Source: Gammaproteobacteria bacterium (GTDB lineage: Bacteria > Pseudomonadota > Gammaproteobacteria > Pseudomonadales > Cellvibrionaceae). From it: a stretch of 64,000 nucleotides of DNA. Both the position numbers and the translations under genes were made by a program. Shown here piece after piece: positions 1-64,000 of the stretch. Under the pieces are notes generated by a model. The model did not search any database. It was not told the origin of the DNA and was given only the letters and a program-made list of their open reading frames with translations. Location of the stretch: NCBI GenBank assembly GCA_004173475.1, contig SEBU01000004.1, positions 62,001 through 126,000 on the forward strand. Direction: 5' to 3'. Numbering within the stretch: position 1 is the stretch's first letter; each line of letters starts with the position of its first letter.

Positions 1-1
1 A

Positions 2-70
2 TACGATCACGCTCAAAAAGATGTAATGGCTGTCGCAGAAGAATTGCTTGAATTGGTAGGAGGAGAATGA
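2..70 (+). CDS. C-terminal end of a ParA/IncC-type partition ATPase (partial)
   Basis: Only the last 22 codons are inside the window; the reading frame is open from base 2 to the TGA at 68-70. The tail (AEELLELVGGE) has the amphipathic helix usual at the end of ParA ATPases. The stop overlaps the parB start by one base (TGATG), the usual coupled parA-parB arrangement. Identification rests mainly on this context, because no catalytic motif is visible. Confidence 0.6.
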   Translation, partial: YDHAQKDVMAVAEELLELVGGE

Positions 71-1206
71 TGTCTGATCCCATTCACTCGACCAAATCGT
101 CTTCAAAGCGCCCCGATCTTTCCAAATTTAATTCGAGAAGGTCAACTAAAGAGCCGAACGCTGAACTACAAGCGTTAATAGCAACTGGCGAAATTAAAGA
201 AGTTGATTTAGATCTCGTTGATCGAGACGAAAATCAGCCTCGACCCTTCGAGGAAGTTTTACAGGATCTTGAACAATTTGCCGACGAGCTGGAACGTGAC
301 AACTTTGTGCTCGTTCAGCACCCCATATACAGCATAGAACCAAACGGCCGCTTCAAGGTTGTCGTCGGAGAAAGGAGAACAGAGGCGTTTCGATTGAAGA
401 AGCGTGAAAAGATTACCGCCGTGTGTAAGTACTTCACAAAGGAGGAGCGTGAGAAAATTTATGTCATGCAATATGTGGAAAACGACGGTGATTTAAAAAA
501 ACCCCTAAGCCCCATCTCCGACGCCAAATGGTGGAGAAATTATATCGATACGTTTCACCGCGGGAATATGAGTGCGGCCGCAGAAGCACGAGGCAAGGCG
601 TCTAATGACGTATCCAACAGACTTGCTCTCCTGGAGGCACCTCAATACATTCAGGCTGCAGTTGCAAAACACAATATCTCCGACCCCGCAACGTACGCAG
701 CGCTGATAAGGCTAGACAAGCGTGCCGGCAGCCAGATTGTGGAAGGCATTTTAGCTGATAGCGAGAAAGACAAGCTGGGCACGTCGTTGCGAACGTATGT
801 CGAGAGCGTTGCACGAAACGCTAAAGTTCTTGAAAACAGGACGCCGATTGCCATTGAGCAAAGTGAATTCACTGGTGTAAGCGTAAGCCAAGATGCAGCG
901 GGTGGCGCGGAGGGCGAAAATAGTTCAATGGTGCCATTCAATAATGCCTCGCATGACTTGAAATCATCAGCCAAACAAAATGTGAAGAAAGTGCCTGTTA
1001 AAGAAGTCATAAGTGCGCTCGAAGATGATCTGGTAGGGGTTATCAAATCTCTTACTAAAGCGAGGTTTTCGGTAAGGCTGCTTGAAAGCACAAAGGGGCA
1101 GGGTAGTGCTAAAGCTGAGTTGGCCAGTGAAATTGAGAAAGCTCGTGAAGCACTTAAGCTGTTGTACGAGTCGCTAATGTTGTCCGATGAGCGAAATGAT
1201 GGGTAG
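70..1206 (+). CDS. parB: ParB/KorB-type centromere-binding partition protein
   Basis: A 378-aa ParB/RepB/Spo0J-family protein. The N-terminal ParB/Srx-type nuclease-fold domain carries the QPR box (residues about 55-60) and the GERR CTP-binding motif (about residue 105). A helical HTH-like section follows at about residues 150-230. The C-terminal third is polar and charged, consistent with linker plus dimerisation region. Two ATGs are adjacent; the second (base 70) has better spacing to the AGGAGG at 58-63 and overlaps the parA stop. The next gene starts inside the last 20 bases of this one. It probably binds parS-like sites and acts with ParA in segregation; by analogy to RK2 KorB it may also repress. 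No RK2-type OB operator was seen nearby. Confidence 0.9.
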   Translation: MSDPIHSTKSSSKRPDLSKFNSRRSTKEPNAELQALIATGEIKEVDLDLVDRDENQPRPFEEVLQDLEQFADELERDNFVLVQHPIYSIEPNGRFKVVVGERRTEAFRLKKREKITAVCKYFTKEEREKIYVMQYVENDGDLKKPLSPISDAKWWRNYIDTFHRGNMSAAAEARGKASNDVSNRLALLEAPQYIQAAVAKHNISDPATYAALIRLDKRAGSQIVEGILADSEKDKLGTSLRTYVESVARNAKVLENRTPIAIEQSEFTGVSVSQDAAGGAEGENSSMVPFNNASHDLKSSAKQNVKKVPVKEVISALEDDLVGVIKSLTKARFSVRLLESTKGQGSAKAELASEIEKAREALKLLYESLMLSDERNDG

Positions 1207-1531
1207 GAAAAGCGCCCGCAGGATGACGCGCGCAGAATTCGAGCTGGCTACCTCGCACATGACAATGGCTGACAGCTTGAAAATTGCGGCGTATATGTTT
1301 CTTGTGGAAAACATCAAACTTTCCGAAATTGCCGAATCTTCTGGACACAAGCAGCAATCTATTCAAAGGAAGGTGAGGGCGATCTGGCTTTCTCACCAGT
1401 CAAGCGCTGACACCGCTCCTGAAGGTTGGGTGACTGAGGAAGTCTCACTTCCACCAGAAGAAATGAAGTTCGTACAAAAGCTGTCGAGCGACTTACGCGT
1501 AATCTTGCGGGCTAAAAACGAGAACAATTAG
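1187..1531 (+). CDS. korA: KorA/TrfB-type DNA-binding repressor
   Basis: A 114-aa protein with the layout of the TrfB/KorA family: an opening 'RMTRAEFELA', a helix-turn-helix around residues 40-70 (LSEIAESSGHKQQSIQRKV), then the characteristic 'PEGWVTEEVSLPPE' segment matching the PEGYxxVTxxLP part of RK2 KorA. It overlaps the end of parB by 20 bases and is probably translationally coupled. Such proteins are global repressors of plasmid operons. In RK2 the order is korA-incC-korB; here the repressor lies downstream. I did not find its operator. Confidence 0.75.
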   Translation: MSEMMGRKSARRMTRAEFELATSHMTMADSLKIAAYMFLVENIKLSEIAESSGHKQQSIQRKVRAIWLSHQSSADTAPEGWVTEEVSLPPEEMKFVQKLSSDLRVILRAKNENN

Positions 1532-1540
1532 AAGGCGCAC

Positions 1541-2023
1541 ATGACAAAGAAACTATTTATTGCACTTGCGATTTTGGCTCTCCACCTGCAACTTAACGCG
1601 GGGCAGGTTGAAGCAAGTCACGCGTCAATGCTTCATGACTCAACCAGTCCGTTTAAATTAAATCACACGGAAACCCTATCGAAAAATACGCGCATTGTTC
1701 ACATTCGTTGGCAAATCGGGCTAGGCTCGTATATCTACAAGCATCGAGTAAGAATAAAGACAGCCCCGCATGCGGACTCGATCGAATATCTTTCAGACGC
1801 TGTTGTAATTTGGGATGAGAATTTAGAGGATAATTTTGAAGTGTTTTTTAAGGAATTAAACTTGGACGTAAGCATTCCATACATAGCTGACGGCTCAGAA
1901 CTTGAGGTGACGATTCAAGGATGCTCAAACAAGGGGGTATGCTTTCTGCCTCAAACTGAGAAAGTCGACCTGGGGCGGATGTTGCATCATGTTGAGCGGG
2001 GTGTAGATGGGACTCAAAGATGA
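1541..2023 (+). CDS. Stand-alone DsbD alpha (N-terminal) domain-like periplasmic protein
   Basis: 160 aa with a Sec signal peptide (residues 1-20, cleavage near LNA-GQ). The remainder matches the N-terminal alpha domain of the thiol-disulfide reductase DsbD: 'WQIGLGSYIYKHRV' and the cysteine pair Cys128/Cys134 in QGCSNKGVC, spaced like E. coli Cys103/Cys109. Full DsbD has a membrane beta domain and a thioredoxin gamma domain; both are absent. It probably acts as a periplasmic thiol-disulfide shuttle whose electron donor must come from elsewhere. The gene has a GAAGG ribosome site, and its stop overlaps the next ATG by four bases (ATGA), so it belongs to the partition operon. Confidence 0.8.
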   Translation: MTKKLFIALAILALHLQLNAGQVEASHASMLHDSTSPFKLNHTETLSKNTRIVHIRWQIGLGSYIYKHRVRIKTAPHADSIEYLSDAVVIWDENLEDNFEVFFKELNLDVSIPYIADGSELEVTIQGCSNKGVCFLPQTEKVDLGRMLHHVERGVDGTQR

Positions 2024-2562
2024 TTATTAAGTTGATGGATATAGCAGATGGCGACACTAAACCATTCGGTTCAGTAAGAGGACATGGCGTCCTTGCGAAG
2101 TTAACGTCCATCTTTGAAAAACATCCCCACCACACGACATTCTGCATTGACATAAATGGAATAGAGGGTACTGATTCAACTTTTGTAAGAGAGAGCGTTG
2201 CGGCTTTTGCCAAGCAGTTATTAGGAATTTCTTCAGTTGTCATTCTGAATCCACACCAACAAATATCTTCAAACTGGGGTTGCGGCGCGCTCGCGATGGA
2301 CATGACTTTAATCGCGGTCAATCGTGAACGCCCCGAGTACATAGGACGCCCATTGGGCAATTCCAATGTAAGGGTGATTGAGTATGTACGATTGAGGGAG
2401 GAAGTGCTGACCTCTCAGGTTATGAAGCATTTCGGAACTACATCAGCCAACGCAAGCACGCGGTTAAAAAAGTTGTTTGCTGCCGGACTTCTTTCAAGAA
2501 GACAAGAAACGTCTATGTCAGGCGGGGTGGAGTTCGTCTACGCATTCCCGCGAATAGGTTGA
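2020..2562 (+). CDS. STAS-like (DUF4325-type) domain fused to winged helix-turn-helix
   Basis: 180 aa. The N-terminal half (about 1-100) resembles STAS-like DUF4325 domains: 'FGSVRGHG', then a hydrophobic strand and 'DINGIEGTDSTFVRE', matching the [VL]DFxGIxxxxxSFxxE pattern. The C-terminal part (about 120-180) looks like a winged helix: 'REEVLTSQVMKHFGTTSANASTRL' type helices followed by the wing. It is probably a regulator. It starts on the ATGA overlap with the preceding gene. In better-known proteins the order is HTH first, then DUF4325; here it is reversed. Confidence 0.6.
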   Translation: MIIKLMDIADGDTKPFGSVRGHGVLAKLTSIFEKHPHHTTFCIDINGIEGTDSTFVRESVAAFAKQLLGISSVVILNPHQQISSNWGCGALAMDMTLIAVNRERPEYIGRPLGNSNVRVIEYVRLREEVLTSQVMKHFGTTSANASTRLKKLFAAGLLSRRQETSMSGGVEFVYAFPRIG

Positions 2563-2574
2563 AGGACCGTAGCA

Positions 2575-3045
2575 ATGAAGCCAGCTGCAAAAATAAAATT
2601 TCCAACAGATAAAATCGATTATTTGGCGCAAGCGAGAGCTTGGGTGGTGAGTCTAGATGTCGTTTCGATTGAGGCGGTTGAGTCAATTGCTTTACATTAC
2701 GGGCTAGAATTACAAAAAAAAGGTAATCGCAATGATAGCGATGCCAGAGAAATGAAATCCATACGGCAGGCGCTTGCCTATCTGAACTCAATGATTAGCC
2801 GAATTACTGGTCCATGCGGGGCGCCCAACTCTGACAGCGTAGTAATTCACACAATTGAAAGCGATAATCTGCGCGAAATAGAATACGATCCTTCATCACT
2901 AGTTAATTACAAAATCAAAGATCGTCCTAATGTTTTGAGACCGGAAGCAAAGCAAAAAATAATTAACTCGCTGAAAATGAACAAACTTATTGTGACAAAT
3001 AACTTCGGATTAGCGAAAAAAAATTCTAGAAAGCATGATAGCTAA
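2575..3045 (+). CDS. Hypothetical protein, last gene of the partition operon
   Basis: 156 aa, basic, soluble, not recognised. It has an AAGGA site at good spacing and follows the previous gene by 12 bases, so it is probably cotranscribed with the parAB-korA genes. The N-terminal 80 residues are predicted helical; the C-terminus is lysine/asparagine rich. No signal peptide or membrane segment. Confidence 0.65.
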   Translation: MKPAAKIKFPTDKIDYLAQARAWVVSLDVVSIEAVESIALHYGLELQKKGNRNDSDAREMKSIRQALAYLNSMISRITGPCGAPNSDSVVIHTIESDNLREIEYDPSSLVNYKIKDRPNVLRPEAKQKIINSLKMNKLIVTNNFGLAKKNSRKHDS

Positions 3046-3051
3046 TCTCGC

Positions 3052-3336
3052 TTAAAAACGCTGTTTAAGAGTAAACGATTCGTATTTTCTACGATCCAAA
3101 TCATTAATATTTAAACCGCTATCGATTAGGATGAGTTTTTTAGGGCGAGGGGCGTAGTACTGTTGCCAGCCCTGAACTAACACGTCTTCGGATTTGGCCC
3201 AAGCATTAATTATTAAAATAAATGCCGCGTAGAAAAACGTTGTCGCAAACACGATCCACGCGATCGGAACGCAATCACCGAATTTAACTGTGCAGATGTA
3301 CAAAAGAACTAACCAGCCAATAATAAATTTCTTCAT
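3052..3336 (-). CDS. Small membrane protein, unknown
   Basis: 94 aa with two hydrophobic segments (about 4-19 and 24-46) and a basic tail. A GGGA site lies six bases upstream of the ATG. It converges on the partition operon, its stop only six bases from the end of the preceding gene. Not recognised. Confidence 0.6.
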   Translation of the reverse strand: MKKFIIGWLVLLYICTVKFGDCVPIAWIVFATTFFYAAFILIINAWAKSEDVLVQGWQQYYAPRPKKLILIDSGLNINDLDRRKYESFTLKQRF

Positions 3337-3631
3337 ATCATTCCCGCAGCTTTAAAATAAGTAGGAAAAACATACGTCCTGCCAATAAAAAAGCAAACGG
3401 TTCAAATTCGCAATTCATTTTTATTTCATGCTCAGGTTGTCACAAGAAAAATAATCTTTGTAAATTGATTAGGTGATGCGCTTGCGTATTTTAGGAATGC
3501 GTTTTGAATAATTAAGGAGAATATTTTCTCCGGACCACTCAGCGCAACCAAGTCAAAATGTAGAGAAATGGTCAAACATTTGGTAATTAGTAATTGCATT
3601 TTATTAAATGATTTTATGTGAGGGTGTTATT

Positions 3632-3826
3632 TTGGAAATTGAAATGCGTAAGCACAAAGCAGGACCAACGGACATTTATATTGACGGAGTGAACTTCGGT
3701 GTTTTTGATGACATTGATGGAAAAATAGCATTTTTTCCAAAACGGAACGAAAAACTGACGGGGGATCATTACATCTTGATCGGACGTGCTCTAAACAAGT
3801 TAAATGGCTGCGTTTCCAAGTTGTGA
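3632..3826 (+). CDS. Small hypothetical protein (start uncertain)
   Basis: About 64 aa in a frame open from 3608. Candidate starts are ATG 3608, TTG 3632 (seven bases after a GAGGG) and ATG 3644. I prefer TTG 3632 because only it has a well-spaced ribosome site. The sequence reads like one small beta-rich domain (DIYIDGVNFGVFDDIDGKI). Not recognised. Confidence 0.5.
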   Translation: MEIEMRKHKAGPTDIYIDGVNFGVFDDIDGKIAFFPKRNEKLTGDHYILIGRALNKLNGCVSKL

Positions 3827-4326
3827 AGGCGAAATATTTCAACGGATACAAACGTATACGACATGGTTGTTAAAATTGGTTTGAAGTCAACCTGCGCTTG
3901 TTGCCGCAATGGCGGTGCAGTGATTCTCGGGCACTCTGAAATCTGAACCCTTCAGGACGAATTACCTCAACAGCGCCTGATCTTGTAGCCTCATTAATCT
4001 AAGCTTCTAAACTCTTATGAGCTTAAATATTTTTTGGACCTCAACGCCAATCAGCCAATTTCATCCCATGGAATTTTCACAACTTCTCCCATGTTCCATT
4101 TGTTCAGCGAATATAGATATGAAGTCTAATTACCTGACTTAGATCATCTCAAGGTCACCTACAAGATAGACTTTCGCTCCGCACATCGCGCCAGTCCTCG
4201 CAACAGGTCGACCGATTTAATGCTCTTATGTCTTCAGGATATGAAATAATATATATTTAGTTTATATATTTTACGAATTAAACTTATAATATAGTTGACA
4301 TGTCTGTCCCTACAGTGGGGGTGCGT
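3827..4326. other. 500-bp non-coding stretch with an AT-rich promoter-like end
   Basis: No reading frame here looks coding on either strand. The last 70 bases are very AT-rich. A TATAAT at 4285-4290 sits about 40 bases before the phosphatase start, with a weak TTATAT at about -35. A TTGACA at 4295-4300 lies downstream of this -10 and has no matching -10 of its own. Confidence 0.4.
4285..4290 (+). promoter_or_regulatory. Candidate -10 box for the phosphatase gene
   Basis: A perfect TATAAT in an AT-rich stretch upstream of the phosphatase ATG at 4327, giving a short leader. The -35 (TTATAT near 4262) is poor, so this is only a candidate. Confidence 0.3.
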
Positions 4327-5034
4327 ATGGAATGTAGAAAGTTTTCGAGAAATCTGGTCGGCAAAGATTATTTAGTCGGTGATATTCACGGCCAGTTCTG
4401 GAAGCTTTCTGAAGCTTTGGAATGTGTGAGTTTCGACGCTGAAAGCGATAGGTTGTTCACGGTAGGCGATTTGTGTGATCGCGGTCCAGAAAGTGAGCTT
4501 GCTATCACCTGGCTGTCCAAGCCCTACTTTCATTCAGTCTTGGGGAACCATGAGCAACTTATAATCCGGTATTTTGAAAATGAGAATTCTGTATCCACTG
4601 AAACTATGATCAAAAACGGCGCAGCTTGGTTCATCTATTTATCAAGACTACAGCAACAGGACATTGTGAGTAGGTTTCTTGAATTGCCGCTCGCTATAGA
4701 GATAGAACTCAATCGCGGAAGAAAGGCGGGAATAGTTCATGCGTCATGCCCCACTGAAAGCTGGGATACCTTCATGATCCAAATTGAAAAATCGGAAATT
4801 TTCGATGCTTTTACTAACTCGGCATTATGGAATTCGAATAGATATAGGGATTGTGTCAAAGAGCCGATCGCTGGCGTTGAACATGTTTTTGTAGGTCATA
4901 TATCAATTCACCTGCCGCACGAAAAAACTGCCTTTGGGAACGTAATCCACACTGACTGCTTTGGATGGTCGGGCCGACGACCGTTCATCCTTTACGACGT
5001 AGAGACTGGCAGTGCACTTTACAATAATGAATAG
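4327..5034 (+). CDS. Lambda-type serine/threonine protein phosphatase (metallophosphoesterase)
   Basis: 235 aa from the preferred ATG, which follows a GGGGGTG; an upstream in-frame ATG at 4300 is less likely. The PPP-family motifs are intact: GDIHG (18-22), GDLCDRG (47-53) and GNHE (73-76), with later histidines in 'IVHAS' and 'FVGHI'. These bind the two metals. Size and layout match lambda PPase and bacterial PrpA/PrpB, which remove phosphate from Ser/Thr (and sometimes Tyr/His). The substrate is unknown and no kinase gene is next to it. Such genes are common on phages and plasmids. Confidence 0.9.
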   Translation: MECRKFSRNLVGKDYLVGDIHGQFWKLSEALECVSFDAESDRLFTVGDLCDRGPESELAITWLSKPYFHSVLGNHEQLIIRYFENENSVSTETMIKNGAAWFIYLSRLQQQDIVSRFLELPLAIEIELNRGRKAGIVHASCPTESWDTFMIQIEKSEIFDAFTNSALWNSNRYRDCVKEPIAGVEHVFVGHISIHLPHEKTAFGNVIHTDCFGWSGRRPFILYDVETGSALYNNE

Positions 5035-5111
5035 ATGGACTTGCAACTAACGCTAGTCGTTTTATAAAAGTAGGAAATGTTTGATATCAACTTGTAAAAG
5101 GAAAGCGAATT

Positions 5112-5468
5112 ATGTCGGAACCAAACTATGAAGAAATGAAAGCATCACTCCAATCCGCTCAATACGAAATTTTAACGCTCCGGGAAAAACTTAATAGCGA
5201 ATCGGAGGCGAGAAAATTGATGGGCGTAGATGCGCTTAGAAGCTTTATCAAAACAGCAGAAGCTGACCATTTCAGAACTACTAGCGACACAGGCTCCAAT
5301 TTCCATGCGATGGTTATATTAAATGTCGCCAGAGTGACAGCTGGATTGCCGACCCTCACAGTTAATGATCTCCCCCGGTGGAACGGCGTTGATAAATATG
5401 TTATTCCCGCACAAAGTAACTTATTGGCAGAGTTTAGGGATCAGGCTTATGTATATGAAAGCCACTGA
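5112..5468 (+). CDS. Hypothetical protein with N-terminal coiled coil
   Basis: 118 aa; residues about 5-40 form a charged heptad-like helix (EEMKASLQSAQYEILTLREK), then a globular section. Good AAAGGAAAG site. Not recognised; possibly phage-derived, since short coiled-coil proteins of this build occur in prophage early regions. Confidence 0.6.
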   Translation: MSEPNYEEMKASLQSAQYEILTLREKLNSESEARKLMGVDALRSFIKTAEADHFRTTSDTGSNFHAMVILNVARVTAGLPTLTVNDLPRWNGVDKYVIPAQSNLLAEFRDQAYVYESH

Positions 5469-5515
5469 CATTGCACTGAGACACACTAAAATTCACGAAC
5501 TTTAAAAGGCGAGTC

Positions 5516-6313
5516 ATGACCATCGAACCAAAGCCTCTTCGTCCCGGATGGTTTAAACGGGCTGCAGTCAATAGCATCAGATTATCTAAAAGAAAGCCGA
5601 TACTTTGGTTTTTAATTTATTTTTGTTTGCCTGTGCTTACCTATTTTTTGCCATACATGAATATCGCCGTTTTTGCTGCAGCATGTATGGTCGTATTTGG
5701 GACATTTTTAGCATTTAATGCCGATGAAAAAAACACTTGGAGGTTTGAAGATTTTTTATTAATTCTTTGGCGAAGGCCTTCATTAATAACTGTTTCATTG
5801 TTTTGTATTATTTTCCCAGGCGGATCGTCCGGGTTGTTGCAGCTCTCGTTCACCTCACCGTTACAGACCTTTTTTGTTTTTGGCGTGAACGCTATGGTAG
5901 CGCTGTGTGTTGCTTTTGTATTTGCGCCTTTTATCATAATGCTGTTCATTGATTTTCCTACGCTGTTTTTAAAGCGATTTAAAACGCGAAAACTTTCAAA
6001 GGCCGATAGTGAGGAATATTTCCGAGACTACGTCCCTCTGGGAGAAATTAGGATATTTTCATTGCATCTAAGTGTTGATACAAATCTAAAATGGAATGAG
6101 ATTAGCCATCTTTCTGATCAAGGGAAACGAAATATAACGGGCCGCGAGCAATTAATATTGGCGGTTTTGTTACTGTTATCGATGCTGTCGCCAATCGTAC
6201 TGGGTCTCGTCATACCATTCTTCTATTGTGTGTATAAGGAACTATTTTTCCAAAAAGGTATTTGCGAAAAGCGCGAAGCACGCAAAACGTCAGCAGTCCA
6301 TGCGTGCCAGTAA
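5516..6313 (+). CDS. Integral membrane protein, paralogue of the gene at 24821-25597
   Basis: 265 aa with about five hydrophobic segments (roughly 29-50, 52-68, 82-107, 112-150, 215-243). It is clearly homologous end to end to the minus-strand protein at 24821-25597: both open M-T-[IF]-E-P-K-[PA]-L, share 'PVLTYF[L]PY', 'FGT[FL]L', a central 'LHL[SC]VDT' and end with 'PFFY..Y[KR]ELF[FW]Q'. Its function is not recognised. AAAGGCGAG ribosome site. Confidence 0.8.
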   Translation: MTIEPKPLRPGWFKRAAVNSIRLSKRKPILWFLIYFCLPVLTYFLPYMNIAVFAAACMVVFGTFLAFNADEKNTWRFEDFLLILWRRPSLITVSLFCIIFPGGSSGLLQLSFTSPLQTFFVFGVNAMVALCVAFVFAPFIIMLFIDFPTLFLKRFKTRKLSKADSEEYFRDYVPLGEIRIFSLHLSVDTNLKWNEISHLSDQGKRNITGREQLILAVLLLLSMLSPIVLGLVIPFFYCVYKELFFQKGICEKREARKTSAVHACQ

Positions 6314-6437
6314 TAATATCTACGAATATTAAGATATATAACTGAAACACAAAAACCAATCGCATTAGTTTTGTACGTAGCGTACGGATCGTGATTTTTA
6401 AGGAGTAATATTAAGTGAATGAATGTGGTAGTGATAT

Positions 6438-6746
6438 TTGGCCCATCTATGCGTTGTTACGAGATTTATAGGCGTTCTTATTGCTGGCTACGGTCTGTAT
6501 CTGGTAAAAACGCAAATTGACAAAGGTGATTTGAATGAAGCCGTCCAAGTTACGTTGGCAGGAATCTTAACTCTTCTCGCGTTCAACTTTACGATTCATT
6601 CTGCACTTGTGAAGTTGCAGTATGTAGTCGCAAGTAGGATTTACGGATACTCGGGAGACAAACAGTGTAAAGAACGATTCGGTTTGTTAATTAGAGCTTC
6701 GATTTACACTGTGATTATTTTTGTCGCAGTTTGTTACTTATTGTGA
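6438..6746 (+). CDS. Small membrane protein, TTG start
   Basis: 102 aa from TTG 6438, the only possible start in this frame. Hydrophobic segments at about 8-22, 37-55 and 83-101. The good ribosome site (AAGGAG near 6400) is instead spaced for a GTG at 6415 that opens an 18-codon frame overlapping this start. Either translation is coupled or the N-terminus is frameshifted. Not recognised. Confidence 0.55.
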   Translation: MAHLCVVTRFIGVLIAGYGLYLVKTQIDKGDLNEAVQVTLAGILTLLAFNFTIHSALVKLQYVVASRIYGYSGDKQCKERFGLLIRASIYTVIIFVAVCYLL

Positions 6747-6877
6747 GCTAGTCACGAAGTACTGTTGTGCGCACTCTAGGTCACGTTATTTTCTAAGGTA
6801 CTTACTGCTGACCGGAGAAAGAGGCTGCTATTATTAATGAGCAATCGACCTCTATTTCAAACACAGGCAAGTCCGTT

Positions 6878-7201
6878 CTATTCAGCAGGTTTCAGACTGT
6901 TAATGGAATGTTGTGAGATTACCCATGTTTGATCTTCAAATTGTTGAAAAGCCTTTATATCTACAAAGTCTTGAACTTCATCAAATACGACATTGTACAG
7001 ATCATGGTTTGTCTTCTCTGTCTCCGACAAATATTTAGCAAAATCGGGGTCAATATTTACAGTAGTTTTCACACTACGCCCCGCCCGATTAATCCAGGTC
7101 ACGACGACGAAACTCTGGTTCTCAATTGGTTCGTCATAGTCGCCGTTTAACATATCACCGACGCAACCTAGCAAGTATTTCAACGTATCAGCATCATTCA
7201 T
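6878..7201 (-). CDS. Hypothetical protein
   Basis: 107 aa, acidic and soluble, with a GGAG site before the ATG. It opens with a helical 'DADTLKYLLGCVGDML' and carries a beta-rich middle (FVVVTWINRAG). Opposite in direction to its neighbours. Not recognised. Confidence 0.6.
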   Translation of the reverse strand: MNDADTLKYLLGCVGDMLNGDYDEPIENQSFVVVTWINRAGRSVKTTVNIDPDFAKYLSETEKTNHDLYNVVFDEVQDFVDIKAFQQFEDQTWVISQHSINSLKPAE

Positions 7202-7547
7202 AAGGGCTCCAAAAATAATTTTCTGTGTAACAATGCTAGCGGGCTAATTGTGCCTAGAATAAGTGCTAATGGCTCGCCAATTCTTTCGGTCAAAGTTCGT
7301 TAGTTGATGGGATAGTGGGAGTATGTTGATTTAGAATATATCTAAATACTGAGGATGTTAGTGCGCTACTTCTCAGACGCCACTACCTAATGACGCGGTT
7401 TGTTATTATTGCGTACAGCGTAGTTCCAATCGCAATTTGTGAGCTGAGTGCGCACCGCCAAGCATTTTGCGCATGAATCTTCTCGGATTCGAAGTGTATT
7501 AAATTAGTATTCGATTTTAATCCTTAATAGGAGGTTAAAAATATTCA
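7202..7547. other. 346-bp intergenic stretch, nothing recognised
   Basis: Lies between divergent genes and probably holds both promoters. The 50 bases before 7548 are AT-rich and end in TAGGAGG. No convincing reading frame or hairpin. Confidence 0.4.
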
Positions 7548-7772
7548 ATGAGACAACTCGTTGCTAAATCTGAATCAACCGGCAAAAGCCTGTGGATTGA
7601 AGATAGTGGATACGTCTACATGGGTGAGAGGAGAGTGGCGTTAGTTGTGACTCAATATATTGACTCCATGAACGATCCTGAAGAAATTGAGATCAGCCGC
7701 TTTTCGCTAACCAAGGATAGAGCAAATATTTTAATAGGTTTGTTAAAAGTTGCGTGGGAGAACGATGGTTAA
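7548..7772 (+). CDS. Small hypothetical protein
   Basis: 74 aa, preceded by a strong TAGGAGG. The frame reads as a compact beta-rich domain ('SLWIEDSGYVYMGERRVALVV') followed by a helix. Not recognised. Confidence 0.6.
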   Translation: MRQLVAKSESTGKSLWIEDSGYVYMGERRVALVVTQYIDSMNDPEEIEISRFSLTKDRANILIGLLKVAWENDG

Positions 7773-7983
7773 AAATTAATAGTCCTATTTAATTTAATTG
7801 GTCAAATCAAATAAGGATTTCTATTTATTTCTAGAAAGTGACCAAAGACACTTCGCCACCTTCCGAAAATTATCTTAATTTACAAGAACTAAATTTACCT
7901 TTGGCTGCGTGAAAGAAATCAAAGTTGCATTCGAGTTTGAGTGTGAGAAAAAGGCATCAATTCCACGAGATTGGTGCCCTTAA

Positions 7984-10638
7984 ATGAATGCGATTGTTTC
8001 GACCCTGCAGAGAAAACTCTTTAATCCTATCATTACTAAATCCCAGTGTGATGACGTGCATAATGTTATAAATCATTTCTACGTACGCGGTGAGAAAGGT
8101 AAGCTCTTTACGAACCAGACTGGCACCGGGAAAACTTTTTTAGCGTGCGGTGCAATCTGTGCGGCTGCGGCGCTCAACTACAAAACGATTTTGATTGTTG
8201 CACCTTCCGAAAAGATCCTTAAAGATTGGAATCATAGTCTCTCGTTGCACGGGCAGGAGTCGAATATTGTAACCTGTTCCGGAAACGTTAATTCGAATTC
8301 GATAACCCTCATGACCTACGCGAGTTTTCGTCAGAGCCCTCATTTACTCCATCTACTGTTCGACCTTCTCATATTCGACGAATCGCATTATTTATTGATG
8401 AACAATAAAGGTGAATCAACTTCGGGTTGTCAATTGATGCGAGCGTTGATCGGTCATGAAAAGGGCTATGACCTACGACGTCGTTTAATGGAGGAATCGT
8501 TCAAGAAGTCGGCCGCCAACGTTAGGAAAGCCCATCTGGCTGCGCGCGAGAGAACGAAAGTACTTTTACTATCCGCTACGCCTTTCGCTTCGATTATGTC
8601 AGTTGATTATGCGGAAGGGGTTCTTTTTAAATACGGGTCGGATCCAGTGTCGAGGGGTTACAACACCCCCAACGCGCGTCAACAGTTCTTTGTAGATCAT
8701 TTTGGTTTTTCTATGCGCTGTGGAAGATTGACGCGTCCTGGGGTCGAAGTCGATGCAAATCTTATGGAAAGGAAATTTCACGATTACTTGGTGGGTCTAG
8801 GTAGCGTTTCTCACCGACCGCTGAAAGTGGACACCGATTATAGTCGCGACTTCATCTCAGTTGAGAGTGCCATTGGGGCCAAAATTGATGCCGGTCTACG
8901 CGCTCTCCGCGAAGGTAACTATCCGTGGCTTAAGGCAATTGGCGCTGGCATTATCAATCAACTTGCTCAGCGACAAATGTTAGAATCCGTGAAGGCGAGG
9001 GCGGCAATTGGGAGGATTCGAAAACACTTAGCACTTGGTAGGAAGGTTGTTGTTTATCACTCGTTTCATCAAGAAAAGATTTGCCAGCCTTTCACCTTCG
9101 ATGACGATGTCGAGTTGATCAGAGATGACGATTCAAGGGTGCGTGCACGTGTAGAATATGAAAAGTTTAAATCGGAGCATCCAGAGTTATCGTTGCTCGA
9201 TATTGGGTCTTTAAAGCCCACGGTAAAAACTTTTGAAGATGCCTTTGGAAATTGTCTCGGTGTCGTGAACGGAAAGATAAGTAAAGGAAAACGCAGTAAG
9301 TATATTGACGCGTTCAACACCAAAAATGGTGGAATAGATGTTCTCCTGGTACAGCAACTCGCAGGTAGGGAGGGGTTGAGTCTTCATGACACTATTGGGG
9401 ACGAGCCTCGCGTTCTCATACAGCTGGGCATGCCTACAGATCCGGTGGCGTGTATTCAAATTGAAGGGCGCACGAGACGCTATCGCGCGGCAAGCAATGC
9501 AATATACGAGTACTTCAATACTGGGACAGATTTCGAAATACAAAATTTTGCTCGAGCAATTGCAGAGCGAGCAGAAACGGTTGAAAACTTGGCGTGCGGT
9601 AATGCGGCACGAAAACTTAAAGAAAGTTTTATCTATGGGTATCTGAATAGTACTGAAAATGATCCCAGTCCGGAGCAAGGGGTGGGCGGGCTGGCCCAGG
9701 ATACAAGCGAAACACAAAGCAATGTTTGGGATCAAGCTAGATCATATTTTTACGCTTCTATGAAGAAAAATCGGGGTACAAAATCAGCTGAAGGAAATGA
9801 CTTTTTTGCGACGCCCCATCCGGTTGGCTTATTCCTCGTTATGCTTGCAAAGTTGAAGCCTGGTTCTAGCTTGCTTGAACCCAGTGTGGGTACAGGAAAT
9901 ATAGCCATGTGGTGTCCAAACAATGTTGCACTGACGTGTATCGAGCAGAGCTACGATCTTTTTAAGAAAATCGAATTGACCATCAACCGTCGGGCCACGT
10001 TCAAGCATCAGTCTTTCGAGGACCACAATATAATTAATAAGTATTCGTCGGTAACGCTGAACCCGCCGTTCGGCTCTGGCGGGAAACTCGCGGCGGAACA
10101 TGTGAAAAAGTCCTGCCTACATTTAAAGCAGTTGGGAAGAGTCGTGGCAATCGTTCCCGATACTGCGCAAATGGATAAACGCATCGATAAGATAGTGAAA
10201 GAGCTTAGACAGGATGGATGCTTTGTAAATATGATAGGGTGTTACTCGCTGCCAAGTGTCACTTTTGAACGAGCAGCAACATCTGTTAAGACTAAAATCA
10301 TTGTTTTTCTTCGATCACCTGAGCCGTACGGGCGTTTGATGGATATTCCTTGCAAATTTGAAGATTTTTCATGGTGTGAGACGCATGAAGAACTTTTCAC
10401 GGCAGTGAAGGAATATGCTGAGTGTAATCTATCAGATCAGGAAGTGAAGTTTGGCAAAGTAGATACCGTGCAGGCTCCGTCAATTGATATGAACGCACTT
10501 CCCGTGCAAATTTTTCTTGAACCAATATTGAACGTCGTAAAAATGGAATTTCCAACTGCGAAAATCATTTTGCAAGATGTACAGCCAAACGTAATCCCCA
10601 CTGTTGGGAAAAATAATCAGTATTTGCTGTTCGGCTAG
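7984..10638 (+). CDS. Superfamily 2 helicase fused to N6-adenine DNA methyltransferase
   Basis: 884 aa. N-terminal SF2 helicase: Walker A QTGTGKT (45-51), Walker B DESH (132-135), motif III SAT (197-199), and a C-terminal lobe with motif VI EGRTRR (494-499). After an acidic linker (about 550-585) a class I methyltransferase follows, with SAM-binding EPSVGTGN (632-639) and catalytic NPPF (693-696), which marks N6-adenine enzymes. The order resembles strawberry-notch-like helicase-methylases of phages and plasmids, which probably protect incoming or replicating DNA; the role here is inferred. No restriction gene is adjacent. The start has no clear ribosome site. Confidence 0.85.
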   Translation: MNAIVSTLQRKLFNPIITKSQCDDVHNVINHFYVRGEKGKLFTNQTGTGKTFLACGAICAAAALNYKTILIVAPSEKILKDWNHSLSLHGQESNIVTCSGNVNSNSITLMTYASFRQSPHLLHLLFDLLIFDESHYLLMNNKGESTSGCQLMRALIGHEKGYDLRRRLMEESFKKSAANVRKAHLAARERTKVLLLSATPFASIMSVDYAEGVLFKYGSDPVSRGYNTPNARQQFFVDHFGFSMRCGRLTRPGVEVDANLMERKFHDYLVGLGSVSHRPLKVDTDYSRDFISVESAIGAKIDAGLRALREGNYPWLKAIGAGIINQLAQRQMLESVKARAAIGRIRKHLALGRKVVVYHSFHQEKICQPFTFDDDVELIRDDDSRVRARVEYEKFKSEHPELSLLDIGSLKPTVKTFEDAFGNCLGVVNGKISKGKRSKYIDAFNTKNGGIDVLLVQQLAGREGLSLHDTIGDEPRVLIQLGMPTDPVACIQIEGRTRRYRAASNAIYEYFNTGTDFEIQNFARAIAERAETVENLACGNAARKLKESFIYGYLNSTENDPSPEQGVGGLAQDTSETQSNVWDQARSYFYASMKKNRGTKSAEGNDFFATPHPVGLFLVMLAKLKPGSSLLEPSVGTGNIAMWCPNNVALTCIEQSYDLFKKIELTINRRATFKHQSFEDHNIINKYSSVTLNPPFGSGGKLAAEHVKKSCLHLKQLGRVVAIVPDTAQMDKRIDKIVKELRQDGCFVNMIGCYSLPSVTFERAATSVKTKIIVFLRSPEPYGRLMDIPCKFEDFSWCETHEELFTAVKEYAECNLSDQEVKFGKVDTVQAPSIDMNALPVQIFLEPILNVVKMEFPTAKIILQDVQPNVIPTVGKNNQYLLFG

Positions 10639-10699
10639 AGCGTTCGCAAGGATTGAAAAGCAAGTGTGATAGGTGCAATTAAAATTAAGGTACGCCGCG

Positions 10700-11026
10700 A
10701 TGAATCAGACTGTTACAGAGGAAAGTTGCAGAGGCATTTACGAAAGATTGGGTTGGTCGGCTTACCTTAGGAACGAAGCGCTACATAGTAACCCATTCAC
10801 TGGTAAAACAGGGGGTCATGTTGAGGAAGACGCTTGGAACATTGGTTTCGAGCTCGCCAGATCAGCGGTGTGCGCAGGACTTTACATTCCTACGGAGGAA
10901 GATAGGTCAATAGATCCTGGACTACCGTCCGGTGAAGATTACCTTGAGTACTTAAAATCTTTGTTGGACGAGTCTTTGTCGTTCGAGGACCGACGACGAA
11001 TCGCAAGGAAAATCGCTATGCTTTAG
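10700..11026 (+). CDS. Hypothetical protein downstream of the helicase-methylase
   Basis: 108 aa from ATG 10700, which has an AAGG at good spacing; an upstream non-ATG start at 10673 is less likely. Soluble and acidic, mostly helical, ending 'SFEDRRRIARKIAML'. It follows the helicase gene by 60 bases. Not recognised. Confidence 0.6.
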   Translation: MNQTVTEESCRGIYERLGWSAYLRNEALHSNPFTGKTGGHVEEDAWNIGFELARSAVCAGLYIPTEEDRSIDPGLPSGEDYLEYLKSLLDESLSFEDRRRIARKIAML

Positions 11027-11080
11027 TCGGTTTAGCTCATACTTACATTTAGTACCGGTAAAATTGAAAGGCTGTTAGGC

Positions 11081-11392
11081 ATGAAAGATTTTGAATTGTT
11101 GGAGTCAGGTGAGATATTGCATTCAATTGGAAATTTTCTGGTAGAAGGAAGCGCGGTAATCGGGACACTCACAAAAATGGACGGTCGACTTTTACAAGAA
11201 TTGGGCCATGCCCTGCGAATACATAGGGTTGACGCAAAACCCAACGAATTCCCGGCATTAATCACGAATGGGTTTGATCCTAGAAACTATTCGAATTTGG
11301 TCATTTTGGGAATTGCTCATCGTTTGCTCGGCAATGGAGGGGTTGTAGACTTTCGGACCGCTGTAAACCTTGAAACAAAGTCAAATATGTGA
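11081..11392 (+). CDS. Hypothetical protein
   Basis: 103 aa, soluble, with AAAGG upstream. Helical start 'MKDFELLESGEILHSIGNFL', no membrane segment. Probably part of the helicase operon. Not recognised. Confidence 0.55.
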   Translation: MKDFELLESGEILHSIGNFLVEGSAVIGTLTKMDGRLLQELGHALRIHRVDAKPNEFPALITNGFDPRNYSNLVILGIAHRLLGNGGVVDFRTAVNLETKSNM

Positions 11393-11485
11393 GAACTGCA
11401 ATTATTTTAGATTCCAAATATTAACTCGCGACTTCATGACTGAAAGATTGAGTGAACATTAATTAGTTGGAAAACAGGTAGCACA

Positions 11486-11929
11486 ATGGAAAACTTTATT
11501 TTCAATCTGTTCGATGTCGATTCAGTCCTTCCAAATACACATGGGCAAATTGGTCATTCTGAACACGCAAAGTATTTTTATTTAGAGGAATCATTAATTT
11601 TACCCTCGACATTACTTTTGATGGCAGCAGGTGCAGTTTTAATACTGATTTTCTTAGATCTCACTCACTTGGTTGAATTTTTAAACTCTCCGGTAGCGCT
11701 TTGGCCGGCAGTGCCACTTTTGACTGTTGCCGGTTTATTAGGTTTTATACTGATTCGTTTTTTAGCCTATCGTTCGTTAAATGATGACCAATATAAGTGG
11801 ATGCTTAGAAATCACGTGGCCCTAAAGAAGCCAACGCCGTTGCGCACATTTTCAAAACAGCACCTTAAAGATTACGTTTCGCAAGCATATAAACTTAAGT
11901 TCGAGTTGGACCGCGAACTTAGTTTATAA
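11486..11929 (+). CDS. Two-pass membrane protein
   Basis: 147 aa with hydrophobic helices at about 38-59 and 72-92 and a basic cytosolic tail of about 50 residues. CAGG site before the ATG. Not recognised. Confidence 0.6.
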   Translation: MENFIFNLFDVDSVLPNTHGQIGHSEHAKYFYLEESLILPSTLLLMAAGAVLILIFLDLTHLVEFLNSPVALWPAVPLLTVAGLLGFILIRFLAYRSLNDDQYKWMLRNHVALKKPTPLRTFSKQHLKDYVSQAYKLKFELDRELSL

Positions 11930-12041
11930 AAAGGATGAGAGGTTTTAATGGGCTTAACATACTCGTCCAGACGTTTTGCATTGAGCTCAAGTAAATGCAG
12001 TTAAATCGTGACTTACCTGGTGCTGCGTAACGACGAACAAA

Positions 12042-13007
12042 TTAAGTCTCTAATCGTTTGCCAGACACCGGATCATAATATCGATCAAAGATTTCATTTG
12101 GTTCAAGCAAGTGGAGGTCGCCTTCTGGATTAGGTTGCCGTAAGTCAATTAAAAATTCCTTTTCATTTCCGAGTCGTACGGCGCAGCATCTCCTTAGAAA
12201 TAGCAGCCATTTCTTGGCCTTTTTGAAGTTATTAATGGCGTAAAATCCGACACCCAAGCAATAGATGGATCTAAGGTAGTCACGATTATCTATAGTGCCC
12301 CAGATCAGCGGTGGAACTTTACCGCGCTTAGGATAGCTGGGAGGAATTGAATTTAGAATAATAGCTTCTAATTTCTCCAGAAACGGCGCGATATCTTCCC
12401 AATAACCCGCATCTTCGCCATAAGCCGTAATAAGATAGAGGTAAGGAATAATGTTTTCTGGCTGGCTCTCAATCAACGGCTCTAACTTCGCTTCATAATC
12501 GCCTAAAGTTATTTCCCCTCCTCCCCATAAATTCAGAAGCTCATAGAGTAAATCCCTAACTTCTTCTGATCGACGAGAAGGTATAAAGCGCCACTCAGGT
12601 TCTTCGCCCCATGGCTCCCAGTAAAATAGCGAGTTCGTTCTGTAGCCGTCCTCAGCGAAATTTTCTGAAAGCGGGTTTCCTGCTGACACTCTGAACTGCA
12701 AAACCATCTGCTTTATCAATGGCTCAGTTTGCGGCTGGAGTCGCCCCAATCGCGCTACCTGATAGTCTATTCTCTTCTGTTGTTCATCAGCCGAAGCATA
12801 TTCATCCAAGAGTGAGGCCGAATACTTGCCAGATTTTGTGATTTGATCAAGCTCATGCCAATCCTCGTACCCTAGCATATAGGCAACTATAAACTGAGCA
12901 TGGCTTAGCGCCATTGGCTCAAAAATCTGGTAGTCAGGGGTAAAATGCTTTTGAATTCGTTTTGCTGCCTTTTTAGGCAGAATCAAAGAACTGAAATAAA
13001 TGCGCAT
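12042..13007 (-). CDS. Plasmid-type protein with N-terminal helical module and TPR-like body
   Basis: 321 aa with a GAGGATAA ribosome site. The first 55 residues (FSSLILPKKAAKRIQKHF ... LGYEDWHEL) match an N-terminal module common in plasmid and phage hypothetical proteins, with consensus A-x-x-LGYxxWxxL. The rest is helical (residues 170-300 have a TPR-like rhythm, 'YSLGVGFYAINNFKKAKKWLL'-type pairs). It shares the module idea with the large protein at 55306. Function unknown. Confidence 0.65.
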   Translation of the reverse strand: MRIYFSSLILPKKAAKRIQKHFTPDYQIFEPMALSHAQFIVAYMLGYEDWHELDQITKSGKYSASLLDEYASADEQQKRIDYQVARLGRLQPQTEPLIKQMVLQFRVSAGNPLSENFAEDGYRTNSLFYWEPWGEEPEWRFIPSRRSEEVRDLLYELLNLWGGGEITLGDYEAKLEPLIESQPENIIPYLYLITAYGEDAGYWEDIAPFLEKLEAIILNSIPPSYPKRGKVPPLIWGTIDNRDYLRSIYCLGVGFYAINNFKKAKKWLLFLRRCCAVRLGNEKEFLIDLRQPNPEGDLHLLEPNEIFDRYYDPVSGKRLET

Positions 13008-13281
13008 CGTTTTATCCTCATGGGTAAAGTGGTCAGCTCACTTAACCTCACCCTTGGATAATTCGATCAAATAGAATGGTGAGTAACGCGTAACCTCGTC
13101 CGTGAGACTTCGCCAATGTGAGCGGCACGATTTGAGGGTAACCGTCTGATAACGTTACCACGCACATTAACGCCCTGCAATAAGATTGCAATGAACCGAG
13201 CACAGCTCATGGCCGGACGCTAAGATATGTCTATGTCATTATTTATCTATACCTCATATTGCAATATTTGTTATACGAGGC

Positions 13282-13341
13282 ATGATCCGTGACGAAGTGG
13301 GTCTATACGAAGATAATGAGTTGGATTGGTCTGGAGGGTAA
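13282..13341 (+). CDS. Tiny ORF (19 aa), first cistron of the array
   Basis: ATG after an ACGAGGC; encodes MIRDEVGLYEDNELDWSGG and stops eight bases before the next ATG. Its stop region carries the next gene's GGAGGG. It may be a leader peptide or the first of the small-gene series. Support is context only. Confidence 0.3.
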   Translation: MIRDEVGLYEDNELDWSGG

Positions 13342-13348
13342 TTGAACT

Positions 13349-13465
13349 ATGAGCGTATTAACTGAAAAAGATCACGACAACCTGGATTGCTATTTATCGG
13401 CGTTGTTGGATGCTTACAAACATGGCCAAATTGATAAGTCTAGGGCGCATTTTTTTGATTTTTAA
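13349..13465 (+). CDS. Small protein (38 aa)
   Basis: Preceded by GGAGGG. The sequence has a helix 'YLSALLDAYKHGQIDKSRA', a pattern seen in many short proteobacterial proteins of unknown role (LLxxYxxGxIxxxxA). The TAA overlaps the AAGGAG of the next gene, so the genes are packed. It may be a truncated relative of such proteins. Confidence 0.45.
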   Translation: MSVLTEKDHDNLDCYLSALLDAYKHGQIDKSRAHFFDF

Positions 13466-13475
13466 GGAGAATGAA

Positions 13476-13724
13476 ATGAATATAAGCAAATTTTACAAAA
13501 GTTGTGCGGAATGGTCTGGTGCATTCATCTTTCTTAGCTATTTAACGATTGTTTTTGGATTGGTTTTTAGTTTCTCGGAAGTCACCAAGGTTTCAGTGGC
13601 GTTGGTAATGGTTGGTTCAGTTTATCCATTAAGGCTATTTCTGTCGGACAAAAGTAGCTTTCCAACAGGCACTGAATACGAACTGGTAAGCTCTGCGATC
13701 ATCGCTACTCGATCAATTGATTAG
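13476..13724 (+). CDS. Small membrane protein of the array
   Basis: 82 aa with AAGGAG at 13464-13469 before ATG 13476. A longer frame from 13410 has no ribosome site. Two hydrophobic segments (about 15-33, 38-55). Its first 15 bases (ATGAATATAAGCAAA) are identical to those of the next gene. Unlike the genes after it, it has a classic Shine-Dalgarno sequence. Confidence 0.6.
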   Translation: MNISKFYKSCAEWSGAFIFLSYLTIVFGLVFSFSEVTKVSVALVMVGSVYPLRLFLSDKSSFPTGTEYELVSSAIIATRSID

Positions 13725-13735
13725 GAAATTGGATT

Positions 13736-14020
13736 ATGAATATAAGCAAAAACGATTGTGCTGATTTGGATTCCCTAGCAGTTAAAACTCATTTCTGGAA
13801 AACGTTCCTCTTTGTGATAGGAGGCGTGTTTCTAGTGATAGTTACAATTTTTCTCACCACTAAAATTGTTGTGAAATCCGCTTCAACATTTTTGTCCCTA
13901 TTTAGTTATGCTGATTCATTCTTAGCGTTATCTGCATCATTGCTGATGATGAGTTTTTACTATATTGATATTGTTAAACACGATACAGCAATTCAGCAGT
14001 TCAGGAACCGGCATCATTAA
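13736..14020 (+). CDS. Small membrane protein of the array
   Basis: 94 aa, start motif ATTGGATT directly before the ATG. Hydrophobic segments at about 20-42 and 55-76. It begins MNISK like the preceding gene (15 identical bases), then diverges completely. Not recognised. Confidence 0.6.
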   Translation: MNISKNDCADLDSLAVKTHFWKTFLFVIGGVFLVIVTIFLTTKIVVKSASTFLSLFSYADSFLALSASLLMMSFYYIDIVKHDTAIQQFRNRHH

Positions 14021-14095
14021 TACTGAAACGGCAATTAAACAATGCTGGAATTTAAGATGAAAAAGATGTCGAGCTTCGAAAAAGGTGATTGGATT

Positions 14096-14260
14096 ATGGC
14101 AATGAATTTTAGCATTGGAAATCTCTACTGGGATTGGGGCGTGACCGCGAACATTCAGATTTTAGAATGGAATCGTAGATCCTCTATGTGTAAGGCAAAG
14201 ATTGTGGAAACGGGAATAACCTATATTGCTCGTTTAGAGCATCTTGAAGCAAAACGCTGA
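14096..14260 (+). CDS. Small soluble protein of the array
   Basis: 54 aa from ATG 14096, preceded by GGTGATTGGATT. The frame is open upstream to 14042 but the array motif marks 14096 as the likely start. Tryptophan-rich, beta-like (IGNLYWDWGVTANIQILEW). Stops one base before the next motif. Confidence 0.5.
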   Translation: MAMNFSIGNLYWDWGVTANIQILEWNRRSSMCKAKIVETGITYIARLEHLEAKR

Positions 14261-14269
14261 GATTGGATT

Positions 14270-14533
14270 ATGATAGAAAACGTCGGGACAATTTTATTCA
14301 TCGCTGTAATGGCTGTTTTGCTATTGCGTCCTTTAGATACCTTTTACAAGGCGGAATTGATAAAAGAAGCAGCAGATGATAACGAAGCCAAAAAGCTTGT
14401 GTCGGACTTTCAAAATTCGGAAAGACCTACATGTTTTAAAGCTACCTTTTTATTGAAAAAAATCAAAGCACTAAAAAATAGAAATTTGGTTAAGAAGTAT
14501 GATGCGCGGTCTACAGACGAAGACTCACAATAA
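14270..14533 (+). CDS. Small single-pass membrane protein of the array
   Basis: 87 aa after ATTGGATT. An N-terminal hydrophobic helix (about 7-21) is followed by a charged helical cytosolic part. Not recognised. Confidence 0.6.
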   Translation: MIENVGTILFIAVMAVLLLRPLDTFYKAELIKEAADDNEAKKLVSDFQNSERPTCFKATFLLKKIKALKNRNLVKKYDARSTDEDSQ

Positions 14534-14561
14534 CCTTGTAATGTTAATGGATAATTGGAAT

Positions 14562-14666
14562 ATGACCGCGGATAAAAATGAAGTACTTAGCCGTGTCCGA
14601 ATTCTGATTGACGGTGGAATTGGAAACGTCTGTTTTGAAGGAATTAAATTATTACCGCAAGAGTAG
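14562..14666 (+). CDS. Tiny ORF (34 aa) of the array
   Basis: ATG after ATTGGAAT. Encodes a 34-residue peptide with a helical start (DKNEVLSRVRILIDGG). Its end overlaps another open frame (14648-14839) that has no start codon, so this may be the intact 5' end of a frameshifted gene. Confidence 0.4.
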   Translation: MTADKNEVLSRVRILIDGGIGNVCFEGIKLLPQE

Positions 14667-14839
14667 GCATTGTATCTAATTTACTTTCGTGCGGGTCAGC
14701 ACAAATTCAAGGTGATAATGAGCAAGACCTGAAAGGTGAAAGATCGCTCTGCGAAGCAATTTTGCACAAGAGTGCAACCTGTAAATTTGTAGTAAAAACA
14801 TCGAACAGTGAAATGTCCTTTTATATTCGAGAGGGTTAA
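14648..14839 (+). pseudogene. Open frame without a start codon, probable 3' remnant of an array gene
   Basis: 63 codons open after a TAA at 14645-14647, with no ATG, GTG or TTG near its beginning. The TAA lies one base before the next start motif (GTTGGAAT), as for genuine array genes. The composition looks coding (KGERSLCEAILHKSATCKF). Joining it to the 34-aa ORF would need a frameshift near 14640-14660. Confidence 0.35.
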
Positions 14840-14848
14840 GGTTGGAAT

Positions 14849-15181
14849 ATGTTGCCAGAAGAAATTACTAAGGCATTTACTGGTTTAATGTCAGGGTTGG
14901 ATAACTCTAATGCTGAATTCAAATCATATTATGCAGATTTGATCGAGCAAGCTGCAAGTATGGACGACTTAAGCTTATTGTGAGCAGCAGAAGTAGCAGA
15001 GAAGTTTGAGAAAGACTTCACGATGTTTTGTGACAACTTTCCTTGTCATTTTGTAAGTTTTTTTAATGATGGTGACATAAAGAAAAATTCTCTTCAGCTA
15101 GCTAAACTTGATCGTGAGGCAAGAAGATCAGTTTTACTAGAGATTGCAAAACACGTCAGAAATTCGCACTTTGGCTTTTAG
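14849..15181 (+). pseudogene. Array gene interrupted by one in-frame TGA
   Basis: ATG after GTTGGAAT opens a 110-codon frame. A TGA at 14981-14983 (codon 45) splits it into a 44-residue and a 65-residue part; both look coding and helical (EEITKAFTGLMSGLD before, AAEVAEKFEKDFTMF after). The final TAG sits just before the next ATTGGA motif. Either a nonsense mutation, a sequencing error or a recoded stop. A TGG to TGA change would explain it. No selenocysteine hairpin was evident to me. Confidence 0.6.
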
Positions 15182-15191
15182 AGATTGGAGT

Positions 15192-15257
15192 ATGGGCATA
15201 CTTGCATTTATATTTTTTGCAGGACTTTCACAATATCTTTACCGAAATTGGCAATAA
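15192..15257 (+). CDS. 21-aa hydrophobic peptide of the array
   Basis: ATG after ATTGGAGT. Encodes MGILAFIFFAGLSQYLYRNWQ, one short membrane helix. It could be a small membrane peptide in its own right. Evidence is the start motif and the hydrophobic composition. Confidence 0.4.
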   Translation: MGILAFIFFAGLSQYLYRNWQ

Positions 15258-15275
15258 TTAAAATCAGGAAATATC

Positions 15276-15698
15276 ATGGATCACAAACAAAGGTTGCTTG
15301 AGCTTCGTAGGCTTGGCACATTAATCAAGATCTACTCAAATTTTAAATATCCCTCAGTTATTTTGAATCATAAGGGAAACGTGACTATTTTGTCGTTCAC
15401 CTTAATCGGACTATTGTTTTCGTTTGTGGATTACGGAATTCTTTTAGGCGTGATTGCATATTTCCTATTAGCATTCATCACCCCTAAACAATCTTTTAAC
15501 GAACGTGCTTTTAAAATTTTGGCCGGTTATGAACCAATATTGCAGTTCGAGTATGAGTCATTTTTACATAAGATAAAAAATGACTCAGCTACTTATAATG
15601 ATTTATTGCTGTGGATGGCTGGAGAATCCAAGTGTCTTAAACAAGTGCCGGAAAGTGAAGCCTTAGCAAAGGCAGAATTATTAAGCAAACTTAAATAG
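15276..15698 (+). CDS. Two-pass membrane protein of the array
   Basis: 140 aa, with AGGAAA upstream rather than the array motif. Hydrophobic helices at about 38-52 and 54-70, then a charged helical tail of 70 residues. Not recognised. Confidence 0.65.
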   Translation: MDHKQRLLELRRLGTLIKIYSNFKYPSVILNHKGNVTILSFTLIGLLFSFVDYGILLGVIAYFLLAFITPKQSFNERAFKILAGYEPILQFEYESFLHKIKNDSATYNDLLLWMAGESKCLKQVPESEALAKAELLSKLK

Positions 15699-15793
15699 CA
15701 TCGGGAAAAGGGGTGATTGGAATATGCCACTTTGCATTATCCAAACCCTATGAGAATATTAGAAATAATATTTGTAGACAGAGGAAATCAAAC

Positions 15794-16396
15794 ATGAAAA
15801 ATGAAATAACACATCCACTTCTTAATGAATACGCGCAAGAAATATTTAAGGCAAGCTACCTGCTCGACGCTGATCACTTTATTTGGCAGCTTGGCAGAAT
15901 TTATAATTATTATGTTGGGTGGACTCTAATACTCTTTTCCCTTTTTTCCACGGCAATTTATTTTTCACCGCAAAGACCATTTAATGTCTCGTTCGTATAT
16001 TTCATTCCTCTTACAGTTCTAGCTACTTACTTATCATCCGCTTTGCTTTTTGACAAAGTAATTAGCATTTCAAAAAAAAAATTACTTGCACAGTTTAATG
16101 CTGAAAAGCGTGAAAAACTTGCCAAAAGTCTTAGAGATTATTCAGCCAATATCGGATCATTAATTGTTTCTCACTATCGCGATGATTTCGAAAAAAATAA
16201 CATTACAGAGGCAAAAGCTCTTATCTCCGGAGATGATGAAAAGGTTATAGTTGCAATAGCATATGCGCTTTCAAATCGATATCACTCCATAACTGACTAC
16301 ATTAGGCTGTCAAAACAGTTTTACCAAATGGAAATTGACGTCGCAACTGAGCGCGCACGAGAATCTCAACTGACAGAGAAATTACAAAGCCTTTAA
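15794..16396 (+). CDS. Membrane protein of the array with long cytosolic helix
   Basis: 200 aa from ATG 15794 with AGAGGAAA at good spacing. Hydrophobic segments at about 39-58 and 67-87; residues 88-200 are charged and helical. An array motif at 15716-15723 lies further upstream, in front of a separate nine-codon ORF starting at 15724. The frame also runs upstream to a GTG at 15713. Not recognised. Confidence 0.65.
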   Translation: MKNEITHPLLNEYAQEIFKASYLLDADHFIWQLGRIYNYYVGWTLILFSLFSTAIYFSPQRPFNVSFVYFIPLTVLATYLSSALLFDKVISISKKKLLAQFNAEKREKLAKSLRDYSANIGSLIVSHYRDDFEKNNITEAKALISGDDEKVIVAIAYALSNRYHSITDYIRLSKQFYQMEIDVATERARESQLTEKLQSL

Positions 16397-16417
16397 AGAC
16401 AATTATTGGAAAAGACA

Positions 16418-16603
16418 ATGTACTATTTTGGCGAACTTGGCTATGAGGATGATGGGGAATTCAGCTCACAAACGCAGGCAGAACATGCAGCGTTGGAAAG
16501 CTCACTAGAAAAAGGTACTGTCGCTATCTCAATCTGGGATGAATTCGATGAGGTCATTGCCGTAGCTATTGACGGTGAAATTTTCGATAAGCGGAAAGAT
16601 TGA
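16418..16603 (+). CDS. Small acidic protein of the array
   Basis: 61 aa from ATG 16418 (GGA seven bases upstream); a TTG at 16406 in the same frame is possible. Very acidic (LGYEDDGEFSSQTQAEH), with a C-terminal beta hairpin pattern. Its TGA overlaps the next start motif. Confidence 0.55.
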   Translation: MYYFGELGYEDDGEFSSQTQAEHAALESSLEKGTVAISIWDEFDEVIAVAIDGEIFDKRKD

Positions 16604-16610
16604 TTGGAAA

Positions 16611-16832
16611 ATGGATAAGACTGACATCTATCTTGTGCTTTTTATGAGCGCCATATTTATCGTTGCATCGATTATTGGTGCCGATAACAATGCTAAACGT
16701 GCATTTGGAGTACTTACGGGTATTTTTATTTTTGCGGCGGCGATAGTGAAGCTGCGCCACATGACGGCAAGAGCGAGGAATACCAGTATGGATGGGGTGA
16801 TCTTTCAGAGGAAGAAAAGCTCGATAGATTAG
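16611..16832 (+). pseudogene. Array membrane protein, probably frameshifted; original frame would run to 16880
   Basis: ATG after ATTGGAAA. The first 45 residues have two hydrophobic segments (about 5-22 and 31-45). The present frame ends at 16832 with an odd basic tail. The neighbouring frame, entered near the GCG repeat at 16735-16743, encodes a convincing acidic helical tail (DLSEEEKLDRLDKEQIDAIK) and stops at the TGA just before the next motif at 16884. That is where array genes normally end, so a frameshift in the GCGGCGGCG run is likely. Confidence 0.6.
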
Positions 16833-16891
16833 ATAAGGAGCAAATTGATGCGATCAAACAATTCAAACAGAACAGGTTATGAGGTTGGAAA

Positions 16892-17734
16892 ATGGGTGAA
16901 GTTGAATCGCAGACGAACGGTGACTTGAATTTTTACAAAAACGATCGTTACCTATTCCCTGACGAAGAGTTGTTTAGTTTGAGCAGTGATGATTTACGTC
17001 GGGTTATTTTGGAAAGCCTCACTGATGCCCACGATCAAACAGATGGAACCGATTGTAACTCCGACGTCAGGATTGACTTCGCCCAGGATATTATCGAGCA
17101 AGCGCGTGACATTGTGTTAGCGCGTGGTGAGACATTTACAGCCGAAGAGAAGTGCGAGATGCATTTCCTTTCATGGCCACTCACTGAGGAAGAGATCGCG
17201 CAAGAATTCATTAAAAAAGAACAAGAGCAAGAAGCGCTGCTTCGAGTACGGGAGCGTTGGCAAAGTACAGTAGAAAAGTACACGCCATGGCTTGAAATTC
17301 TCGTCCAAGGAAAAGTGCCGCCAACTGAGGCTGACTTTTCAACTATCAAAATGAGATTAGGGGTATCTGCTTTGAGCTCCGGCGAAACGAGCCTGCCTAC
17401 CTGGACGGAAGTTCGGCGGATGAAAGAGGAGTTGCAGAGCGTAGCCAATCTGGAGGTGGAGGCACATTATTCCGGCAAATACGCAGACATGGAGAGTAAT
17501 CGATCATGCTTCTGGAGTTTTTGGTTTACGCCTCCACTATCACCTCAGGCATGGTCGTTATTGCAGAAATGGTGGAAAGAAGGCCTGTATACAAGTCAGC
17601 CAGAATTATGGGCGGACGAAGTGCATTGGACTCTTGAGTGCTGGCCTGAATGGGGATCAGAGATGCATGCGGTAGCAGAAATGGGAGATTGGATCTCGTG
17701 CATTCGGAATGATGTGGCGCGCAACAAGATCTGA
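16892..17734 (+). CDS. Largest array protein, unknown
   Basis: 280 aa, soluble, acidic, after GTTGGAAA. N-terminal part carries 'FPDEELFSLSSDDLRRVI'; the middle is a long charged helix (about 95-130, many E/Q); the C-terminal third is tryptophan-rich (WSFWF, WSLLQKWWKE, WTLECWPEW). Not recognised. Confidence 0.7.
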   Translation: MGEVESQTNGDLNFYKNDRYLFPDEELFSLSSDDLRRVILESLTDAHDQTDGTDCNSDVRIDFAQDIIEQARDIVLARGETFTAEEKCEMHFLSWPLTEEEIAQEFIKKEQEQEALLRVRERWQSTVEKYTPWLEILVQGKVPPTEADFSTIKMRLGVSALSSGETSLPTWTEVRRMKEELQSVANLEVEAHYSGKYADMESNRSCFWSFWFTPPLSPQAWSLLQKWWKEGLYTSQPELWADEVHWTLECWPEWGSEMHAVAEMGDWISCIRNDVARNKI

Positions 17735-17743
17735 GGTTGCAAA

Positions 17744-17929
17744 ATGAAACTTGAAAATTTAGAAGATGATAAAGGTTTGGTTGTTAAAGCTTTAAACGCA
17801 TTGCGGAGAAAACGAACACAGGCTTATGACAAAGCAGTGACGCTTTCCCAACTTAATAAAACTGCCCTCCCGAACGACTTCGGGGTTGCAGAGGTTGATC
17901 ACGCGCTCAGACGGATCCTTTCATCCTAG
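17744..17929 (+). CDS. Small basic protein of the array
   Basis: 61 aa, start motif variant GTTGCAAA. Reads as a small winged-helix-like fragment (LVVKALNALRRKRTQAYDKA), but too short to be sure. Stops before a further motif copy. Confidence 0.5.
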   Translation: MKLENLEDDKGLVVKALNALRRKRTQAYDKAVTLSQLNKTALPNDFGVAEVDHALRRILSS

Positions 17930-17957
17930 ACTCCACGAAGAAGGACATTGGAAAAAA

Positions 17958-17996
17958 ATGAGCAAATCAAATCTATATGCAAACGAAAGAAAATAG
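17958..17996 (+). CDS. 12-codon ORF with array motif
   Basis: ATG after ATTGGA plus a run of A. Encodes only MSKSNLYANERK. Listed because it carries the array start motif; it may be a leader or the 5' stub of a lost gene. Confidence 0.25.
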   Translation: MSKSNLYANERK

Positions 17997-18055
17997 TCAC
18001 TTAACAAATTTGAAAATAAAAGATGCTCAAGAATCGAAGTTGGAGTAATTGGAAA

Positions 18056-18184
18056 ATGAAAAAAAGACCGGTAAGCAATGTAATACCTCCTATGCCTCGC
18101 GTTGAGCAGAGCGATTTATCTCCAATACTTTTGCTCTTAGTGATTTTATTTGTTATTTCGGTATTACTTGTTAGATTAACTTAA
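18056..18184 (+). CDS. 42-aa single-pass membrane protein of the array
   Basis: ATG after ATTGGAAA. A polar N-terminus (about 22 residues) is followed by one hydrophobic helix (about 23-40, ILLLLVILFVISVLLV). Tail-anchor-like. Not recognised. Confidence 0.5.
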   Translation: MKKRPVSNVIPPMPRVEQSDLSPILLLLVILFVISVLLVRLT

Positions 18185-18209
18185 CTAACTACTTGGGACA
18201 TATTGGAAG

Positions 18210-18509
18210 ATGGAAGCCGAGCTGAAGCAGACAAAAATAATTCTACAAATCGAAATTGAGAATGGCACGAGTTGGGGCAGAGGGAAATCGCGAGCAATAG
18301 AAAGTATGGAAATTTTTCACTTATCGGAATTTTCATTTAGAAAATTGGGTGACGATGAGTATGAACTTACTTTCAAGTATGAAGATGACGCCGATCTTGA
18401 AGAACAGATATACGATCTTTACTCTGAGTTGCAAAGCAGGGCGGACGATAAAAATTGTAGTTTACAGTGCTACTTCCGAGAGATAGGCAGTGATCGCCAG
18501 TGGGATTAG
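18210..18509 (+). CDS. Last array gene, acidic soluble protein
   Basis: 99 aa after ATTGGAAG. Acidic, with a beta-rich first half and 'YELTFKYEDDADLEEQIYDL' helix. It converges on minus-strand genes; the next stop is seven bases away. Not recognised. Confidence 0.6.
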   Translation: MEAELKQTKIILQIEIENGTSWGRGKSRAIESMEIFHLSEFSFRKLGDDEYELTFKYEDDADLEEQIYDLYSELQSRADDKNCSLQCYFREIGSDRQWD

Positions 18510-18516
18510 ATGTCAA

Positions 18517-18645
18517 TCAAAAATACGGTTGAATCTCCACACAACTTTCAATTACAGCAGTCATGTCGCCATTGTTTTTATCATCATGTTTTTTTATTAG
18601 TTTTGCGTAATAACCTATTTTATTTGCGAAAGAATTTTCAAACAT
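18517..18645 (-). CDS. Small protein (42 aa) overlapping the preceding gene
   Basis: ATG at 18645 overlaps the stop of the upstream gene (ATGTTTGA), with AAGGA just before, so translation is probably coupled. Encodes a basic N-terminal helix (FANKIGYYAKLIKKHDDK) and an acidic end. Not recognised. Confidence 0.5.
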   Translation of the reverse strand: MFENSFANKIGYYAKLIKKHDDKNNGDMTAVIESCVEIQPYF

Positions 18646-19045
18646 TAGTCCTTAGATAATAAAAAGGCGGTGTAAAAACGTCGTCTGGAGTCTCCCAAAT
18701 TATAGGTCCTCCGGAATCCTGATGCGTTGCACGGAACACCGTCCAATCTTCGATGTGATCGAACATATCCTCGTACAAGTTTTCATTTTCTGCGTCAACT
18801 GCACTCTGAACTTCGGCCAAAACTTTTTCGGAAAAAATCACGAGGGCAAATACGCCTTCGTCGCTATCACTGTTCTGCCAATTAACGATGACACTGGCTT
18901 TACCTTTTGGTCGTTGTGAATCAATTTGCTTGTATTGAATGCAGTCTTCATCAGCAAGACACCCTTGCAACTGATTCAAAACAACTTCTGTCAAAAGTTC
19001 TTCAGCCAAACTTTTGGTCGCGATTTTTTCCGTTGTCTCATGCAT
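18638..19045 (-). CDS. Hypothetical protein in the SRAP operon
   Basis: 135 aa from ATG 19045 after GAGG; a GTG two codons earlier is possible. Acidic and soluble: N-terminal helices, a beta strand 'ASVIVNWQNSDSDEG', C-terminal 'YYLRTNV'. It begins across the end of the SRAP gene, so it is probably in the same LexA-controlled transcript. Not recognised. Confidence 0.6.
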   Translation of the reverse strand: MHETTEKIATKSLAEELLTEVVLNQLQGCLADEDCIQYKQIDSQRPKGKASVIVNWQNSDSDEGVFALVIFSEKVLAEVQSAVDAENENLYEDMFDHIEDWTVFRATHQDSGGPIIWETPDDVFTPPFYYLRTNV

Positions 19046-19052
19046 ATTCACC

Positions 19053-19784
19053 TCATAATCTATTAGCTAACGGTTCCAGTATCTCTGTTACCGAATTCTT
19101 AAATAATTGGGCGCCGGTAAAGGTTTTTACCCTTTGGACCTCCATTCGTTGAAACCACGTCGGCCGCAGTAAAAGATCAGCTATGTCCGGATCTTCTTCG
19201 GTGACTTTTTTACTGAGCCATTTATCAACAAAATATTTGTCCGGGTTGATAAAAAATGGCGTCGCTTTGTCATGATAGACTTTGAATTTATTTTGTGGTT
19301 GGCGCGTTATAACCGCTGCACTGTAAATATCATCGTCCAACCGCTGATATAAAATCCCTAATAAAATTGGCTTTTCCGCACGCATCAAAAATTGTTGTTT
19401 TCCTTTGTTCTCAGGCTTAGTAAAAATAGATTCTCCTAAGCCGGTCATCATTGCAATTCCTCTGCGATAACGAATAGGTTCTTGCCATGTAGGTAACTGC
19501 AAATTGCGCGCATTGAAACTTTGTTTTCCAGCGCTTCTAAGCTCCCCATTTTTAATTACGGTGTCGTACCACCAAACCGGATTTATTAGTTTCCGTTCGC
19601 CTTCATCATTTTCGATCACTACATCTGGAATTGTGCGGTGCATCAAGTTTGCTACCGCAGGCTGAAAACTGCTTTTGCCCGGTGGACGTCCATCGAGTTC
19701 TGCATAAATATTCCCTAATCCAGAAGGCTTTAAGGCCTCTGCAAAACTGTATTCTCCATAGGTACGTTCTAAGTATCCACACAT
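19053..19784 (-). CDS. SRAP-family (YedK/HMCES) DNA-protein crosslink protein
   Basis: 243 aa when started at ATG 19784, which puts the catalytic cysteine at position 2 (MCGYLE), as the family requires; the frame is open to 19859. Other landmarks: FNAR at 90-93, 'YRRGIAMMTGLGES' (107-119) where the family has RRCLIPAxGFYEW, and a late histidine 172 (VYHDKATPFF). These proteins form a thiazolidine crosslink with abasic sites in single-stranded DNA. The NAR is followed by N-L rather than the common S/A-E, so this is a divergent member. It sits in an operon behind a LexA box. Confidence 0.75.
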   Translation of the reverse strand: MCGYLERTYGEYSFAEALKPSGLGNIYAELDGRPPGKSSFQPAVANLMHRTIPDVVIENDEGERKLINPVWWYDTVIKNGELRSAGKQSFNARNLQLPTWQEPIRYRRGIAMMTGLGESIFTKPENKGKQQFLMRAEKPILLGILYQRLDDDIYSAAVITRQPQNKFKVYHDKATPFFINPDKYFVDKWLSKKVTEEDPDIADLLLRPTWFQRMEVQRVKTFTGAQLFKNSVTEILEPLANRL

Positions 19785-19859
19785 GGCTGCTCGCTCCGGT
19801 AAGACTTTAAAAGCGATTGTAACGCCGTACACCTGAAAATTTGGTTCGATAACACCCAC

Positions 19860-20288
19860 TTACCCTGAGCGGGTTAGGCGAATAACTTCACCGCGCTCCT
19901 TCGCGGTAACGACCGTCAATCGGGGATTATTATCTTCCGATAGTACAATAGGCCAATTTTGGTTATCCAAGACGCCGAAAACACCGAACACATTCCCCGG
20001 TAAATGCACCAACATGCCTAAAACGTAAGAGCTTGCATTTAGATCGCGCCAGGTGCTCGCAATCACGTCGCCATCTGTCACGGCCGTAGCGATAATTTTG
20101 CTTTTTTGAGCAAGAGGAAGCCTTCGCGCCCGCCCAGCCTCGATGAAGCCCAACCAAGAAACTGGGAAAGACCCTTTTGGCGACCCTGGCCTGGGACTTG
20201 TTTTGACGTGGACAGTGCCGCCGGGCACGTCGCCCGCTGTAGAAGCGCACACCCCATTGGGCCTCCAGCGCAAAGCAGCCATTTTCAT
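19860..20288 (-). CDS. Hypothetical protein, first gene after the LexA box
   Basis: 142 aa from ATG 20288 (a second ATG at 20282 has better spacing to AGGGG). An earlier ATG at 20327 lies inside the LexA site and is unlikely. Basic N-terminus with glycine/proline-rich stretch (VPGGTVHVKTSPRPGSPK), then beta-rich segments. Not recognised; position suggests a DNA-damage role with SRAP. Confidence 0.6.
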   Translation of the reverse strand: MKMAALRWRPNGVCASTAGDVPGGTVHVKTSPRPGSPKGSFPVSWLGFIEAGRARRLPLAQKSKIIATAVTDGDVIASTWRDLNASSYVLGMLVHLPGNVFGVFGVLDNQNWPIVLSEDNNPRLTVVTAKERGEVIRLTRSG

Positions 20289-20315
20289 AACCCCTGGTTC
20301 ATTGAAAGCGTAAAT

Positions 20316-20335
20316 TGCTGTATCCATATACAGTA
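20316..20335 (-). promoter_or_regulatory. LexA (SOS) operator
   Basis: Contains CTG-N10-CAG (CTGTATCCATATACAG on the + strand, 20318-20333), a near match to the E. coli/Pseudomonas LexA consensus, in an AT-rich promoter context directly upstream of the minus-strand operon with the SRAP gene. Confidence 0.8.
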
Positions 20336-20449
20336 TTTTAGGCGCGATTAATTTGCAAGTAGCTTTTTACCGAGTTAGCGAGTCGGAGCTTATGAAAACG
20401 TCTAGCGGAGCATGAGAAGGGAGAAGATTACTTAGTATAGGTGGAGCTG

Positions 20450-20851
20450 TCATTCGCGAAGGATCACCCATTTAACAGCGCCCCTTGGATGACGATAGGG
20501 AATAGGTTCGATAAACTTGATGGGATTTCTCAATAGCCAAGGATATCTGTATTTCTCGCGAATATTGACATTACCCTGTGGTACACGATGGTTAGCAAAA
20601 TGCGAGGTAAAATGATCCGGATCAATAGGGGGCAACGAGTCAACAAGTTCGGCAGTCCCAAATATTTTTCCGGTACCCGCATATATAATGCCGAACCGCC
20701 CCCTGAAATGCGTAATACAAGAGCGTAATTCCCATATCTTTTCTCCAGACAAAATTAGTTCACCCCAATCAGGATAGACAAGAAGGGCGCGTGAGATACC
20801 CGTAAGAGACAGGCGGGATCGCGAGCGGAATGAGTCAGAAGGCGCGGACAA
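20450..20851 (-). CDS. ASCH-domain protein
   Basis: 133 aa from TTG 20851, which has GGAG seven bases upstream; the frame extends to 20950 but would overlap the next gene. The ASCH fold signature is clear: 'YPDWGELILSGEKIWELRS', then 'RGRFGIIYAGTGKIFGTAEL'. ASCH proteins bind RNA or nucleosides; some are nucleases or cytidine amidohydrolases. Specific role unknown. Confidence 0.7.
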   Translation of the reverse strand: MSAPSDSFRSRSRLSLTGISRALLVYPDWGELILSGEKIWELRSCITHFRGRFGIIYAGTGKIFGTAELVDSLPPIDPDHFTSHFANHRVPQGNVNIREKYRYPWLLRNPIKFIEPIPYRHPRGAVKWVILRE

Positions 20852-20879
20852 ATTTTGTCTCCAAGTTATTTGAGGAACG

Positions 20880-21290
20880 TCAGGCTTTAAAAATAAACAA
20901 TTTTGACTCACGCTCACACGACGATATAATTTCGAGATCCTGCTTTGCATTTTTACGAGTGGGGTAGGCTACGATTCTGGGCACATTGAAGATTACGAAC
21001 GACGTCACCCATAAGAAAATTATGAACGAGATTACGCTGAACGATTCGCTTACCGGCACGCCGTGATTTTTGCAGTACGCTATCGGAATCAGAATAATAA
21101 GACAGCATGAAAATAAGTGGTTCAAGGTAGATGTTTTCACATGAGCAATTGTGTCTTCATAAAATTTACGTACCATTATCGAATGATGGCTAGAGATTGA
21201 TGTTTCACTGAAATTACCGGACTGCTTTTCGTTTTCGGGCGTGTTTAGGTAATTCGTGTAGAGAGGGTCGTCATCATTTTCTTTATGCAT
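20880..21290 (-). CDS. Two-pass membrane protein
   Basis: 136 aa with GGAGG before the ATG. Hydrophobic helices at about 58-76 and 82-105, with polar ends. Not recognised. Upstream of the ASCH gene and probably cotranscribed. Confidence 0.6.
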   Translation of the reverse strand: MHKENDDDPLYTNYLNTPENEKQSGNFSETSISSHHSIMVRKFYEDTIAHVKTSTLNHLFSCCLIILIPIAYCKNHGVPVSESFSVISFIIFLWVTSFVIFNVPRIVAYPTRKNAKQDLEIISSCERESKLFIFKA

Positions 21291-21393
21291 TGTTTGCCTC
21301 CAATGTTCATTCGAGAATTGCGCAGAGTCGCGAGGTTTTTGTTAAGCGTCTCACAGCAGATTGAAATTTTTCCTGCATGCACATGGAAATACC

Positions 21394-21744
21394 TTATTCG
21401 ATTAACGACAATGGCCAGGATACGGTTACCATTATTGAGTCTGCTTCTTTTACATGCTCCACCAAGCTCGCCATCCCCAATGAATCCCCACATTCGTAAA
21501 CGCCAGTTACTTTTGTTTCCATAGATCTGTCTCTAGTTTTCACCGACCCTAAGCAGTCGCTAGCAAATGTATCCGCGAGCGTTTTGTTTGAAGGATTGGC
21601 CTTGACCCATTCATTTATTGCATGGGTTCGCGCATCTTGGCAAGACGCGAGGTATTGCGCTACCTGCCCTGCACTAACAAGTACCAAAGCCGCCACGATA
21701 AAACCTACAATTTTTGTCAATTTATTAACAATATGCCAATTCAT
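21394..21744 (-). CDS. Signal-anchored hypothetical protein
   Basis: 116 aa with a hydrophobic N-terminal helix (about 11-30) and a polar, probably periplasmic domain with three cysteines. AGGCGGTG upstream. Not recognised. Confidence 0.55.
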   Translation of the reverse strand: MNWHIVNKLTKIVGFIVAALVLVSAGQVAQYLASCQDARTHAINEWVKANPSNKTLADTFASDCLGSVKTRDRSMETKVTGVYECGDSLGMASLVEHVKEADSIMVTVSWPLSLIE

Positions 21745-21828
21745 TTTTTACACCGCCTGTGACGTCAGTCGATTGCTTTTGTCGTAATTTCAGCATGTTC
21801 ATAACCAGTTATGTCATGCTGAAATTCA

Positions 21829-23580
21829 TTAACGATGAATCGTAATCCCAGATGGAATTCTGGTTAGCGTCGCACCAGGTAACGACTGAATGTATTCTGA
21901 AAAAACTGCAGCATCGACATGCCCTGTATCGGTTTTATTGGTAGCACTAGGGAATGTATAAAGGTCACCCCCAGAGGATAAGTAGCTCGTGGTTACCACA
22001 GAATACATAGCCGCTGGATTCAATGGCTGGTAAATCCCATTACTGTCTTTAACTTTAATTGTTTCAATAGTCGGGGTTGTCGGATCAGCTAGATTAATGG
22101 TGTATTCAAGATTTGCCACATACGGGAATGCCACGCCGCTAATCTTATAAGCGTTAGAGACATTTTTACTTAAGGCCGTTGAGAGCGATGCACCTGTTAG
22201 CGTCAAGGACACGAGCGTTGAGGCGTACGGGACCACCGAATAAGCGTCACCTACAGTTACGTTACCTTCAAGGTCCGCACGAACACCACCAGCGTTTATG
22301 AGCGCCACATGTGGGCGGCCGGTCGTCTGCTGCATCTTGAAAGCCATTGATTGAGCAACATGAGGAGCCACGAGGCTGCCTTCAGCTAAAACGCCGCCAA
22401 GAGGGTGGGTGTCACCTGGAACTCGTACGTGGTACAAATTCTCAGATGCGTATCCAATTACGCTCGACGAAAACTCAGTAACCTTGGATTTGGCAATGTC
22501 TAACATCGATTGAGCGGTAGGATCATTTGCAACAATCTCAATGTTTTTTGCGCCCTTGATAAAGTCGGTTATTGACTGTAGAGCGCTAGCATCCACGGGC
22601 CGAGCAGGGTTGCCACGCGCAAAGACGTTACCCACTATTAAAATGGTTTGGCCGTCACAGGAGCTTACGAGACCGTCACCCGTGAACTGAACGTCTGTCA
22701 CAGCAATGTCCTTGGCAAACTCACCAGAGTGCATTATGCATACAGGGTGTCCTGCAGGATCAGTTTCGATTATCGGAGCTGGGCCATAGTTTGGGAGACC
22801 AATATTAGAAAAGTCGCCAACTAACGAATGAGAATGCCCTCCAAGTATCACGTCGATCCCTGGCACCGATTTAGCTAGCAAGCGATCTTGCTCAAGGCCG
22901 AGATGGGTTAAGAAGACAATTTTATTGACGCCCACAGCGGAAAGGTCGTTCACCATTTTTTTTGCTGACGCGATTGCATTGTCAAAAACGGTCGCGTCGC
23001 TTGGATTAGAAATAATTTCTGTAAATTCTGTAGTAAGGCCAACAATAGCGATGGGCTGATTGCCGATCATTTTGTACGTGGCACTAAAATACCTTCCGTC
23101 GAGAGGATCTTTGCGTTTAACTTTTGTATTGGCTGACAAAAGAGGGAAATCGAGAGTTTTTGAGAAATCTGCTAACACTTGGTTGCCCAAATCAAATTCA
23201 TGATTGCCAAGCGCCATCGCGTCAAACTGGAAGTAGTTCATAAAATCAGCGTCAAGCTGACCTTTGAAAACGCTGAAGTATAGGGTTCCAGAAAATGCGT
23301 CGCCTGAATGTAATAGTAAAAAGCCTTTGCCCTCCGTTGAGGCCTTTTGACGAAGTTGATCAACTTTAGTCTTCAGCTTCGGATAGCCTCCGGCATATGC
23401 AAAAGTAGGTGTGAGTTTGCCATTTTGATCAGGCAAACCAATCTGCACAACTTGCTCTTCAAAATGCGCGTGCGTATCGCCGACATGTGCAAATGTTACT
23501 TTCATTGGCTCGCCAAATTTACAGCCTGTTAGCAATGTGCACATTAATGTCGATAGCGCAATAACACTATGTTTGGTCAT
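21829..23580 (-). CDS. UshA-type 5'-nucleotidase/phosphodiesterase lipoprotein
   Basis: 583 aa. Lipoprotein signal peptide with lipobox LLTGC (Cys20). The N-terminal metallophosphoesterase domain has DTHAH (35-39), GNHEFD and GGHSH metal ligands; the C-terminal substrate-binding domain includes 'NAGGVRADL' and 'GDAYSVVPYAS', typical of the 5'-nucleotidase C-terminal family. It would hydrolyse nucleotides or UDP-sugars at the cell surface or periplasm. An unusual cargo gene for a plasmid; may serve phosphate or purine scavenging. Confidence 0.9.
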   Translation of the reverse strand: MTKHSVIALSTLMCTLLTGCKFGEPMKVTFAHVGDTHAHFEEQVVQIGLPDQNGKLTPTFAYAGGYPKLKTKVDQLRQKASTEGKGFLLLHSGDAFSGTLYFSVFKGQLDADFMNYFQFDAMALGNHEFDLGNQVLADFSKTLDFPLLSANTKVKRKDPLDGRYFSATYKMIGNQPIAIVGLTTEFTEIISNPSDATVFDNAIASAKKMVNDLSAVGVNKIVFLTHLGLEQDRLLAKSVPGIDVILGGHSHSLVGDFSNIGLPNYGPAPIIETDPAGHPVCIMHSGEFAKDIAVTDVQFTGDGLVSSCDGQTILIVGNVFARGNPARPVDASALQSITDFIKGAKNIEIVANDPTAQSMLDIAKSKVTEFSSSVIGYASENLYHVRVPGDTHPLGGVLAEGSLVAPHVAQSMAFKMQQTTGRPHVALINAGGVRADLEGNVTVGDAYSVVPYASTLVSLTLTGASLSTALSKNVSNAYKISGVAFPYVANLEYTINLADPTTPTIETIKVKDSNGIYQPLNPAAMYSVVTTSYLSSGGDLYTFPSATNKTDTGHVDAAVFSEYIQSLPGATLTRIPSGITIHR

Positions 23581-23757
23581 TTCTTGTAAGTTCCTTTGTT
23601 TGATGTTGAAGTTTTACATATCCCTAATATGCAATCGGTGTAGATCCGCATAGTAGTGAATGTTGGGGGTGTTAAAATTTATCCTTACATAGACGTAATG
23701 CATTTGATGATGCTAGCCGGGCGCCGCAACTACGCTGAGACTGGCTGATCTCTGAAA

Positions 23758-24201
23758 TCAATTTAGGACTGGCTCCCATTTCACACATTCCGGATAGAGG
23801 TTTCTGAGTTCGTCTAGCAGGTGGCTTTCGAGATCCTTAGGGCAAATATTTTCTCGATGGGAGAGCTTTAGACTTGCACTAGAAAGTCGATTTAGGAATG
23901 AATCAATATTTAAAAGGTGATATTGAACGTATTGGAGACGGTCGGTGCGCACAGCGATAAGTAGCTCCCTAAATTCGATTAGCACCTTCCAATTCGGATA
24001 TGTGCCAATGTATGGCAATATCTCTTCTGCAAAGTCACGATATCGCCGGAGTTCGAGAAGGGATTGCGTTAGCTCCAGAGTCAACTTGCTTTCTAACACC
24101 GCTGATTTTTTTCGTGATTGAACATGGTATCGGTAAAGCAAAATTAACGCAGCGGCAAGGACTGTTATGCATGTGAGAAGGACGATGTTAGTTGATTGCA
24201 T
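23758..24201 (-). CDS. Membrane-anchored hypothetical protein
   Basis: 147 aa; N-terminal membrane helix (about 5-23) followed by a basic stop (RYHVQSRKKS) and a helical cytosolic domain. Not recognised. Confidence 0.6.
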   Translation of the reverse strand: MQSTNIVLLTCITVLAAALILLYRYHVQSRKKSAVLESKLTLELTQSLLELRRYRDFAEEILPYIGTYPNWKVLIEFRELLIAVRTDRLQYVQYHLLNIDSFLNRLSSASLKLSHRENICPKDLESHLLDELRNLYPECVKWEPVLN

Positions 24202-24319
24202 TTGAGGGAAATACCATTGAATGTGTTGAAGCCATCATGCAATAGTTGAAACAATCACCATTGATGAAAGTACCACGTGCACGCGTACACTTTCGTCGTA
24301 CCTTCGCCCACATCTGCAT

Positions 24320-24637
24320 TCAGTCAATTCCGCGCCTTTTTGCTTCCGCCGTTATTTCTCTCAATGTCTGTCTCTGCAAAGCGAGATTTTCCGATTCGGT
24401 TAACGAGTCTCTGCCCTTAAGCTGACGTCGCCATTTGTTGTATCGTTCGTCCACATATTCGTACTTGAAGTTGCCTTTAAAGAAATCAAAGTTCTCCGAT
24501 ATCGACGCTTTTTTTCCTATAGAACAAATCACCTTGAATGCGCTAAACGGAATGAAAAACGGCTTGATGCCTATGTACAAAAGGTACAGTGTTGCTAGCA
24601 ATGCAGTTAGTACAAAGGCTCCGGCAGCTAAACTCAT
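24320..24637 (-). CDS. Membrane-anchored hypothetical protein
   Basis: 105 aa; one hydrophobic helix (about 5-28), then a charged helical domain ending in 'LREITAEAKRRGID'. Not recognised. Confidence 0.55.
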   Translation of the reverse strand: MSLAAGAFVLTALLATLYLLYIGIKPFFIPFSAFKVICSIGKKASISENFDFFKGNFKYEYVDERYNKWRRQLKGRDSLTESENLALQRQTLREITAEAKRRGID

Positions 24638-24820
24638 TTTTCTTCCTATTTTTTGCTATACGTTGTTAGATCGATGAATCACTTACCAAACTAATTTACA
24701 CAACCCAAGCCTTAACTTTTCAGGCTCGAGAGCGTTTTTGAAATGTATTTCAAGAATTTCAACTTTACATTCGCCGGGAGGGGTTCAAGCCATTTCTACC
24801 GCTAATTTTTATTTGATTTA

Positions 24821-25597
24821 TCAACTTAAGGCTGCCGGAGCGAGAGAGGCTTCTTTTGTTGACAGGCCCGATTGCCAGAATAGCTCTCGGTACAGTAAGT
24901 AAAAGAAAGGTATCAGGAAACCGCATAAGAGAGGAAATACGAATAGAAACGCGATTGGAGCAATCAAGATCATTTTCTGTGTCAGCTTCAGAACAGCCAT
25001 GCCTTTATCGCTCATGTCACATGCATCCCTCCAGCTTAAACGGGTATCGACACATAGGTGAAGTGCAAATGCAGCGAACTTCCCATTGATAGATGGTTCT
25101 ATTGAGCCATGGTCGGCTTTTCCACGAGACTTGTAAAACTTAAACAAAGTCATAGGTAGATCAAAAAAAATCAAGATTATCAGTGAGGCCAATATCACCG
25201 ATACGTAGAGGGACATAATCGCTAAACCGAAGCGGAGGAGGGCCGCAGAAGGTGACTCAAGTTGCAGCGTAGCGCTTTCAGTAAATATAAACATACTTGC
25301 AAAAGAAGCGATCAGAATTAGTATTAGCGGTTGGGGCTTGATTAGCAACAATGAAAGGTATGCGGAGAAGCCGTACCTTTGAAGATGATCGTTCGCAAAG
25401 CATAACAAAGTGCCGAATATAAGAATCAGTCCTGCAACAAAAGTTGTAAATGGGAGGTAGGGGACGTAATACGTTAGGACCGGCGCGCAGATATACAGGA
25501 CAAACCACAATAATGGTGAACGAATCGCAAGTTTTACAGCGCCAACTGAGCACCGCTTGATCCATCCTCGCTCAAGGGCTTTTGGTTCGAATGTCAC
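24821..25597 (-). CDS. Integral membrane protein, paralogue of the gene at 5516-6313
   Basis: 258 aa from a GTG start with GGAG upstream. About five hydrophobic segments. It aligns along its length with the protein at 5516-6313 (same opening, 'PVLTYYVPYLPF', 'LHLCVDTRLSWRD', 'IPFFYLLYRELF'). It lies just downstream of ssb. Function unknown. Confidence 0.8.
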   Translation of the reverse strand: MTFEPKALERGWIKRCSVGAVKLAIRSPLLWFVLYICAPVLTYYVPYLPFTTFVAGLILIFGTLLCFANDHLQRYGFSAYLSLLLIKPQPLILILIASFASMFIFTESATLQLESPSAALLRFGLAIMSLYVSVILASLIILIFFDLPMTLFKFYKSRGKADHGSIEPSINGKFAAFALHLCVDTRLSWRDACDMSDKGMAVLKLTQKMILIAPIAFLFVFPLLCGFLIPFFYLLYRELFWQSGLSTKEASLAPAALS

Positions 25598-25618
25598 TGG
25601 CTTACTCCGTCGTGAAGG

Positions 25619-26026
25619 TCATTTAATCTGATAATACTCGCTCTCGGCGTCCATAAAGCCGCCACCATTTATAGAAGTTTCATTCGTGACAGGCTTAGTG
25701 TCGAGAAGCTGCATTTCAGCGGCGAGAATTTCTGTGGTGTATCGATCACTACCATCCTGGCCAGTCCATTTGCGAGTGCGGAGCGACCCTTCGATGTAGA
25801 TTTTACTTCCCTTCTTAATAAGATATATAGCGACTTCACTCATACGGTCATAAAACACTACACGGTGCCACTCTGTACGCTCCTGGGGCTTGCCGGTAAC
25901 TTTATCCTTCCAAGTTTCAGAAGTAGCAAGGCTCACGGTTGTGGTCGAGCCGCCGCCGGGTAATGTTTTTAGGTCAGGATCCTTACCTACATTACCTATC
26001 AAAATGACCTTATTAACACCGGGCAT
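25619..26026 (-). CDS. ssb: Single-stranded DNA-binding protein
   Basis: 135 aa from ATG 26026. OB-fold SSB with the family opening 'GVNKVILIGNVGKDPDLKTL', 'WHRVVFYDRMSEVA' and 'KGSKIYIEGSLRTRKW'. The C-terminus ends in DAESEYYQIK, lacking the usual DDDIPF tip that recruits host partners. Common on conjugative and large plasmids. It follows the PRTRC cassette. Confidence 0.92.
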   Translation of the reverse strand: MPGVNKVILIGNVGKDPDLKTLPGGGSTTTVSLATSETWKDKVTGKPQERTEWHRVVFYDRMSEVAIYLIKKGSKIYIEGSLRTRKWTGQDGSDRYTTEILAAEMQLLDTKPVTNETSINGGGFMDAESEYYQIK

Positions 26027-26144
26027 AATCAATTAAATCTCAGGACGGGAACAATGGTTTGATTAAGGATTCTGCACATTAACCTAGTTGTTAAAATAGA
26101 AACTTACGAGACTGCCACCCAAAACGGTGAATCGAGACAAAATC

Positions 26145-26741
26145 TTAGCAATTTCGTCGTGGGCATATATCTGGGTGCCGCTGCCTATCAATTGCCTCAG
26201 CCTGACTGGACACTTGCAGTATCTCAGTAGGGTGTATATAGAGATAAGAACTTGAGATAATTACAGGTCTTACCATTGCAAGGTCACCCGGAATCGCGTA
26301 AACATTCAGTACAAGATGCATTCGTTCCGAAGCAGCAGCCTTCGACTGCCAAATTCGATAGGTCTCACACCGCTTAATATAATTTACAATCGAAGGGGCT
26401 AAACGAGGGTCGCTCTCCGCTGAAGTTCTTTGAACGTGTACATCATGTAGTATTGAAGCCAATTCTCCGGCAAGAATTTCACAGCTAACATTTTCTATGA
26501 GTTTGAGACTGTCGAAATCCGTTTGGCGTATTGTGAACAATTGCAGCGAGGAGAATCTCAAATCGTTCACGTAAGCAACATGACAATCGAACGGAGTTAA
26601 ATGGTTGAATCCTTTCAAATCCCAACCATTTGCTGATAAATGCCCATACGAAACTGACTTCGCAAAATTTACACTGTCATCATTGTTTTTCATTAAATAT
26701 AATTCCGATAGCTGGTCTATTAGCGAAGTTTTTACGCACAC
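26145..26741 (-). CDS. Unknown protein at the end of the PRTRC cassette
   Basis: 198 aa from a GTG overlapping the end of the thiF gene by 10 bases; an ATG at 26693 is an alternative. Not recognised. I looked for the JAB metalloprotease signature (HxHPxG/HSH with an aspartate) expected in PRTRC protein A and did not find it; histidines are scattered (ILHDVHVQR, YLYIHPTE). It may replace protein A in this cassette. Confidence 0.6.
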   Translation of the reverse strand: MCVKTSLIDQLSELYLMKNNDDSVNFAKSVSYGHLSANGWDLKGFNHLTPFDCHVAYVNDLRFSSLQLFTIRQTDFDSLKLIENVSCEILAGELASILHDVHVQRTSAESDPRLAPSIVNYIKRCETYRIWQSKAAASERMHLVLNVYAIPGDLAMVRPVIISSSYLYIHPTEILQVSSQAEAIDRQRHPDICPRRNC

Positions 26742-27517
26742 TCACGAAAACTTTTCCAAATTTTTTCATCAATCATTAACGGAGTTACGGTTCCGGCCTT
26801 AATGTCGATGTAGCTGCCATGGTGAGTTAGAGATCCATGACGAAGAAACTGCCAAAGCAGATTTGCCGCCTCGCGAGCAACGCTACGATTGATTCCATAA
26901 TCCTGCTTTTCGAGCGCCGCCAGAGTCGAGCATGACGGCTCATCTTTGACATCCATGCTGTCGAGAACAGGATAAAGGTCATATACATTTGGAATTCGCA
27001 GGGGTGCGTCACCAAGCAAAAAATGGCCTAATATTGTATTTCCTTGAGATGCGTCATTGCCACAATCTAACCAGAACGTTGGCGAAGGAATTGAACGAGA
27101 ATGCACTGATTTCTTAACTTGGTTCAACTTGGAAGCTTTCTTACCGAGAGCCGCTCTCACGTCTGGACTATCAACGCACGTGATGATCAAATTAAATTCT
27201 TCCACCTGTTCGATATCGAAGTCTTCATTTTGAAAACTCCACGTCGTATTACCAAAGTTATTTACTCGCGAAACTAACACCTCTGCTTTATTGAACCCAA
27301 CATCACACGGCCAAAACCGTTGGCGTCCAATGTTCGCATGGGTCACAGTTTTAGGATCAAATGCCGTTAGAACAAATCCATCACCCCCAAGTGCTATCAG
27401 TAATGAGTGGATGCGGAAAAGTTCATCGAACATTTCACTACCCGTGCCGCCACATCCAATGAGTGCGATCTTTAATTTTTTATTGAGCCACTGCTGAGGT
27501 ATTTTTAATTTATGCAT
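26732..27517 (-). CDS. PRTRC system ThiF-family (E1-like) protein
   Basis: 261 aa from ATG 27517 after AGGGG. Rossmann nucleotide-binding GCGGTGS at 21-27, then 'ANIGRQRFWPCDVGFNKAEV' as in E1/ThiF/MoeB adenylating enzymes. A conserved cysteine in DEPSCSTLAALEKQD (Cys196) is at the usual catalytic position in PRTRC ThiF proteins. It should adenylate the C-terminal glycine of a ubiquitin-like partner, here probably protein C. Overlaps gene B by eight bases. Confidence 0.93.
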   Translation of the reverse strand: MHKLKIPQQWLNKKLKIALIGCGGTGSEMFDELFRIHSLLIALGGDGFVLTAFDPKTVTHANIGRQRFWPCDVGFNKAEVLVSRVNNFGNTTWSFQNEDFDIEQVEEFNLIITCVDSPDVRAALGKKASKLNQVKKSVHSRSIPSPTFWLDCGNDASQGNTILGHFLLGDAPLRIPNVYDLYPVLDSMDVKDEPSCSTLAALEKQDYGINRSVAREAANLLWQFLRHGSLTHHGSYIDIKAGTVTPLMIDEKIWKSFRECA

Positions 27518-28253
27518 GACTATGCCCCTGAATAAAATCACGCAAGGTAATGTCAGCATTACTCATGCTACTACCGGCCAATCGCTTCGCGCTTCGTGCA
27601 CGCGTTTGTGCGTGACTCTTCCAAAACCTAAAATGCTTTTGATCGTTTGTCTTATGTCTAAAAGTTGACTCGTGATTCACATGCGTAAACTGTGAATCGA
27701 ATAAAGTCGCTTCACATTCCTCGATAGAATCCGTTGTAATTACTGCGGGTAGTGATGCAGTGCCTTGGCAAAGCAATCCGCGAGAATTTATATTCATCAG
27801 TGGCGCATTTAATAGTCGAGTGTCCATAGTGGGTCGGGAATTACTACTCAAGGCAAACACGTGCATTGATTGAGTAGTTTTAGATGCGGCAAATAAAAGT
27901 GGCGGCCACTCTACGGTCAAACACTCTGGTTTTTTGCCATGCCGAAACCACATTTCACCTACAAAGCGCTTTGTGTGCCAAACGATAAGTTCGTCCGATT
28001 CGAACAGCACTGACTGAGGGATGCAATTTATTTCCCTTTCATACTTTGCGACATTCAGTTTAGCGAAACATTTGATAATTTGAGAAGGTGAAACGATTGT
28101 TCCAATGCTCAGAGAGTTGGTATCGGGATTTATCTTATGTCGAGTCGCACACACGACATTATTGCTGCTGCCGTCTTGATAGAAAACTACTGCGAATTCT
28201 GGTTTGACTATGCTTGGCGCATATTGAGAATTCATACTGGATATAGCAACCAT
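27510..28253 (-). CDS. PRTRC system protein B (E2-like)
   Basis: 247 aa from ATG 28253 with GAGGAGG. Matches the PRTRC B pattern: 'VEWPPLLFAAS', 'VFALSSNSRPTMDTRL', 'APLMNINSRGLLCQGT' and 'DSQFTHVNHES'. The family has been grouped with bacterial E2-like folds (Prok-E2_D, from memory). Cys162 in GLLCQGT would be the candidate thioester cysteine; that is inference. Lies between F and ThiF, overlapping the latter. Confidence 0.9.
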   Translation of the reverse strand: MVAISSMNSQYAPSIVKPEFAVVFYQDGSSNNVVCATRHKINPDTNSLSIGTIVSPSQIIKCFAKLNVAKYEREINCIPQSVLFESDELIVWHTKRFVGEMWFRHGKKPECLTVEWPPLLFAASKTTQSMHVFALSSNSRPTMDTRLLNAPLMNINSRGLLCQGTASLPAVITTDSIEECEATLFDSQFTHVNHESTFRHKTNDQKHFRFWKSHAQTRARSAKRLAGSSMSNADITLRDFIQGHSHA

Positions 28254-28257
28254 TTTA

Positions 28258-29604
28258 TCAAACCTCCTCTGGAACTTCAGGGTAGAGAACTTCATTAACG
28301 AACATGAGTAGCCTCTCACCCAAATCCAAATTTGCAAGTATTTGAGGTGTTTCTTTACAGAATGGAACGCTCATTGAAACCAAAGCTTCTTCCCCGTGCA
28401 TAAACGTCTCGTGTAACGATGTGAACAGATGTTCTTCGATGGGAAGACCGCAAGCGAATGGCTTTGTAAATTCGAAAGGAATATGTCCCGTGAACTCGAC
28501 ATAATTTTTTAAGTTGATCGTCCAATCACAATTTTCTAATAATGTTTCGGTTGCAACAATCAACCAACGTGGTGTTAATTCATTTAATTTTATTTCTCTA
28601 AGGAACGATTTAACGTTACTTTTTGACAACGGTTTAATTTTTTTCTTTAACTCATTTGCTCGTTGTACACTTCTGTAGTAATCAGCCAAGGTCTCCACCG
28701 AAATATACATTTCATCTTCAATGTCATCACCCATAATTTCCCTAAGAGTTTGGAGTAAGTCCTCCTCGTCATGAGCAGCTCGCGAAAGTGCTTTTTCGTC
28801 TTGCGGTTTTAAATCAGCAAACTCTCCGATGGTCATCCATTTCATTCCACCGTCAAGTACCATGTCGATACTCGATGCGTGGAAGGAAAGCTCACAGCAA
28901 AAATGAACAAACTGTGCAATCTGTTGCGCCAGAACATCGTCGGTTTCAGAACATATTTCGCTAAACATGACGCATAGACCGGACTCAGACGCGATCAAGC
29001 CGGTCCGATTAACGTCAAACTCTGAAATCGTTTCATCGTCGTAAGTAGCTGGACACAGAACATTTTCCCAACTGGAAGAATGTTCTGACAGAGCGACGGT
29101 TGCACGCTCTCCATTTATGGACGTCTTGTGTTTTTCGAGAGAGTCCTTACTACGATTGGTCAATTGCCCAAGGCGTTCGTCAATCCGATTTAGCGCCTCA
29201 TTAGCAAGTGAGAAGGCTGCACGAGACTGTTCAGGACTAGCTGTCCTAAAGGACGAGAGCATGTGTTCTACGGCATCCGTTGAGATCCATTCGTGCCGAA
29301 CTCCGGCTGATATGACACCCTCCAATGCGTCAGCGGATTTGAGCAGGCCGCCATCTATCGGATAGTCCCCGATGCCGTACATCGTTTTTATCGACTTAGG
29401 AACGCGAATCGCTGTCCCCGCCATAAGGTGCGTGACTGGAAGCGTTACAGCGGAGGGATATGCGAGTTGGGCAATATGTGAACTTGCACCGTTGCCGCGG
29501 ATTGCAGGGCGGCCTGCACGTTGCGATATCCGAACTTTTGGTGAGTGATCCTTTCTCTGCATCGCACCATGTTCACACTCGTTGTTTCGCACTGTTTTAG
29601 CCAT
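28258..29604 (-). CDS. Probable PRTRC system protein F
   Basis: 448 aa. Position between C and B is where F normally lies, and length and the 'PSAVTLPVTHLMAG' opening section fit my recollection of the family; sequence recognition alone is weak. Residues 100-330 are helical, with an acidic patch (about 285-300). The first 50 residues overlap another open frame (29445-29648) that begins nearer the end of gene C, so the true start or a frameshift needs attention. Confidence 0.55.
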   Translation of the reverse strand: MAKTVRNNECEHGAMQRKDHSPKVRISQRAGRPAIRGNGASSHIAQLAYPSAVTLPVTHLMAGTAIRVPKSIKTMYGIGDYPIDGGLLKSADALEGVISAGVRHEWISTDAVEHMLSSFRTASPEQSRAAFSLANEALNRIDERLGQLTNRSKDSLEKHKTSINGERATVALSEHSSSWENVLCPATYDDETISEFDVNRTGLIASESGLCVMFSEICSETDDVLAQQIAQFVHFCCELSFHASSIDMVLDGGMKWMTIGEFADLKPQDEKALSRAAHDEEDLLQTLREIMGDDIEDEMYISVETLADYYRSVQRANELKKKIKPLSKSNVKSFLREIKLNELTPRWLIVATETLLENCDWTINLKNYVEFTGHIPFEFTKPFACGLPIEEHLFTSLHETFMHGEEALVSMSVPFCKETPQILANLDLGERLLMFVNEVLYPEVPEEV

Positions 29605-29654
29605 TCGCTTAATCTCTCCACAGCATCTGTCTTTGACATTTCTTTCACCTGAAC

Positions 29655-29870
29655 TTACCCGTTAACTTTCGGGGGCGGCAGCTTTAATCTGTATTCTAAA
29701 GTTTCGCCCACCACGACGCCGTCCTCTTCAAACACGTTTGTCCATCGAAACTGGGGGTAGTTCTGGGACAGGAGACGTGTCGCTGTAGCTAAAGGTGCCC
29801 CAGGTGCGGGGTCATCAAGACGGGTACTGTTTACCACGAATACACGCTTCAAAGTATTGAGTTGAGCCAT
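29655..29870 (-). CDS. PRTRC system protein C (ubiquitin-like)
   Basis: 71 aa from ATG 29870 with AGGAG, ten bases after gene E ends; a longer frame to 29930 would overlap E. Small beta-grasp-type protein: 'LKRVFVVNSTRLDDP' and a terminal 'LEYRLKLPPPKVNG'. It ends in a single glycine, as PRTRC C proteins do, which fits a role as the substrate of the ThiF-like enzyme. The family is described as prokaryotic ubiquitin-like. Confidence 0.85.
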   Translation of the reverse strand: MAQLNTLKRVFVVNSTRLDDPAPGAPLATATRLLSQNYPQFRWTNVFEEDGVVVGETLEYRLKLPPPKVNG

Positions 29871-29880
29871 ATAAATTCTC

Positions 29881-30318
29881 CTATAGACTTGTTGCGTCTG
29901 ACGATGCGAACTCAGAATCATTGTCGTCATCTGTAGGGTCTAGACCAGAGGTTACATCCGCTTTCGCTTCTGGCACTTTAGCTTTTTCCTTTAGATTGGC
30001 CGCGCTAACTTTGGACAGCTCACGCTTAACTTGGTCAGCATTTGTTAATAGCCTGTCGGATAACGGTACTGCCTTTTTCACGTAATCATTCAAGATTACA
30101 TCTAGCTTGGCATCAACCTCACCTGCGATTCCTTCAATGATAATTGGAACAGATAAAGCTTGACGTAGAGACTGCTGGTCTTCAGTAGCCTTGTCCGGTT
30201 CATCACCGAGGATGCATTGAATGCACACGGCCACACGTTCACGTTTTGAGGGTTGAATGGACAAATGCAGTCGCTCAACACCCGCTGATTGTACAAGTTG
30301 GAAAAGATTTTCGATCAT
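29881..30318 (-). CDS. PRTRC system protein E
   Basis: 145 aa. Opens with 'MIENLFQLVQSAGVERLHLSI' type sequence and has 'ALSVPIIIEGIAGEVD', both matching PRTRC E. The last 45 residues are acidic and disordered (DPTDDDNDSEF). Role unknown; always linked to ParB and C. Confidence 0.82.
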   Translation of the reverse strand: MIENLFQLVQSAGVERLHLSIQPSKRERVAVCIQCILGDEPDKATEDQQSLRQALSVPIIIEGIAGEVDAKLDVILNDYVKKAVPLSDRLLTNADQVKRELSKVSAANLKEKAKVPEAKADVTSGLDPTDDDNDSEFASSDATSL

Positions 30319-30348
30319 TGCGTTTACTCATTTAGTTTAAGAGGAAAG

Positions 30349-32112
30349 TTATTTCAGACACTTTATGAAGTCATCAGGTGCGTACATAGACCAGTCAAAT
30401 TGCGTATTCAAAATTGCATCGATAAGATCTGTCTTTGGCTTCTTCGCGATTTTATCGAATGCGTTTTCACCATTCAGAGAGTTAAAATGATTTTCAAAAC
30501 CTGACGTTTTTGCGATACCAATCAGCCCTTGTTTTAGATATGCGTTGAGATTCTCCTTAGTGGGCGACCAACCACTGACAGCTATCGCATTGCCGCTAAC
30601 GTCTAACGACAAAGCATTAATTAACAGTGCTCGCGGGTCAGTCGACATGTTTTTGCTATCTTTCAAATACATTGAGTAACACAGCGTTTTCAATTGATTT
30701 AGTTTCTCGGAGGTCAATGCAAAAAGGTCAATCACTCTCTTGTTAAACGAAGTTGATATTTCTGTAGTTACGACTGATTTGAACAAAGTATTGGCCTCTG
30801 ATGAAAAGCCAGCATGGTCTATAAGAGCAGAAACGCAAACGGCTTCCATGAAATGCGAATTTGTATCGAAGTGCGAAGCCGCCAATGAGCGAAGTAAAGA
30901 TTTATTATTCTCCAAAACTGCTGCGGTCGTGGTTTGAGTTACAACGTTTTCTTTCAGCGTATGTTTGGTTGCTTTGTTTACGCTAGCCACTTTGGTTGGC
31001 GTATTCTTGCTGACATCTTTAGAAACATTTTTAGCATCTGCACTCTCAGATATTTGCTGAGCAGAAAATGCGACTTTCATTTTTCTAAAACAGTCCGTAT
31101 CGATACACTGGTTGTGAACAACCTCCCCAGCGTTCGAATTGATTCCATCCGTTAAGATTACAACATTGCTAAGACAACCCGTGCACCCGCCAATAAATTG
31201 CCCTGACCCAACAATCTCCTCGTTCACTGTATTTCTATCTGATAGAGGCTTTTCTATTGCCATTAGTACAACACCAAACTGCTCCTCAAGTTCTGATTTC
31301 TTAAGTGCTAATGCGATGTCAGTTTTTTCCTTGAAACAGGGGAGATTATTGCACTTCGCTTTTCCTACCGTATTCACAAAAATATCGGCTTGAACGTCGC
31401 TGTTGTGTGGGCAGCCTGCACAACTGGAAACATCAAAAATTGCAGTACGAAGATTTCTATTTGCGCGACCAGCACGTTCTTTTAAATATTCAATACTCCA
31501 TTTCTCGGAAATTATTGTGGCGAGAGTTCCGTCTTGTAAAGTTGGCACGAAGGCAGACAGAATTTCTGCGTGTCCGATTTTAATTAAATCCTGTCGCAAT
31601 GCGTCCCGCACAGTCTCCGTGCATTGATTTAGCAGCAGCCTGCCTCTAAGTTTATTGACCGACCAATTCAAAGCATTAGCAGCGGCTTCGTAATCAGAGT
31701 TGTAGTAACTAACAAATTTTTGAGCAGCAACAATTTCATCTGCGATTGAAAGTTTTTCTCTCGCAAAGTTTTCGGTCATCATCATGCCGTAGGATTGTCG
31801 ATCATCGGCGACTTTGAACACCGCAGGAATGTCGATGTAACCATCCAAATTAGAAGCTTCAACTCTGCCATAACCGGCTATCAATTGTAGTCGGGTCGGG
31901 TCGTCAGGATTAATTCTGACGGTTACTCCCTGAGTAACTCCGTTTGCGGACTTGATTGCGGCTCGAAGCTCTTTGAAGGCTTCAGGGTCACGGCTGGATC
32001 TGACATTTCCCCAAGGCACGGGGTCAATGTCTTTTAGAGGGGCGCGGAAAGCGTCTCCATCCTTGAGCAATGAGTAGTTGATAGTTGGATTGAAAGTTTG
32101 TTGTGCGTTCAT
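30349..32112 (-). CDS. PRTRC system ParB-family protein
   Basis: 587 aa. N-terminal ParB/Srx-type domain (about 35-130) with 'LIAGYGRVEASNLDG' in place of GERR and 'ENFAREKLSIADEIVAA', then an HTH region (about 140-200). A cysteine cluster (CAGCPHNSD ... CNNLPCF ... CTGCLSN ... CIDTDCF, about 255-370) suggests zinc or metal binding. Much larger than the partition ParB at the left end. First gene of the cassette. Confidence 0.9.
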   Translation of the reverse strand: MNAQQTFNPTINYSLLKDGDAFRAPLKDIDPVPWGNVRSSRDPEAFKELRAAIKSANGVTQGVTVRINPDDPTRLQLIAGYGRVEASNLDGYIDIPAVFKVADDRQSYGMMMTENFAREKLSIADEIVAAQKFVSYYNSDYEAAANALNWSVNKLRGRLLLNQCTETVRDALRQDLIKIGHAEILSAFVPTLQDGTLATIISEKWSIEYLKERAGRANRNLRTAIFDVSSCAGCPHNSDVQADIFVNTVGKAKCNNLPCFKEKTDIALALKKSELEEQFGVVLMAIEKPLSDRNTVNEEIVGSGQFIGGCTGCLSNVVILTDGINSNAGEVVHNQCIDTDCFRKMKVAFSAQQISESADAKNVSKDVSKNTPTKVASVNKATKHTLKENVVTQTTTAAVLENNKSLLRSLAASHFDTNSHFMEAVCVSALIDHAGFSSEANTLFKSVVTTEISTSFNKRVIDLFALTSEKLNQLKTLCYSMYLKDSKNMSTDPRALLINALSLDVSGNAIAVSGWSPTKENLNAYLKQGLIGIAKTSGFENHFNSLNGENAFDKIAKKPKTDLIDAILNTQFDWSMYAPDDFIKCLK

Positions 32113-32413
32113 CGCTTCTGCCCTTTATGCATCTGGTAGTTATGTAAACCTACGATGAATTTGTAAAAGCGCAACATCGGTTCCGGCAAAATCACACGTC
32201 GTAAACACGTAATCGAAAGTCGAAAGTTTCAAATAAAGACGCCAAATTAATTGTGGGAACTCTGTCCGCACGATGCTTCGAACTGGCTGAAGCTTGAGTG
32301 ACGCCGGAAATAAATTATCGATTGGTGGAGCAGACTCCTCTCGCTAAGTTTCGGTGAAAATTTTCCGTTAGTTCAATTATTTTATTTCAGACTTGTTTGA
32401 GCAATATTCAAAT
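32113..32413. other. Intergenic region upstream of the PRTRC cassette
   Basis: About 300 bases with no convincing reading frame. It should contain the cassette promoter (minus strand), but I see no clear -35/-10 pair or operator. Confidence 0.4.
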
Positions 32414-32683
32414 TCAGATAGCGCCACGGTAAGAATATCCATACTGCTCCAACGTTTTCTCTGAACGCAAACTTACCCTATTTCGAAGTTGCGGTTCAGT
32501 TGCGAGACGGCACTGCAAGTTGGTTGATTCCACTTCAAGCTGTCGAAATTGCTCTGGTGAAATTTTGATACCCAATAGTAATTGCGTTGCGTCTTCGCGC
32601 CCAATACTTGTAATTTTCAATTGAACACACGATAAAACTTTGACAGCGACTGAAACAGCGTAGGTATTTACTTTTGTCTTCAT
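32414..32683 (-). CDS. Small hypothetical protein
   Basis: 89 aa with a beta-rich, evenly mixed composition; an overlapping frame at 32535-32774 looks less coding. Not recognised. Confidence 0.5.
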   Translation of the reverse strand: MKTKVNTYAVSVAVKVLSCVQLKITSIGREDATQLLLGIKISPEQFRQLEVESTNLQCRLATEPQLRNRVSLRSEKTLEQYGYSYRGAI

Positions 32684-32814
32684 AACGTACTCTTGAGGAT
32701 GCGCATAATTGGCTTAGCTTAGAAACGTCTTTAACAGAACATGTTTTTTTTGATTGCTGAGCGAACCTCATCAATGGCCAACATTATGGGGCGGACTCTA
32801 ATGGCGGTTACTCC

Positions 32815-32840
32815 GAAATTGCTACGTTAATGCGACTACT
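32815..32840 (-). repeat. 26-bp interspersed repeat, copy 1
   Basis: On the minus strand contains ATTAACGTAGCAATT. It matches copy 2 at 33375-33400 at 21 of 26 positions, same orientation. Resembles internal repeats near the ends of IS21-type elements, but no transposase is present. Confidence 0.5.
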
Positions 32841-32986
32841 TCCATCAAAGCTCGACGAGAAGTATCGCATTTTGATTTGAACCGACTATTGGCGATACAA
32901 GTGTAGAGGGGTAGACCACCGGCGAATAAATCGTCCAGTTCTGTAGCAGTTGAAGGGACTTAAACCGGGCTAGGCCAGAACATCGC

Positions 32987-33271
32987 TTATCTCTCAACAT
33001 TATTTGATCCTTTCCCCTCAAGAGCTTCCATGTAATGTATGCAGCGACCTAATAGACCATGAAGATGCTTTGCTTGTGCAACGGTCATAGTACATTCCAA
33101 TCCTTTAAACCAATCACTTCGCTCTAGGCCCGTAAAAATCTTACTGCCAATGTTTTCGCTCAATTCGATCCGAACAGATTGTACTTCCTTCGTTCCTAAT
33201 TCTTTGTTTCGAATTTCCACAGGAAATACGGATAAATCTTCAGTCAGCATATGCGCGATTTCCTTGATCAA
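32987..33271 (-). CDS. Small hypothetical protein between the repeats
   Basis: 94 aa, soluble; 'SDWFKGLECTMTVAQAKHLHGLL' suggests a compact alpha/beta domain. Lies between the two 26-bp repeats. Not recognised. Confidence 0.5.
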   Translation of the reverse strand: MIKEIAHMLTEDLSVFPVEIRNKELGTKEVQSVRIELSENIGSKIFTGLERSDWFKGLECTMTVAQAKHLHGLLGRCIHYMEALEGKGSNNVER

Positions 33272-33374
33272 TAGAGGGTGGGCGGTTTAAGCCGCTCGAT
33301 AACGACTTAGGCCCCTAAACGAGGGATAGAAGATCCAGCGACAGTGTGAATGCAAAATTAGCCGCGCCTTTTCT

Positions 33375-33400
33375 GGAATTGCTACGTTAAAATGACCACT
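33375..33400 (-). repeat. 26-bp interspersed repeat, copy 2
   Basis: Minus strand contains TTTTAACGTAGCAATT; paired with copy 1 about 560 bases away. The sequence from here to about 33480 has the feel of the outer end of a degraded insertion sequence; this is inference. Confidence 0.5.
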
Positions 33401-33564
33401 TTGCTGTACGCGCGGTTGGGCCAGCGCAGTCACCATAGGCTCAAAAGAGACGGTAGGAACGTCCTTGATCGGCTTTAGTGCCCAAAGTGATGGCAAGACT
33501 GACAGCGTACGGCACCAGAAATTTGTTAGGCTTAATCATCAGGCTTTCAATCGGCGAATTAACT

Positions 33565-34872
33565 ATGAAACAAAACGCATCACGGGCAAGGGAAAGCTTG
33601 CTCTTTCCTATAGCTGAAGCGAACGCTATTCTTTTTGATGGATTGCCGGGCGCACGGACGACCGGACCTAACGCAATGCATTATCAACGTCCGTCTTATC
33701 GGGGGAAGGGTTGGGATCTTAATCGAGACGAATCGAAAGATGCGATCGAAAAAATATTGCATACATGCAGGGAAAAACTTTCAACGCACGATGTCGACGT
33801 TGAATCAGGAAATTGGCCAGGCCTAATCCCGTCGTTGCCAAGTGAAATACAGTTCACAGCGTACACGTTTTATTATTGGTCGAACAAAAGCGATCAACAC
33901 ATCGTGAAACATCTCAGGAGGATAGGGGTTTACGCCTCGCATCCGAAAATCATTAGAGACCACGTGTGCGAGTCTTGCGGGAAAACTACGAATTTAAGTT
34001 TTACGAAAAGCAGTAAACACTCAGTTAAGTGCGACACAGGATGCGAACATTGCGGACATTCAGGGAGCAAAACATGTGAGTGCGCTTTATGCTCAGAGCC
34101 AGACCAAAAAACTCGTAAGAACATATTGCGCCTTACTCAGTTTGCCGATGCATGGATTGAGACTAAATTACACCAGATAAAGTCCGTCCATCGTCTTGAG
34201 GTGAATGATGTTAAAAGGAAGATTTTAGACGCATGGGACGTCCACTTTGCTTCAGACACTTTTAGCAGTTGCAGCACCTCACTGGATGGTTTGTTAAATC
34301 CAACAGTATTTCCCCATAGCTTAGAACAGTCACGCATCTTCGAGATGCGAACCAGATTTAATGAAGTCGACGTGTATAAGATTCCTGTACCTGCACACCA
34401 AATATTTAGCATGTTTAATGCCGTGCCGTTGCATAAACCCAGCGCTCCAACAGTCGTCAGCGTAAAAGATGGGCGCACAGAAGCAAAGATTTACGTTTTA
34501 TCCGGCTCGAAGACGAGCAAAGGTTTTCAAGATTTCACTACGATATGTGAGGGGAAGGTTTCTCTAGAGCACTGCTTCTTCGAATCCAGAGCCGAGACCG
34601 GGCTATATGACTGTATTGCTGCTCTCGGTGCTCGACGCAACGATACTGTTGTAATCGTTAGGGGTGGGGGGGATATCGACCATGAATCTTTTAACGCATT
34701 CAAGTCAAATAAAGCTGCAGATGCTGTTGGCGCGCTGGTCACGCTGGGGGTGTTCGTGATAGTCGGAGTAGGGCACGCTAGCGACCGTTTTGCAATAGAC
34801 AAGAATGCGAGCGTATCAGCAATCACGCCCACAGACGCAGCTTATAAACTTCTTGAACGCCTCAGATCATAG
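33565..34872 (+). CDS. Exonuclease VII large-subunit (XseA)-like protein with Cys-rich insert
   Basis: 435 aa from ATG 33565; the frame is open to a GTG at 33478. The last 120 residues match the XseA catalytic domain: 'VIVRGGGDIDHESFNAF' (near residue 366), 'VGVGHASDRFAID' and 'ITPTDAAYKLLERL'. The middle carries a cysteine/histidine cluster (CESCGKT, CDTGCEHCGHSG, CECALC), probably two zinc fingers, not found in XseA. The N-terminus is not the usual OB fold. No xseB partner is next to it. Probably a nuclease acting on single-stranded DNA. Confidence 0.7.
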   Translation: MKQNASRARESLLFPIAEANAILFDGLPGARTTGPNAMHYQRPSYRGKGWDLNRDESKDAIEKILHTCREKLSTHDVDVESGNWPGLIPSLPSEIQFTAYTFYYWSNKSDQHIVKHLRRIGVYASHPKIIRDHVCESCGKTTNLSFTKSSKHSVKCDTGCEHCGHSGSKTCECALCSEPDQKTRKNILRLTQFADAWIETKLHQIKSVHRLEVNDVKRKILDAWDVHFASDTFSSCSTSLDGLLNPTVFPHSLEQSRIFEMRTRFNEVDVYKIPVPAHQIFSMFNAVPLHKPSAPTVVSVKDGRTEAKIYVLSGSKTSKGFQDFTTICEGKVSLEHCFFESRAETGLYDCIAALGARRNDTVVIVRGGGDIDHESFNAFKSNKAADAVGALVTLGVFVIVGVGHASDRFAIDKNASVSAITPTDAAYKLLERLRS

Positions 34873-34975
34873 ACATCTCCTGAGGCGTGGAATGGAGGCT
34901 ATTCAATCCACCCATGGCATCCCACAAAGCTGAATTGCCATAAAGAAGAAGCTTTCTGAAAAACGATTCTGTTAG

Positions 34976-35572
34976 TTAGAAAACTTGAAAGTGTGAGCCG
35001 TTTTCTGCTTGCTGAAGCTTTGCTGCTTGCTCCAGGTCCAAACTCCACAAGCAAGACATCCAAATATTACTTTCTTTCTCACTGCAGAGAATTTGTCCGG
35101 CCTCGCAGACCATCCTGAGCACGTCGTCACCGCTTGTAATAGGTGCGCCGCAACGTGTACCAAGCCAGTAGGAGAAGGTTTTTAGGTTAGAGCGGTCATC
35201 AATGTTAATCACCTGTTCAACTGGCCAGCTGTAGCCGTAATAGCCCATAGAGTGCAGATCATTTACTGTTAATGTCTCAGCCTTGTCGTGCAGTTTTTTT
35301 ATGTGCTTTGTGAAAGCCGAGCCATCTTTAAGCGTTGAGGATTGTGACAGGCCGTCATTATAGAAATATGAAGTTTTAGGGAGGTAGCTGTTTTCGAAAA
35401 GATCAATAGTTCCAATGAATTCAATACCGGCTTTGTATATGTGCGGATCGCAATTCTTCGAGCATCGTTCAGACGCAACAATAACAATCTCAATCCCTGA
35501 CAAACTACAATCGTCAGTTTTTCCCTGATCGATTTTGAACACTTTGTGATTGCGAATAAGTGTTGCACCCAT
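34976..35572 (-). CDS. Hypothetical protein
   Basis: 198 aa, soluble, with seven cysteines, some paired (CSKNCD). Convergent with the XseA-like gene. Not recognised. Confidence 0.6.
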   Translation of the reverse strand: MGATLIRNHKVFKIDQGKTDDCSLSGIEIVIVASERCSKNCDPHIYKAGIEFIGTIDLFENSYLPKTSYFYNDGLSQSSTLKDGSAFTKHIKKLHDKAETLTVNDLHSMGYYGYSWPVEQVINIDDRSNLKTFSYWLGTRCGAPITSGDDVLRMVCEAGQILCSEKESNIWMSCLWSLDLEQAAKLQQAENGSHFQVF

Positions 35573-35677
35573 TTGTTCTACCTCTACTAACTGGCAATTA
35601 ATGAAGCGCCTAAATTAAGCGATAGCAAAAAAGATGCAACTTAAGAAGCGGGTAAATTCTTGGAGTGGTTTACTAAA

Positions 35678-35827
35678 ATGGAACTGAGGAAATTGAATAA
35701 CTACCGGCGTTCATTTGAAATAAAATCGAGTCAATGGTTTACGGATAAAAAAACAGGCTTACAAAACATTTGCTCATTCTTCAATCTTGCATCTAAAAGC
35801 GAGTGGGATATATTTAAAAATATGTGA
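35678..35827 (+). CDS. Small protein (49 aa)
   Basis: Frame from ATG 35678 (in-frame TTG at 35660 also possible) ends 25 bases before the next gene. Encodes a basic helix-rich peptide (ELRKLNNYRRSFEIKSSQWF). Probably cotranscribed with the following gene; not recognised. Confidence 0.4.
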   Translation: MELRKLNNYRRSFEIKSSQWFTDKKTGLQNICSFFNLASKSEWDIFKNM

Positions 35828-35852
35828 ATTTTTAAATAGAGAAGATAACTGA

Positions 35853-36674
35853 ATGAGAAACTTGATTAACGCGTCTGTGGAGAGTTTGATAAGCGCCGGC
35901 AGTTCTGAATATGTTGAGCGATCGCGCGTTGCGCACGAGATGAAAGATTCAGTTTTAGACGGAATGAAAGCCATGGCCGATGATAAGGAAAATCGCAGCT
36001 ACCTGGCAATGGTGCAGGCTCTTTTTGAATCAGGCTATTTAGCGAAAACCGAGCGCTGCTTTAATCTGGACCAACTCTGGTCCTACATATACGGGGTGAA
36101 AGTGCACGAGGCACTATTTCCAATACAAAACGTTTTCAAAGTTCTGCAAAATCGAGGCAACGTGAATCACGAGGAGAGTCCTTACAACACATCTGGCGAT
36201 AATTATTTCTCAGCGCTCAAATTCCAAATAAAACCAGATGCTGACGATCTAAAGGTTCGCGAAATTTGTAGTAAATTAGGAAATTTTGAGAATGTGGCCC
36301 CTTGGCCAACTGATGTCTTTAGAAAAGTACTGTTAATCGAAAAGCAATCACCTTTTTACGCTGTAGTAGTCGAGTACTCAATTTTTAGCAAGGAGCCCAC
36401 GCACGTACATTTAGTGAGACTAAAGGAGAACTATAATGACCCTGACGTTATCCAAGAGCTGATTAAAATTGAATTCAATCTTTCCTCAGACTCTGAATAT
36501 TCGCCGTTTGAAAGTGATTCAAAAGTTTGCAAAATAATAACTACGTTAGACGTGGTAAATATGAGCTGTAAGCCGGTGTTCGCACCCCATTTGATCGAAT
36601 CTATCTTGTTCAGTATTTATAGCTGCAATGATTGCCTAAGCATCGAACCTCAGCCGACAGCATTTGTAGATTAA
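35853..36674 (+). CDS. Hypothetical protein
   Basis: 273 aa, soluble. The N-terminal 75 residues are helical (AHEMKDSVLDGMKAMADDK); the rest is alpha/beta. AGAAGA upstream of the ATG. Not recognised. Confidence 0.65.
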   Translation: MRNLINASVESLISAGSSEYVERSRVAHEMKDSVLDGMKAMADDKENRSYLAMVQALFESGYLAKTERCFNLDQLWSYIYGVKVHEALFPIQNVFKVLQNRGNVNHEESPYNTSGDNYFSALKFQIKPDADDLKVREICSKLGNFENVAPWPTDVFRKVLLIEKQSPFYAVVVEYSIFSKEPTHVHLVRLKENYNDPDVIQELIKIEFNLSSDSEYSPFESDSKVCKIITTLDVVNMSCKPVFAPHLIESILFSIYSCNDCLSIEPQPTAFVD

Positions 36675-36743
36675 CGGTCGTCGGGAATCATGGTGGTTTT
36701 TGCTCCGCAATAAATCGAAGGCGTCTTCGCGACGAGTAAAAAA

Positions 36744-36765
36744 AAGCCCACTAAAAAGTGGGCTT
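36744..36765 (-). terminator. Rho-independent terminator for the 36770-37534 gene
   Basis: Perfect 9-bp stem AAGCCCACT/AGTGGGCTT, loop AAAA, followed on the minus strand by a run of T. It begins four bases after the stop codon of the minus-strand gene. Confidence 0.85.
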
Positions 36766-36769
36766 ATAG

Positions 36770-37534
36770 TTAATTCGGTCGGATTTCATTACAAAAAGTA
36801 TACGATGGCCAAGAGTAAAGCAACTCAAGGTCACGCGCATACTTTTTAGCGTCCAACAGTAAGCTAAAATCGCCGACACAATCGATACCGCCTGCGACAC
36901 AGTGCAAGTAAACACTATAAAGTTCCGGGTCGTCATCGTCGATTTCAAAGCACGTGCCCTCCCTGTCATCTTGATCGGTATGAATATCACGAACACCATG
37001 CACCTCAATACCGTTATATTGCCAGGGCTTATCACCAATAATGGATAGGTGATACCTGCATTCAATCTCATCAGCCTGTTTCGAACGATTTGATTTCATG
37101 CATGATCCTGGTTCTGCGTGTCTACTATCGCAAAAAGCGCAAAACGGAGTCTTGTAATATTCGTCACGCGAATGGAGAAAGTTGATTACGGCTAGTTGGA
37201 AGCAACCGTGGAATTCTTCGCCACCATTCGTACCGTATTGAAACTTTTGGTATGAATCATTCCAGCTTTCTCTTTCTTCACTTTTCAAACTATCCCACCA
37301 GTTGTTGAAAGAAGAATGGGGGTGAAGACCGTCAGCAATAATTCGATCACGTTCGAGAGCGTCTTCTCTTAACTCGAACTGCCACATTCGAGCGTCGTGC
37401 GCATCTCGAATTTCGTTCAGAATCGTATCGCTGCGTTCATTTAGCGAAGCCATCGCGTTAGCAACAAGTTCAGATAAGAACGAATTGAAACCTTCTTCTC
37501 GACATTGCTTCGCTAATTGATATTGTTGTGACAT
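36770..37534 (-). CDS. Hypothetical protein with CxxC motif
   Basis: 254 aa from ATG 37534 (GGAG seven bases upstream). A helical N-terminus contains 'SFLSELVANAMASLNERSD', similar to a stretch of the next upstream gene; then 'CAFCDSRHAEPGSC' suggests a zinc site; the C-terminal part is acidic (FEIDDDDPELYS). Not recognised. Confidence 0.65.
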   Translation of the reverse strand: MSQQYQLAKQCREEGFNSFLSELVANAMASLNERSDTILNEIRDAHDARMWQFELREDALERDRIIADGLHPHSSFNNWWDSLKSEERESWNDSYQKFQYGTNGGEEFHGCFQLAVINFLHSRDEYYKTPFCAFCDSRHAEPGSCMKSNRSKQADEIECRYHLSIIGDKPWQYNGIEVHGVRDIHTDQDDREGTCFEIDDDDPELYSVYLHCVAGGIDCVGDFSLLLDAKKYARDLELLYSWPSYTFCNEIRPN

Positions 37535-37705
37535 AACGTACTCCATAGTTAATTGAGGAGGCATTGCCCCGATGGGCTTCTCTTCAATATGCGATTAATT
37601 GGATATTTATTGAGTATGGCGCTAGTCATCCATTAGAGACGATTCGAACCAAGAGTTTAAGATCTCAAAGGAGGTAGTGGACTTTCCTTGAAATTTTAGA
37701 AACGA

Positions 37706-38092
37706 CTATGAAGCGCACTCAATGCCATGCGCTATTCCGTTGCTAAACGCATTTTTTAAAGCGTCAAGCTCCTCAACCGTTAGAGCCGTTCGTTGGTAGG
37801 CTAAATAAGTAACTGCACCAAGTCGATATAGTGCGCACATTGTTCGATAAAGTTCGTCATCCTCCAAATCCGCAAAACCAGGATCACCGTCCTGCAAATT
37901 CATTTTTTCCCAAAACTCCGAAACCAGTGGATTTGTGGATGGAACGTATGCGTTATGAGCACTAGATGCCGGAGTCATAGATATTTCATCTCGATCATCT
38001 GGTGAAGCGACAGGGTTTGCTACAAGTTTGGATATCAACTTGTGGAAATTGCCCTCATGACTTGTTTTATCTTCTGGTTTTTGTTTTGACAT
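37706..38092 (-). CDS. Hypothetical protein related at its N-terminus to its neighbour
   Basis: 128 aa, CGGAG before the ATG. 'FHKLISKLVANPVASPDDR' aligns with the stretch in the 36770 protein. Acidic middle, helical C-terminus. Not recognised. Confidence 0.55.
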   Translation of the reverse strand: MSKQKPEDKTSHEGNFHKLISKLVANPVASPDDRDEISMTPASSAHNAYVPSTNPLVSEFWEKMNLQDGDPGFADLEDDELYRTMCALYRLGAVTYLAYQRTALTVEELDALKNAFSNGIAHGIECAS

Positions 38093-38261
38093 ATATTACT
38101 CCGAAAGGAAATGGAGGCAGAGCCGAATTGGCTTTGCGTTGGGTTTTAATAATTGATTTGAGAGATGAACAAAGGCAGCTCAAGAAGTCAAAATTATTTG
38201 GCTACCAAAATCTGTATAAGACTTCTTTGCTAGCGTGACTGGAATTACTCTACGTGAGATT

Positions 38262-38486
38262 TCACATCTCAGGCACATTCCATTTCGAATATCCATGTGA
38301 CGCTAGCAAAATTCTACCGAGGCACCAGATCCTAGCGCGCAAAACGATTCGCTCTAGTAAAGGGAATGGCACATCAGTTTGGCCAGACATAACGTAAAAG
38401 TGATGCAGGTCGTTTGCTCTCTTATACGCAGACTTTCGTATGATTAAGTCTTTCATCTGCACGTACAATTCTTTTAGATTGGGCAT
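38262..38486 (-). CDS. Small hypothetical protein
   Basis: 74 aa from ATG 38486 with TAGGAG; an upstream in-frame start at 38552 has no ribosome site. Basic and helical. Not recognised. Confidence 0.5.
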   Translation of the reverse strand: MPNLKELYVQMKDLIIRKSAYKRANDLHHFYVMSGQTDVPFPLLERIVLRARIWCLGRILLASHGYSKWNVPEM

Positions 38487-38563
38487 AATGACTCCTATTT
38501 GAAATTTGGATTCTTGTTCCGAGCTTGACAGAATTGGACTTACAGCCACCAATTGAAATGTTG

Positions 38564-38594
38564 CAAATAAAACCCCGGTCTGGGGTTTTATTTG
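38564..38594 (-). terminator. Strong bidirectional terminator
   Basis: 13-bp perfect stem (CAAATAAAACCCC with GGGGTTTTATTTG), five-base loop, A/T tracts on both sides, so it can work on both strands. It lies 18 bases beyond the stop of the minus-strand gene at 38613-39197. Confidence 0.85.
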
Positions 38595-38612
38595 TCTAAC
38601 AACTGCGCGTTA

Positions 38613-39197
38613 CTAGTGCGCAGTTTTCTCGGGGTAAGTTGCCGAAGATAACCACTCAACCTTTGGCTGCTTTACCGCGCTGCCTTGAATAAAAGCTGCA
38701 CTCTTGGACAATGCATCTAAAATCCCTGGAGCCTCAGTCACGTAGCCTCGATTAAAAACTTCGTCGAGTAGTTCGTTCCAGTTTCGAGCGTTAATGTGGC
38801 CTCGAAAACCCTGTGCGCTAAACCAGGTTGCTCTAACAAGATCTCTTGCGCCCTCATACGTTTCGTGTGTAAAGACGCAAAAAAATGTTCCATCCTTGTT
38901 GGAAAGTTCTAGCCCTTCTAGTTTCCCGCTTGTTCGATCCATAATTAATTGTTTCAACGCAACATTTCTCTTAAACCTCAAGACCTCATACGCAATATTA
39001 CGCATGAGTTGATTTTTGGAGTTCAGGAAAAACTCTGCACAATCAAATGCTTCGTAAAAAGCACAGCTTTCCTGATGAGTGTAAACGCTAGGTTCTTGAA
39101 TGAATTCCTGGATCACTTTCGCAAAATCATCGTCGTTATATGACTGAAACGCGTTGTGAAATGCGGTTTGTATTTGGTTCACGATTAAAATAGACAT
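38613..39197 (-). CDS. Hypothetical protein with hairpin-masked ribosome site
   Basis: 194 aa, soluble, largely helical ('AFHNAFQSYNDDDFAKVIQEF'). The GGAG of its ribosome site lies in the 3' arm of an 8-bp inverted repeat. It has its own terminator downstream. Not recognised. Confidence 0.6.
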   Translation of the reverse strand: MSILIVNQIQTAFHNAFQSYNDDDFAKVIQEFIQEPSVYTHQESCAFYEAFDCAEFFLNSKNQLMRNIAYEVLRFKRNVALKQLIMDRTSGKLEGLELSNKDGTFFCVFTHETYEGARDLVRATWFSAQGFRGHINARNWNELLDEVFNRGYVTEAPGILDALSKSAAFIQGSAVKQPKVEWLSSATYPEKTAH

Positions 39198-39199
39198 GA

Positions 39200-39231
39200 G
39201 TATCTCCGTTAAGGGAATTAAAGGGAGATAC
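39200..39231 (-). promoter_or_regulatory. Leader hairpin sequestering a ribosome-binding site
   Basis: On the minus strand, GTATCTCC (39231-39224) pairs with GGAGATAC (39207-39200) across a 16-base loop. The GGAG is the ribosome site of the gene starting at 39197, so folding would hide it. A GC-rich inverted repeat (TGGGG/CCCCA) lies just upstream. Confidence 0.55.
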
Positions 39232-39369
39232 CACCCCCATGGGGATGATTCCCCCAGGGATAGTTGATTGCACGGCCACTATTTATGGAGTGCGGTTGCT
39301 GAAGCAGAAACGAACGTACAACTAACAGATTCTAGAAAACAGCGTCACCCGTTTTCGACTGACATTGAG

Positions 39370-39747
39370 CTAAATATTGTTCGCCTCCTCTAATGCGCGG
39401 AGTAGGCGCGTAGCCATTGAGCGCGGAACTTGCCCACATACTTCGATGCGAGGATCGTTAGCGCTGCGGTAAATGAACTCTGCAGTGATTGGCAGCCACA
39501 AACGGGAACAAAGAGAAAACTTTGTATCCTTCGTAAGACTTGGCATTTCGGACTTCTTAATAGTGAATTGCCCACGATCCTGACGTTCTGTTTGCTGGCT
39601 GGTGCCGTACGCAAGCAAAACTTTATTTGAATCAAGGTCAATATCGACAATTAAACACGGTCTGAACTTTTGTCCAGGACGTAGCGACGAAGTATGGTCC
39701 GGAAACCAGGCATAGATAACCGAACCAACAAGTTTGGTAATATTCAT
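39370..39747 (-). CDS. PemK/MazF-like toxin-family protein
   Basis: 125 aa. The opening 'VGSVIYAWFPDHTSSLRPGQKFRPCLIV' region, 'VLLAYGTSQQTE' and 'LCSRLWLPIT' follow the MazF/PemK endoribonuclease layout (strand, loop with P-G-x-K-x-RP, then xGTS). Probable mRNA interferase. It starts 36 bases after the end of the candidate antitoxin gene. Confidence 0.65.
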   Translation of the reverse strand: MNITKLVGSVIYAWFPDHTSSLRPGQKFRPCLIVDIDLDSNKVLLAYGTSQQTERQDRGQFTIKKSEMPSLTKDTKFSLCSRLWLPITAEFIYRSANDPRIEVCGQVPRSMATRLLRALEEANNI

Positions 39748-39782
39748 GGGGATTTCCCTATCTGACGATCAATAAAATGGTT

Positions 39783-40016
39783 TTATTGTTTTACCGCACC
39801 GTTAGCCGCCAGAAACCCCTGTAAGGAATCTGCCGGCATAGATGGTGAAGAATCGCCAGAAGGAAAGGCTTCGTCCAATACTCTCTTAATCAGTTCCTCT
39901 GGTGTCAAAGACAGCTCTGCCGCGGCCGCATTAATGCGGTCAGGAAGAGTCTCAGAATCGCTGTAGTGAATATCGAAGCTAGGCATAAAAGGTAACCAGG
40001 TATTTTTGGCTAACAT
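39783..40016 (-). CDS. Candidate antitoxin
   Basis: 77 aa from ATG 40016 (CGGAG eight bases upstream). It has a ribbon-helix-helix-like part (SETLPDRINAAAAELSLTPEELIKRV, shown here in two overlapping halves: SETLPDRINAAAAELS and LTPEELIKRVLDEAF) followed by a flexible tail, the usual antitoxin build. It precedes the MazF-like gene. Called from context. Confidence 0.5.
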   Translation of the reverse strand: MLAKNTWLPFMPSFDIHYSDSETLPDRINAAAAELSLTPEELIKRVLDEAFPSGDSSPSMPADSLQGFLAANGAVKQ

Positions 40017-40475
40017 ATAAGGCACTCCGAAAAAGACGTGCCTTCCCTAACGGGAAAGCCCGTCAGGGTTAAGGTAATGCTGAATTCAAACGATCAGCTT
40101 CGTTGAGGCAACAGAGTGCGACAAGCCAATATTACTGGATATTCGCTTGGTTATACAACACAGTATTGAAAAATGTCACGCGATCACCCTCGTTTTAATT
40201 GGCACTGGTGGCATCAAGTACCGCATGTGTGCCGCCGCAACTGATTTGACAGGAATCCGCGTTGATACTGGAATCGTCAGGGAATCTACATGCAAGTTTT
40301 AGATCGTCATATCGCAGGCAGTTTTCCAAAATGGTCCTTAAAACGTGATACTTCCATCATATCAAGGGCTCGAATACACTCAATAATGTTGCCTATGAGG
40401 TTCTGGATATTGCCAGGAGTTTTGCAGGCACTGGATATTTGGACACATTAATAAACCGTGTTAACAACTCTGAAA
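40017..40475. other. Leader hairpins and non-coding region
   Basis: On the minus strand the toxin-antitoxin leader has two hairpins: GGCAC/GTGCC (40021-40042) with the ribosome site in its loop, and an interrupted stem CCCT..CGGG/CCCG..AGGG (40045-40068). From 40070 to 40475 I see no convincing gene; short frames on the + strand lack ribosome sites. Confidence 0.4.
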
Positions 40476-40856
40476 ATGAGCTTAGACATCTTGCGTATGT
40501 ACGACACCAGTTTAATTATGTACTCGCTACTGTCCTGCACCGGAGGGCTAGTTGTTTTTTTCACGATTCGCTGGATAAAAAAGAATTGGTGGCCAAAGAA
40601 GTTATGCGAAATAGCGGATGAAGGCTACATTGATTACGCCGTGGATTACGCTGAATCTAAAAGTAAAAAAGCTTTAGCCTTAGACCTACTAAGGAGGGTG
40701 CGGACAGAGCATGGACACGATTCGGTACGGCTGGGCCACACCATTTGGATTCAGGACGTTGTTGATGGCTCCTCTCCGATTCCGGAAGATGGAAGTACAC
40801 CGTCGTTTGGAACAATTGAAGATGCGAACAGGCACCTAGCTAATCCTAATGCATAA
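40476..40856 (+). CDS. Membrane-anchored hypothetical protein
   Basis: 126 aa from ATG 40476 (GTG 40458 possible). One hydrophobic helix (about 15-33) ending at 'RWIKKNWW', then a soluble domain with 'VRLGHTIWIQD'. No clear ribosome site. Not recognised. Confidence 0.5.
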   Translation: MSLDILRMYDTSLIMYSLLSCTGGLVVFFTIRWIKKNWWPKKLCEIADEGYIDYAVDYAESKSKKALALDLLRRVRTEHGHDSVRLGHTIWIQDVVDGSSPIPEDGSTPSFGTIEDANRHLANPNA

Positions 40857-40937
40857 ATCGTTCAGGTCGGAGCAATGATTATCCGTGAGGAACATTTTGT
40901 TTCATCGTATTTTCTCCATTTATAAAGTGAAACGTCT

Positions 40938-41294
40938 ATGAATCGATTGGTTGTGTTTAGAATCCTTTTATTTCACTCTCTCTCGGTTGGTATCGAAGGA
41001 AAGAAAAAGTATTTGGGATATTTCGCGCCGCTTCTTATTATCAATCTTTTACCAGTCCACTTAACTTTTTTACAATACCTAACCGCACATTTGATTTTGT
41101 GCTACCTAATAGCACTAATACTAGGTTTTAATAAAATGCATAAGTTGTGGCGAAAATATCCTGAAAACTTTCTAACCAGACTACATGAGTATGCCCAATC
41201 ATCTCGTGAACTGACGCGGCAAACGACTTTCGAAACATTTTTGAAGTCGGATTCCTTGAACAGCTCCCTAGAGGGCGCATCGCTCAGTGCGTAA
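40938..41294 (+). CDS. Two-pass membrane protein
   Basis: 118 aa; hydrophobic helices at about 28-45 and 47-66, then a charged helical tail. Not recognised. Confidence 0.55.
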   Translation: MNRLVVFRILLFHSLSVGIEGKKKYLGYFAPLLIINLLPVHLTFLQYLTAHLILCYLIALILGFNKMHKLWRKYPENFLTRLHEYAQSSRELTRQTTFETFLKSDSLNSSLEGASLSA

Positions 41295-41346
41295 TGATGG
41301 GGTGTCTATACAGCCTTAACAATTATCTCACTTAGAAGGAAAACAT

Positions 41347-41694
41347 ATGAACATTAAGCGTATTGAAGCGAAAGAACTATTTCCGCAGAAGCTGCTGCAA
41401 GGATTGCAATATATCATTGATGACGTTCAAGATATTAAATATAAAGATGAAGATGTTGATGCCTCTCGCGTGGAAACTGCATCAAGCTTTCAAATTGCCT
41501 TAAGCGATTACGGCTATGAGATTACGCTAGCGCAAGGGGAGGCCGTTTACTCTAACTACTCATTTAACAGGTGGGCTGGCTGGCTGGTAGACGCCCCAAT
41601 TTCAGTAGAAGGTGCAAAGCAGGTTTTGGCGGATTTTGCAGACGATGTGCTTTTCGGAGAGAACCACATCGAGTATGGTATCGAGAAGTCGTAG
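41347..41694 (+). CDS. Hypothetical protein
   Basis: 115 aa, acidic, soluble, with AGAAGGA at good spacing. Alpha/beta pattern 'SFQIALSDYGYEITLAQGEA'. Not recognised. Confidence 0.6.
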   Translation: MNIKRIEAKELFPQKLLQGLQYIIDDVQDIKYKDEDVDASRVETASSFQIALSDYGYEITLAQGEAVYSNYSFNRWAGWLVDAPISVEGAKQVLADFADDVLFGENHIEYGIEKS

Positions 41695-41752
41695 TTAGCA
41701 TTGACTACTTCAGATTCAGCAGTTAATAAATCGTTAAATAGGAGTTGCTTTA

Positions 41753-42052
41753 ATGCTTGAAGCCTTGGTGAAAGATGAAGGTACTAAGTTTTCCTTTTTA
41801 GGAAAGTCGATAGTTACTCTCATAGCGATCTGTATTTTACTGTTTATTGCAGCGTTCGTTCAAACGATTTACGAATCGTTCGACGCAAGCGAGACAGCAA
41901 TTTTAAAAGCATCCAGCAATAAGTGCGTTAAGGATCAGATTCTATCGTCAAGCTATAAAAACGGCGCGCTGACGAATTATCAAATAAAGGTTTTCGTGCG
42001 GGAGTGCGAGCTGAAAGAAGAACATGACAAACAAGTTAGTGTGATTAAATAG
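41753..42052 (+). CDS. Membrane-anchored hypothetical protein
   Basis: 99 aa with AGGAG upstream. One hydrophobic helix (about 18-38), then a polar domain with three cysteines. It ends in GATTAAATAG, which is repeated 18 bases later. Not recognised. Confidence 0.55.
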   Translation: MLEALVKDEGTKFSFLGKSIVTLIAICILLFIAAFVQTIYESFDASETAILKASSNKCVKDQILSSSYKNGALTNYQIKVFVRECELKEEHDKQVSVIK

Positions 42053-42228
42053 GTTACTCTGATTAAATAGCTGTGTTTTTTCAAGCCTGTCGAAAACTAT
42101 GTTCTTTCAACTCAGGATGAATCTATTCTGGCAATGGCGCACGACGTGAGATTTGATTTCGACTATGAAGAATTTATTGATCAAATTTTTTCAAAATAAC
42201 TATCCGACATCGGCGCGAGATCTGATAG

Positions 42229-42600
42229 ATGCTTAAGCGCACTAATCTACTGAATATTGTTTCACTTGTAGAGTCAGTGGCAGGTCCACTAAATGACTTC
42301 CAAAAAGAAGCGTTCCAATTTAAGTTAAACAAGTTTTCAGAAGCGCAATTGACACTGCTGTGTCTTACGGAATGCTTAGAATCCATTGCGGGAATGGAGT
42401 TAGCCGCTTCAAAATTGATGCACTGTTCGATTGAGGGAGATTATGTAAGTCTCATTGAAGACAATTACATACCGTTCACCGTGATCTTCCCAAACGGTAT
42501 TCCTAGGATGAACGAAGAAATGGAGACATTATCGAAAACATTTCCTGACCGACTGGCGAAATGGAAAAGGTCGAAGTTAAAAACTATTAAGTTAGATTAA
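42229..42600 (+). CDS. Hypothetical protein
   Basis: 123 aa, helical: 'VESVAGPLNDFQKEAF', 'LCLTECLESIAGMELAAS'. No obvious membrane segment. Not recognised. Confidence 0.55.
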   Translation: MLKRTNLLNIVSLVESVAGPLNDFQKEAFQFKLNKFSEAQLTLLCLTECLESIAGMELAASKLMHCSIEGDYVSLIEDNYIPFTVIFPNGIPRMNEEMETLSKTFPDRLAKWKRSKLKTIKLD

Positions 42601-42767
42601 CCTATCACGCGGCAGAGCGCAGCGGTCCGTAATCACGGTTACTAGTTTCAAGCGTTTTGCACGCGTTTCTATCTGCAACGCACGACGAGGGCACTATTTA
42701 TTTTTTACAGAATGAATTGCGTAACGCTCAAGACGATATAGCATAGGCTGATTTCGGAGCGCATGCC

Positions 42768-43004
42768 GTGAACAGAGATTCCAAACGCATAAGCAATTCG
42801 TTGCGACCATCCATTGAAAATATAAAAGGTCATATTCGTTCAAACACTGGTCGTGGATTTGATGGTGATGGTTATCCATTTAAACAAGCCGTCAGGGAAA
42901 TGAAAGTTGAATTAGGAAAACAAGGCAAAACAATTAAATACTGCAATCATAAGTGCTCGTATTTTGTGGTGCCGGTTAACCCGGTTCTTGAGAGAGTCTG
43001 GTAA
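42768..43004 (+). CDS. Small basic protein, GTG start
   Basis: 78 aa from GTG 42768 with GGAG upstream. Basic, with 'GKQGKTIKYCNHKCSYFVV'. May be nucleic-acid binding, but nothing specific is recognised. Confidence 0.45.
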   Translation: MNRDSKRISNSLRPSIENIKGHIRSNTGRGFDGDGYPFKQAVREMKVELGKQGKTIKYCNHKCSYFVVPVNPVLERVW

Positions 43005-43093
43005 GCGTAGCCAGTTACGCTTCAGGGCTGCGTCGAATAGAGACGAAATAATTTAGGTTCAATTAAAGTCGAGTATACGGCGCAGGAGAAAGT

Positions 43094-43363
43094 ATGTGTA
43101 ATTGTGCAGGGTGGGCTCGCACGTTTGACGAGCAACTAAAATCAATACCACCGAGCAACCATCACCCGAATTGCGAGGATTATAAGTTAGTTGAGTATTG
43201 CGAAATCAAAGAAATCGACGGTGGCCGCAGTCTAATCGTAGAGAAGCATGAGCTAGATGACGCGATGAGCAATTGGGATTGTTCGGCAGATAATTTCACG
43301 GTTTTACCAATTATGCTTACGGCGGACCAATATGAAAAGTTGCAGGAGTTTGACGGTTTTTGA
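43094..43363 (+). CDS. Small acidic protein
   Basis: 89 aa with CAGGAG. Cysteines near the N-terminus (CNCAGW ... HHPNC) could bind zinc; the rest is acidic. Not recognised. Confidence 0.55.
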   Translation: MCNCAGWARTFDEQLKSIPPSNHHPNCEDYKLVEYCEIKEIDGGRSLIVEKHELDDAMSNWDCSADNFTVLPIMLTADQYEKLQEFDGF

Positions 43364-43454
43364 GTGAGTTTGCAGCGCAATTAGAGATGTATCGGTTGCC
43401 CGTCATGAAACTTACTTCAGCCTCGTGATTACCATAAGCGGTTGCCTGGACGGA

Positions 43455-43631
43455 TCAATCCTTTTTCGAAGTAGATGCAACAGATTTTAGTTTTGCCGCG
43501 ATCAGAACGCCTCCCAGGCTTACAAGAATTAATGTAAATTTCTCCGGGGAATTTGCGTAAACGAATATGGAATTAATGGCTACAAAAAAATAAATTGCCA
43601 TTATCACGTTGCAGATGGTTGTTAGCTTCAT
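43455..43631 (-). CDS. Small membrane protein (58 aa)
   Basis: ATG at 43631 with AGAGGAT nine bases upstream. Two hydrophobic segments (about 8-24 and 31-45), then a Lys/Ser tail. Opposite in direction to all neighbours. Not recognised. Confidence 0.5.
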   Translation of the reverse strand: MKLTTICNVIMAIYFFVAINSIFVYANSPEKFTLILVSLGGVLIAAKLKSVASTSKKD

Positions 43632-43763
43632 AAGATTTTATCCTCTCGAAGATTAGTGGCAAGCATTATACGTTAATCTGTTGAAGCCATATAGCAATCA
43701 TATAACGCAAACGTTCACAGTAGTTTTTACTTAACTATTCAACAGCATTTACTGGAGTTGCCT

Positions 43764-44003
43764 ATGAAAGCTACAAAATTGATTCGTAAAAATCAGTTTC
43801 ACATTTGGTATGAATTGTTTAAAAATAGTGGGGGAAGATTGCTCGCTAATCCACGCCTAGGTCAAGATGTTAGAGTTTCCTATGAGTTTGAGGATATTCA
43901 AAAAGCTAATGATTTCGAGTCCGAGTACTACAGGCTTATAACTCCAATCGTTGAGACAAGGCGCTCTTTGTTTAAGCGTATCAAGTTAGCTATCGGCTTG
44001 TAA
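43764..44003 (+). CDS. Small hypothetical protein
   Basis: 79 aa from ATG 43764 (CTGGAG upstream). Basic, with a helix-loop-beta pattern (NQFHIWYELFKNSGGRLL). Not recognised. Confidence 0.5.
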   Translation: MKATKLIRKNQFHIWYELFKNSGGRLLANPRLGQDVRVSYEFEDIQKANDFESEYYRLITPIVETRRSLFKRIKLAIGL

Positions 44004-44015
44004 TAACAAATATAT

Positions 44016-44037
44016 TTTCGGACAGGAAAGTCCGAAA
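44016..44037 (+). terminator. Possible terminator hairpin
   Basis: 8-bp perfect stem TTTCGGAC/GTCCGAAA with a six-base loop, 13 bases after the stop of the preceding gene. No T-run follows on the + strand, so it may be only a transcript-end hairpin. Confidence 0.35.
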
Positions 44038-44196
44038 TGATAACGGTAGCTCCTGTGATTGTTTGTTTAACGGACACTGCTTTTTCCGTGAGGCAACCGC
44101 TGTCAGGATGTTAAGTTGATTAATAAATGTTGCAGGTACTTATTCAATTGAATAACCAGGCGAACAGAGGCATATAACCCCAATGGAAAGTTCAAG

Positions 44197-44781
44197 ATGT
44201 ATGATTTGTTTAGTTCGGTAGCGATTGCGTTTATTGGGATAACAGCGTGGCCAGCAATTGCTTTTTACGCTGCTAACGACGCATCGAATGATGGTGAATT
44301 TGTCGATTTGTTTAAGCGAGCAGATAGTGCGACCATTTTCACAGACCAAAAGATAGTCGAGATGCGTTTAAAATACACAGCTGAGTATAAGAAAAGAATT
44401 CGTGAAACTTTAATTTACATTTGCACGCTTGGACTACTTATTTTAGGCTCAAGTAACATCGCAAATAAGGAACAGCTGCCGCCTGCTACACTATTAACGA
44501 TTCTATATATTTTCAGCAGTGTGATCGTTTTCGCGAGACTCGCAGGGTCAAAGTCGCGTCTAAAAGCAACAAAGCCAGCGACCATATATCAATTAGAAGA
44601 GATGGCTAGCATGGTTGCTGAAAGTAAATCACCGGAGGTATTAAAGGACCACATCAGCATGAACCCAAAATCGACGTTTGCTTATATCGATGTGCTAAAC
44701 CTAAAATATAAGGCAAGAGGAATGTTAGAACAAAAACTGGTGTCCGAACTTAATAAGTTGCTTCGGAGTTTCAAAAAGTAA
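44197..44781 (+). CDS. Membrane protein
   Basis: 194 aa with hydrophobic segments at about 3-24, 72-90 and 100-118, and a helical cytosolic C-terminus. Not recognised. Confidence 0.6.
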   Translation: MYDLFSSVAIAFIGITAWPAIAFYAANDASNDGEFVDLFKRADSATIFTDQKIVEMRLKYTAEYKKRIRETLIYICTLGLLILGSSNIANKEQLPPATLLTILYIFSSVIVFARLAGSKSRLKATKPATIYQLEEMASMVAESKSPEVLKDHISMNPKSTFAYIDVLNLKYKARGMLEQKLVSELNKLLRSFKK

Positions 44782-44996
44782 TTATTTAGTACAGGCAAAT
44801 GTATTTGAATGACTAGCCGTAGGATAAGTCTCTTAGAGTACATTCACGGCGCTAATCGTGATGATGGTGCTTCGAAACACTAGCTAAATGTAGCACATAT
44901 TGAAGTACGGGAAAGCGTGATAATTAGTGAAATATGAAACTCGCATAGTCATATAAGAATTATAATCAATGCCTTTTGGCGTACGGAGAACGTTCA

Positions 44997-45437
44997 ATGA
45001 TTCAACTACAGCGTAACTTTCAAAATAGAGCCTTGACGGAAGATGAACTGCTAAAGTCGGAAATTGTTACGTACGCTGAATATTTAGCTTTGTCTGTGAT
45101 ACCTGCTCACGAAGGGACTAAAGCGCGAGTCGTCGATGCGTTACGGGACCGTGTTGGTCGCTCTCACTTGTCAGTAGGAGAAATTGCAGAGGATCTCGGG
45201 TTGTCAAAACGGACACTGCAGCGCCGTTTAAAAAAGGAAGATGCAAACTTTGCACAGCTGCGCGACAGCTTACGATTTCATTACGCAATTAAATATATCG
45301 TTCAAGACGGGATGAATGTAGATTCGGTTTCAAAGGCATTAGACTTTTCAGATAGAACAAGTTTTAACACTGCATTTAAGCGCTGGACGGCGCTATCGCC
45401 AAGCGTCTTCCGAAGACTATATCGGGATTATGCGTAA
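44997..45437 (+). CDS. AraC-type helix-turn-helix protein
   Basis: 146 aa from ATG 44997 (GGAGA upstream; TTG 44976 less likely). The C-terminal 100 residues are an AraC/XylS DNA-binding domain with two HTH units: 'LSVGEIAEDLGLSKRTLQRRL' part and 'VDSVSKALDFSDRTSFNTAF', then 'FKRWTALSPSVFRR'. The long effector domain is missing; only about 45 residues precede the HTH. Probably a small stand-alone regulator, perhaps of its downstream neighbours. Confidence 0.85.
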   Translation: MIQLQRNFQNRALTEDELLKSEIVTYAEYLALSVIPAHEGTKARVVDALRDRVGRSHLSVGEIAEDLGLSKRTLQRRLKKEDANFAQLRDSLRFHYAIKYIVQDGMNVDSVSKALDFSDRTSFNTAFKRWTALSPSVFRRLYRDYA

Positions 45438-45482
45438 ACAAGGATCACCAGTGCAGAATTAATGTTTCGATTTTAAGTATCA

Positions 45483-46157
45483 ATGGAAAATAACATGACC
45501 ATGAAGACAAGTAATGTCTCTGAACATATTGATAATTCCGAATCGTTTTTTTTGAACGCCGGAGAGCTAAAGCACCATGTAGTCCGTCTCGGGTCTATTG
45601 GCAAAGGTCGAAGCCGTTGGGGTGAAGCGCAAATGCTTAGGGCTCGGGAATCTGGCGCCCTGTGGGTGGATACAGAAGCTTACAGGAGTGGTAAGGGGCT
45701 TTTCCCCTTTGAGCATGAACTGGCTCGACGAATTTACCTTGGAATTGAAGGCAAATACCCAAGAGGCCTGAACCGCACAGTTCGGTTCTATTCGGTCGGG
45801 GAAACACTTTTCAGAAAAAACAAATCAAAACGTCTTCAAGTGCATCGTGTACAAACCGTAAATGCAAATTTAACCAGAAAATTAATTGCGGATGCGGTGA
45901 ATGAACTTACATCACAGACCGGCATCCTGCTGAATCAGCCACAGATTATTTCGATTTTGGAGTCAACTGGTCTTGATAAGCGTATAGAGGAATTGGGCGA
46001 AGTAGAAACGGAAATTCGCAGTGACCTTGCAAACGCGCTGTCCCGAAAGCTGATAGACGAAGATTGGCCTACTTACGGTGACAGTGGGTCTATGGAAGCC
46101 TTTATCATGAAAATCAATGCAGCTGCCGAAAAGGCAGGTTATGAAGTCTGTTACTGA
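45483..46157 (+). CDS. Hypothetical protein
   Basis: 224 aa, soluble, basic middle (LFRKNKSKRLQVHRV). Follows the AraC-type gene by 45 bases. No recognised domain. Confidence 0.65.
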   Translation: MENNMTMKTSNVSEHIDNSESFFLNAGELKHHVVRLGSIGKGRSRWGEAQMLRARESGALWVDTEAYRSGKGLFPFEHELARRIYLGIEGKYPRGLNRTVRFYSVGETLFRKNKSKRLQVHRVQTVNANLTRKLIADAVNELTSQTGILLNQPQIISILESTGLDKRIEELGEVETEIRSDLANALSRKLIDEDWPTYGDSGSMEAFIMKINAAAEKAGYEVCY

Positions 46158-46253
46158 CGCAGGTGAAAATATTGAAAAAGATGATTCGAAAATTAAGCAT
46201 GACTAGGATCAAAACGCATAGCATTATCGCCGAATTCAGAACAAGGAGATGCA

Positions 46254-46466
46254 ATGTCCACCGAATATTCAAAAAAAGAAATTGAAAATATACGCAAAGT
46301 TCAGGAATTATTTGCCGAAGGCCATAGGTCGCGCTGGATTGCTAAAACCTTGGAGCTTGATAGGCAACTCATAATGCAGTTTAATAAAATTGTTTTACCA
46401 TCGGTTGAACAGAGCGGGTCGTCTGCACGAACGCAGTTACCAAGGCATACCCCAAAACTTAATTAG
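46254..46466 (+). CDS. Small HTH-like protein
   Basis: 70 aa with an AAGGAG site. 'VQELFAEGHRSRWIAKTLEL' looks like the first two helices of a helix-turn-helix of the Hin-resolvase type. Too short to be certain. Confidence 0.45.
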   Translation: MSTEYSKKEIENIRKVQELFAEGHRSRWIAKTLELDRQLIMQFNKIVLPSVEQSGSSARTQLPRHTPKLN

Positions 46467-46585
46467 CTTATCAACCTAATCGTTAAATACGTATTCCATT
46501 CATAAGCAACTGAGCGAGCATTGCGTAAGTTCGTCGACGATGTAGCATCCGACGAATCACCCCCACTCTGCACCGAGGAACTGCA

Positions 46586-47044
46586 ATGATTGAAATCTCA
46601 GCTAGAACGACTACCCAGGATGAATTACTTGTTATTGCTCTACGAGAGCTTGTTAAGGCCATTCGGAAAAACGGCGTCGCTTCATTGAATGAACGCTTAG
46701 AGCTATCGCAGTTTGATAACGCCGAACAGAGTATAAAACTTCTTGAACAGTTGGCGATGGAGATCAATACCGATCAAAAGTTTTTATACGATAATTCTGA
46801 GCCGCTCCATCTCGCGATACACATTGATGGAGGGCTCATTCAAGATGTTTTACCAAGTAAACAAATACCAATGGAAATCGCCGCGTATGATTACGAGATA
46901 GACGAAGCAGATGAGAACGATTTGGTATTGATCAGCGGAAGAAATGACGCTGGCACCAGAGCGACGGTAAGTTATTTTGTACCTAGTTATTGTCACGCCA
47001 TCGACATTAGAACTCTTTGGCCAAACAAAAATATGGTTGTTTAG
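46586..47044 (+). CDS. Hypothetical protein next to the VRR-NUC gene
   Basis: 152 aa, acidic. N-terminal helices, then a beta-rich domain (DENDLVLISGRNDAGTRATV). Its TAG abuts the next ATG with no gap, so the pair is cotranscribed. Not recognised. Confidence 0.65.
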   Translation: MIEISARTTTQDELLVIALRELVKAIRKNGVASLNERLELSQFDNAEQSIKLLEQLAMEINTDQKFLYDNSEPLHLAIHIDGGLIQDVLPSKQIPMEIAAYDYEIDEADENDLVLISGRNDAGTRATVSYFVPSYCHAIDIRTLWPNKNMVV

Positions 47045-47659
47045 ATGAGTTTACGACTAACTGAAGATGGGCTTGTCCAGCTCTTAGCAAGGAAAAATGT
47101 TAAAAGTCTCTCCTCAAACACAGTGCTGCGTAAGATTGTAGCGCCAGACCAAAGTCTATATGAGATTCTTGCGGTGGGAGAATTGAGGCTTCCAAAAAGT
47201 CCTTGTGTTGTAGCCTTAAGGAATGGTTTAAAGGCGATCTGCGATCCCACTACTAAGGCAAAACCTTTTGAAAGGGTAGAGCAGGCGGCAGCGTTGGTTT
47301 GGCTTGAATTGACACATCGTGAAGCTTTTGAAATGACCACTACTAATCCCATGGGCGGATATAGGCCAAACGGTTCGGGAGGTCAAATAAAAGGGGAGGG
47401 GGCCAGGAAAGGCTACCCTGATTTGCTCACCGACATCCCAAGACTCGGTTATCACGGCCTCCGAATAGAAATGAAGAAGTTTAGCGAGCGTGCTGAACCC
47501 ACTTCCGAGCAGCTGGTATGGTTAACCAAGTTATCTTGGAATGGATACCGAGTGGCATTATGTCGTGGGCACCAAGGCGCGATCACAACTTTCTGCGATT
47601 ATTTTGACATTGTCAAACCGCAATTTGACCTGCCCAAATGGGCTATCGTCTACTACTAG
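47045..47659 (+). CDS. VRR-NUC domain nuclease
   Basis: 204 aa. The C-terminal 110 residues match the VRR-NUC fold: 'ARKGYPDLLTD', 'YHGLRIEMKKF', 'PTSEQLVWLTKLSWNGYRV' and 'CRGHQGAITTFCDYF', supplying the PD-(D/E)xK catalytic residues. VRR-NUC nucleases cut branched or single-stranded DNA and occur in phages and mobile elements. The N-terminal 90 residues are of unknown type. Confidence 0.8.
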   Translation: MSLRLTEDGLVQLLARKNVKSLSSNTVLRKIVAPDQSLYEILAVGELRLPKSPCVVALRNGLKAICDPTTKAKPFERVEQAAALVWLELTHREAFEMTTTNPMGGYRPNGSGGQIKGEGARKGYPDLLTDIPRLGYHGLRIEMKKFSERAEPTSEQLVWLTKLSWNGYRVALCRGHQGAITTFCDYFDIVKPQFDLPKWAIVYY

Positions 47660-47741
47660 CAGGCACGGGCACTTCAACCAATTTGCATAATTCAGAGTGG
47701 GCGTTACTCTTTGCCGAACAATCATGCCCCTGGTGAATTAT

Positions 47742-48059
47742 ATGAATCGATTCGATTACTCCCTACCGGTATTGGGACAAGAAGTTGTTTATTTTGATAA
47801 CTTGCAGATAATTTCACTTCTATCTGCAAATTACGATGAAGCCGTACACATGCTTCAGGTTGGAAAAGTAAGTCAGCATGCATTTAATTGGTTTACACAC
47901 TTTTGGCACTTTTGCTCATGGAGATTTTCCAGTCAAAAACAGGAACGGTACTCAAAATGCTTGGGGGTGGAGTTATTGAAAAAACGATTTCTTCGCACTG
48001 CAGTATTGCGTAATAGGCTTTTATATCTACTTAGAACAAATCAAATCAAAGGGCTTTGA
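47742..48059 (+). CDS. Hypothetical protein
   Basis: 105 aa from ATG 47742 (GGTGA upstream); earlier non-ATG starts to 47697 are possible. Aromatic-rich middle (FNWFTHFWHFCSWRF) and basic C-terminus. Not recognised. Confidence 0.5.
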   Translation: MNRFDYSLPVLGQEVVYFDNLQIISLLSANYDEAVHMLQVGKVSQHAFNWFTHFWHFCSWRFSSQKQERYSKCLGVELLKKRFLRTAVLRNRLLYLLRTNQIKGL

Positions 48060-48217
48060 AGCTGCAAAGTTGTTGTAGATTTATTGAGTGAATACTTTGT
48101 AAATCATAAATATTGTGGCAATCAATTGCGCTTACTGTGTCGCTAGTGTCGTCCAGTAATGTGTAATTGATCAGCCATTCGGTTACGAAACTTAAGACTA
48201 AAAAAACAGGAGTTTTA

Positions 48218-48625
48218 ATGAAACATATTGAGCTATATGCATTGAAGCCGGCTAATCGAACGGCGGCCCGAGTTGTAAGCCAAGCTCAGTCCGTGGACGA
48301 TGCTCCCCTTTCAAAACAAGAGTTGGTTCAGCTCAGTAATAGGTTGTTACGTAAACAACGGCTAATTAAACTCGTGTTGGGGATAACGACGCGCGCGCAG
48401 CACAAAAATTTGATCAATAATTTTATTCGTGGCAAGAAAAATATTCGAGCGGATAAAGAACCTCGACTAGTAGCTGAGTATAAGCGTGTTGGAGAGGCAA
48501 TTGACATTCTCGCGCAAGAGTTAGCACGTCAACGTAATGAAAGAAGAATTGCCAGTGAGGAAGCCATGGCAGCGGCACAAGCAAAAAAACAATCTCTTAA
48601 AGATAAAAAAATCAGTCAAATGTAA
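48218..48625 (+). CDS. Basic coiled-coil protein
   Basis: 135 aa from ATG 48218 (CAGGAG). Strongly basic; long C-terminal helix (about 90-135: 'EAIDILAQELARQRNERRIA'). May bind nucleic acid. Not recognised. Confidence 0.55.
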   Translation: MKHIELYALKPANRTAARVVSQAQSVDDAPLSKQELVQLSNRLLRKQRLIKLVLGITTRAQHKNLINNFIRGKKNIRADKEPRLVAEYKRVGEAIDILAQELARQRNERRIASEEAMAAAQAKKQSLKDKKISQM

Positions 48626-48657
48626 AACCAAATCAGCCACTGCGCTGCAAAAAAAAT

Positions 48658-49506
48658 CTATTTAGAATTAGAAACATTTAAGTCAACCTTCTCGGCGCGA
48701 AGAAACATTTTGTCTTTTAGTGGAGTCGGTAGCCATCGTATGAGGTTACAGATCATCGTGGCACGAGTAATTCGATACCGTGGCTTAGGCCGATCAGTGT
48801 TAATTATGTCAATAACGCACTTAGCGACGGTCTCGCTTGTTGTTTCCGATGCTGCATATCCAGCGATTAACCGCGCTAAGACCCTCACGTAGCTCAATCT
48901 ACTTTTTCTAATCACTGAAGCGTGAGCATTTAGCTGAGAAAGCGCGTTCGCTTTAAAGTTAGCATTAATAGGGCCTGGCTGAATTATCACAATCGAAGTG
49001 TTCGTATTTTGTAGTTCCATACGGTACGCATCTGCTGCAGCCTCGACTGCATATTTCGAAGCTGAGTATGGTCCTCGAAACGGCATGGTCACAAAACCCA
49101 ACACGGAAGAATTAAATATCACCTTGCTACCCGGAAAGGCTCTGATTGCGGGCAGAAGCAAATTAGTCAATTGTACCGGCCCAAGAAAATTAACCTGCAT
49201 TTGATTTTTAAGACTTTCGCTGGGGGTGTCTTCCATCGCAAGCTGCAGCGCATACCCCGCGTTGTTGAATAGGCCAGCAATTTTTCCTCCAGAGATTTTT
49301 AGAATTTGCGCGGCAGCGTTGGTAATGGATTGCTCGCTTGATAAATCCAATTCCACACTATGAAAATCAATACCTGGGATATCGATAGACGAGCCAGGCC
49401 TGCAAGTAGCTATTAGTTTTAGCGGTGTGCGTTTTGAGGCTTCCACCAGCGTGCTGAACCCAATGCCGGAGCTCGCACCGGTAATAACAAAGTAAGTATC
49501 AATCAC
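48658..49506 (-). CDS. Short-chain dehydrogenase/reductase
   Basis: 282 aa classical SDR: cofactor motif TGASSGIG (residues 9-16), NNAG (81-84), catalytic serine in 'IFNSSVLG' and YSASK (about 145). 'CRPGS' after strand two suggests NADP preference, by inference. Substrate unknown. One of few metabolic-type genes in the window; surrounded by unrelated genes on the opposite strand, so probably acquired cargo. Confidence 0.88.
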   Translation of the reverse strand: MIDTYFVITGASSGIGFSTLVEASKRTPLKLIATCRPGSSIDIPGIDFHSVELDLSSEQSITNAAAQILKISGGKIAGLFNNAGYALQLAMEDTPSESLKNQMQVNFLGPVQLTNLLLPAIRAFPGSKVIFNSSVLGFVTMPFRGPYSASKYAVEAAADAYRMELQNTNTSIVIIQPGPINANFKANALSQLNAHASVIRKSRLSYVRVLARLIAGYAASETTSETVAKCVIDIINTDRPKPRYRITRATMICNLIRWLPTPLKDKMFLRAEKVDLNVSNSK

Positions 49507-49675
49507 TGAGAAATTCCTGTCTGGACAGAAATTAATATATTTGAATTTACAGAAAAGTTCTTCATTTTCGGATCTCTACTCAATGGAGTTTGGGCGGGGT
49601 ACACACCTATTTGTTTCTACGGCGCAGACTCTCCCCACTAGTGCTGGAAGCCCTTTCGTAAAATCAACACCGCGT

Positions 49676-51271
49676 TCACGAGCCGCTAAGTAGTCTGAAA
49701 AGGTGTTCGAAATTTTCGTAAAGAATTTTTCTTTCCTGGCCAGTAGGGTAGGGCCACATGTTCCGATGCTCAAAGGGACAGTCAGATTCAAGCGTTCCGT
49801 TGACTAACCAAGGACTTGATCTATTGTTTAACATAAGCTTGTCTTGAATATAGGATTCTCCAGCTCGTGCAAACATCTCCCATCGCTTCGTCCAATATTT
49901 CTTTGCTCCGCGTTGCGACTCTAACGCATAACTGCGCTGAAAGAATTCGCTTCGTGCACGTACGCCTTCGCAGAGTTGAATTATTCTTTCGATTGCCCTG
50001 ACTTGATGGAGTGCACGCGAGTTGGCGCCATCAATACGATAATCGCTATCACACGCTCCAGGGACACCGATCCAATGGGTGATAAAACATGGCAGTCCGA
50101 GGCCCTTACCAATCCTTGCATCAAGACCATGCAACCACTCGTGAGCCGCGCTGCCAAATCCACTTGCGCGCGTCAAGTTAATTACGTTCAGTTCTATTTC
50201 ATAATGAGCCGAGGCAGTTGATCCAGCACCCCCGCGCGCACCGAATGCGATACCGAGCGCACCACCGGCCGAATCACTATGTCGGAGCCCGACCCAACTT
50301 GGTTTGAACCCTGTTACAAAACTCAAATCGTGGAATGCGTCATATGCGTGATTAACCCATTCTTGACGTTCGACGTTACTCATTGAGTTTCCAAACTGCA
50401 ATGCGCGAAAGCCAAAGATAGAAATGAAGTCCTCGGGAGAGGCATCACGTTCACGTAGTTCTGGTCCTACCCTCTGCGCCTCAAATCGAGGCTTCTTTTT
50501 GGGTCGGTAGGCGGCCTTGCGCTCTTGTGAGGTCGAGCTCTGCGATTCATGCAAAGATCTCTCTAGCGAAGCCGCATGCGCTGTTACATTCGCGGCTTGG
50601 CTTTGAGCGATAGCGTTATCGCGAGATAACTTTTCATTACCCCAACAGTAAGAGGTGCGTGTAGTCTCGGCAACGCGCCAGGTGCGATCATCGAGCTGGA
50701 TTGGGAAAAACGTGTATTTAGAAGCGGAGCCATTGGAGGGCCAACCAAAGTGAACTAGCCATTCTAATCGTAATTGGTCCTTTAATGAGAACGTAAAGGC
50801 GCTGGATATAGTCTTGCGACTGTTACATTTTCCGGTTGAGTAGATAGCGTACCTATTATTAATATGCCTAGGCATTTCAGTGAATTCCTTGAACTCGGCT
50901 ACTAATGACGCAGTGTAACGTTTGAAGAGCGATTTCGAATCATCCAAAGTCCTTACTTCATCGAACAGCCGCTTTAGAATTTCTATTGAGCTGACGTAGG
51001 AATTGCTCCATTTGTAGGCTGGCACGCCCCAATGATTTCCACGCGGAGTCTTTCTGATGTTGGAGTAAATTAAGAATAGTCTCGCAACTGCCTGAAGGTC
51101 GAGACCTGCATCTTGACGTGCGACCCAGTTGGGTTCAGGCCAAATTTCGCTAAGCTTAAGCTTTAATTCGTTAGCTAATGCTGCCTCTCCTGGGGCTTTA
51201 GGGAAGGGCACCTCAGGCACCATATGCTTGCGTGCGTAAGGAATTATCTCACCAGCGTCTTCCACAATCAT
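49676..51271 (-). CDS. LPD1-type (large polyvalent protein-associated) protein with HEWLH motif
   Basis: 531 aa. The C-terminal half matches LPD1: 'FGFRALQFGNSMSNVERQ', 'NHAYDAFHDLS', 'ALGIAFGARGGAG', 'EIELNVINLTRASGFGSAAHEWLHGLD'-type sequence (given here in overlapping pieces). HEWLH near residue 377 is an HExxH zinc-protease-like signature. The N-terminal 200 residues are of unknown type, followed by a disordered Arg/Lys-rich linker (RKAAYRPKKKPRF). Such proteins are carried by plasmids and conjugative elements and may be injected with DNA; the activity is not established. Confidence 0.7.
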   Translation of the reverse strand: MIVEDAGEIIPYARKHMVPEVPFPKAPGEAALANELKLKLSEIWPEPNWVARQDAGLDLQAVARLFLIYSNIRKTPRGNHWGVPAYKWSNSYVSSIEILKRLFDEVRTLDDSKSLFKRYTASLVAEFKEFTEMPRHINNRYAIYSTGKCNSRKTISSAFTFSLKDQLRLEWLVHFGWPSNGSASKYTFFPIQLDDRTWRVAETTRTSYCWGNEKLSRDNAIAQSQAANVTAHAASLERSLHESQSSTSQERKAAYRPKKKPRFEAQRVGPELRERDASPEDFISIFGFRALQFGNSMSNVERQEWVNHAYDAFHDLSFVTGFKPSWVGLRHSDSAGGALGIAFGARGGAGSTASAHYEIELNVINLTRASGFGSAAHEWLHGLDARIGKGLGLPCFITHWIGVPGACDSDYRIDGANSRALHQVRAIERIIQLCEGVRARSEFFQRSYALESQRGAKKYWTKRWEMFARAGESYIQDKLMLNNRSSPWLVNGTLESDCPFEHRNMWPYPTGQERKILYENFEHLFRLLSGS

Positions 51272-51626
51272 AACGATCTACCGAAGGGTTGCCTGTAGAT
51301 TCTTTCGAATCTCCAAGGGAATTAGTTGCGTTGTGTGACCAAGAACAGTTCTAATTTTTGTTCTGCGATGCACTTTTGCATAGGCTTTAACAGTTAAGTC
51401 ATATGGCCAAACGACTCACCCACTTGAAATTTTACCCTCGTTTTTTAATGGTGCATTTCTGAAAGTACTACGCAAAACGTTCAGTTTAAACGCAGGATAT
51501 CGCTCTCCCCGTTGCTACAATAATTCCTCTCAAATTTCTGACAAGCCATAATAGGTTGCGTGAGCAAGACGTGGTGATATCGTGCTTAAGTCAACTCATT
51601 AACGACTATTTCTTAGGAGAGATGCT
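51272..51626. other. 355-bp divergent intergenic region
   Basis: Lies between the LPD1 gene (minus) and the next + strand gene. No coding frame; presumably holds promoters for both. No operator seen. Confidence 0.4.
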
Positions 51627-52124
51627 ATGAGCATTAACCTAGCTTACGTTGAACGATCGATTTCGCATGAATTGCGCACGTCGTACTTGGCCAGCCAAAT
51701 TCGAAGCGACTTAGGCGGCTTCCTCAGAAAGCGTAATTATCTTCGTCAGTGGACCATTGGTAAGAGCTTAGGCAGTATGGGTTATCACCCGAGGAGGGCG
51801 GGCGAGTTGGTGGATTACATTTGTACTTCTGCTGAAAACGCATTCACTCGAGGAGTTTTCGTAGTTACCTCGCGCGTCCTCTCGATGGAAAATTTGCCGT
51901 TTGCGGATGGAAGAGAATTAGTAGCGCATCTTAAAGAAAGTCAGGGCGCCTATTTCGATCCCCTGCAGTGGTACACGCTAGGCGAAATCCAAGATCATCT
52001 CAAGTCTCTGAAATATAGCCAGCAAATAATTTATGAGATCGCACCTATCGTTTTGAGGCACACGAGAGCGGGCTTCCTGCGCGGGATCAACGGTGCAGCC
52101 AGCCAATTAGTTCTTAAGCATTAG
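51627..52124 (+). CDS. Hypothetical protein
   Basis: 165 aa with TAGGAGAG upstream. Helical, soluble; 'HELRTSYLASQIRSDLGGFL' and a DNA-binding-like central region with RAGELVDYI. Not recognised. Confidence 0.65.
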   Translation: MSINLAYVERSISHELRTSYLASQIRSDLGGFLRKRNYLRQWTIGKSLGSMGYHPRRAGELVDYICTSAENAFTRGVFVVTSRVLSMENLPFADGRELVAHLKESQGAYFDPLQWYTLGEIQDHLKSLKYSQQIIYEIAPIVLRHTRAGFLRGINGAASQLVLKH

Positions 52125-52214
52125 AAGCGCGATTGACTGCCCCAAATAGCGACTCGCCTTGCGTTGCCTGACTTTTAGGGTAATTTAATCAAACGAATAA
52201 TAGAGGTTGAAAAG

Positions 52215-52427
52215 ATGGAGAGTAATTTTACGGATGCTGACGCCTATCGCAGAGCGAAATCGACTGCTCAGTCCAAAGCCAACCGGTTAGGAGAAAGAGT
52301 TGCGTTCGGGTATTGCTCATATAGCGGGTGGACACATGTTGATATCACCGATGTGTACGCTATCGCCGAACTTGGAGATGTGGTCGCGATTGACCCTGCT
52401 CCCGAACCATTAGTGGTCAGCAACTAA
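52215..52427 (+). CDS. Small hypothetical protein
   Basis: 70 aa with AGAGG upstream. 'DAYRRAKSTAQSKANRLGERV' helix then beta. Not recognised. Confidence 0.5.
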   Translation: MESNFTDADAYRRAKSTAQSKANRLGERVAFGYCSYSGWTHVDITDVYAIAELGDVVAIDPAPEPLVVSN

Positions 52428-52449
52428 TTCGTGACCGTCAGGAGTGCAC

Positions 52450-52851
52450 ATGCGAAACCAAGTAGTAGTTATTCATGATCCGAATTTATCTTCAGTCCAT
52501 TTCTGTGACACCGTACTGAGGGGAGTGGATAGATGGTTTGCGGTCGGCAACGACCAAGAAAGTCTTTTTCCCTGTATAGAATTTCTGATGGTCAACGCTG
52601 GGATTGCACACAATGTTACAGCTATAGACTTTCTTAGAAGTTGCGGTAGAACAATTGAATATACTGTTATTTACAATGAAGCCTATGGGCTCAAAAAAGA
52701 ACTTCAGCGTGGGGACAGCGTTCATATCGCGTCTGAGAACAAAACAGGAACTATCCTCAAGACAGATGGCTTATCATTGACTGTTATGTGTCATGACGGG
52801 GAGTTTGTTTGGACCGTGGGTGACGTTGAGGAAGTTGTGGAATATGATTAA
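52450..52851 (+). CDS. Hypothetical protein
   Basis: 133 aa from ATG 52450 (CAGGAG five bases upstream). The C-terminal 40 residues look like a small beta barrel (GDSVHIASENKTGTILKTDG), possibly SH3-like. Not recognised. Confidence 0.6.
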   Translation: MRNQVVVIHDPNLSSVHFCDTVLRGVDRWFAVGNDQESLFPCIEFLMVNAGIAHNVTAIDFLRSCGRTIEYTVIYNEAYGLKKELQRGDSVHIASENKTGTILKTDGLSLTVMCHDGEFVWTVGDVEEVVEYD

Positions 52852-52974
52852 GCCATACGACAGGCTCTGTTTGGGAGCGTCTAGTGGTTTGGTTTGCTGC
52901 AGTGAGCTTCCGTTTCACGGCCGCAAAACAAAAGGAATTCAGTAACAGTGGCGCGAAGCGGGAGTAAGAGTTGA

Positions 52975-53220
52975 ATGGTAGATTTAATTTTATCTAAATA
53001 TTGGACCCCAAAAGGTACGCCGTTATGGCGGCACCATTTTCCTTTAATTCTAATTGCAGTTTTAGTCGTGGCGACCATCCATGTTTTGCAGGCGAGTGAG
53101 CCAAAAGATTTTTTGGTTAGTGTTGGCGCGATCGTCTTAGGTCAGGCCATCCTTGGTTACTTTGCGCGTAAACGATATGGAGATGTAGCACCGCCAACTT
53201 CTTTTTACAGCAAAAAATAG
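52975..53220 (+). CDS. Two-pass membrane protein
   Basis: 81 aa; hydrophobic helices at about 22-38 and 45-62. GGAG upstream. Not recognised. Confidence 0.55.
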   Translation: MVDLILSKYWTPKGTPLWRHHFPLILIAVLVVATIHVLQASEPKDFLVSVGAIVLGQAILGYFARKRYGDVAPPTSFYSKK

Positions 53221-53231
53221 GTGTTTTAGGA

Positions 53232-53432
53232 ATGTACAATTCTACGTGGGTTACTCCCTTAATGATTTTAATAGCGGCGTTAGTGATTCTTTTCCTTGCG
53301 CCGTTTGCACTCTTACTGTCGTTCATTAAAGTCCGTGATGCGAACCAATTAGGCATCAACCTTAAAATGATCGCCCAATTTATTGTTGGCATGTCGAAAA
53401 CACACAAACCTACGAGTAAACTCTTAAATTAA
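53232..53432 (+). CDS. Single-pass membrane protein
   Basis: 66 aa; hydrophobic helix at about 7-32. Starts 11 bases after the previous gene, so cotranscribed. Not recognised. Confidence 0.5.
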   Translation: MYNSTWVTPLMILIAALVILFLAPFALLLSFIKVRDANQLGINLKMIAQFIVGMSKTHKPTSKLLN

Positions 53433-53466
53433 TGGCCAAGGGCTTTTATTTCCTAGTGACTAACTT

Positions 53467-53775
53467 ATGAAAATCGATCTTACGCGTGTACTCAGATTAA
53501 GGCCGTTCGATGAGAGCATCGATCCGCCAAACGCCGGCTTGATATATGCCTCATCAGCGGTACTGACAATACTGGTTTTGAGCACGATTGGAGCTGCACT
53601 TGGTGGATTAATGTTAGCCATAGGCGGGAATTCGAATTCAGTAAGAGTATTGTCACTGGCCGTCGCGCTCTCAGCCATAACAAGTGGCTTTGAATGGATG
53701 AATGGGTTGAAGGGCCGGGCGAAGAACCAGTTATTTTTGTGCGTGGTGATGTGCGCAGTACTGATATCAATTTGA
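53467..53775 (+). CDS. Membrane protein
   Basis: 102 aa with three hydrophobic segments (about 25-52, 58-76, 85-101). Not recognised. Confidence 0.55.
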   Translation: MKIDLTRVLRLRPFDESIDPPNAGLIYASSAVLTILVLSTIGAALGGLMLAIGGNSNSVRVLSLAVALSAITSGFEWMNGLKGRAKNQLFLCVVMCAVLISI

Positions 53776-53802
53776 ATAGTATTGGATAAGTGAGATTACA
53801 CT

Positions 53803-54069
53803 ATGAAATCTTTCAGCATAGGAATGGCCAAGCCTACCCAAAAGGATATCGATGCAGCCGAGGAACTATGTCAAACCTTAGACGCAATTGACGAACGAAA
53901 CAGATGGGGAGCGGATACTGTTTCAGATTGCCCGTCGTTCGATCAGCTGATTGAAGATGAGGAGTTCGATCCTGAAGAGCATGAACATCTTGGAGCTCTC
54001 TATAATAAACTCATGACTTTGATGGCAAAGCGTGATTCGTCTCGGGAAAACGTTCATCAATGTCCGTAA
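53803..54069 (+). CDS. Small acidic protein
   Basis: 88 aa, very acidic, helical (DIDAAEELCQTLDAIDERN; FDPEEHEHLGALYN). Could be a DNA-mimic or antitoxin-like protein by charge alone; not recognised. Confidence 0.5.
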   Translation: MKSFSIGMAKPTQKDIDAAEELCQTLDAIDERNRWGADTVSDCPSFDQLIEDEEFDPEEHEHLGALYNKLMTLMAKRDSSRENVHQCP

Positions 54070-54161
54070 AGGATTTTAACCGCGCTAGCGTATTCGATTA
54101 TTTTTCCAATCGATTTCGTTGGTTCAATGCAATACATAGTTGATTAAATACGGAACTAAAT

Positions 54162-54407
54162 ATGACCTCTAAAGCAAATGCCTTATTAGAAAAAACTCGC
54201 CTCGAATCAATCTCCTCAAAATATGAAATGCTTTTAGCAAAAAATCATTTACTTATCTTTTTAGCGATTGGCCCCCTAACCACATCGCTATTGAGAGAAT
54301 TTGCCGGCCTTTCGAACGAAGCGTCTATTAATATTAACTTAACCCTTTTCGGACTCTTTCTTGGGTTGGGTATTGCACGCTACGCTAGAGTCTGGCGCCA
54401 ACGGTAG
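54162..54407 (+). CDS. Two-pass membrane protein
   Basis: 81 aa; hydrophobic helices at about 29-45 and 57-76 separated by a short loop; basic tail. Not recognised. Confidence 0.5.
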   Translation: MTSKANALLEKTRLESISSKYEMLLAKNHLLIFLAIGPLTTSLLREFAGLSNEASININLTLFGLFLGLGIARYARVWRQR

Positions 54408-54454
54408 GTTGGTGAGTTATTAACAGTTGCAATAAAGGGTAGGCGAAAACGATC

Positions 54455-54862
54455 ATGTACATTAAGTTTGATATCGATACCGTGATTCGATACGCACCAG
54501 GTTCTGGGTTGATTTCATATATTTTAAAATATCAGGATTCGCTCGTTATAGTACCTGAACCATCTCAACGAGAATTTTGGAAACATACTAGTCGAGAATT
54601 GTCATCACGCATCAGATTAGAAGAGTCTTATTCTGCAAATATGTCTCGAGAAGACCGAATTGTCGTCATTGATGATTATGCGGAAGTCTGCAATGCAAAA
54701 GAAAAAGGATTCACAGGAGTCGTAATATTCTGTCAGAGGAACTGGGAGAGAGGCCAAAACCGAGATTTACATTGGTTGAAAAACAAAATGCATTTAAAAG
54801 GGTATAATTCTTTTACATGTGAGCATGTACTTGAATCATACGCACAGGACTCACGCTGTTAA
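54455..54862 (+). CDS. Hypothetical protein
   Basis: 135 aa, soluble alpha/beta, 'DRIVVIDDYAEVCNAKEKGFT' and 'GVVIFCQRNWERG'. The strand-helix pattern resembles a small Rossmann-like or nuclease fold, but no catalytic motif is clear. Confidence 0.6.
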   Translation: MYIKFDIDTVIRYAPGSGLISYILKYQDSLVIVPEPSQREFWKHTSRELSSRIRLEESYSANMSREDRIVVIDDYAEVCNAKEKGFTGVVIFCQRNWERGQNRDLHWLKNKMHLKGYNSFTCEHVLESYAQDSRC

Positions 54863-54883
54863 TTGTTCGTAAGGGAATATTAA

Positions 54884-55123
54884 ATGTTGGTAACTCAAGC
54901 AAAACATAAGACAGATTACGAAGCATGCGTTAGACAACATCGCAGAACGGCTGCTTTTCTTGAGTGGCAGCGTAAATTAAATCGGGCGGATAGATTGCCG
55001 AGAGGTAAATTTTTCGTGGGAAAAAAGGGAGGAAAGCCTTTCATGTTAATGGATGAGGCATATATGTTGAACGGTTCTTTTGCACTTTTGAACAGCGGCG
55101 CTCGGAAGGTGGGTGCAACGTAG
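54884..55123 (+). CDS. Small basic protein
   Basis: 79 aa, basic and helical start (YEACVRQHRRTAAFLEWQRK). Follows the previous gene by 21 bases. Not recognised. Confidence 0.5.
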   Translation: MLVTQAKHKTDYEACVRQHRRTAAFLEWQRKLNRADRLPRGKFFVGKKGGKPFMLMDEAYMLNGSFALLNSGARKVGAT

Positions 55124-55305
55124 AACGTAAACGTAATATATCGAAGATAAGCTATGCTCGTTCGTGCAGCCATCATTATTAGAGCTCCGCAAAGTTGTTC
55201 GAATCACTCCTTAAAAAATAGATTGACCCAGCGTAGCGTGTAAGTGGAATTAAATAAAATTCTCCTACACGCGACTGTCCTTACCCGCCGAGTTTTAGAA
55301 CATCA

Positions 55306-57162
55306 TTATTGCCAGTACTTGTGCGTCGCAATGTCTAAGGCAGTGTTTGCAGTCTCAAATGCCTGTTCTAGCCGCAACCGTTCAGATGTCGAGGCGATTA
55401 GGCCAAGACCGACCTTATTTGATTTGGCGATATGATACGAACTGAGCGCCCTGGTCACCGGTAATGAAGTGCTAAGACGTTTAAAGAACGCTAGAACATT
55501 AGGATTCTCTTCCCAAAACGTTGTTAAGAGGAAATAGAGGTGCTGCATTGCAGCAGGAGCATTCGAAGAGTCCATTATTTTTACGATTTTCCTATCTTTT
55601 AATGGAGAGGAAAACACCTCACAAGCCCCAAAGTTTTGCTTAATCGCCTCACTGAAATATTTTTTTGCTTCAAGGGTTAAACCCTCCTTGTAAGAGTGGA
55701 TTGCAAGACACAATGCTCCCCAACAATCGACGTATTCCTTATCCGGGTATTTAAAGAAGGATTTAATTGTTCCTTTCGCACGGAGTAATGCCAGCACGGC
55801 AAGATAGTAACGAGCACCGAAATTATCTCCCTTAACAATTTTGTAGTGTAGGGAAAGATATTCATATGCACTTTCGTAATCCCTGGAATTTAGAAACGTA
55901 ATCCCGGCGTAGAATAGTAACGCGGGGTAATAGAATGGCTCACAGTTGTTTGCAGTTGATGACCTATGATCGCCAACTTTGTCCTTATTATTGTTCAACA
56001 AAGCATAAAATTGCTGTAGCGCCTGCTGAGCGACGGTAGTGAACATATCCGCGAATTGATAAGTGAGTTGCTTATAGAGTGGATTGCTATCTGGTTCAAG
56101 ACCAGCATTTAAAGTAGCACTCATTTCTAGATTATTTGACCATTCGGTCTGCCAAAAGTAATTTGAAAGTGTTGTTACATAGACCGCTTTTGGCCATGGA
56201 TTTTCAGGATGCTCGTCCGCCAACTTGCTGAGCCTAGATTCGACCGAATGGACAATCTCATGCCACTCCCCATCACTGCGCTTCAGGTCGGCTGTTATTT
56301 CGGCCGCTGCGTCTAGCACTGAGCGCCCAAGCTTCGTGAGACACATTTGCATTTGGCCATCGTCAAGATCTGCCTCTACATACGCGTAATCGTCCAGGGT
56401 ATTCGCCCTACCATCGTATGTCCCGTCAAGTATCTCATACGTTTTGCTCAGCGTTTCATAGGCAGCAAGATGAAGCTCCACTGGGTCATACACGTGCAAA
56501 TTTCTAATTGACCAGGCTTGCTTCGGTAGTTGGCTAGGTTCCTTCCTCAGAAAACCTGCTATGACCGTCAGTATCCTGTTTTCCCGGAGTTCTCCTCCAA
56601 TATCGTAGGCGAGCTTAACGTGGTTGTCGTAGGCACGTTGATACCCATGCACGTCGTAAGGCCCTGCGGGAGACGTAGACGCGATGGCTGCATACACATC
56701 ATCAACGGAAGCATGCCCATAAATTTGCGCGAGGATTAATTTTGCATCTTGACTGGGTAGTGAAAGTAAACTCTCAAGAGAATTCGCAACAGTAAGAAAG
56801 TCCTGCCGTGATGCGGGTTTGAAAGTACCTCCACTCTTTATTTCCTTAAGAAAGGATGTAGAAGCGGCTATAGTTGACTCAATTTTCAGTATGGCTTGCG
56901 TCAACAGCGGCTTTGTAACCGCAGTTACGCCATGAGCTGATCTAATTGACTCGTCCAATGAAGTACTCACTTCATCTTGCCGCCACAGCTCTGCGGATAC
57001 CGGCAAACTACTTATCAAATTGTTGTGTGACTTAAATCCAGCCGCTCTCGCCAGCAGCTCCCGAGTTTTAGAGGGTTTAATCGCGATTTGGGTGGCAAGT
57101 TCAAATTCAATACGAAAATGATTAGCGAAGGCGTTATAAGCCTCCTTGGAAAGAAACTGCAT
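55306..57162 (-). CDS. Large helical repeat protein with plasmid-type N-terminal module
   Basis: 618 aa, soluble, mostly helical. The first 50 residues (ALANHF-type opening, 'SKTRELLARAAGFKSHNNL') carry the LLARAxGxxxxxxL module also seen in the protein at 12042. From about 380 the helix pairs look TPR-like ('SRDYESAYEYLSLHYKIV', 'GARYYLAVLALLRAKGT'). AGGAGA-type site upstream. Function unknown. Confidence 0.7.
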   Translation of the reverse strand: MQFLSKEAYNAFANHFRIEFELATQIAIKPSKTRELLARAAGFKSHNNLISSLPVSAELWRQDEVSTSLDESIRSAHGVTAVTKPLLTQAILKIESTIAASTSFLKEIKSGGTFKPASRQDFLTVANSLESLLSLPSQDAKLILAQIYGHASVDDVYAAIASTSPAGPYDVHGYQRAYDNHVKLAYDIGGELRENRILTVIAGFLRKEPSQLPKQAWSIRNLHVYDPVELHLAAYETLSKTYEILDGTYDGRANTLDDYAYVEADLDDGQMQMCLTKLGRSVLDAAAEITADLKRSDGEWHEIVHSVESRLSKLADEHPENPWPKAVYVTTLSNYFWQTEWSNNLEMSATLNAGLEPDSNPLYKQLTYQFADMFTTVAQQALQQFYALLNNNKDKVGDHRSSTANNCEPFYYPALLFYAGITFLNSRDYESAYEYLSLHYKIVKGDNFGARYYLAVLALLRAKGTIKSFFKYPDKEYVDCWGALCLAIHSYKEGLTLEAKKYFSEAIKQNFGACEVFSSPLKDRKIVKIMDSSNAPAAMQHLYFLLTTFWEENPNVLAFFKRLSTSLPVTRALSSYHIAKSNKVGLGLIASTSERLRLEQAFETANTALDIATHKYWQ

Positions 57163-57520
57163 GGCTATCTCCTAGGCACGACAAGTTTAATTACCCAAAA
57201 GATGAATACGATCAGCTGTAGGCTAAAGTAATGAGAAGCAAATTTTGAGGCTTGTCGACCTCGGGCCTTCGCGCGTGCCTGCCGAGATCTAGGATCGACG
57301 ACTGGTACAGTATATGTTTAGCGGAAGTGTCGAGCAATCCCCGCAGTCACTTTCTTGACTACGCAAGTATGGTTCGAGAGGAGCAAAGATAACCATCTTA
57401 AAATGGGGGTGTTACCAAAGACTCAAAAAGGCTTCGTTCGTCGTGCGTTCCCTTACGAACAATGATGCTGAGTAATTTTGACAATCTTTTCTCCAGGGTG
57501 TCAGCAGGTTATGAAATCTT
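57163..57520. other. 358-bp region with no supported gene
   Basis: A 67-codon + strand frame at 57462-57665 lies antisense to the next minus-strand gene and lacks a ribosome site, so I did not call it. Otherwise nothing recognisable. Confidence 0.4.
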
Positions 57521-57904
57521 CTACACCTCAATTTCTGATCTAGTTACCCGCCAGAAAGTTCGACTATTCGAAGTTTTTTCAGGTAAGTCGTTTACAAGCA
57601 ATGTAGGTGCGATTTTAGCCCATGGTAACCATATACCGAAGACGTGGGAGCGATGCCCCAAATAGCATATGATCAACGAATTAAAGACGTCTACAGAGAC
57701 TGTGCCGCCGAACCAAACAACGTCTGTTTCCGTCCTCGCTAAAATCGTGCAGATGGTTGGAAGTCCCATGTATTTTACTAAATAAATTTGACCCGCTAGA
57801 AATGGACGCAAAAACATATTGCTGTTGTCCCTGTAATGCGGTCCAGTCTTGCTCGCGTCAATACATTTAAAAGGTTTCTGCAAAATCGTTTCACAAGTGA
57901 ACAT
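57521..57904 (-). CDS. Hypothetical protein
   Basis: 127 aa with TAGGAA before the ATG, 27 bases downstream of the next upstream gene on the same strand. Beta-rich; four cysteines. Not recognised. Confidence 0.55.
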   Translation of the reverse strand: MFTCETILQKPFKCIDASKTGPHYRDNSNMFLRPFLAGQIYLVKYMGLPTICTILARTETDVVWFGGTVSVDVFNSLIICYLGHRSHVFGIWLPWAKIAPTLLVNDLPEKTSNSRTFWRVTRSEIEV

Positions 57905-57931
57905 TTTTAATTTCCTAAGTGAGTTATGGAT

Positions 57932-58330
57932 TCAAACAATCGCTCTATCACAGAAATCAGGGTGGCTGCATTCCCCAAGAATTTTTGGTCGCGATCGAAC
58001 ATGACCAAATACACCCGTCTCTACAGCCGCACCTACTGGCCACTGTCCGTGACGAAGGTAAAATAATTTCATCAGAAAATCATCCTGTGTTGCTAAGTGC
58101 CCTACATGCCAGGATTTCTGAGTCAACAAATTCGTTGAGCTCTCAATGCTTTCAACCAATTCCCTGTGTTCATCTAATCGTTTCGCAATATTTCGAGCGT
58201 AATCCAACTCACCAACAGCAAAAAACGATTGCTGCCCCACACCAGCTTTGATGCGACGTGAAGTGTGTCGACTGTAGCTCCAGGCTAACAACGCGAATAT
58301 AACAACAACGATAAAGATAAAATTAATCAT
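57932..58330 (-). CDS. Membrane-anchored hypothetical protein
   Basis: 132 aa; N-terminal membrane helix (about 3-18), basic stop, then a histidine-containing soluble part. Not recognised. Confidence 0.6.
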   Translation of the reverse strand: MINFIFIVVVIFALLAWSYSRHTSRRIKAGVGQQSFFAVGELDYARNIAKRLDEHRELVESIESSTNLLTQKSWHVGHLATQDDFLMKLFYLRHGQWPVGAAVETGVFGHVRSRPKILGECSHPDFCDRAIV

Positions 58331-58405
58331 GGTATAATTCCTGTGTAGGTGTTAAGTGAAGTCATCGTGCTTAGCAGGCTGTGCGGTTTTGTTTCGCGTG
58401 CATTA

Positions 58406-58714
58406 TTATCTATTGCGATTTCGTAATTGATTCGATTTATTAATTAAAATAAATGGCGCTGCGATTAAAACGACCGGAAAAATTACCATGCAGTCTGTTA
58501 AACATTTTTCGATGACCTCGATCAACGTCATTGTTCTTGGCATACCTAAAGTATAGAAGGGAGCTACGCTTAACAGAATTAATGCGATGCTCAGTATGCC
58601 CAAGGGGAGAGACAATTTTTTGCGTAAATTTTTTATTATTATCAATGGGACGATCACAACTAAACAAGTGGAATGAAATACAAACGCTGTCGTCCAAAAA
58701 CCAATTACTTCCAT
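58406..58714 (-). CDS. Three-pass membrane protein
   Basis: 102 aa from ATG 58714 (TTGGAG upstream; an in-frame TTG at 58726 is also possible). Hydrophobic segments about 6-26, 34-56 and 70-92. Not recognised. Confidence 0.55.
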   Translation of the reverse strand: MEVIGFWTTAFVFHSTCLVVIVPLIIIKNLRKKLSLPLGILSIALILLSVAPFYTLGMPRTMTLIEVIEKCLTDCMVIFPVVLIAAPFILINKSNQLRNRNR

Positions 58715-58794
58715 CATCCACTCCAATTTTATTTATAGGTTATTGATGCGCCCTGATTAAAAGGCGCCGGGGTAAATCGCGATTTGGTTTTTGA

Positions 58795-58980
58795 TTAACG
58801 TTCTAATTCAGCTTTCTTCTCGCGCTGAATACGAAGCCAAATCTCTTCGCGATGCACGGGGACATCTTTAGGTGCATTCACACCTATCCGAACTTGGTTG
58901 CCATCTATCCCGAGCACAGTGACAGTTACGTCATCCCCGATTACCAAAGTTTCGCTCAAGCGGCGTGTCAGTATCAACAT
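58795..58980 (-). CDS. csrA: CsrA/RsmA carbon storage regulator
   Basis: 61 aa with the complete CsrA pattern: [16 protein letters not shown], '[20 protein letters not shown]' and '[14 protein letters not shown]', including the RNA-binding Leu4, Arg6, Arg7 and Arg44-type residues. It binds GGA loops near ribosome sites to repress or protect mRNAs. Plasmid-encoded copies probably alter host gene expression or control plasmid genes; the many GGA-containing start motifs at 13.7-18.2 kb are possible targets, by inference only. Confidence 0.95.
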
Positions 58981-59023
58981 AAAGATTTATCTCAAAAGAT
59001 TTAAAAACGTTGTGAAAATAGCT

Positions 59024-59386
59024 TCACGCCTGCTGCTGTATTTCGGTACCGGATTGATCACACAAGCTGAGCTGCTCGCTTTCGTTAACAGCATGCCCGA
59101 CTGACAGATGAAGCTTTTCAATGTTGGAGAAGCAATAGTTAATAAAAGCATCTTCTCCGAGGAAAATCCGTACCGCAAAAGGCAACATTTCGTAAACCGT
59201 CTGGAAAACGCCAGTCAAAGTAGATCGATCTTCTAAGTGTTCGGCAGACAAGACATGTAGTCTTGTTTTGATTTGGTGGCGAATACTGGCCCAGTTTTTT
59301 TCCATGTAGTCGTTACCAGTATTTCGCACGGCATCGACTTGATCGACCGCCTTCGCAGAAAATCCTGCTAGTTTTTCTTTAAACAT
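59024..59386 (-). CDS. Hypothetical protein downstream of csrA on the minus strand
   Basis: 120 aa, soluble and helical: 'KAVDQVDAVRNTGNDYMEKN', then 'VYEMLPFAVRIFLGEDAF'. It lies immediately upstream of csrA in the direction of transcription. Not recognised. Confidence 0.6.
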   Translation of the reverse strand: MFKEKLAGFSAKAVDQVDAVRNTGNDYMEKNWASIRHQIKTRLHVLSAEHLEDRSTLTGVFQTVYEMLPFAVRIFLGEDAFINYCFSNIEKLHLSVGHAVNESEQLSLCDQSGTEIQQQA

Positions 59387-59483
59387 CTTTTTCTCCGCAC
59401 TTGATGAATGTATAAAAATTTGACGTAGGCTCGCAACTTTGTGGAGGAGCCATATTTATTGTGAGGACATTTTTCTTTCTCAC

Positions 59484-59732
59484 TCAGAGCCACACCTCTA
59501 CGATCACAGGATCGTCATTTAATGACCGAGGCAAGCACATGGGTACGCCTTGATCAAATTTTTTTGACTCTTCGTGAATCCATTGCCTTACTGCCGTTAC
59601 GTCTGCATTGACGAAAATATCCGAAGTAGGGTCAATCCCTTCGAAACGCCTGGAGCAGTAAACCTTTGGGTGATCCTTAGTGTCGAAGTAAACAGTCCAG
59701 GTATTTAAAAATGATTTAATAACGTCACTCAT
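59484..59732 (-). CDS. Small hypothetical protein
   Basis: 82 aa, soluble, acidic, beta-rich start (TWTVYFDTKDHPKVYCS). Starts 14 bases after the preceding minus-strand gene. Not recognised. Confidence 0.5.
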   Translation of the reverse strand: MSDVIKSFLNTWTVYFDTKDHPKVYCSRRFEGIDPTSDIFVNADVTAVRQWIHEESKKFDQGVPMCLPRSLNDDPVIVEVWL

Positions 59733-59746
59733 TCTGTTGACAGTCC

Positions 59747-60124
59747 TTATAGGGGCGTTACATTGGCGTTTCGACGAAACGAGTTACGTAGCTCGGGGAT
59801 GTCGCGCTTTATGATAAAAGTTAGTAATGCAAGTGCAATTAGCAGAGGGGGCATAAAACCGCGCCAGTGCTTCCATATAGGCAGCATCTCACCAATTGTA
59901 TAGCTCATATGTGATAGGGCCGACTCTTCATAGATGTATACCCTTCCGTCACGCGTCGTAATAGCGTTGTCACCGGCCCAGGTATAGGACAACGACCCCT
60001 GTAAAGCCGTGCCATTTTGCAATTGCACAGTCACATCAATTAATGGATTCGCCTGGCTATCCCAAATTGCGCCGAAGCGGAATGCAAAATATATGCAAAG
60101 CAATGTTGCTATAAATCTCAACAT
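59747..60124 (-). CDS. Two-pass membrane protein with periplasmic domain
   Basis: 125 aa; hydrophobic helices at about 2-20 and 90-108, with the domain between probably periplasmic. Not recognised. Confidence 0.55.
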   Translation of the reverse strand: MLRFIATLLCIYFAFRFGAIWDSQANPLIDVTVQLQNGTALQGSLSYTWAGDNAITTRDGRVYIYEESALSHMSYTIGEMLPIWKHWRGFMPPLLIALALLTFIIKRDIPELRNSFRRNANVTPL

Positions 60125-60259
60125 AATAAAATTGTCCTATTTCTTGATTCGTGAAGTCGGAAGGTATGTGTTTCTACTTCCTGTATCTACTACTAGTCGG
60201 AACATGACCTAATTTCCTTAGCAATTTATTTAGATATGTCATTGACGAGCACAACTGAT

Positions 60260-61024
60260 TCATTTGGAAAGTAACGTATGAACAGGGCAGGACTGCTGAA
60301 TGATGTTTGTTTCACCTCGCGCAAGTTCCATTCGCTTGTCGATTATGTAATCCGAACCGGCAGTTTTTTGCGGCGGATATGGATTACCCCCAATAATGAC
60401 AGAGAAATTTTGAGTGCGTGTCGCCAGTTCACCCCATATTTCATGCTCAGTCTCACAACCATAGAATTTAAACATTCCACGAATTAACTCAGCGGATTCT
60501 GTCACGTAGTCACTTTTGAGCAGACCGATTAATATTGAGTAAGCTTGTGCGGTTTGCTTCTCTCGAACCAACTCAATCGCTTTGTAGTATTGGAAGCGAG
60601 CGATCCCTCCATCGTAATCGAGTAACTTTTTGTTCCGGTTAATGTGGTCATTAATTCGAGAGGAGTGCTTTGTCATTGGATCAAGTCCGCCCACCCATAG
60701 GGCATCTAAGTCTCGTTGTATGATGGCCTTATCAATTAGAGAGAAAATTAGATCTTCGTTTAACTCATCGCAGTCTTCAAAGAACCAATTGTCTGAATGA
60801 TCGACACAATTCGCTAAATCGGTTTTAACATCATCAATCGTCGTATCCTGACCCCCTTGCACATAGCTAGCTATATTGCGGCTGTTCAAGTCCCCATCAA
60901 GATAATGATTAATCTTGGTCGAGCTATAAATAAATACGATACAAAATATCAAAACCGCTAAACCCCCAATAGTACACTGGTGGTCCACTGAGAGATTTTC
61001 GTAATTTTCTTGGATGCTGCTCAT
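60260..61024 (-). CDS. Membrane-anchored hypothetical protein
   Basis: 254 aa; membrane helix at about 17-36, then a helical domain with a TPR-like part ('ARFQYYKAIELVREKQTAQA'). Four cysteines. Not recognised. Confidence 0.6.
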   Translation of the reverse strand: MSSIQENYENLSVDHQCTIGGLAVLIFCIVFIYSSTKINHYLDGDLNSRNIASYVQGGQDTTIDDVKTDLANCVDHSDNWFFEDCDELNEDLIFSLIDKAIIQRDLDALWVGGLDPMTKHSSRINDHINRNKKLLDYDGGIARFQYYKAIELVREKQTAQAYSILIGLLKSDYVTESAELIRGMFKFYGCETEHEIWGELATRTQNFSVIIGGNPYPPQKTAGSDYIIDKRMELARGETNIIQQSCPVHTLLSK

Positions 61025-61088
61025 TTTCTAAAATCCTTGATTGTTTTGAGGTTTGTTCATTTCGTCGGAAGTGGCTGTCATTCTAAGA

Positions 61089-61958
61089 TTAGGAGTCTCT
61101 ATTTCGCTTCCTTGATCTTGGCATTACCCAATCACCCCCAGAGACTTCGCTTTTGTCGCTGAGCTTTCTGTTCAGTTCAGGATTAAAATTAATTGCAGCC
61201 AGTTTTTCAAGATTACGGACTGACATTTGGAACTTATTGAAGTCATCGCCAACGTCGTCGCTGTTGGGTATTAAGAAGGCGGTCATTTCATTTGTACGCG
61301 GGTCAATTAAGACTTTGTAGAGTGCGTCCGGGACTGAAACATTTGCCCCGATTTTTTTCCGGGGGTTGGATGTGTAAACTGGTCCAGTTATTACGAATAA
61401 CTCTCCACGACGCGTTGCGATTTCGCGAGTCGCCGCTTCGAGATAGTTCCAGATGTGCATATTATGCCTTGGTGCCTGCGGGACCGCATTTGTGTAAAAA
61501 AAGGACTCGTTCATCGCTAGCTGATCATTTTTGAAATTGCCCGCTGGAGCAAGGTGGCCTCTTTGAAATCCGGATCTCGAAAAATCGTAATCGTTAGCGA
61601 CCGACCTTCTTGGAATGTCGGGATCTTGAACAAAGCTCAACTCGCTTCGAGACGCATTGCCCTTTAGAGTAGCAGCGGTGAGATGTTCGGCCGTCCACAC
61701 AGGGGACTTCTCGACCGGGTCATATTGAGTCGCATAGCCTGATCGACATGTATAGTACGATCTATTCACAATCGTCTTATCTGTAGCAACTGGGAACCCG
61801 TTCGTTTGAAACTGAGAGCAATTGTGATTAGGGATTCCCTGAGTGACTGAGCGTAACTTCGATACCTCAAATTCAAGTAAAGGCTGGAAGTTTTTCGCAT
61901 GACAAATATTAACAATGGAGCACAATATAAATGCATAAATAACAAATGGTTTATTCAT
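61089..61958 (-). CDS. Secreted DNA/RNA non-specific endonuclease
   Basis: 289 aa with a Sec signal peptide (1-21, ICHA-K). The His-Me (beta-beta-alpha-metal) nuclease signature is present: 'RSGFQRGHLAPAGNF' with the catalytic histidine, 'FFYTNAVPQ' and 'IWNYLE' with the metal-binding asparagine, then 'LFVITGPVY'. The usual DRGH is QRGH here. Such enzymes degrade DNA and RNA in the periplasm or outside the cell. Confidence 0.88.
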   Translation of the reverse strand: MNKPFVIYAFILCSIVNICHAKNFQPLLEFEVSKLRSVTQGIPNHNCSQFQTNGFPVATDKTIVNRSYYTCRSGYATQYDPVEKSPVWTAEHLTAATLKGNASRSELSFVQDPDIPRRSVANDYDFSRSGFQRGHLAPAGNFKNDQLAMNESFFYTNAVPQAPRHNMHIWNYLEAATREIATRRGELFVITGPVYTSNPRKKIGANVSVPDALYKVLIDPRTNEMTAFLIPNSDDVGDDFNKFQMSVRNLEKLAAINFNPELNRKLSDKSEVSGGDWVMPRSRKRNRDS

Positions 61959-62064
61959 TAAAATTTCTCAGTAATAAATATGTTTTCTGACCGGTCCGAA
62001 GATTATTTCGGAGTGAGTAAGGATGCTAAGCCCCAATGCTGATTAAGCAACCTGACGTGGAAAG

Positions 62065-62277
62065 TCATGATTTGCGAACCGGAATTTCTTTACCATTCAC
62101 AGTCCACTGGCCATTTTCATTTTGAAATGCGTCACCAAGCGCTTTAAAAGTAGCGGCGGGTGTCTTTCCGTCGATTACCAGATAATAAATATTTTTTTTC
62201 TTAATTTCGCTTACATGTTTGGGAACAAAAGTTCCATCGACCTTTATGAACGCGACCGTAATTATTTCGGTATACAT
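62065..62277 (-). CDS. Small hypothetical protein
   Basis: 70 aa; beta-hairpin pattern with 'TVAFIKVDGTFVPKHVSEI' and 'WTVNGKEIPVRKS'. Not recognised. Confidence 0.5.
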   Translation of the reverse strand: MYTEIITVAFIKVDGTFVPKHVSEIKKKNIYYLVIDGKTPAATFKALGDAFQNENGQWTVNGKEIPVRKS

Positions 62278-62348
62278 AGTTTTATTCCAAAATGATTTAA
62301 TAATATTCTAATGACCACCGTAGTTACCTCCAATCCTAATGTCCGCGG

Positions 62349-62681
62349 TTAGTCCCTGCGACACCGCAGAACTGTTACCCCGACAAACAAACTGAGTTTG
62401 TAAAAACGTTTCAGCGCCTTCCACGACGCAATGCATACCATCACGAAGATGAAGATGTAAATTGTCGCCGACACGACCGCGGCAAAACCGGTCAAAATGG
62501 TTGAATATGGTTTGGATATACCCGTAATTCCCAGTTGCTCAAAAAATGGAAAACCGATTAAATGCTCAGCAAACAACCCCATCCAATAAGATACAAATAT
62601 TAAAGTGAGAAATACTGTCCCGATCACGGCAAAACCTATTACTGCTAGTAAATGTTGCGATTTAGGAAGTGAGTAAGTCAT
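62349..62681 (-). CDS. Two-pass membrane protein
   Basis: 110 aa; hydrophobic helices at about 12-35 and 58-88; basic ends. Not recognised. Confidence 0.55.
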   Translation of the reverse strand: MTYSLPKSQHLLAVIGFAVIGTVFLTLIFVSYWMGLFAEHLIGFPFFEQLGITGISKPYSTILTGFAAVVSATIYIFIFVMVCIASWKALKRFYKLSLFVGVTVLRCRRD

Positions 62682-62699
62682 AGAAACTCCGTAGTAGTT

Positions 62700-62990
62700 T
62701 TAGCGCGATTGACAACGTCGCAATGTTTGCCCATTTACGTCGAATTGCGAAGCGCCCATGAACATCATGCTCGCCGCTAGACCTAGGTGATCCAGCACCT
62801 TTACATAAGCCCCCATGCCTGGGCTCAGCGACCCTTTTTCAACGGCCGCATAAGTTCCCAAGGCGATATTGCAAGCTTTCGCCATATCCTCTTGACTATA
62901 TAAGCGGGCCTTTCGAGCCTGGAGGATGTTGTCAGCCACGATGTTCATCGCTTCAAGTGCGTCACTGGAGATACCACGGTCATCTTTCAC
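62700..62990 (-). CDS. XRE-family helix-turn-helix regulator
   Basis: 96 aa. HTH at about 25-75 ('LYSQEDMAKACNIALGTYAAVEKG', cited here as LYSQEDMAKACN and LGTYAAVEKG). It overlaps the preceding gene by four bases (GTGA-type), so the two are coupled. It may be an antitoxin-like regulator, but the partner is not a known toxin. Confidence 0.8.
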   Translation of the reverse strand: MKDDRGISSDALEAMNIVADNILQARKARLYSQEDMAKACNIALGTYAAVEKGSLSPGMGAYVKVLDHLGLAASMMFMGASQFDVNGQTLRRCQSR

Positions 62991-63253
62991 GCGTAGCCCT
63001 CTGTTAAAATTAAGTTCATTTCAGGAACAGGAAGTAGTACAACGCTAATATTAAATTTTTCCTTTAAGAACTTAGCAGCACGCTCTTGGGGAATACCGTC
63101 AACGAACATAATGTCTTGACACCACTGAGCTGCATTAAAGTGGGTACGTGATACGTCACCAGCTTTTGCAGTCAATATGCGCTCGCACTCTCGTTCAATT
63201 TCACCGCTTAGAGCGTTCAAAAAATCGTTGTCATTCATCGTATTCAAGGGCAT
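62987..63253 (-). CDS. Hypothetical protein coupled to the XRE regulator
   Basis: 88 aa from ATG 63253 (an internal ATG at 63238 is possible). Acidic helical start (NALSGEIERECERIL), then a helix-strand pattern. Overlaps the XRE gene by four bases. Could form a two-gene module; no toxin motif recognised. Confidence 0.55.
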   Translation of the reverse strand: MPLNTMNDNDFLNALSGEIERECERILTAKAGDVSRTHFNAAQWCQDIMFVDGIPQERAAKFLKEKFNISVVLLPVPEMNLILTEGYA

Positions 63254-63290
63254 TACCTTTTAAAAAAATGTATGTAGTCACTTAGATTAT

Positions 63291-63914
63291 TCAGTGAGGT
63301 CTTACCGACCGCTCACACTTATCACTATTGGCCTCTTGGTGTTTATTCCAGGCATCGCGGTCGACGGGTGCAACCTGCCATGAGCATCTACCTGAACGGT
63401 ATGGCTCGCTCACCGTGCCATCATGTGTGCACCCAGCAAATTTAAACTTCGCAAGGAAAGTTTTTGATGGCCATTCACCTGAGAAATCCGTGAAATTTAG
63501 GTCAGGGCGCTCGCTAACAATTTTTTGTTTAAATAATTCAAACTGGTGGTTTTGCTCAACGATTTTATTTTCGAAAAGCGTGAGGCAACCAGAGCTGCAA
63601 AATAATTGTCCGCGGCACTCCACAAAGTTAAATTTGTCTCGAGTGGCTTCGCTAATTCCGGGCGTTACTGCAATTTTGTTTGCACATTCTTGGCATGCAA
63701 TAGTCCATCCAGAATTCAAGAGCAATAATGGCGGCACAAATCCTTGCAAACTGTATTGATCAAATTGTGCAGCGCGATAGATAGAGACATGCTCTACTTC
63801 CGTTTTAAATTTTCCCGCTCCTATTCGTCGCGCTTCAAGTTTGCTGTTAGAGAACACTACTTCAGCATTAGCATCTTGATCGTCAACTACAGTCCATGCT
63901 TTAAGTTTTTTCAT
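63291..63914 (-). CDS. Zinc-finger protein, unknown
   Basis: 207 aa. A zinc-binding unit lies at about 74-110: CQEC, then CRGQLFCSSGC, resembling TRASH/FCS-like treble-clef fingers. N-terminal 70 residues are beta-rich, C-terminal part basic. Not recognised further. Confidence 0.6.
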   Translation of the reverse strand: MKKLKAWTVVDDQDANAEVVFSNSKLEARRIGAGKFKTEVEHVSIYRAAQFDQYSLQGFVPPLLLLNSGWTIACQECANKIAVTPGISEATRDKFNFVECRGQLFCSSGCLTLFENKIVEQNHQFELFKQKIVSERPDLNFTDFSGEWPSKTFLAKFKFAGCTHDGTVSEPYRSGRCSWQVAPVDRDAWNKHQEANSDKCERSVRPH

Positions 63915-64000
63915 CTCAACTCACCAATTCGATGAATGCTCCCGACCGATTTGCCGTGAACCGTAACGCAGGAAGTCAAATGGTCAAACACCATTTTTCC

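Follow-up and report, generated by a model that had tools for sequence, protein, structure and literature searches.

A start-codon element, RTTGGAWW, in a plasmid row of small orphan genes and in three other gene arrays

The gene row and its start-codon motif

The window, by which we mean the whole 64-kb stretch of DNA analysed, lies on the ~194 kb plasmid C60 of a Cellvibrio-type bacterium. Between 13.5 and 18.5 kb it carries small orphan genes in a row, all oriented the same way and probably forming one polycistronic unit. In most cistrons of this array the AUG is immediately preceded by the RNA element RUUGGAWW, which is for the most part unstructured. The features of the window are given below.

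13476-13724, + strand: first sizeable array gene, with an ordinary Shine-Dalgarno (SD) sequence, AAGGAG; motif absent at its start and present directly after its stop
13728-13738, + strand: motif ATTGGATTATG, starting a 94-aa membrane-type ORF (13736-14020); a TAG at -14 ends the preceding ORF
14088-14098, + strand: motif ATTGGATTATG, in frame within ORF 14042-14260 and also encoding DWIM; start at 14096 uncertain
14262-14272, + strand: motif ATTGGATTATG, starting an 87-aa ORF (14270-14533); TGA at -12
14554-14564, + strand: motif ATTGGAATATG; the gene frame looks broken, with 34 codons and then another frame open to 14839
14841-14851, + strand: motif GTTGGAATATG, starting frame 14849-15181, which has an in-frame TGA; both pieces match one plasmid protein elsewhere
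15184-15194, + strand: motif ATTGGAGTATG; 21-codon ORF (ATG 15192) before ORF 15276-15698, the latter with an SD-like AGGA of its own
15716-15726, + strand: motif ATTGGAATATG; 9-codon ORF (ATG 15724) before membrane ORF 15794-16396, the latter with an SD-like GAGGA of its own
16405-16420, + strand: near variant, ATTGGA with 7 nt to the ATG of ORF 16418-16603
16603-16613, + strand: motif ATTGGAAAATG, its first base overlapping the TGA of ORF 16418-16603; starts 16611-16832, a frame that looks broken, another frame being open to 16882
16884-16894, + strand: motif GTTGGAAAATG, starting a 280-aa ORF (16892-17734) with distant plasmid homologues
17736-17746, + strand: variant GTTGCAAAATG (GTTGCA), starting a 61-aa ORF (17744-17929)
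17947-17960, + strand: near variant, ATTGGA with 5 nt to the ATG (17958) of a 12-codon frame
18048-18058, + strand: motif ATTGGAAAATG, starting a 42-aa membrane-type ORF (18056-18184); the stop TAA overlaps
18202-18212, + strand: motif ATTGGAAGATG, starting a 99-aa ORF (18210-18509) that resembles the C-terminal domain of serine and tyrosine recombinases
26735-27559: ThiF-like gene, a PRTRC plasmid trait
30349-32112, - strand: gene matching 340 plasmid records, several of those listed being named PRTRC ParB, a further PRTRC trait
58798-58980, - strand: csrA (PF02599, 87 bits); no other translational regulator was recognised in the scanned ORFs

Nineteen candidate starts are listed in the array, and 11 carry the motif. 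The sequence-only reading had described eleven consecutive plus-strand starts with RTTGGA, two bases and ATG, together with three near variants; the eleven motif copies were confirmed, with near variants at 16405, 17736 and 17947, but "consecutive" was too strong, since starts without the exact motif (15023, 15276, 15794, 16418, 17744 and 17958) lie among them. Three array genes have broken-looking frames next to intact motifs.

RTTGGANNATG occurs 12 times on the two strands of the window, 11 times on the plus strand within 13728-18212, compared with a mean of 1.09 and a maximum of 5 in 100 whole-window shuffles. The twelfth copy (19331, minus strand) heads an 8-codon frame. The statement that no other region of the window uses this context holds for ATG starts. 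In the rest of C60, RTTGGANN stands before two frames nested in longer ones, one starting with GTG (194 codons; C60:52154) and the other with TTG (223 codons; C60:55831). When all 5-mers at offsets of -5 to -21 before ATG were counted in 5-kb windows, TTGGA at -7 was the strongest fixed-distance start motif on C60 (10 per 5 kb vs. 5 for the best elsewhere on the plasmid), and the same census of one 20-kb chromosomal stretch gave a best count of 6. RTTGGA itself is present 22 times on the plus strand of 13300-18520 vs. twice on the minus strand. Eight of the 126 chromosomal matches in the same genome were inspected, and seven of these fall within open frames of at least 137 codons.

Frames opened by the 11 motif ATGs have a median length of 54 codons, vs. 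22 for those opened by 100 other ATGs (p = 0.002). As had been proposed, stops lie close to the next motif: 8 of the 12 motif ATGs (17744 included) have, at -14 to -10, a stop codon that closes an open frame of at least 25 codons, vs. 360 of the 6,549 ATGs of C60. The description of the genes as mostly membrane-type was not supported, a membrane-like segment being present in 7 of 17 array ORFs vs. 60 of 178 in the background.

Database searches returned little for this row. Distant blastn against PLSDB revealed no relatives of the array DNA, and the 95 other genomes yielded one 34-base match (in G033) over the 16603 motif with no array in the surrounding 3 kb. Pfam gave nothing above the curated cut-offs for 10 array proteins, and neither did NCBIfam; PHROGs reached E values of 0.05-0.08 at best for the array proteins, and PADLOC assigned no clear defence family, with one weak HTH match (E = 0.0014). 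The array proteins are not recognisable paralogues of one another. Rfam had nothing within the window, and a scan of the 280-aa protein against genome contigs gave 36 stretches, none of which was confirmed. Listings of papers by topic, on small membrane proteins of Cellvibrio and on cassettes without attC, contained nothing about this array.

Recurrence in other arrays and absence outside them

The motif was also sought in related replicons, and it marks rows of small genes on three further replicons of the order: a Cellvibrio MAG contig (L266/L317), contig C2 of G092 and contig C62 of G281. Their gene content differs from that of C60, with only one gene family in common with it. The G092 array was located through protein homology alone. 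Since L266 and G281 were found by holding two motif copies, the independent observations there are limited to the additional copies, the gene starts and the stop coupling. Over the 32 copies of the four arrays, the consensus is a purine-rich stretch followed by ATTGGAAWATG, with nothing clearly conserved farther out.

A scan for double motifs gave matches in 6 of 144 genomes of the family, with three copies only in G000, and in 4 of 390 genomes of the order, one of which has an array (G281); genome contigs held at least 117 loci, with one array (L266) among the matches listed. Viral contigs were scanned four times for the double motif. In a uniform screen of 555 of all these double-motif loci, only L653 (G281) was array-like among the 22 rows listed. 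L290 and L105 were rejected as arrays because they are repeats. Two-copy loci with one stop-coupled start, which may hide more arrays, are L115, L138, L338, L353, L355, L383, L413, L523, L544 and L620.

Ten of the 32 copies are not followed by a 30-codon frame. Three have no start within 8 nt (G092 61965, G092 61523 and G281 4549), and seven head frames of 3-27 codons (C60 15184, 15716 and 17947; G092 61022; G281 1422, 3629 and 5379). The rows of G092 and G281 both end with a copy that heads no such frame, and the first sizeable gene of the G092 row, like that of C60, has the motif after its stop and not at its start.

Outside arrays, the motif was absent from 11 of 11 homologues with an equivalent start, i.e. 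at or a few residues from the same codon, several of which are near-identical, so that they do not make 11 independent cases. They comprise homologues of 17744 (six loci, chosen from 901 records), 16892 (two), 14849 (one) and the G281 5121 gene (two). L022 and L064 were left out of this count as their gene starts are not equivalent, and both also lack the motif. The array homologue of 17744 in G092, by contrast with those outside arrays, carries the exact motif. Since the homologues begin at or near the same codon, the motif stands at true starts.

Translation element or gene junction

The presence of one signal in four arrays suggests that such small genes are controlled or assembled in a common way, one that we could match to no known system. 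GGA occupies positions -5 to -3, two nucleotides from the ATG, and the earlier argument that this is too close for an SD sequence holds: the motif itself does not lie at the usual SD spacing, and pairing is mostly by bases upstream. What that argument had overlooked is that SD-like pairing bases lie directly upstream of the motif in about half of the array starts, the element being placed between them and the AUG. The mean pairing energy with the anti-SD, an assumed sequence as the 16S end pattern was not found in this assembly, was -6.2 for 12 array starts, -6.4 for 164 long ORFs and -3.4 for random ATGs; 5 of the 12 array starts are near the random level. Upstream pairing of usual mean strength and the likeness of neighbouring copies would be expected if the motif had no special function, that is, if a good ribosome-binding stretch had been spread by local duplication or short gene conversion and kept by ordinary selection on translation starts. 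We regard this as improbable, since the array proteins show no recognisable paralogy, the 11-mer is found again on replicons with little else in common and TTGGA stands at -7 in none of the 163 other long ORFs of C60 (by the start rule of the pairing analysis).

Ten of 12 sites folded less well than their own shuffles (z > 0), and the other two were folded no worse than the mean of the shuffles, with UUGGA paired in a stem at 15716. These results bear on a CsrA-type control site, which had been suggested from the sequence. A plasmid or chromosomal csrA might repress the array through the GGA at its start codons, and csrA is indeed present on two of the four array contigs, C60 and, ~0.9 kb past the last motif gene, L266/L317. 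The plasmid-encoded CsrA protein RsmQ bound GGA and AnGGA oligonucleotides and preferred hairpin loops, and its homologues were reported on 98 of 12,084 plasmids and on 41 of 196 in Pseudomonadaceae (PMC9928087). However, none of the 11 exact motifs has the ANGGA core, T taking the place of the A in all 11; the rest of the array shows no surplus of ANGGA (20 vs. 24.8 in shuffles); 10 of the 12 sites are not folded, in contrast to the hairpin loops preferred by RsmQ; and the csrA matches of G092 are all on contig C1, with none on C2, while those of G281 are not on C62. The suggestion is weakened to the point where we consider it rather doubtful, and a classical CsrA site is not supported.

We tentatively favour a translation element, carried by each cistron and bound by a putative RNA-binding factor, with a layout like that of RegA. 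A trans-acting factor, encoded by the host or the plasmid, would bind UUGGA across the spacer and the start codon and set the translation of the array cistrons jointly, in the way that T4 RegA covers the start regions of numerous mRNAs. Newly joined genes would acquire the element at their own natural start. The array has no excess of promoter-like sites (14 vs. 14.9 in shuffles), and this, together with one motif copy per cistron in a tight row, fits the needs of control at the level of translation. The proposal of a translation signal fits best as regards the real starts, the mostly unstructured sites, the recurrence and the absence from homologues outside arrays; it fits less well with the 10 of 32 copies that lack a 30-codon frame, the broken-looking frames at three genes, the two of 12 sites that do fold and the lack of a RegA-like protein among the 156 ORFs scanned. 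The -2/-1 bases of neighbouring C60 copies are also alike, with 17 identities vs. 9.7 expected (p = 0.0003 for 12 sites, 0.0009 for 11 and 0.003 for 10), a spatial cline that was noticed first and tested afterwards, in C60 only. It speaks against a protein site, which predicts no cline.

The main rival, which we judge somewhat unlikely, is that the 11-mer RTTGGAWWATG is a DNA junction at which whole genes enter, leave or are exchanged, with the start codon travelling along; either a recombinase or slippage from one copy to another would bring this about. A junction would account for copies that head no 30-codon frame, rows that end with such a copy, first sizeable genes with the motif only after the stop, and the position of the copies directly after stop codons. 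It is common to four arrays, of which any two compared share only one gene family, and its neighbouring C60 copies share -2/-1 bases. Against this, the conserved block is ~11 bp with only a purine-rich stretch beyond it, the inverted partner TCCAA is not in excess in the array (5 vs. 3.8 in shuffles), the cline carries the limits given above, and the homologues keep their natural start codon, where a crossover would have to strike by chance. The recombination junction offered by the sequence-only reading is favoured by the copies without a 30-codon frame and the alike neighbours and disfavoured by the conserved start codons. That such a junction moves genes between plasmids, as a small-gene cassette system with neither attC nor a neighbouring integron integrase, seems unlikely; if it did, a joined gene would come at once under one shared translation signal.

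The row could also be read as integron cassettes whose attC sites (core GTTRRRY) are degenerate, which seems scarcely credible. Rows of orphan small genes fit this reading and an integron-integrase-like gene, the single match above the cut-off, exists elsewhere in the genome, on contig C2, but that gene has an in-frame TGA and C60 has only a 44.8-bit match, below the cut-off. Of the 11 motifs, 2 begin with G as in the core and 3 have a fitting base at Y; in 8 of 12 cases a stop abuts the motif, and TCCAA partners are not in excess. Sites of the attC type are not supported, and the integron reading is already contradicted.

If the element is a translational operator as we favour, it would define a regulon that can be searched by one short string and give a handle on many small plasmid genes of unknown role; if it is a junction, it would represent another route to building gene arrays. 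The four arrays make the choice between operator and junction directly testable.

Comparison with known systems

Like an integron cassette array, the row strings together small genes that are unrelated, and a short junction is repeated along it; unlike one, it has the start codon within the repeat, no signs of attC and no integrase above the family cut-off on the replicon. In archaeal viruses, small and unrelated anti-defence genes are recognisable by one conserved upstream sequence (PMC11065993); theirs is a promoter region, whereas the array has a start-codon element with no promoter excess and no clear defence family. The array shares with CsrA/RsmA targets, including those of RsmQ, a GGA adjoining the start codon and csrA on two of four contigs, but its TTGGA is not ANGGA and 10 of 12 sites are not folded.

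T4 RegA operators are unstructured and either overlap the AUG or immediately precede it; their SELEX consensus is aaAAUUGUUAUGUAA (PMC3014915). Natural RegA sites lack clear sequence conservation, unlike the exact TTGGA with fixed spacing of the array, and no RegA-like protein was detected in a Pfam scan (E ≤ 1e-4) of 156 C60 ORFs (79 + 77), 235 ORFs of at least 70 aa being listed. Likeness lies in the A+U-rich, unstructured site at the AUG of many mRNAs, 10 of 12 sites here being unstructured, and in the SELEX consensus itself, which contains AAUUG and UUAUG (PMC3014915).

The start-codon element and its array

RTTGGANNATG, the start-codon element of the small-gene array, occurred in 11 + strand copies in 13728-18212 and once more elsewhere in the window. 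When 5-mers were counted openly by their offset upstream of ATG, TTGGA at -7 ranked first, with 10 per 5 kb vs 5 at the next best place on C60, the plasmid contig holding the window; in 164 long C60 ORFs, whose starts were chosen by our own rule, it was found in one, array gene 16892 (array genes are named by start-codon position). RTTGGA occurred 22 times on the + strand and twice on the - strand of 13300-18520, the C60 level being ca. 0.66 per kb and strand. With the 14 start copies masked, RTTGGA showed no clear excess in the remainder of the array (7 vs 4.2 in shuffles, 7 being equalled or passed in 32 of 300), and TGGA was in excess (35 vs 24.6, reached in 5 of 300).

RTTGGANN also precedes a GTG frame (194 codons, C60:52154) and a TTG frame (223 codons, C60:55831), both outside the window and within longer frames; this GTG and this TTG may be true starts. 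TTCTAC immediately 5' of ATG (5 copies per 5 kb at C60:57000-65000, reaching the window start) was one of the fixed-distance start motifs of C60 that ranked next in strength.

Eight of the 12 motif starts, including that of 17744, which has a variant motif, came directly after the stop codon of a frame open for 25 codons or more, as did 360 of 6549 C60 ATGs. A purine-rich stretch lies immediately 5' of the motif; its mean anti-SD pairing energy was similar to that of other genes, pairing was near the random-ATG level at 5 of 12 sites, and folding was weaker than in the sites' own shuffles at 10 of 12.

Array proteins showed no recognisable paralogy when compared with each other, and family searches of the array genes returned no function. 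Frames 14562, 14849 and 16611 look broken, 15192 and 15724 are tiny frames preceding genes with their own SD-like bases, and a broken relative of 18056 lies at C60:165221 without the motif. The product of 18210 (18210-18509) resembles, as a stand-alone copy, a domain otherwise C-terminal in plasmid serine resolvases and tyrosine integrases.

The plasmid and other replicons

C60 (194,195 nt; the window is C60:62001-126000) belongs to a 4.73 Mb genome and is probably a circular plasmid of ca. 194 kb, since its first 119 nt are repeated as its last 119 nt. It carries PRTRC genes and transfer genes TraE, TraL and TraV. The sole translational regulator recognised in 156 scanned C60 ORFs was:

58798-58980, - strand: csrA, plasmid-borne

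The plasmid also encodes, at 33478-34872, a 464-aa protein that has a domain of the exonuclease VII large subunit, and two membrane-type proteins similar by eye (MTIEPKPLRPGW / MTFEPKALERGW) lie on opposite strands, at 5516-6313 (+) and 24821-25597 (-). Contig C2 of the same genome, distinct from C60, has an integron-integrase-like gene (324219-325157; 380 bits) with an in-frame TGA.

The element recurs on three other replicons. G092 C2 (176 kb; a different family within the same order), located via a homologue of 17744, carries RTTGGA five times in 0.95 kb, always on the same strand, with two copies before ATG, one before GTG and two without a start. Among C60 ORFs of 70 aa or longer, four matched this contig (E<=1e-4), and 17744 was the only C60 array protein with a match there (E<=0.01). 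L266/L317, an uncultured Cellvibrio contig, has a row of seven small genes, each with a membrane-like segment; the motif is exact at five of them and a near variant at the other two, and one of the seven reads as lipoprotein-like. A second csrA lies on L317, ca. 0.9 kb past the last motif gene. On G281 C62 the copies at 1422, 3864, 5121 and 5379 are exact, and those at 3629 and 4549 differ in spacing or lack a start. At E<=0.01, no matches were found between C60 array proteins and L266 or G281 C62, nor between L266 proteins and G092 C2 or G281 C62.

Origin and possible role of the element

The element was absent from all 11 homologues outside arrays with an equivalent start, several of these sequences being near-identical: six loci of the 17744 family on Enterobacteriaceae plasmids (picked from 901 records), two each of the 16892 and G281 5121 families, and one of the 14849 family. 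Since these families lack it outside arrays, the element is tied to the array rather than to the gene. Because the homologues keep the start codon while the leader differs, in-place leader change under selection for something acting at the start of each cistron is favoured, and this reading would explain most of the observations.

The main rival is that the 11-mer is a DNA junction at which genes swap as units, start codon included, its copying spreading the element. We pooled 32 copies (C60, 14; L266, 7; G092, 5; G281, 6), the consensus being a purine-rich stretch followed by ATTGGAAWATG. Twenty-two were exact, one had GTG, two had a one-base change, four had other spacing and three had no start within 8 nt; ten head no 30-codon frame. 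Two observations count against in-place change and favour junction copying: the copies without a credible gene, and a spatial cline in the base pair of positions preceding ATG (-2/-1), which was spotted prior to testing.

If leaders do change in place, a putative common RNA-binding factor covering the spacer and AUG could produce such selection. The sequence-only reading had offered a CsrA-type GGA control site; despite the plasmid csrA, the element does not match classical CsrA sites in its sequence or its lack of a hairpin. The nearest working model for the proposed factor is T4 RegA (PMC3014915).
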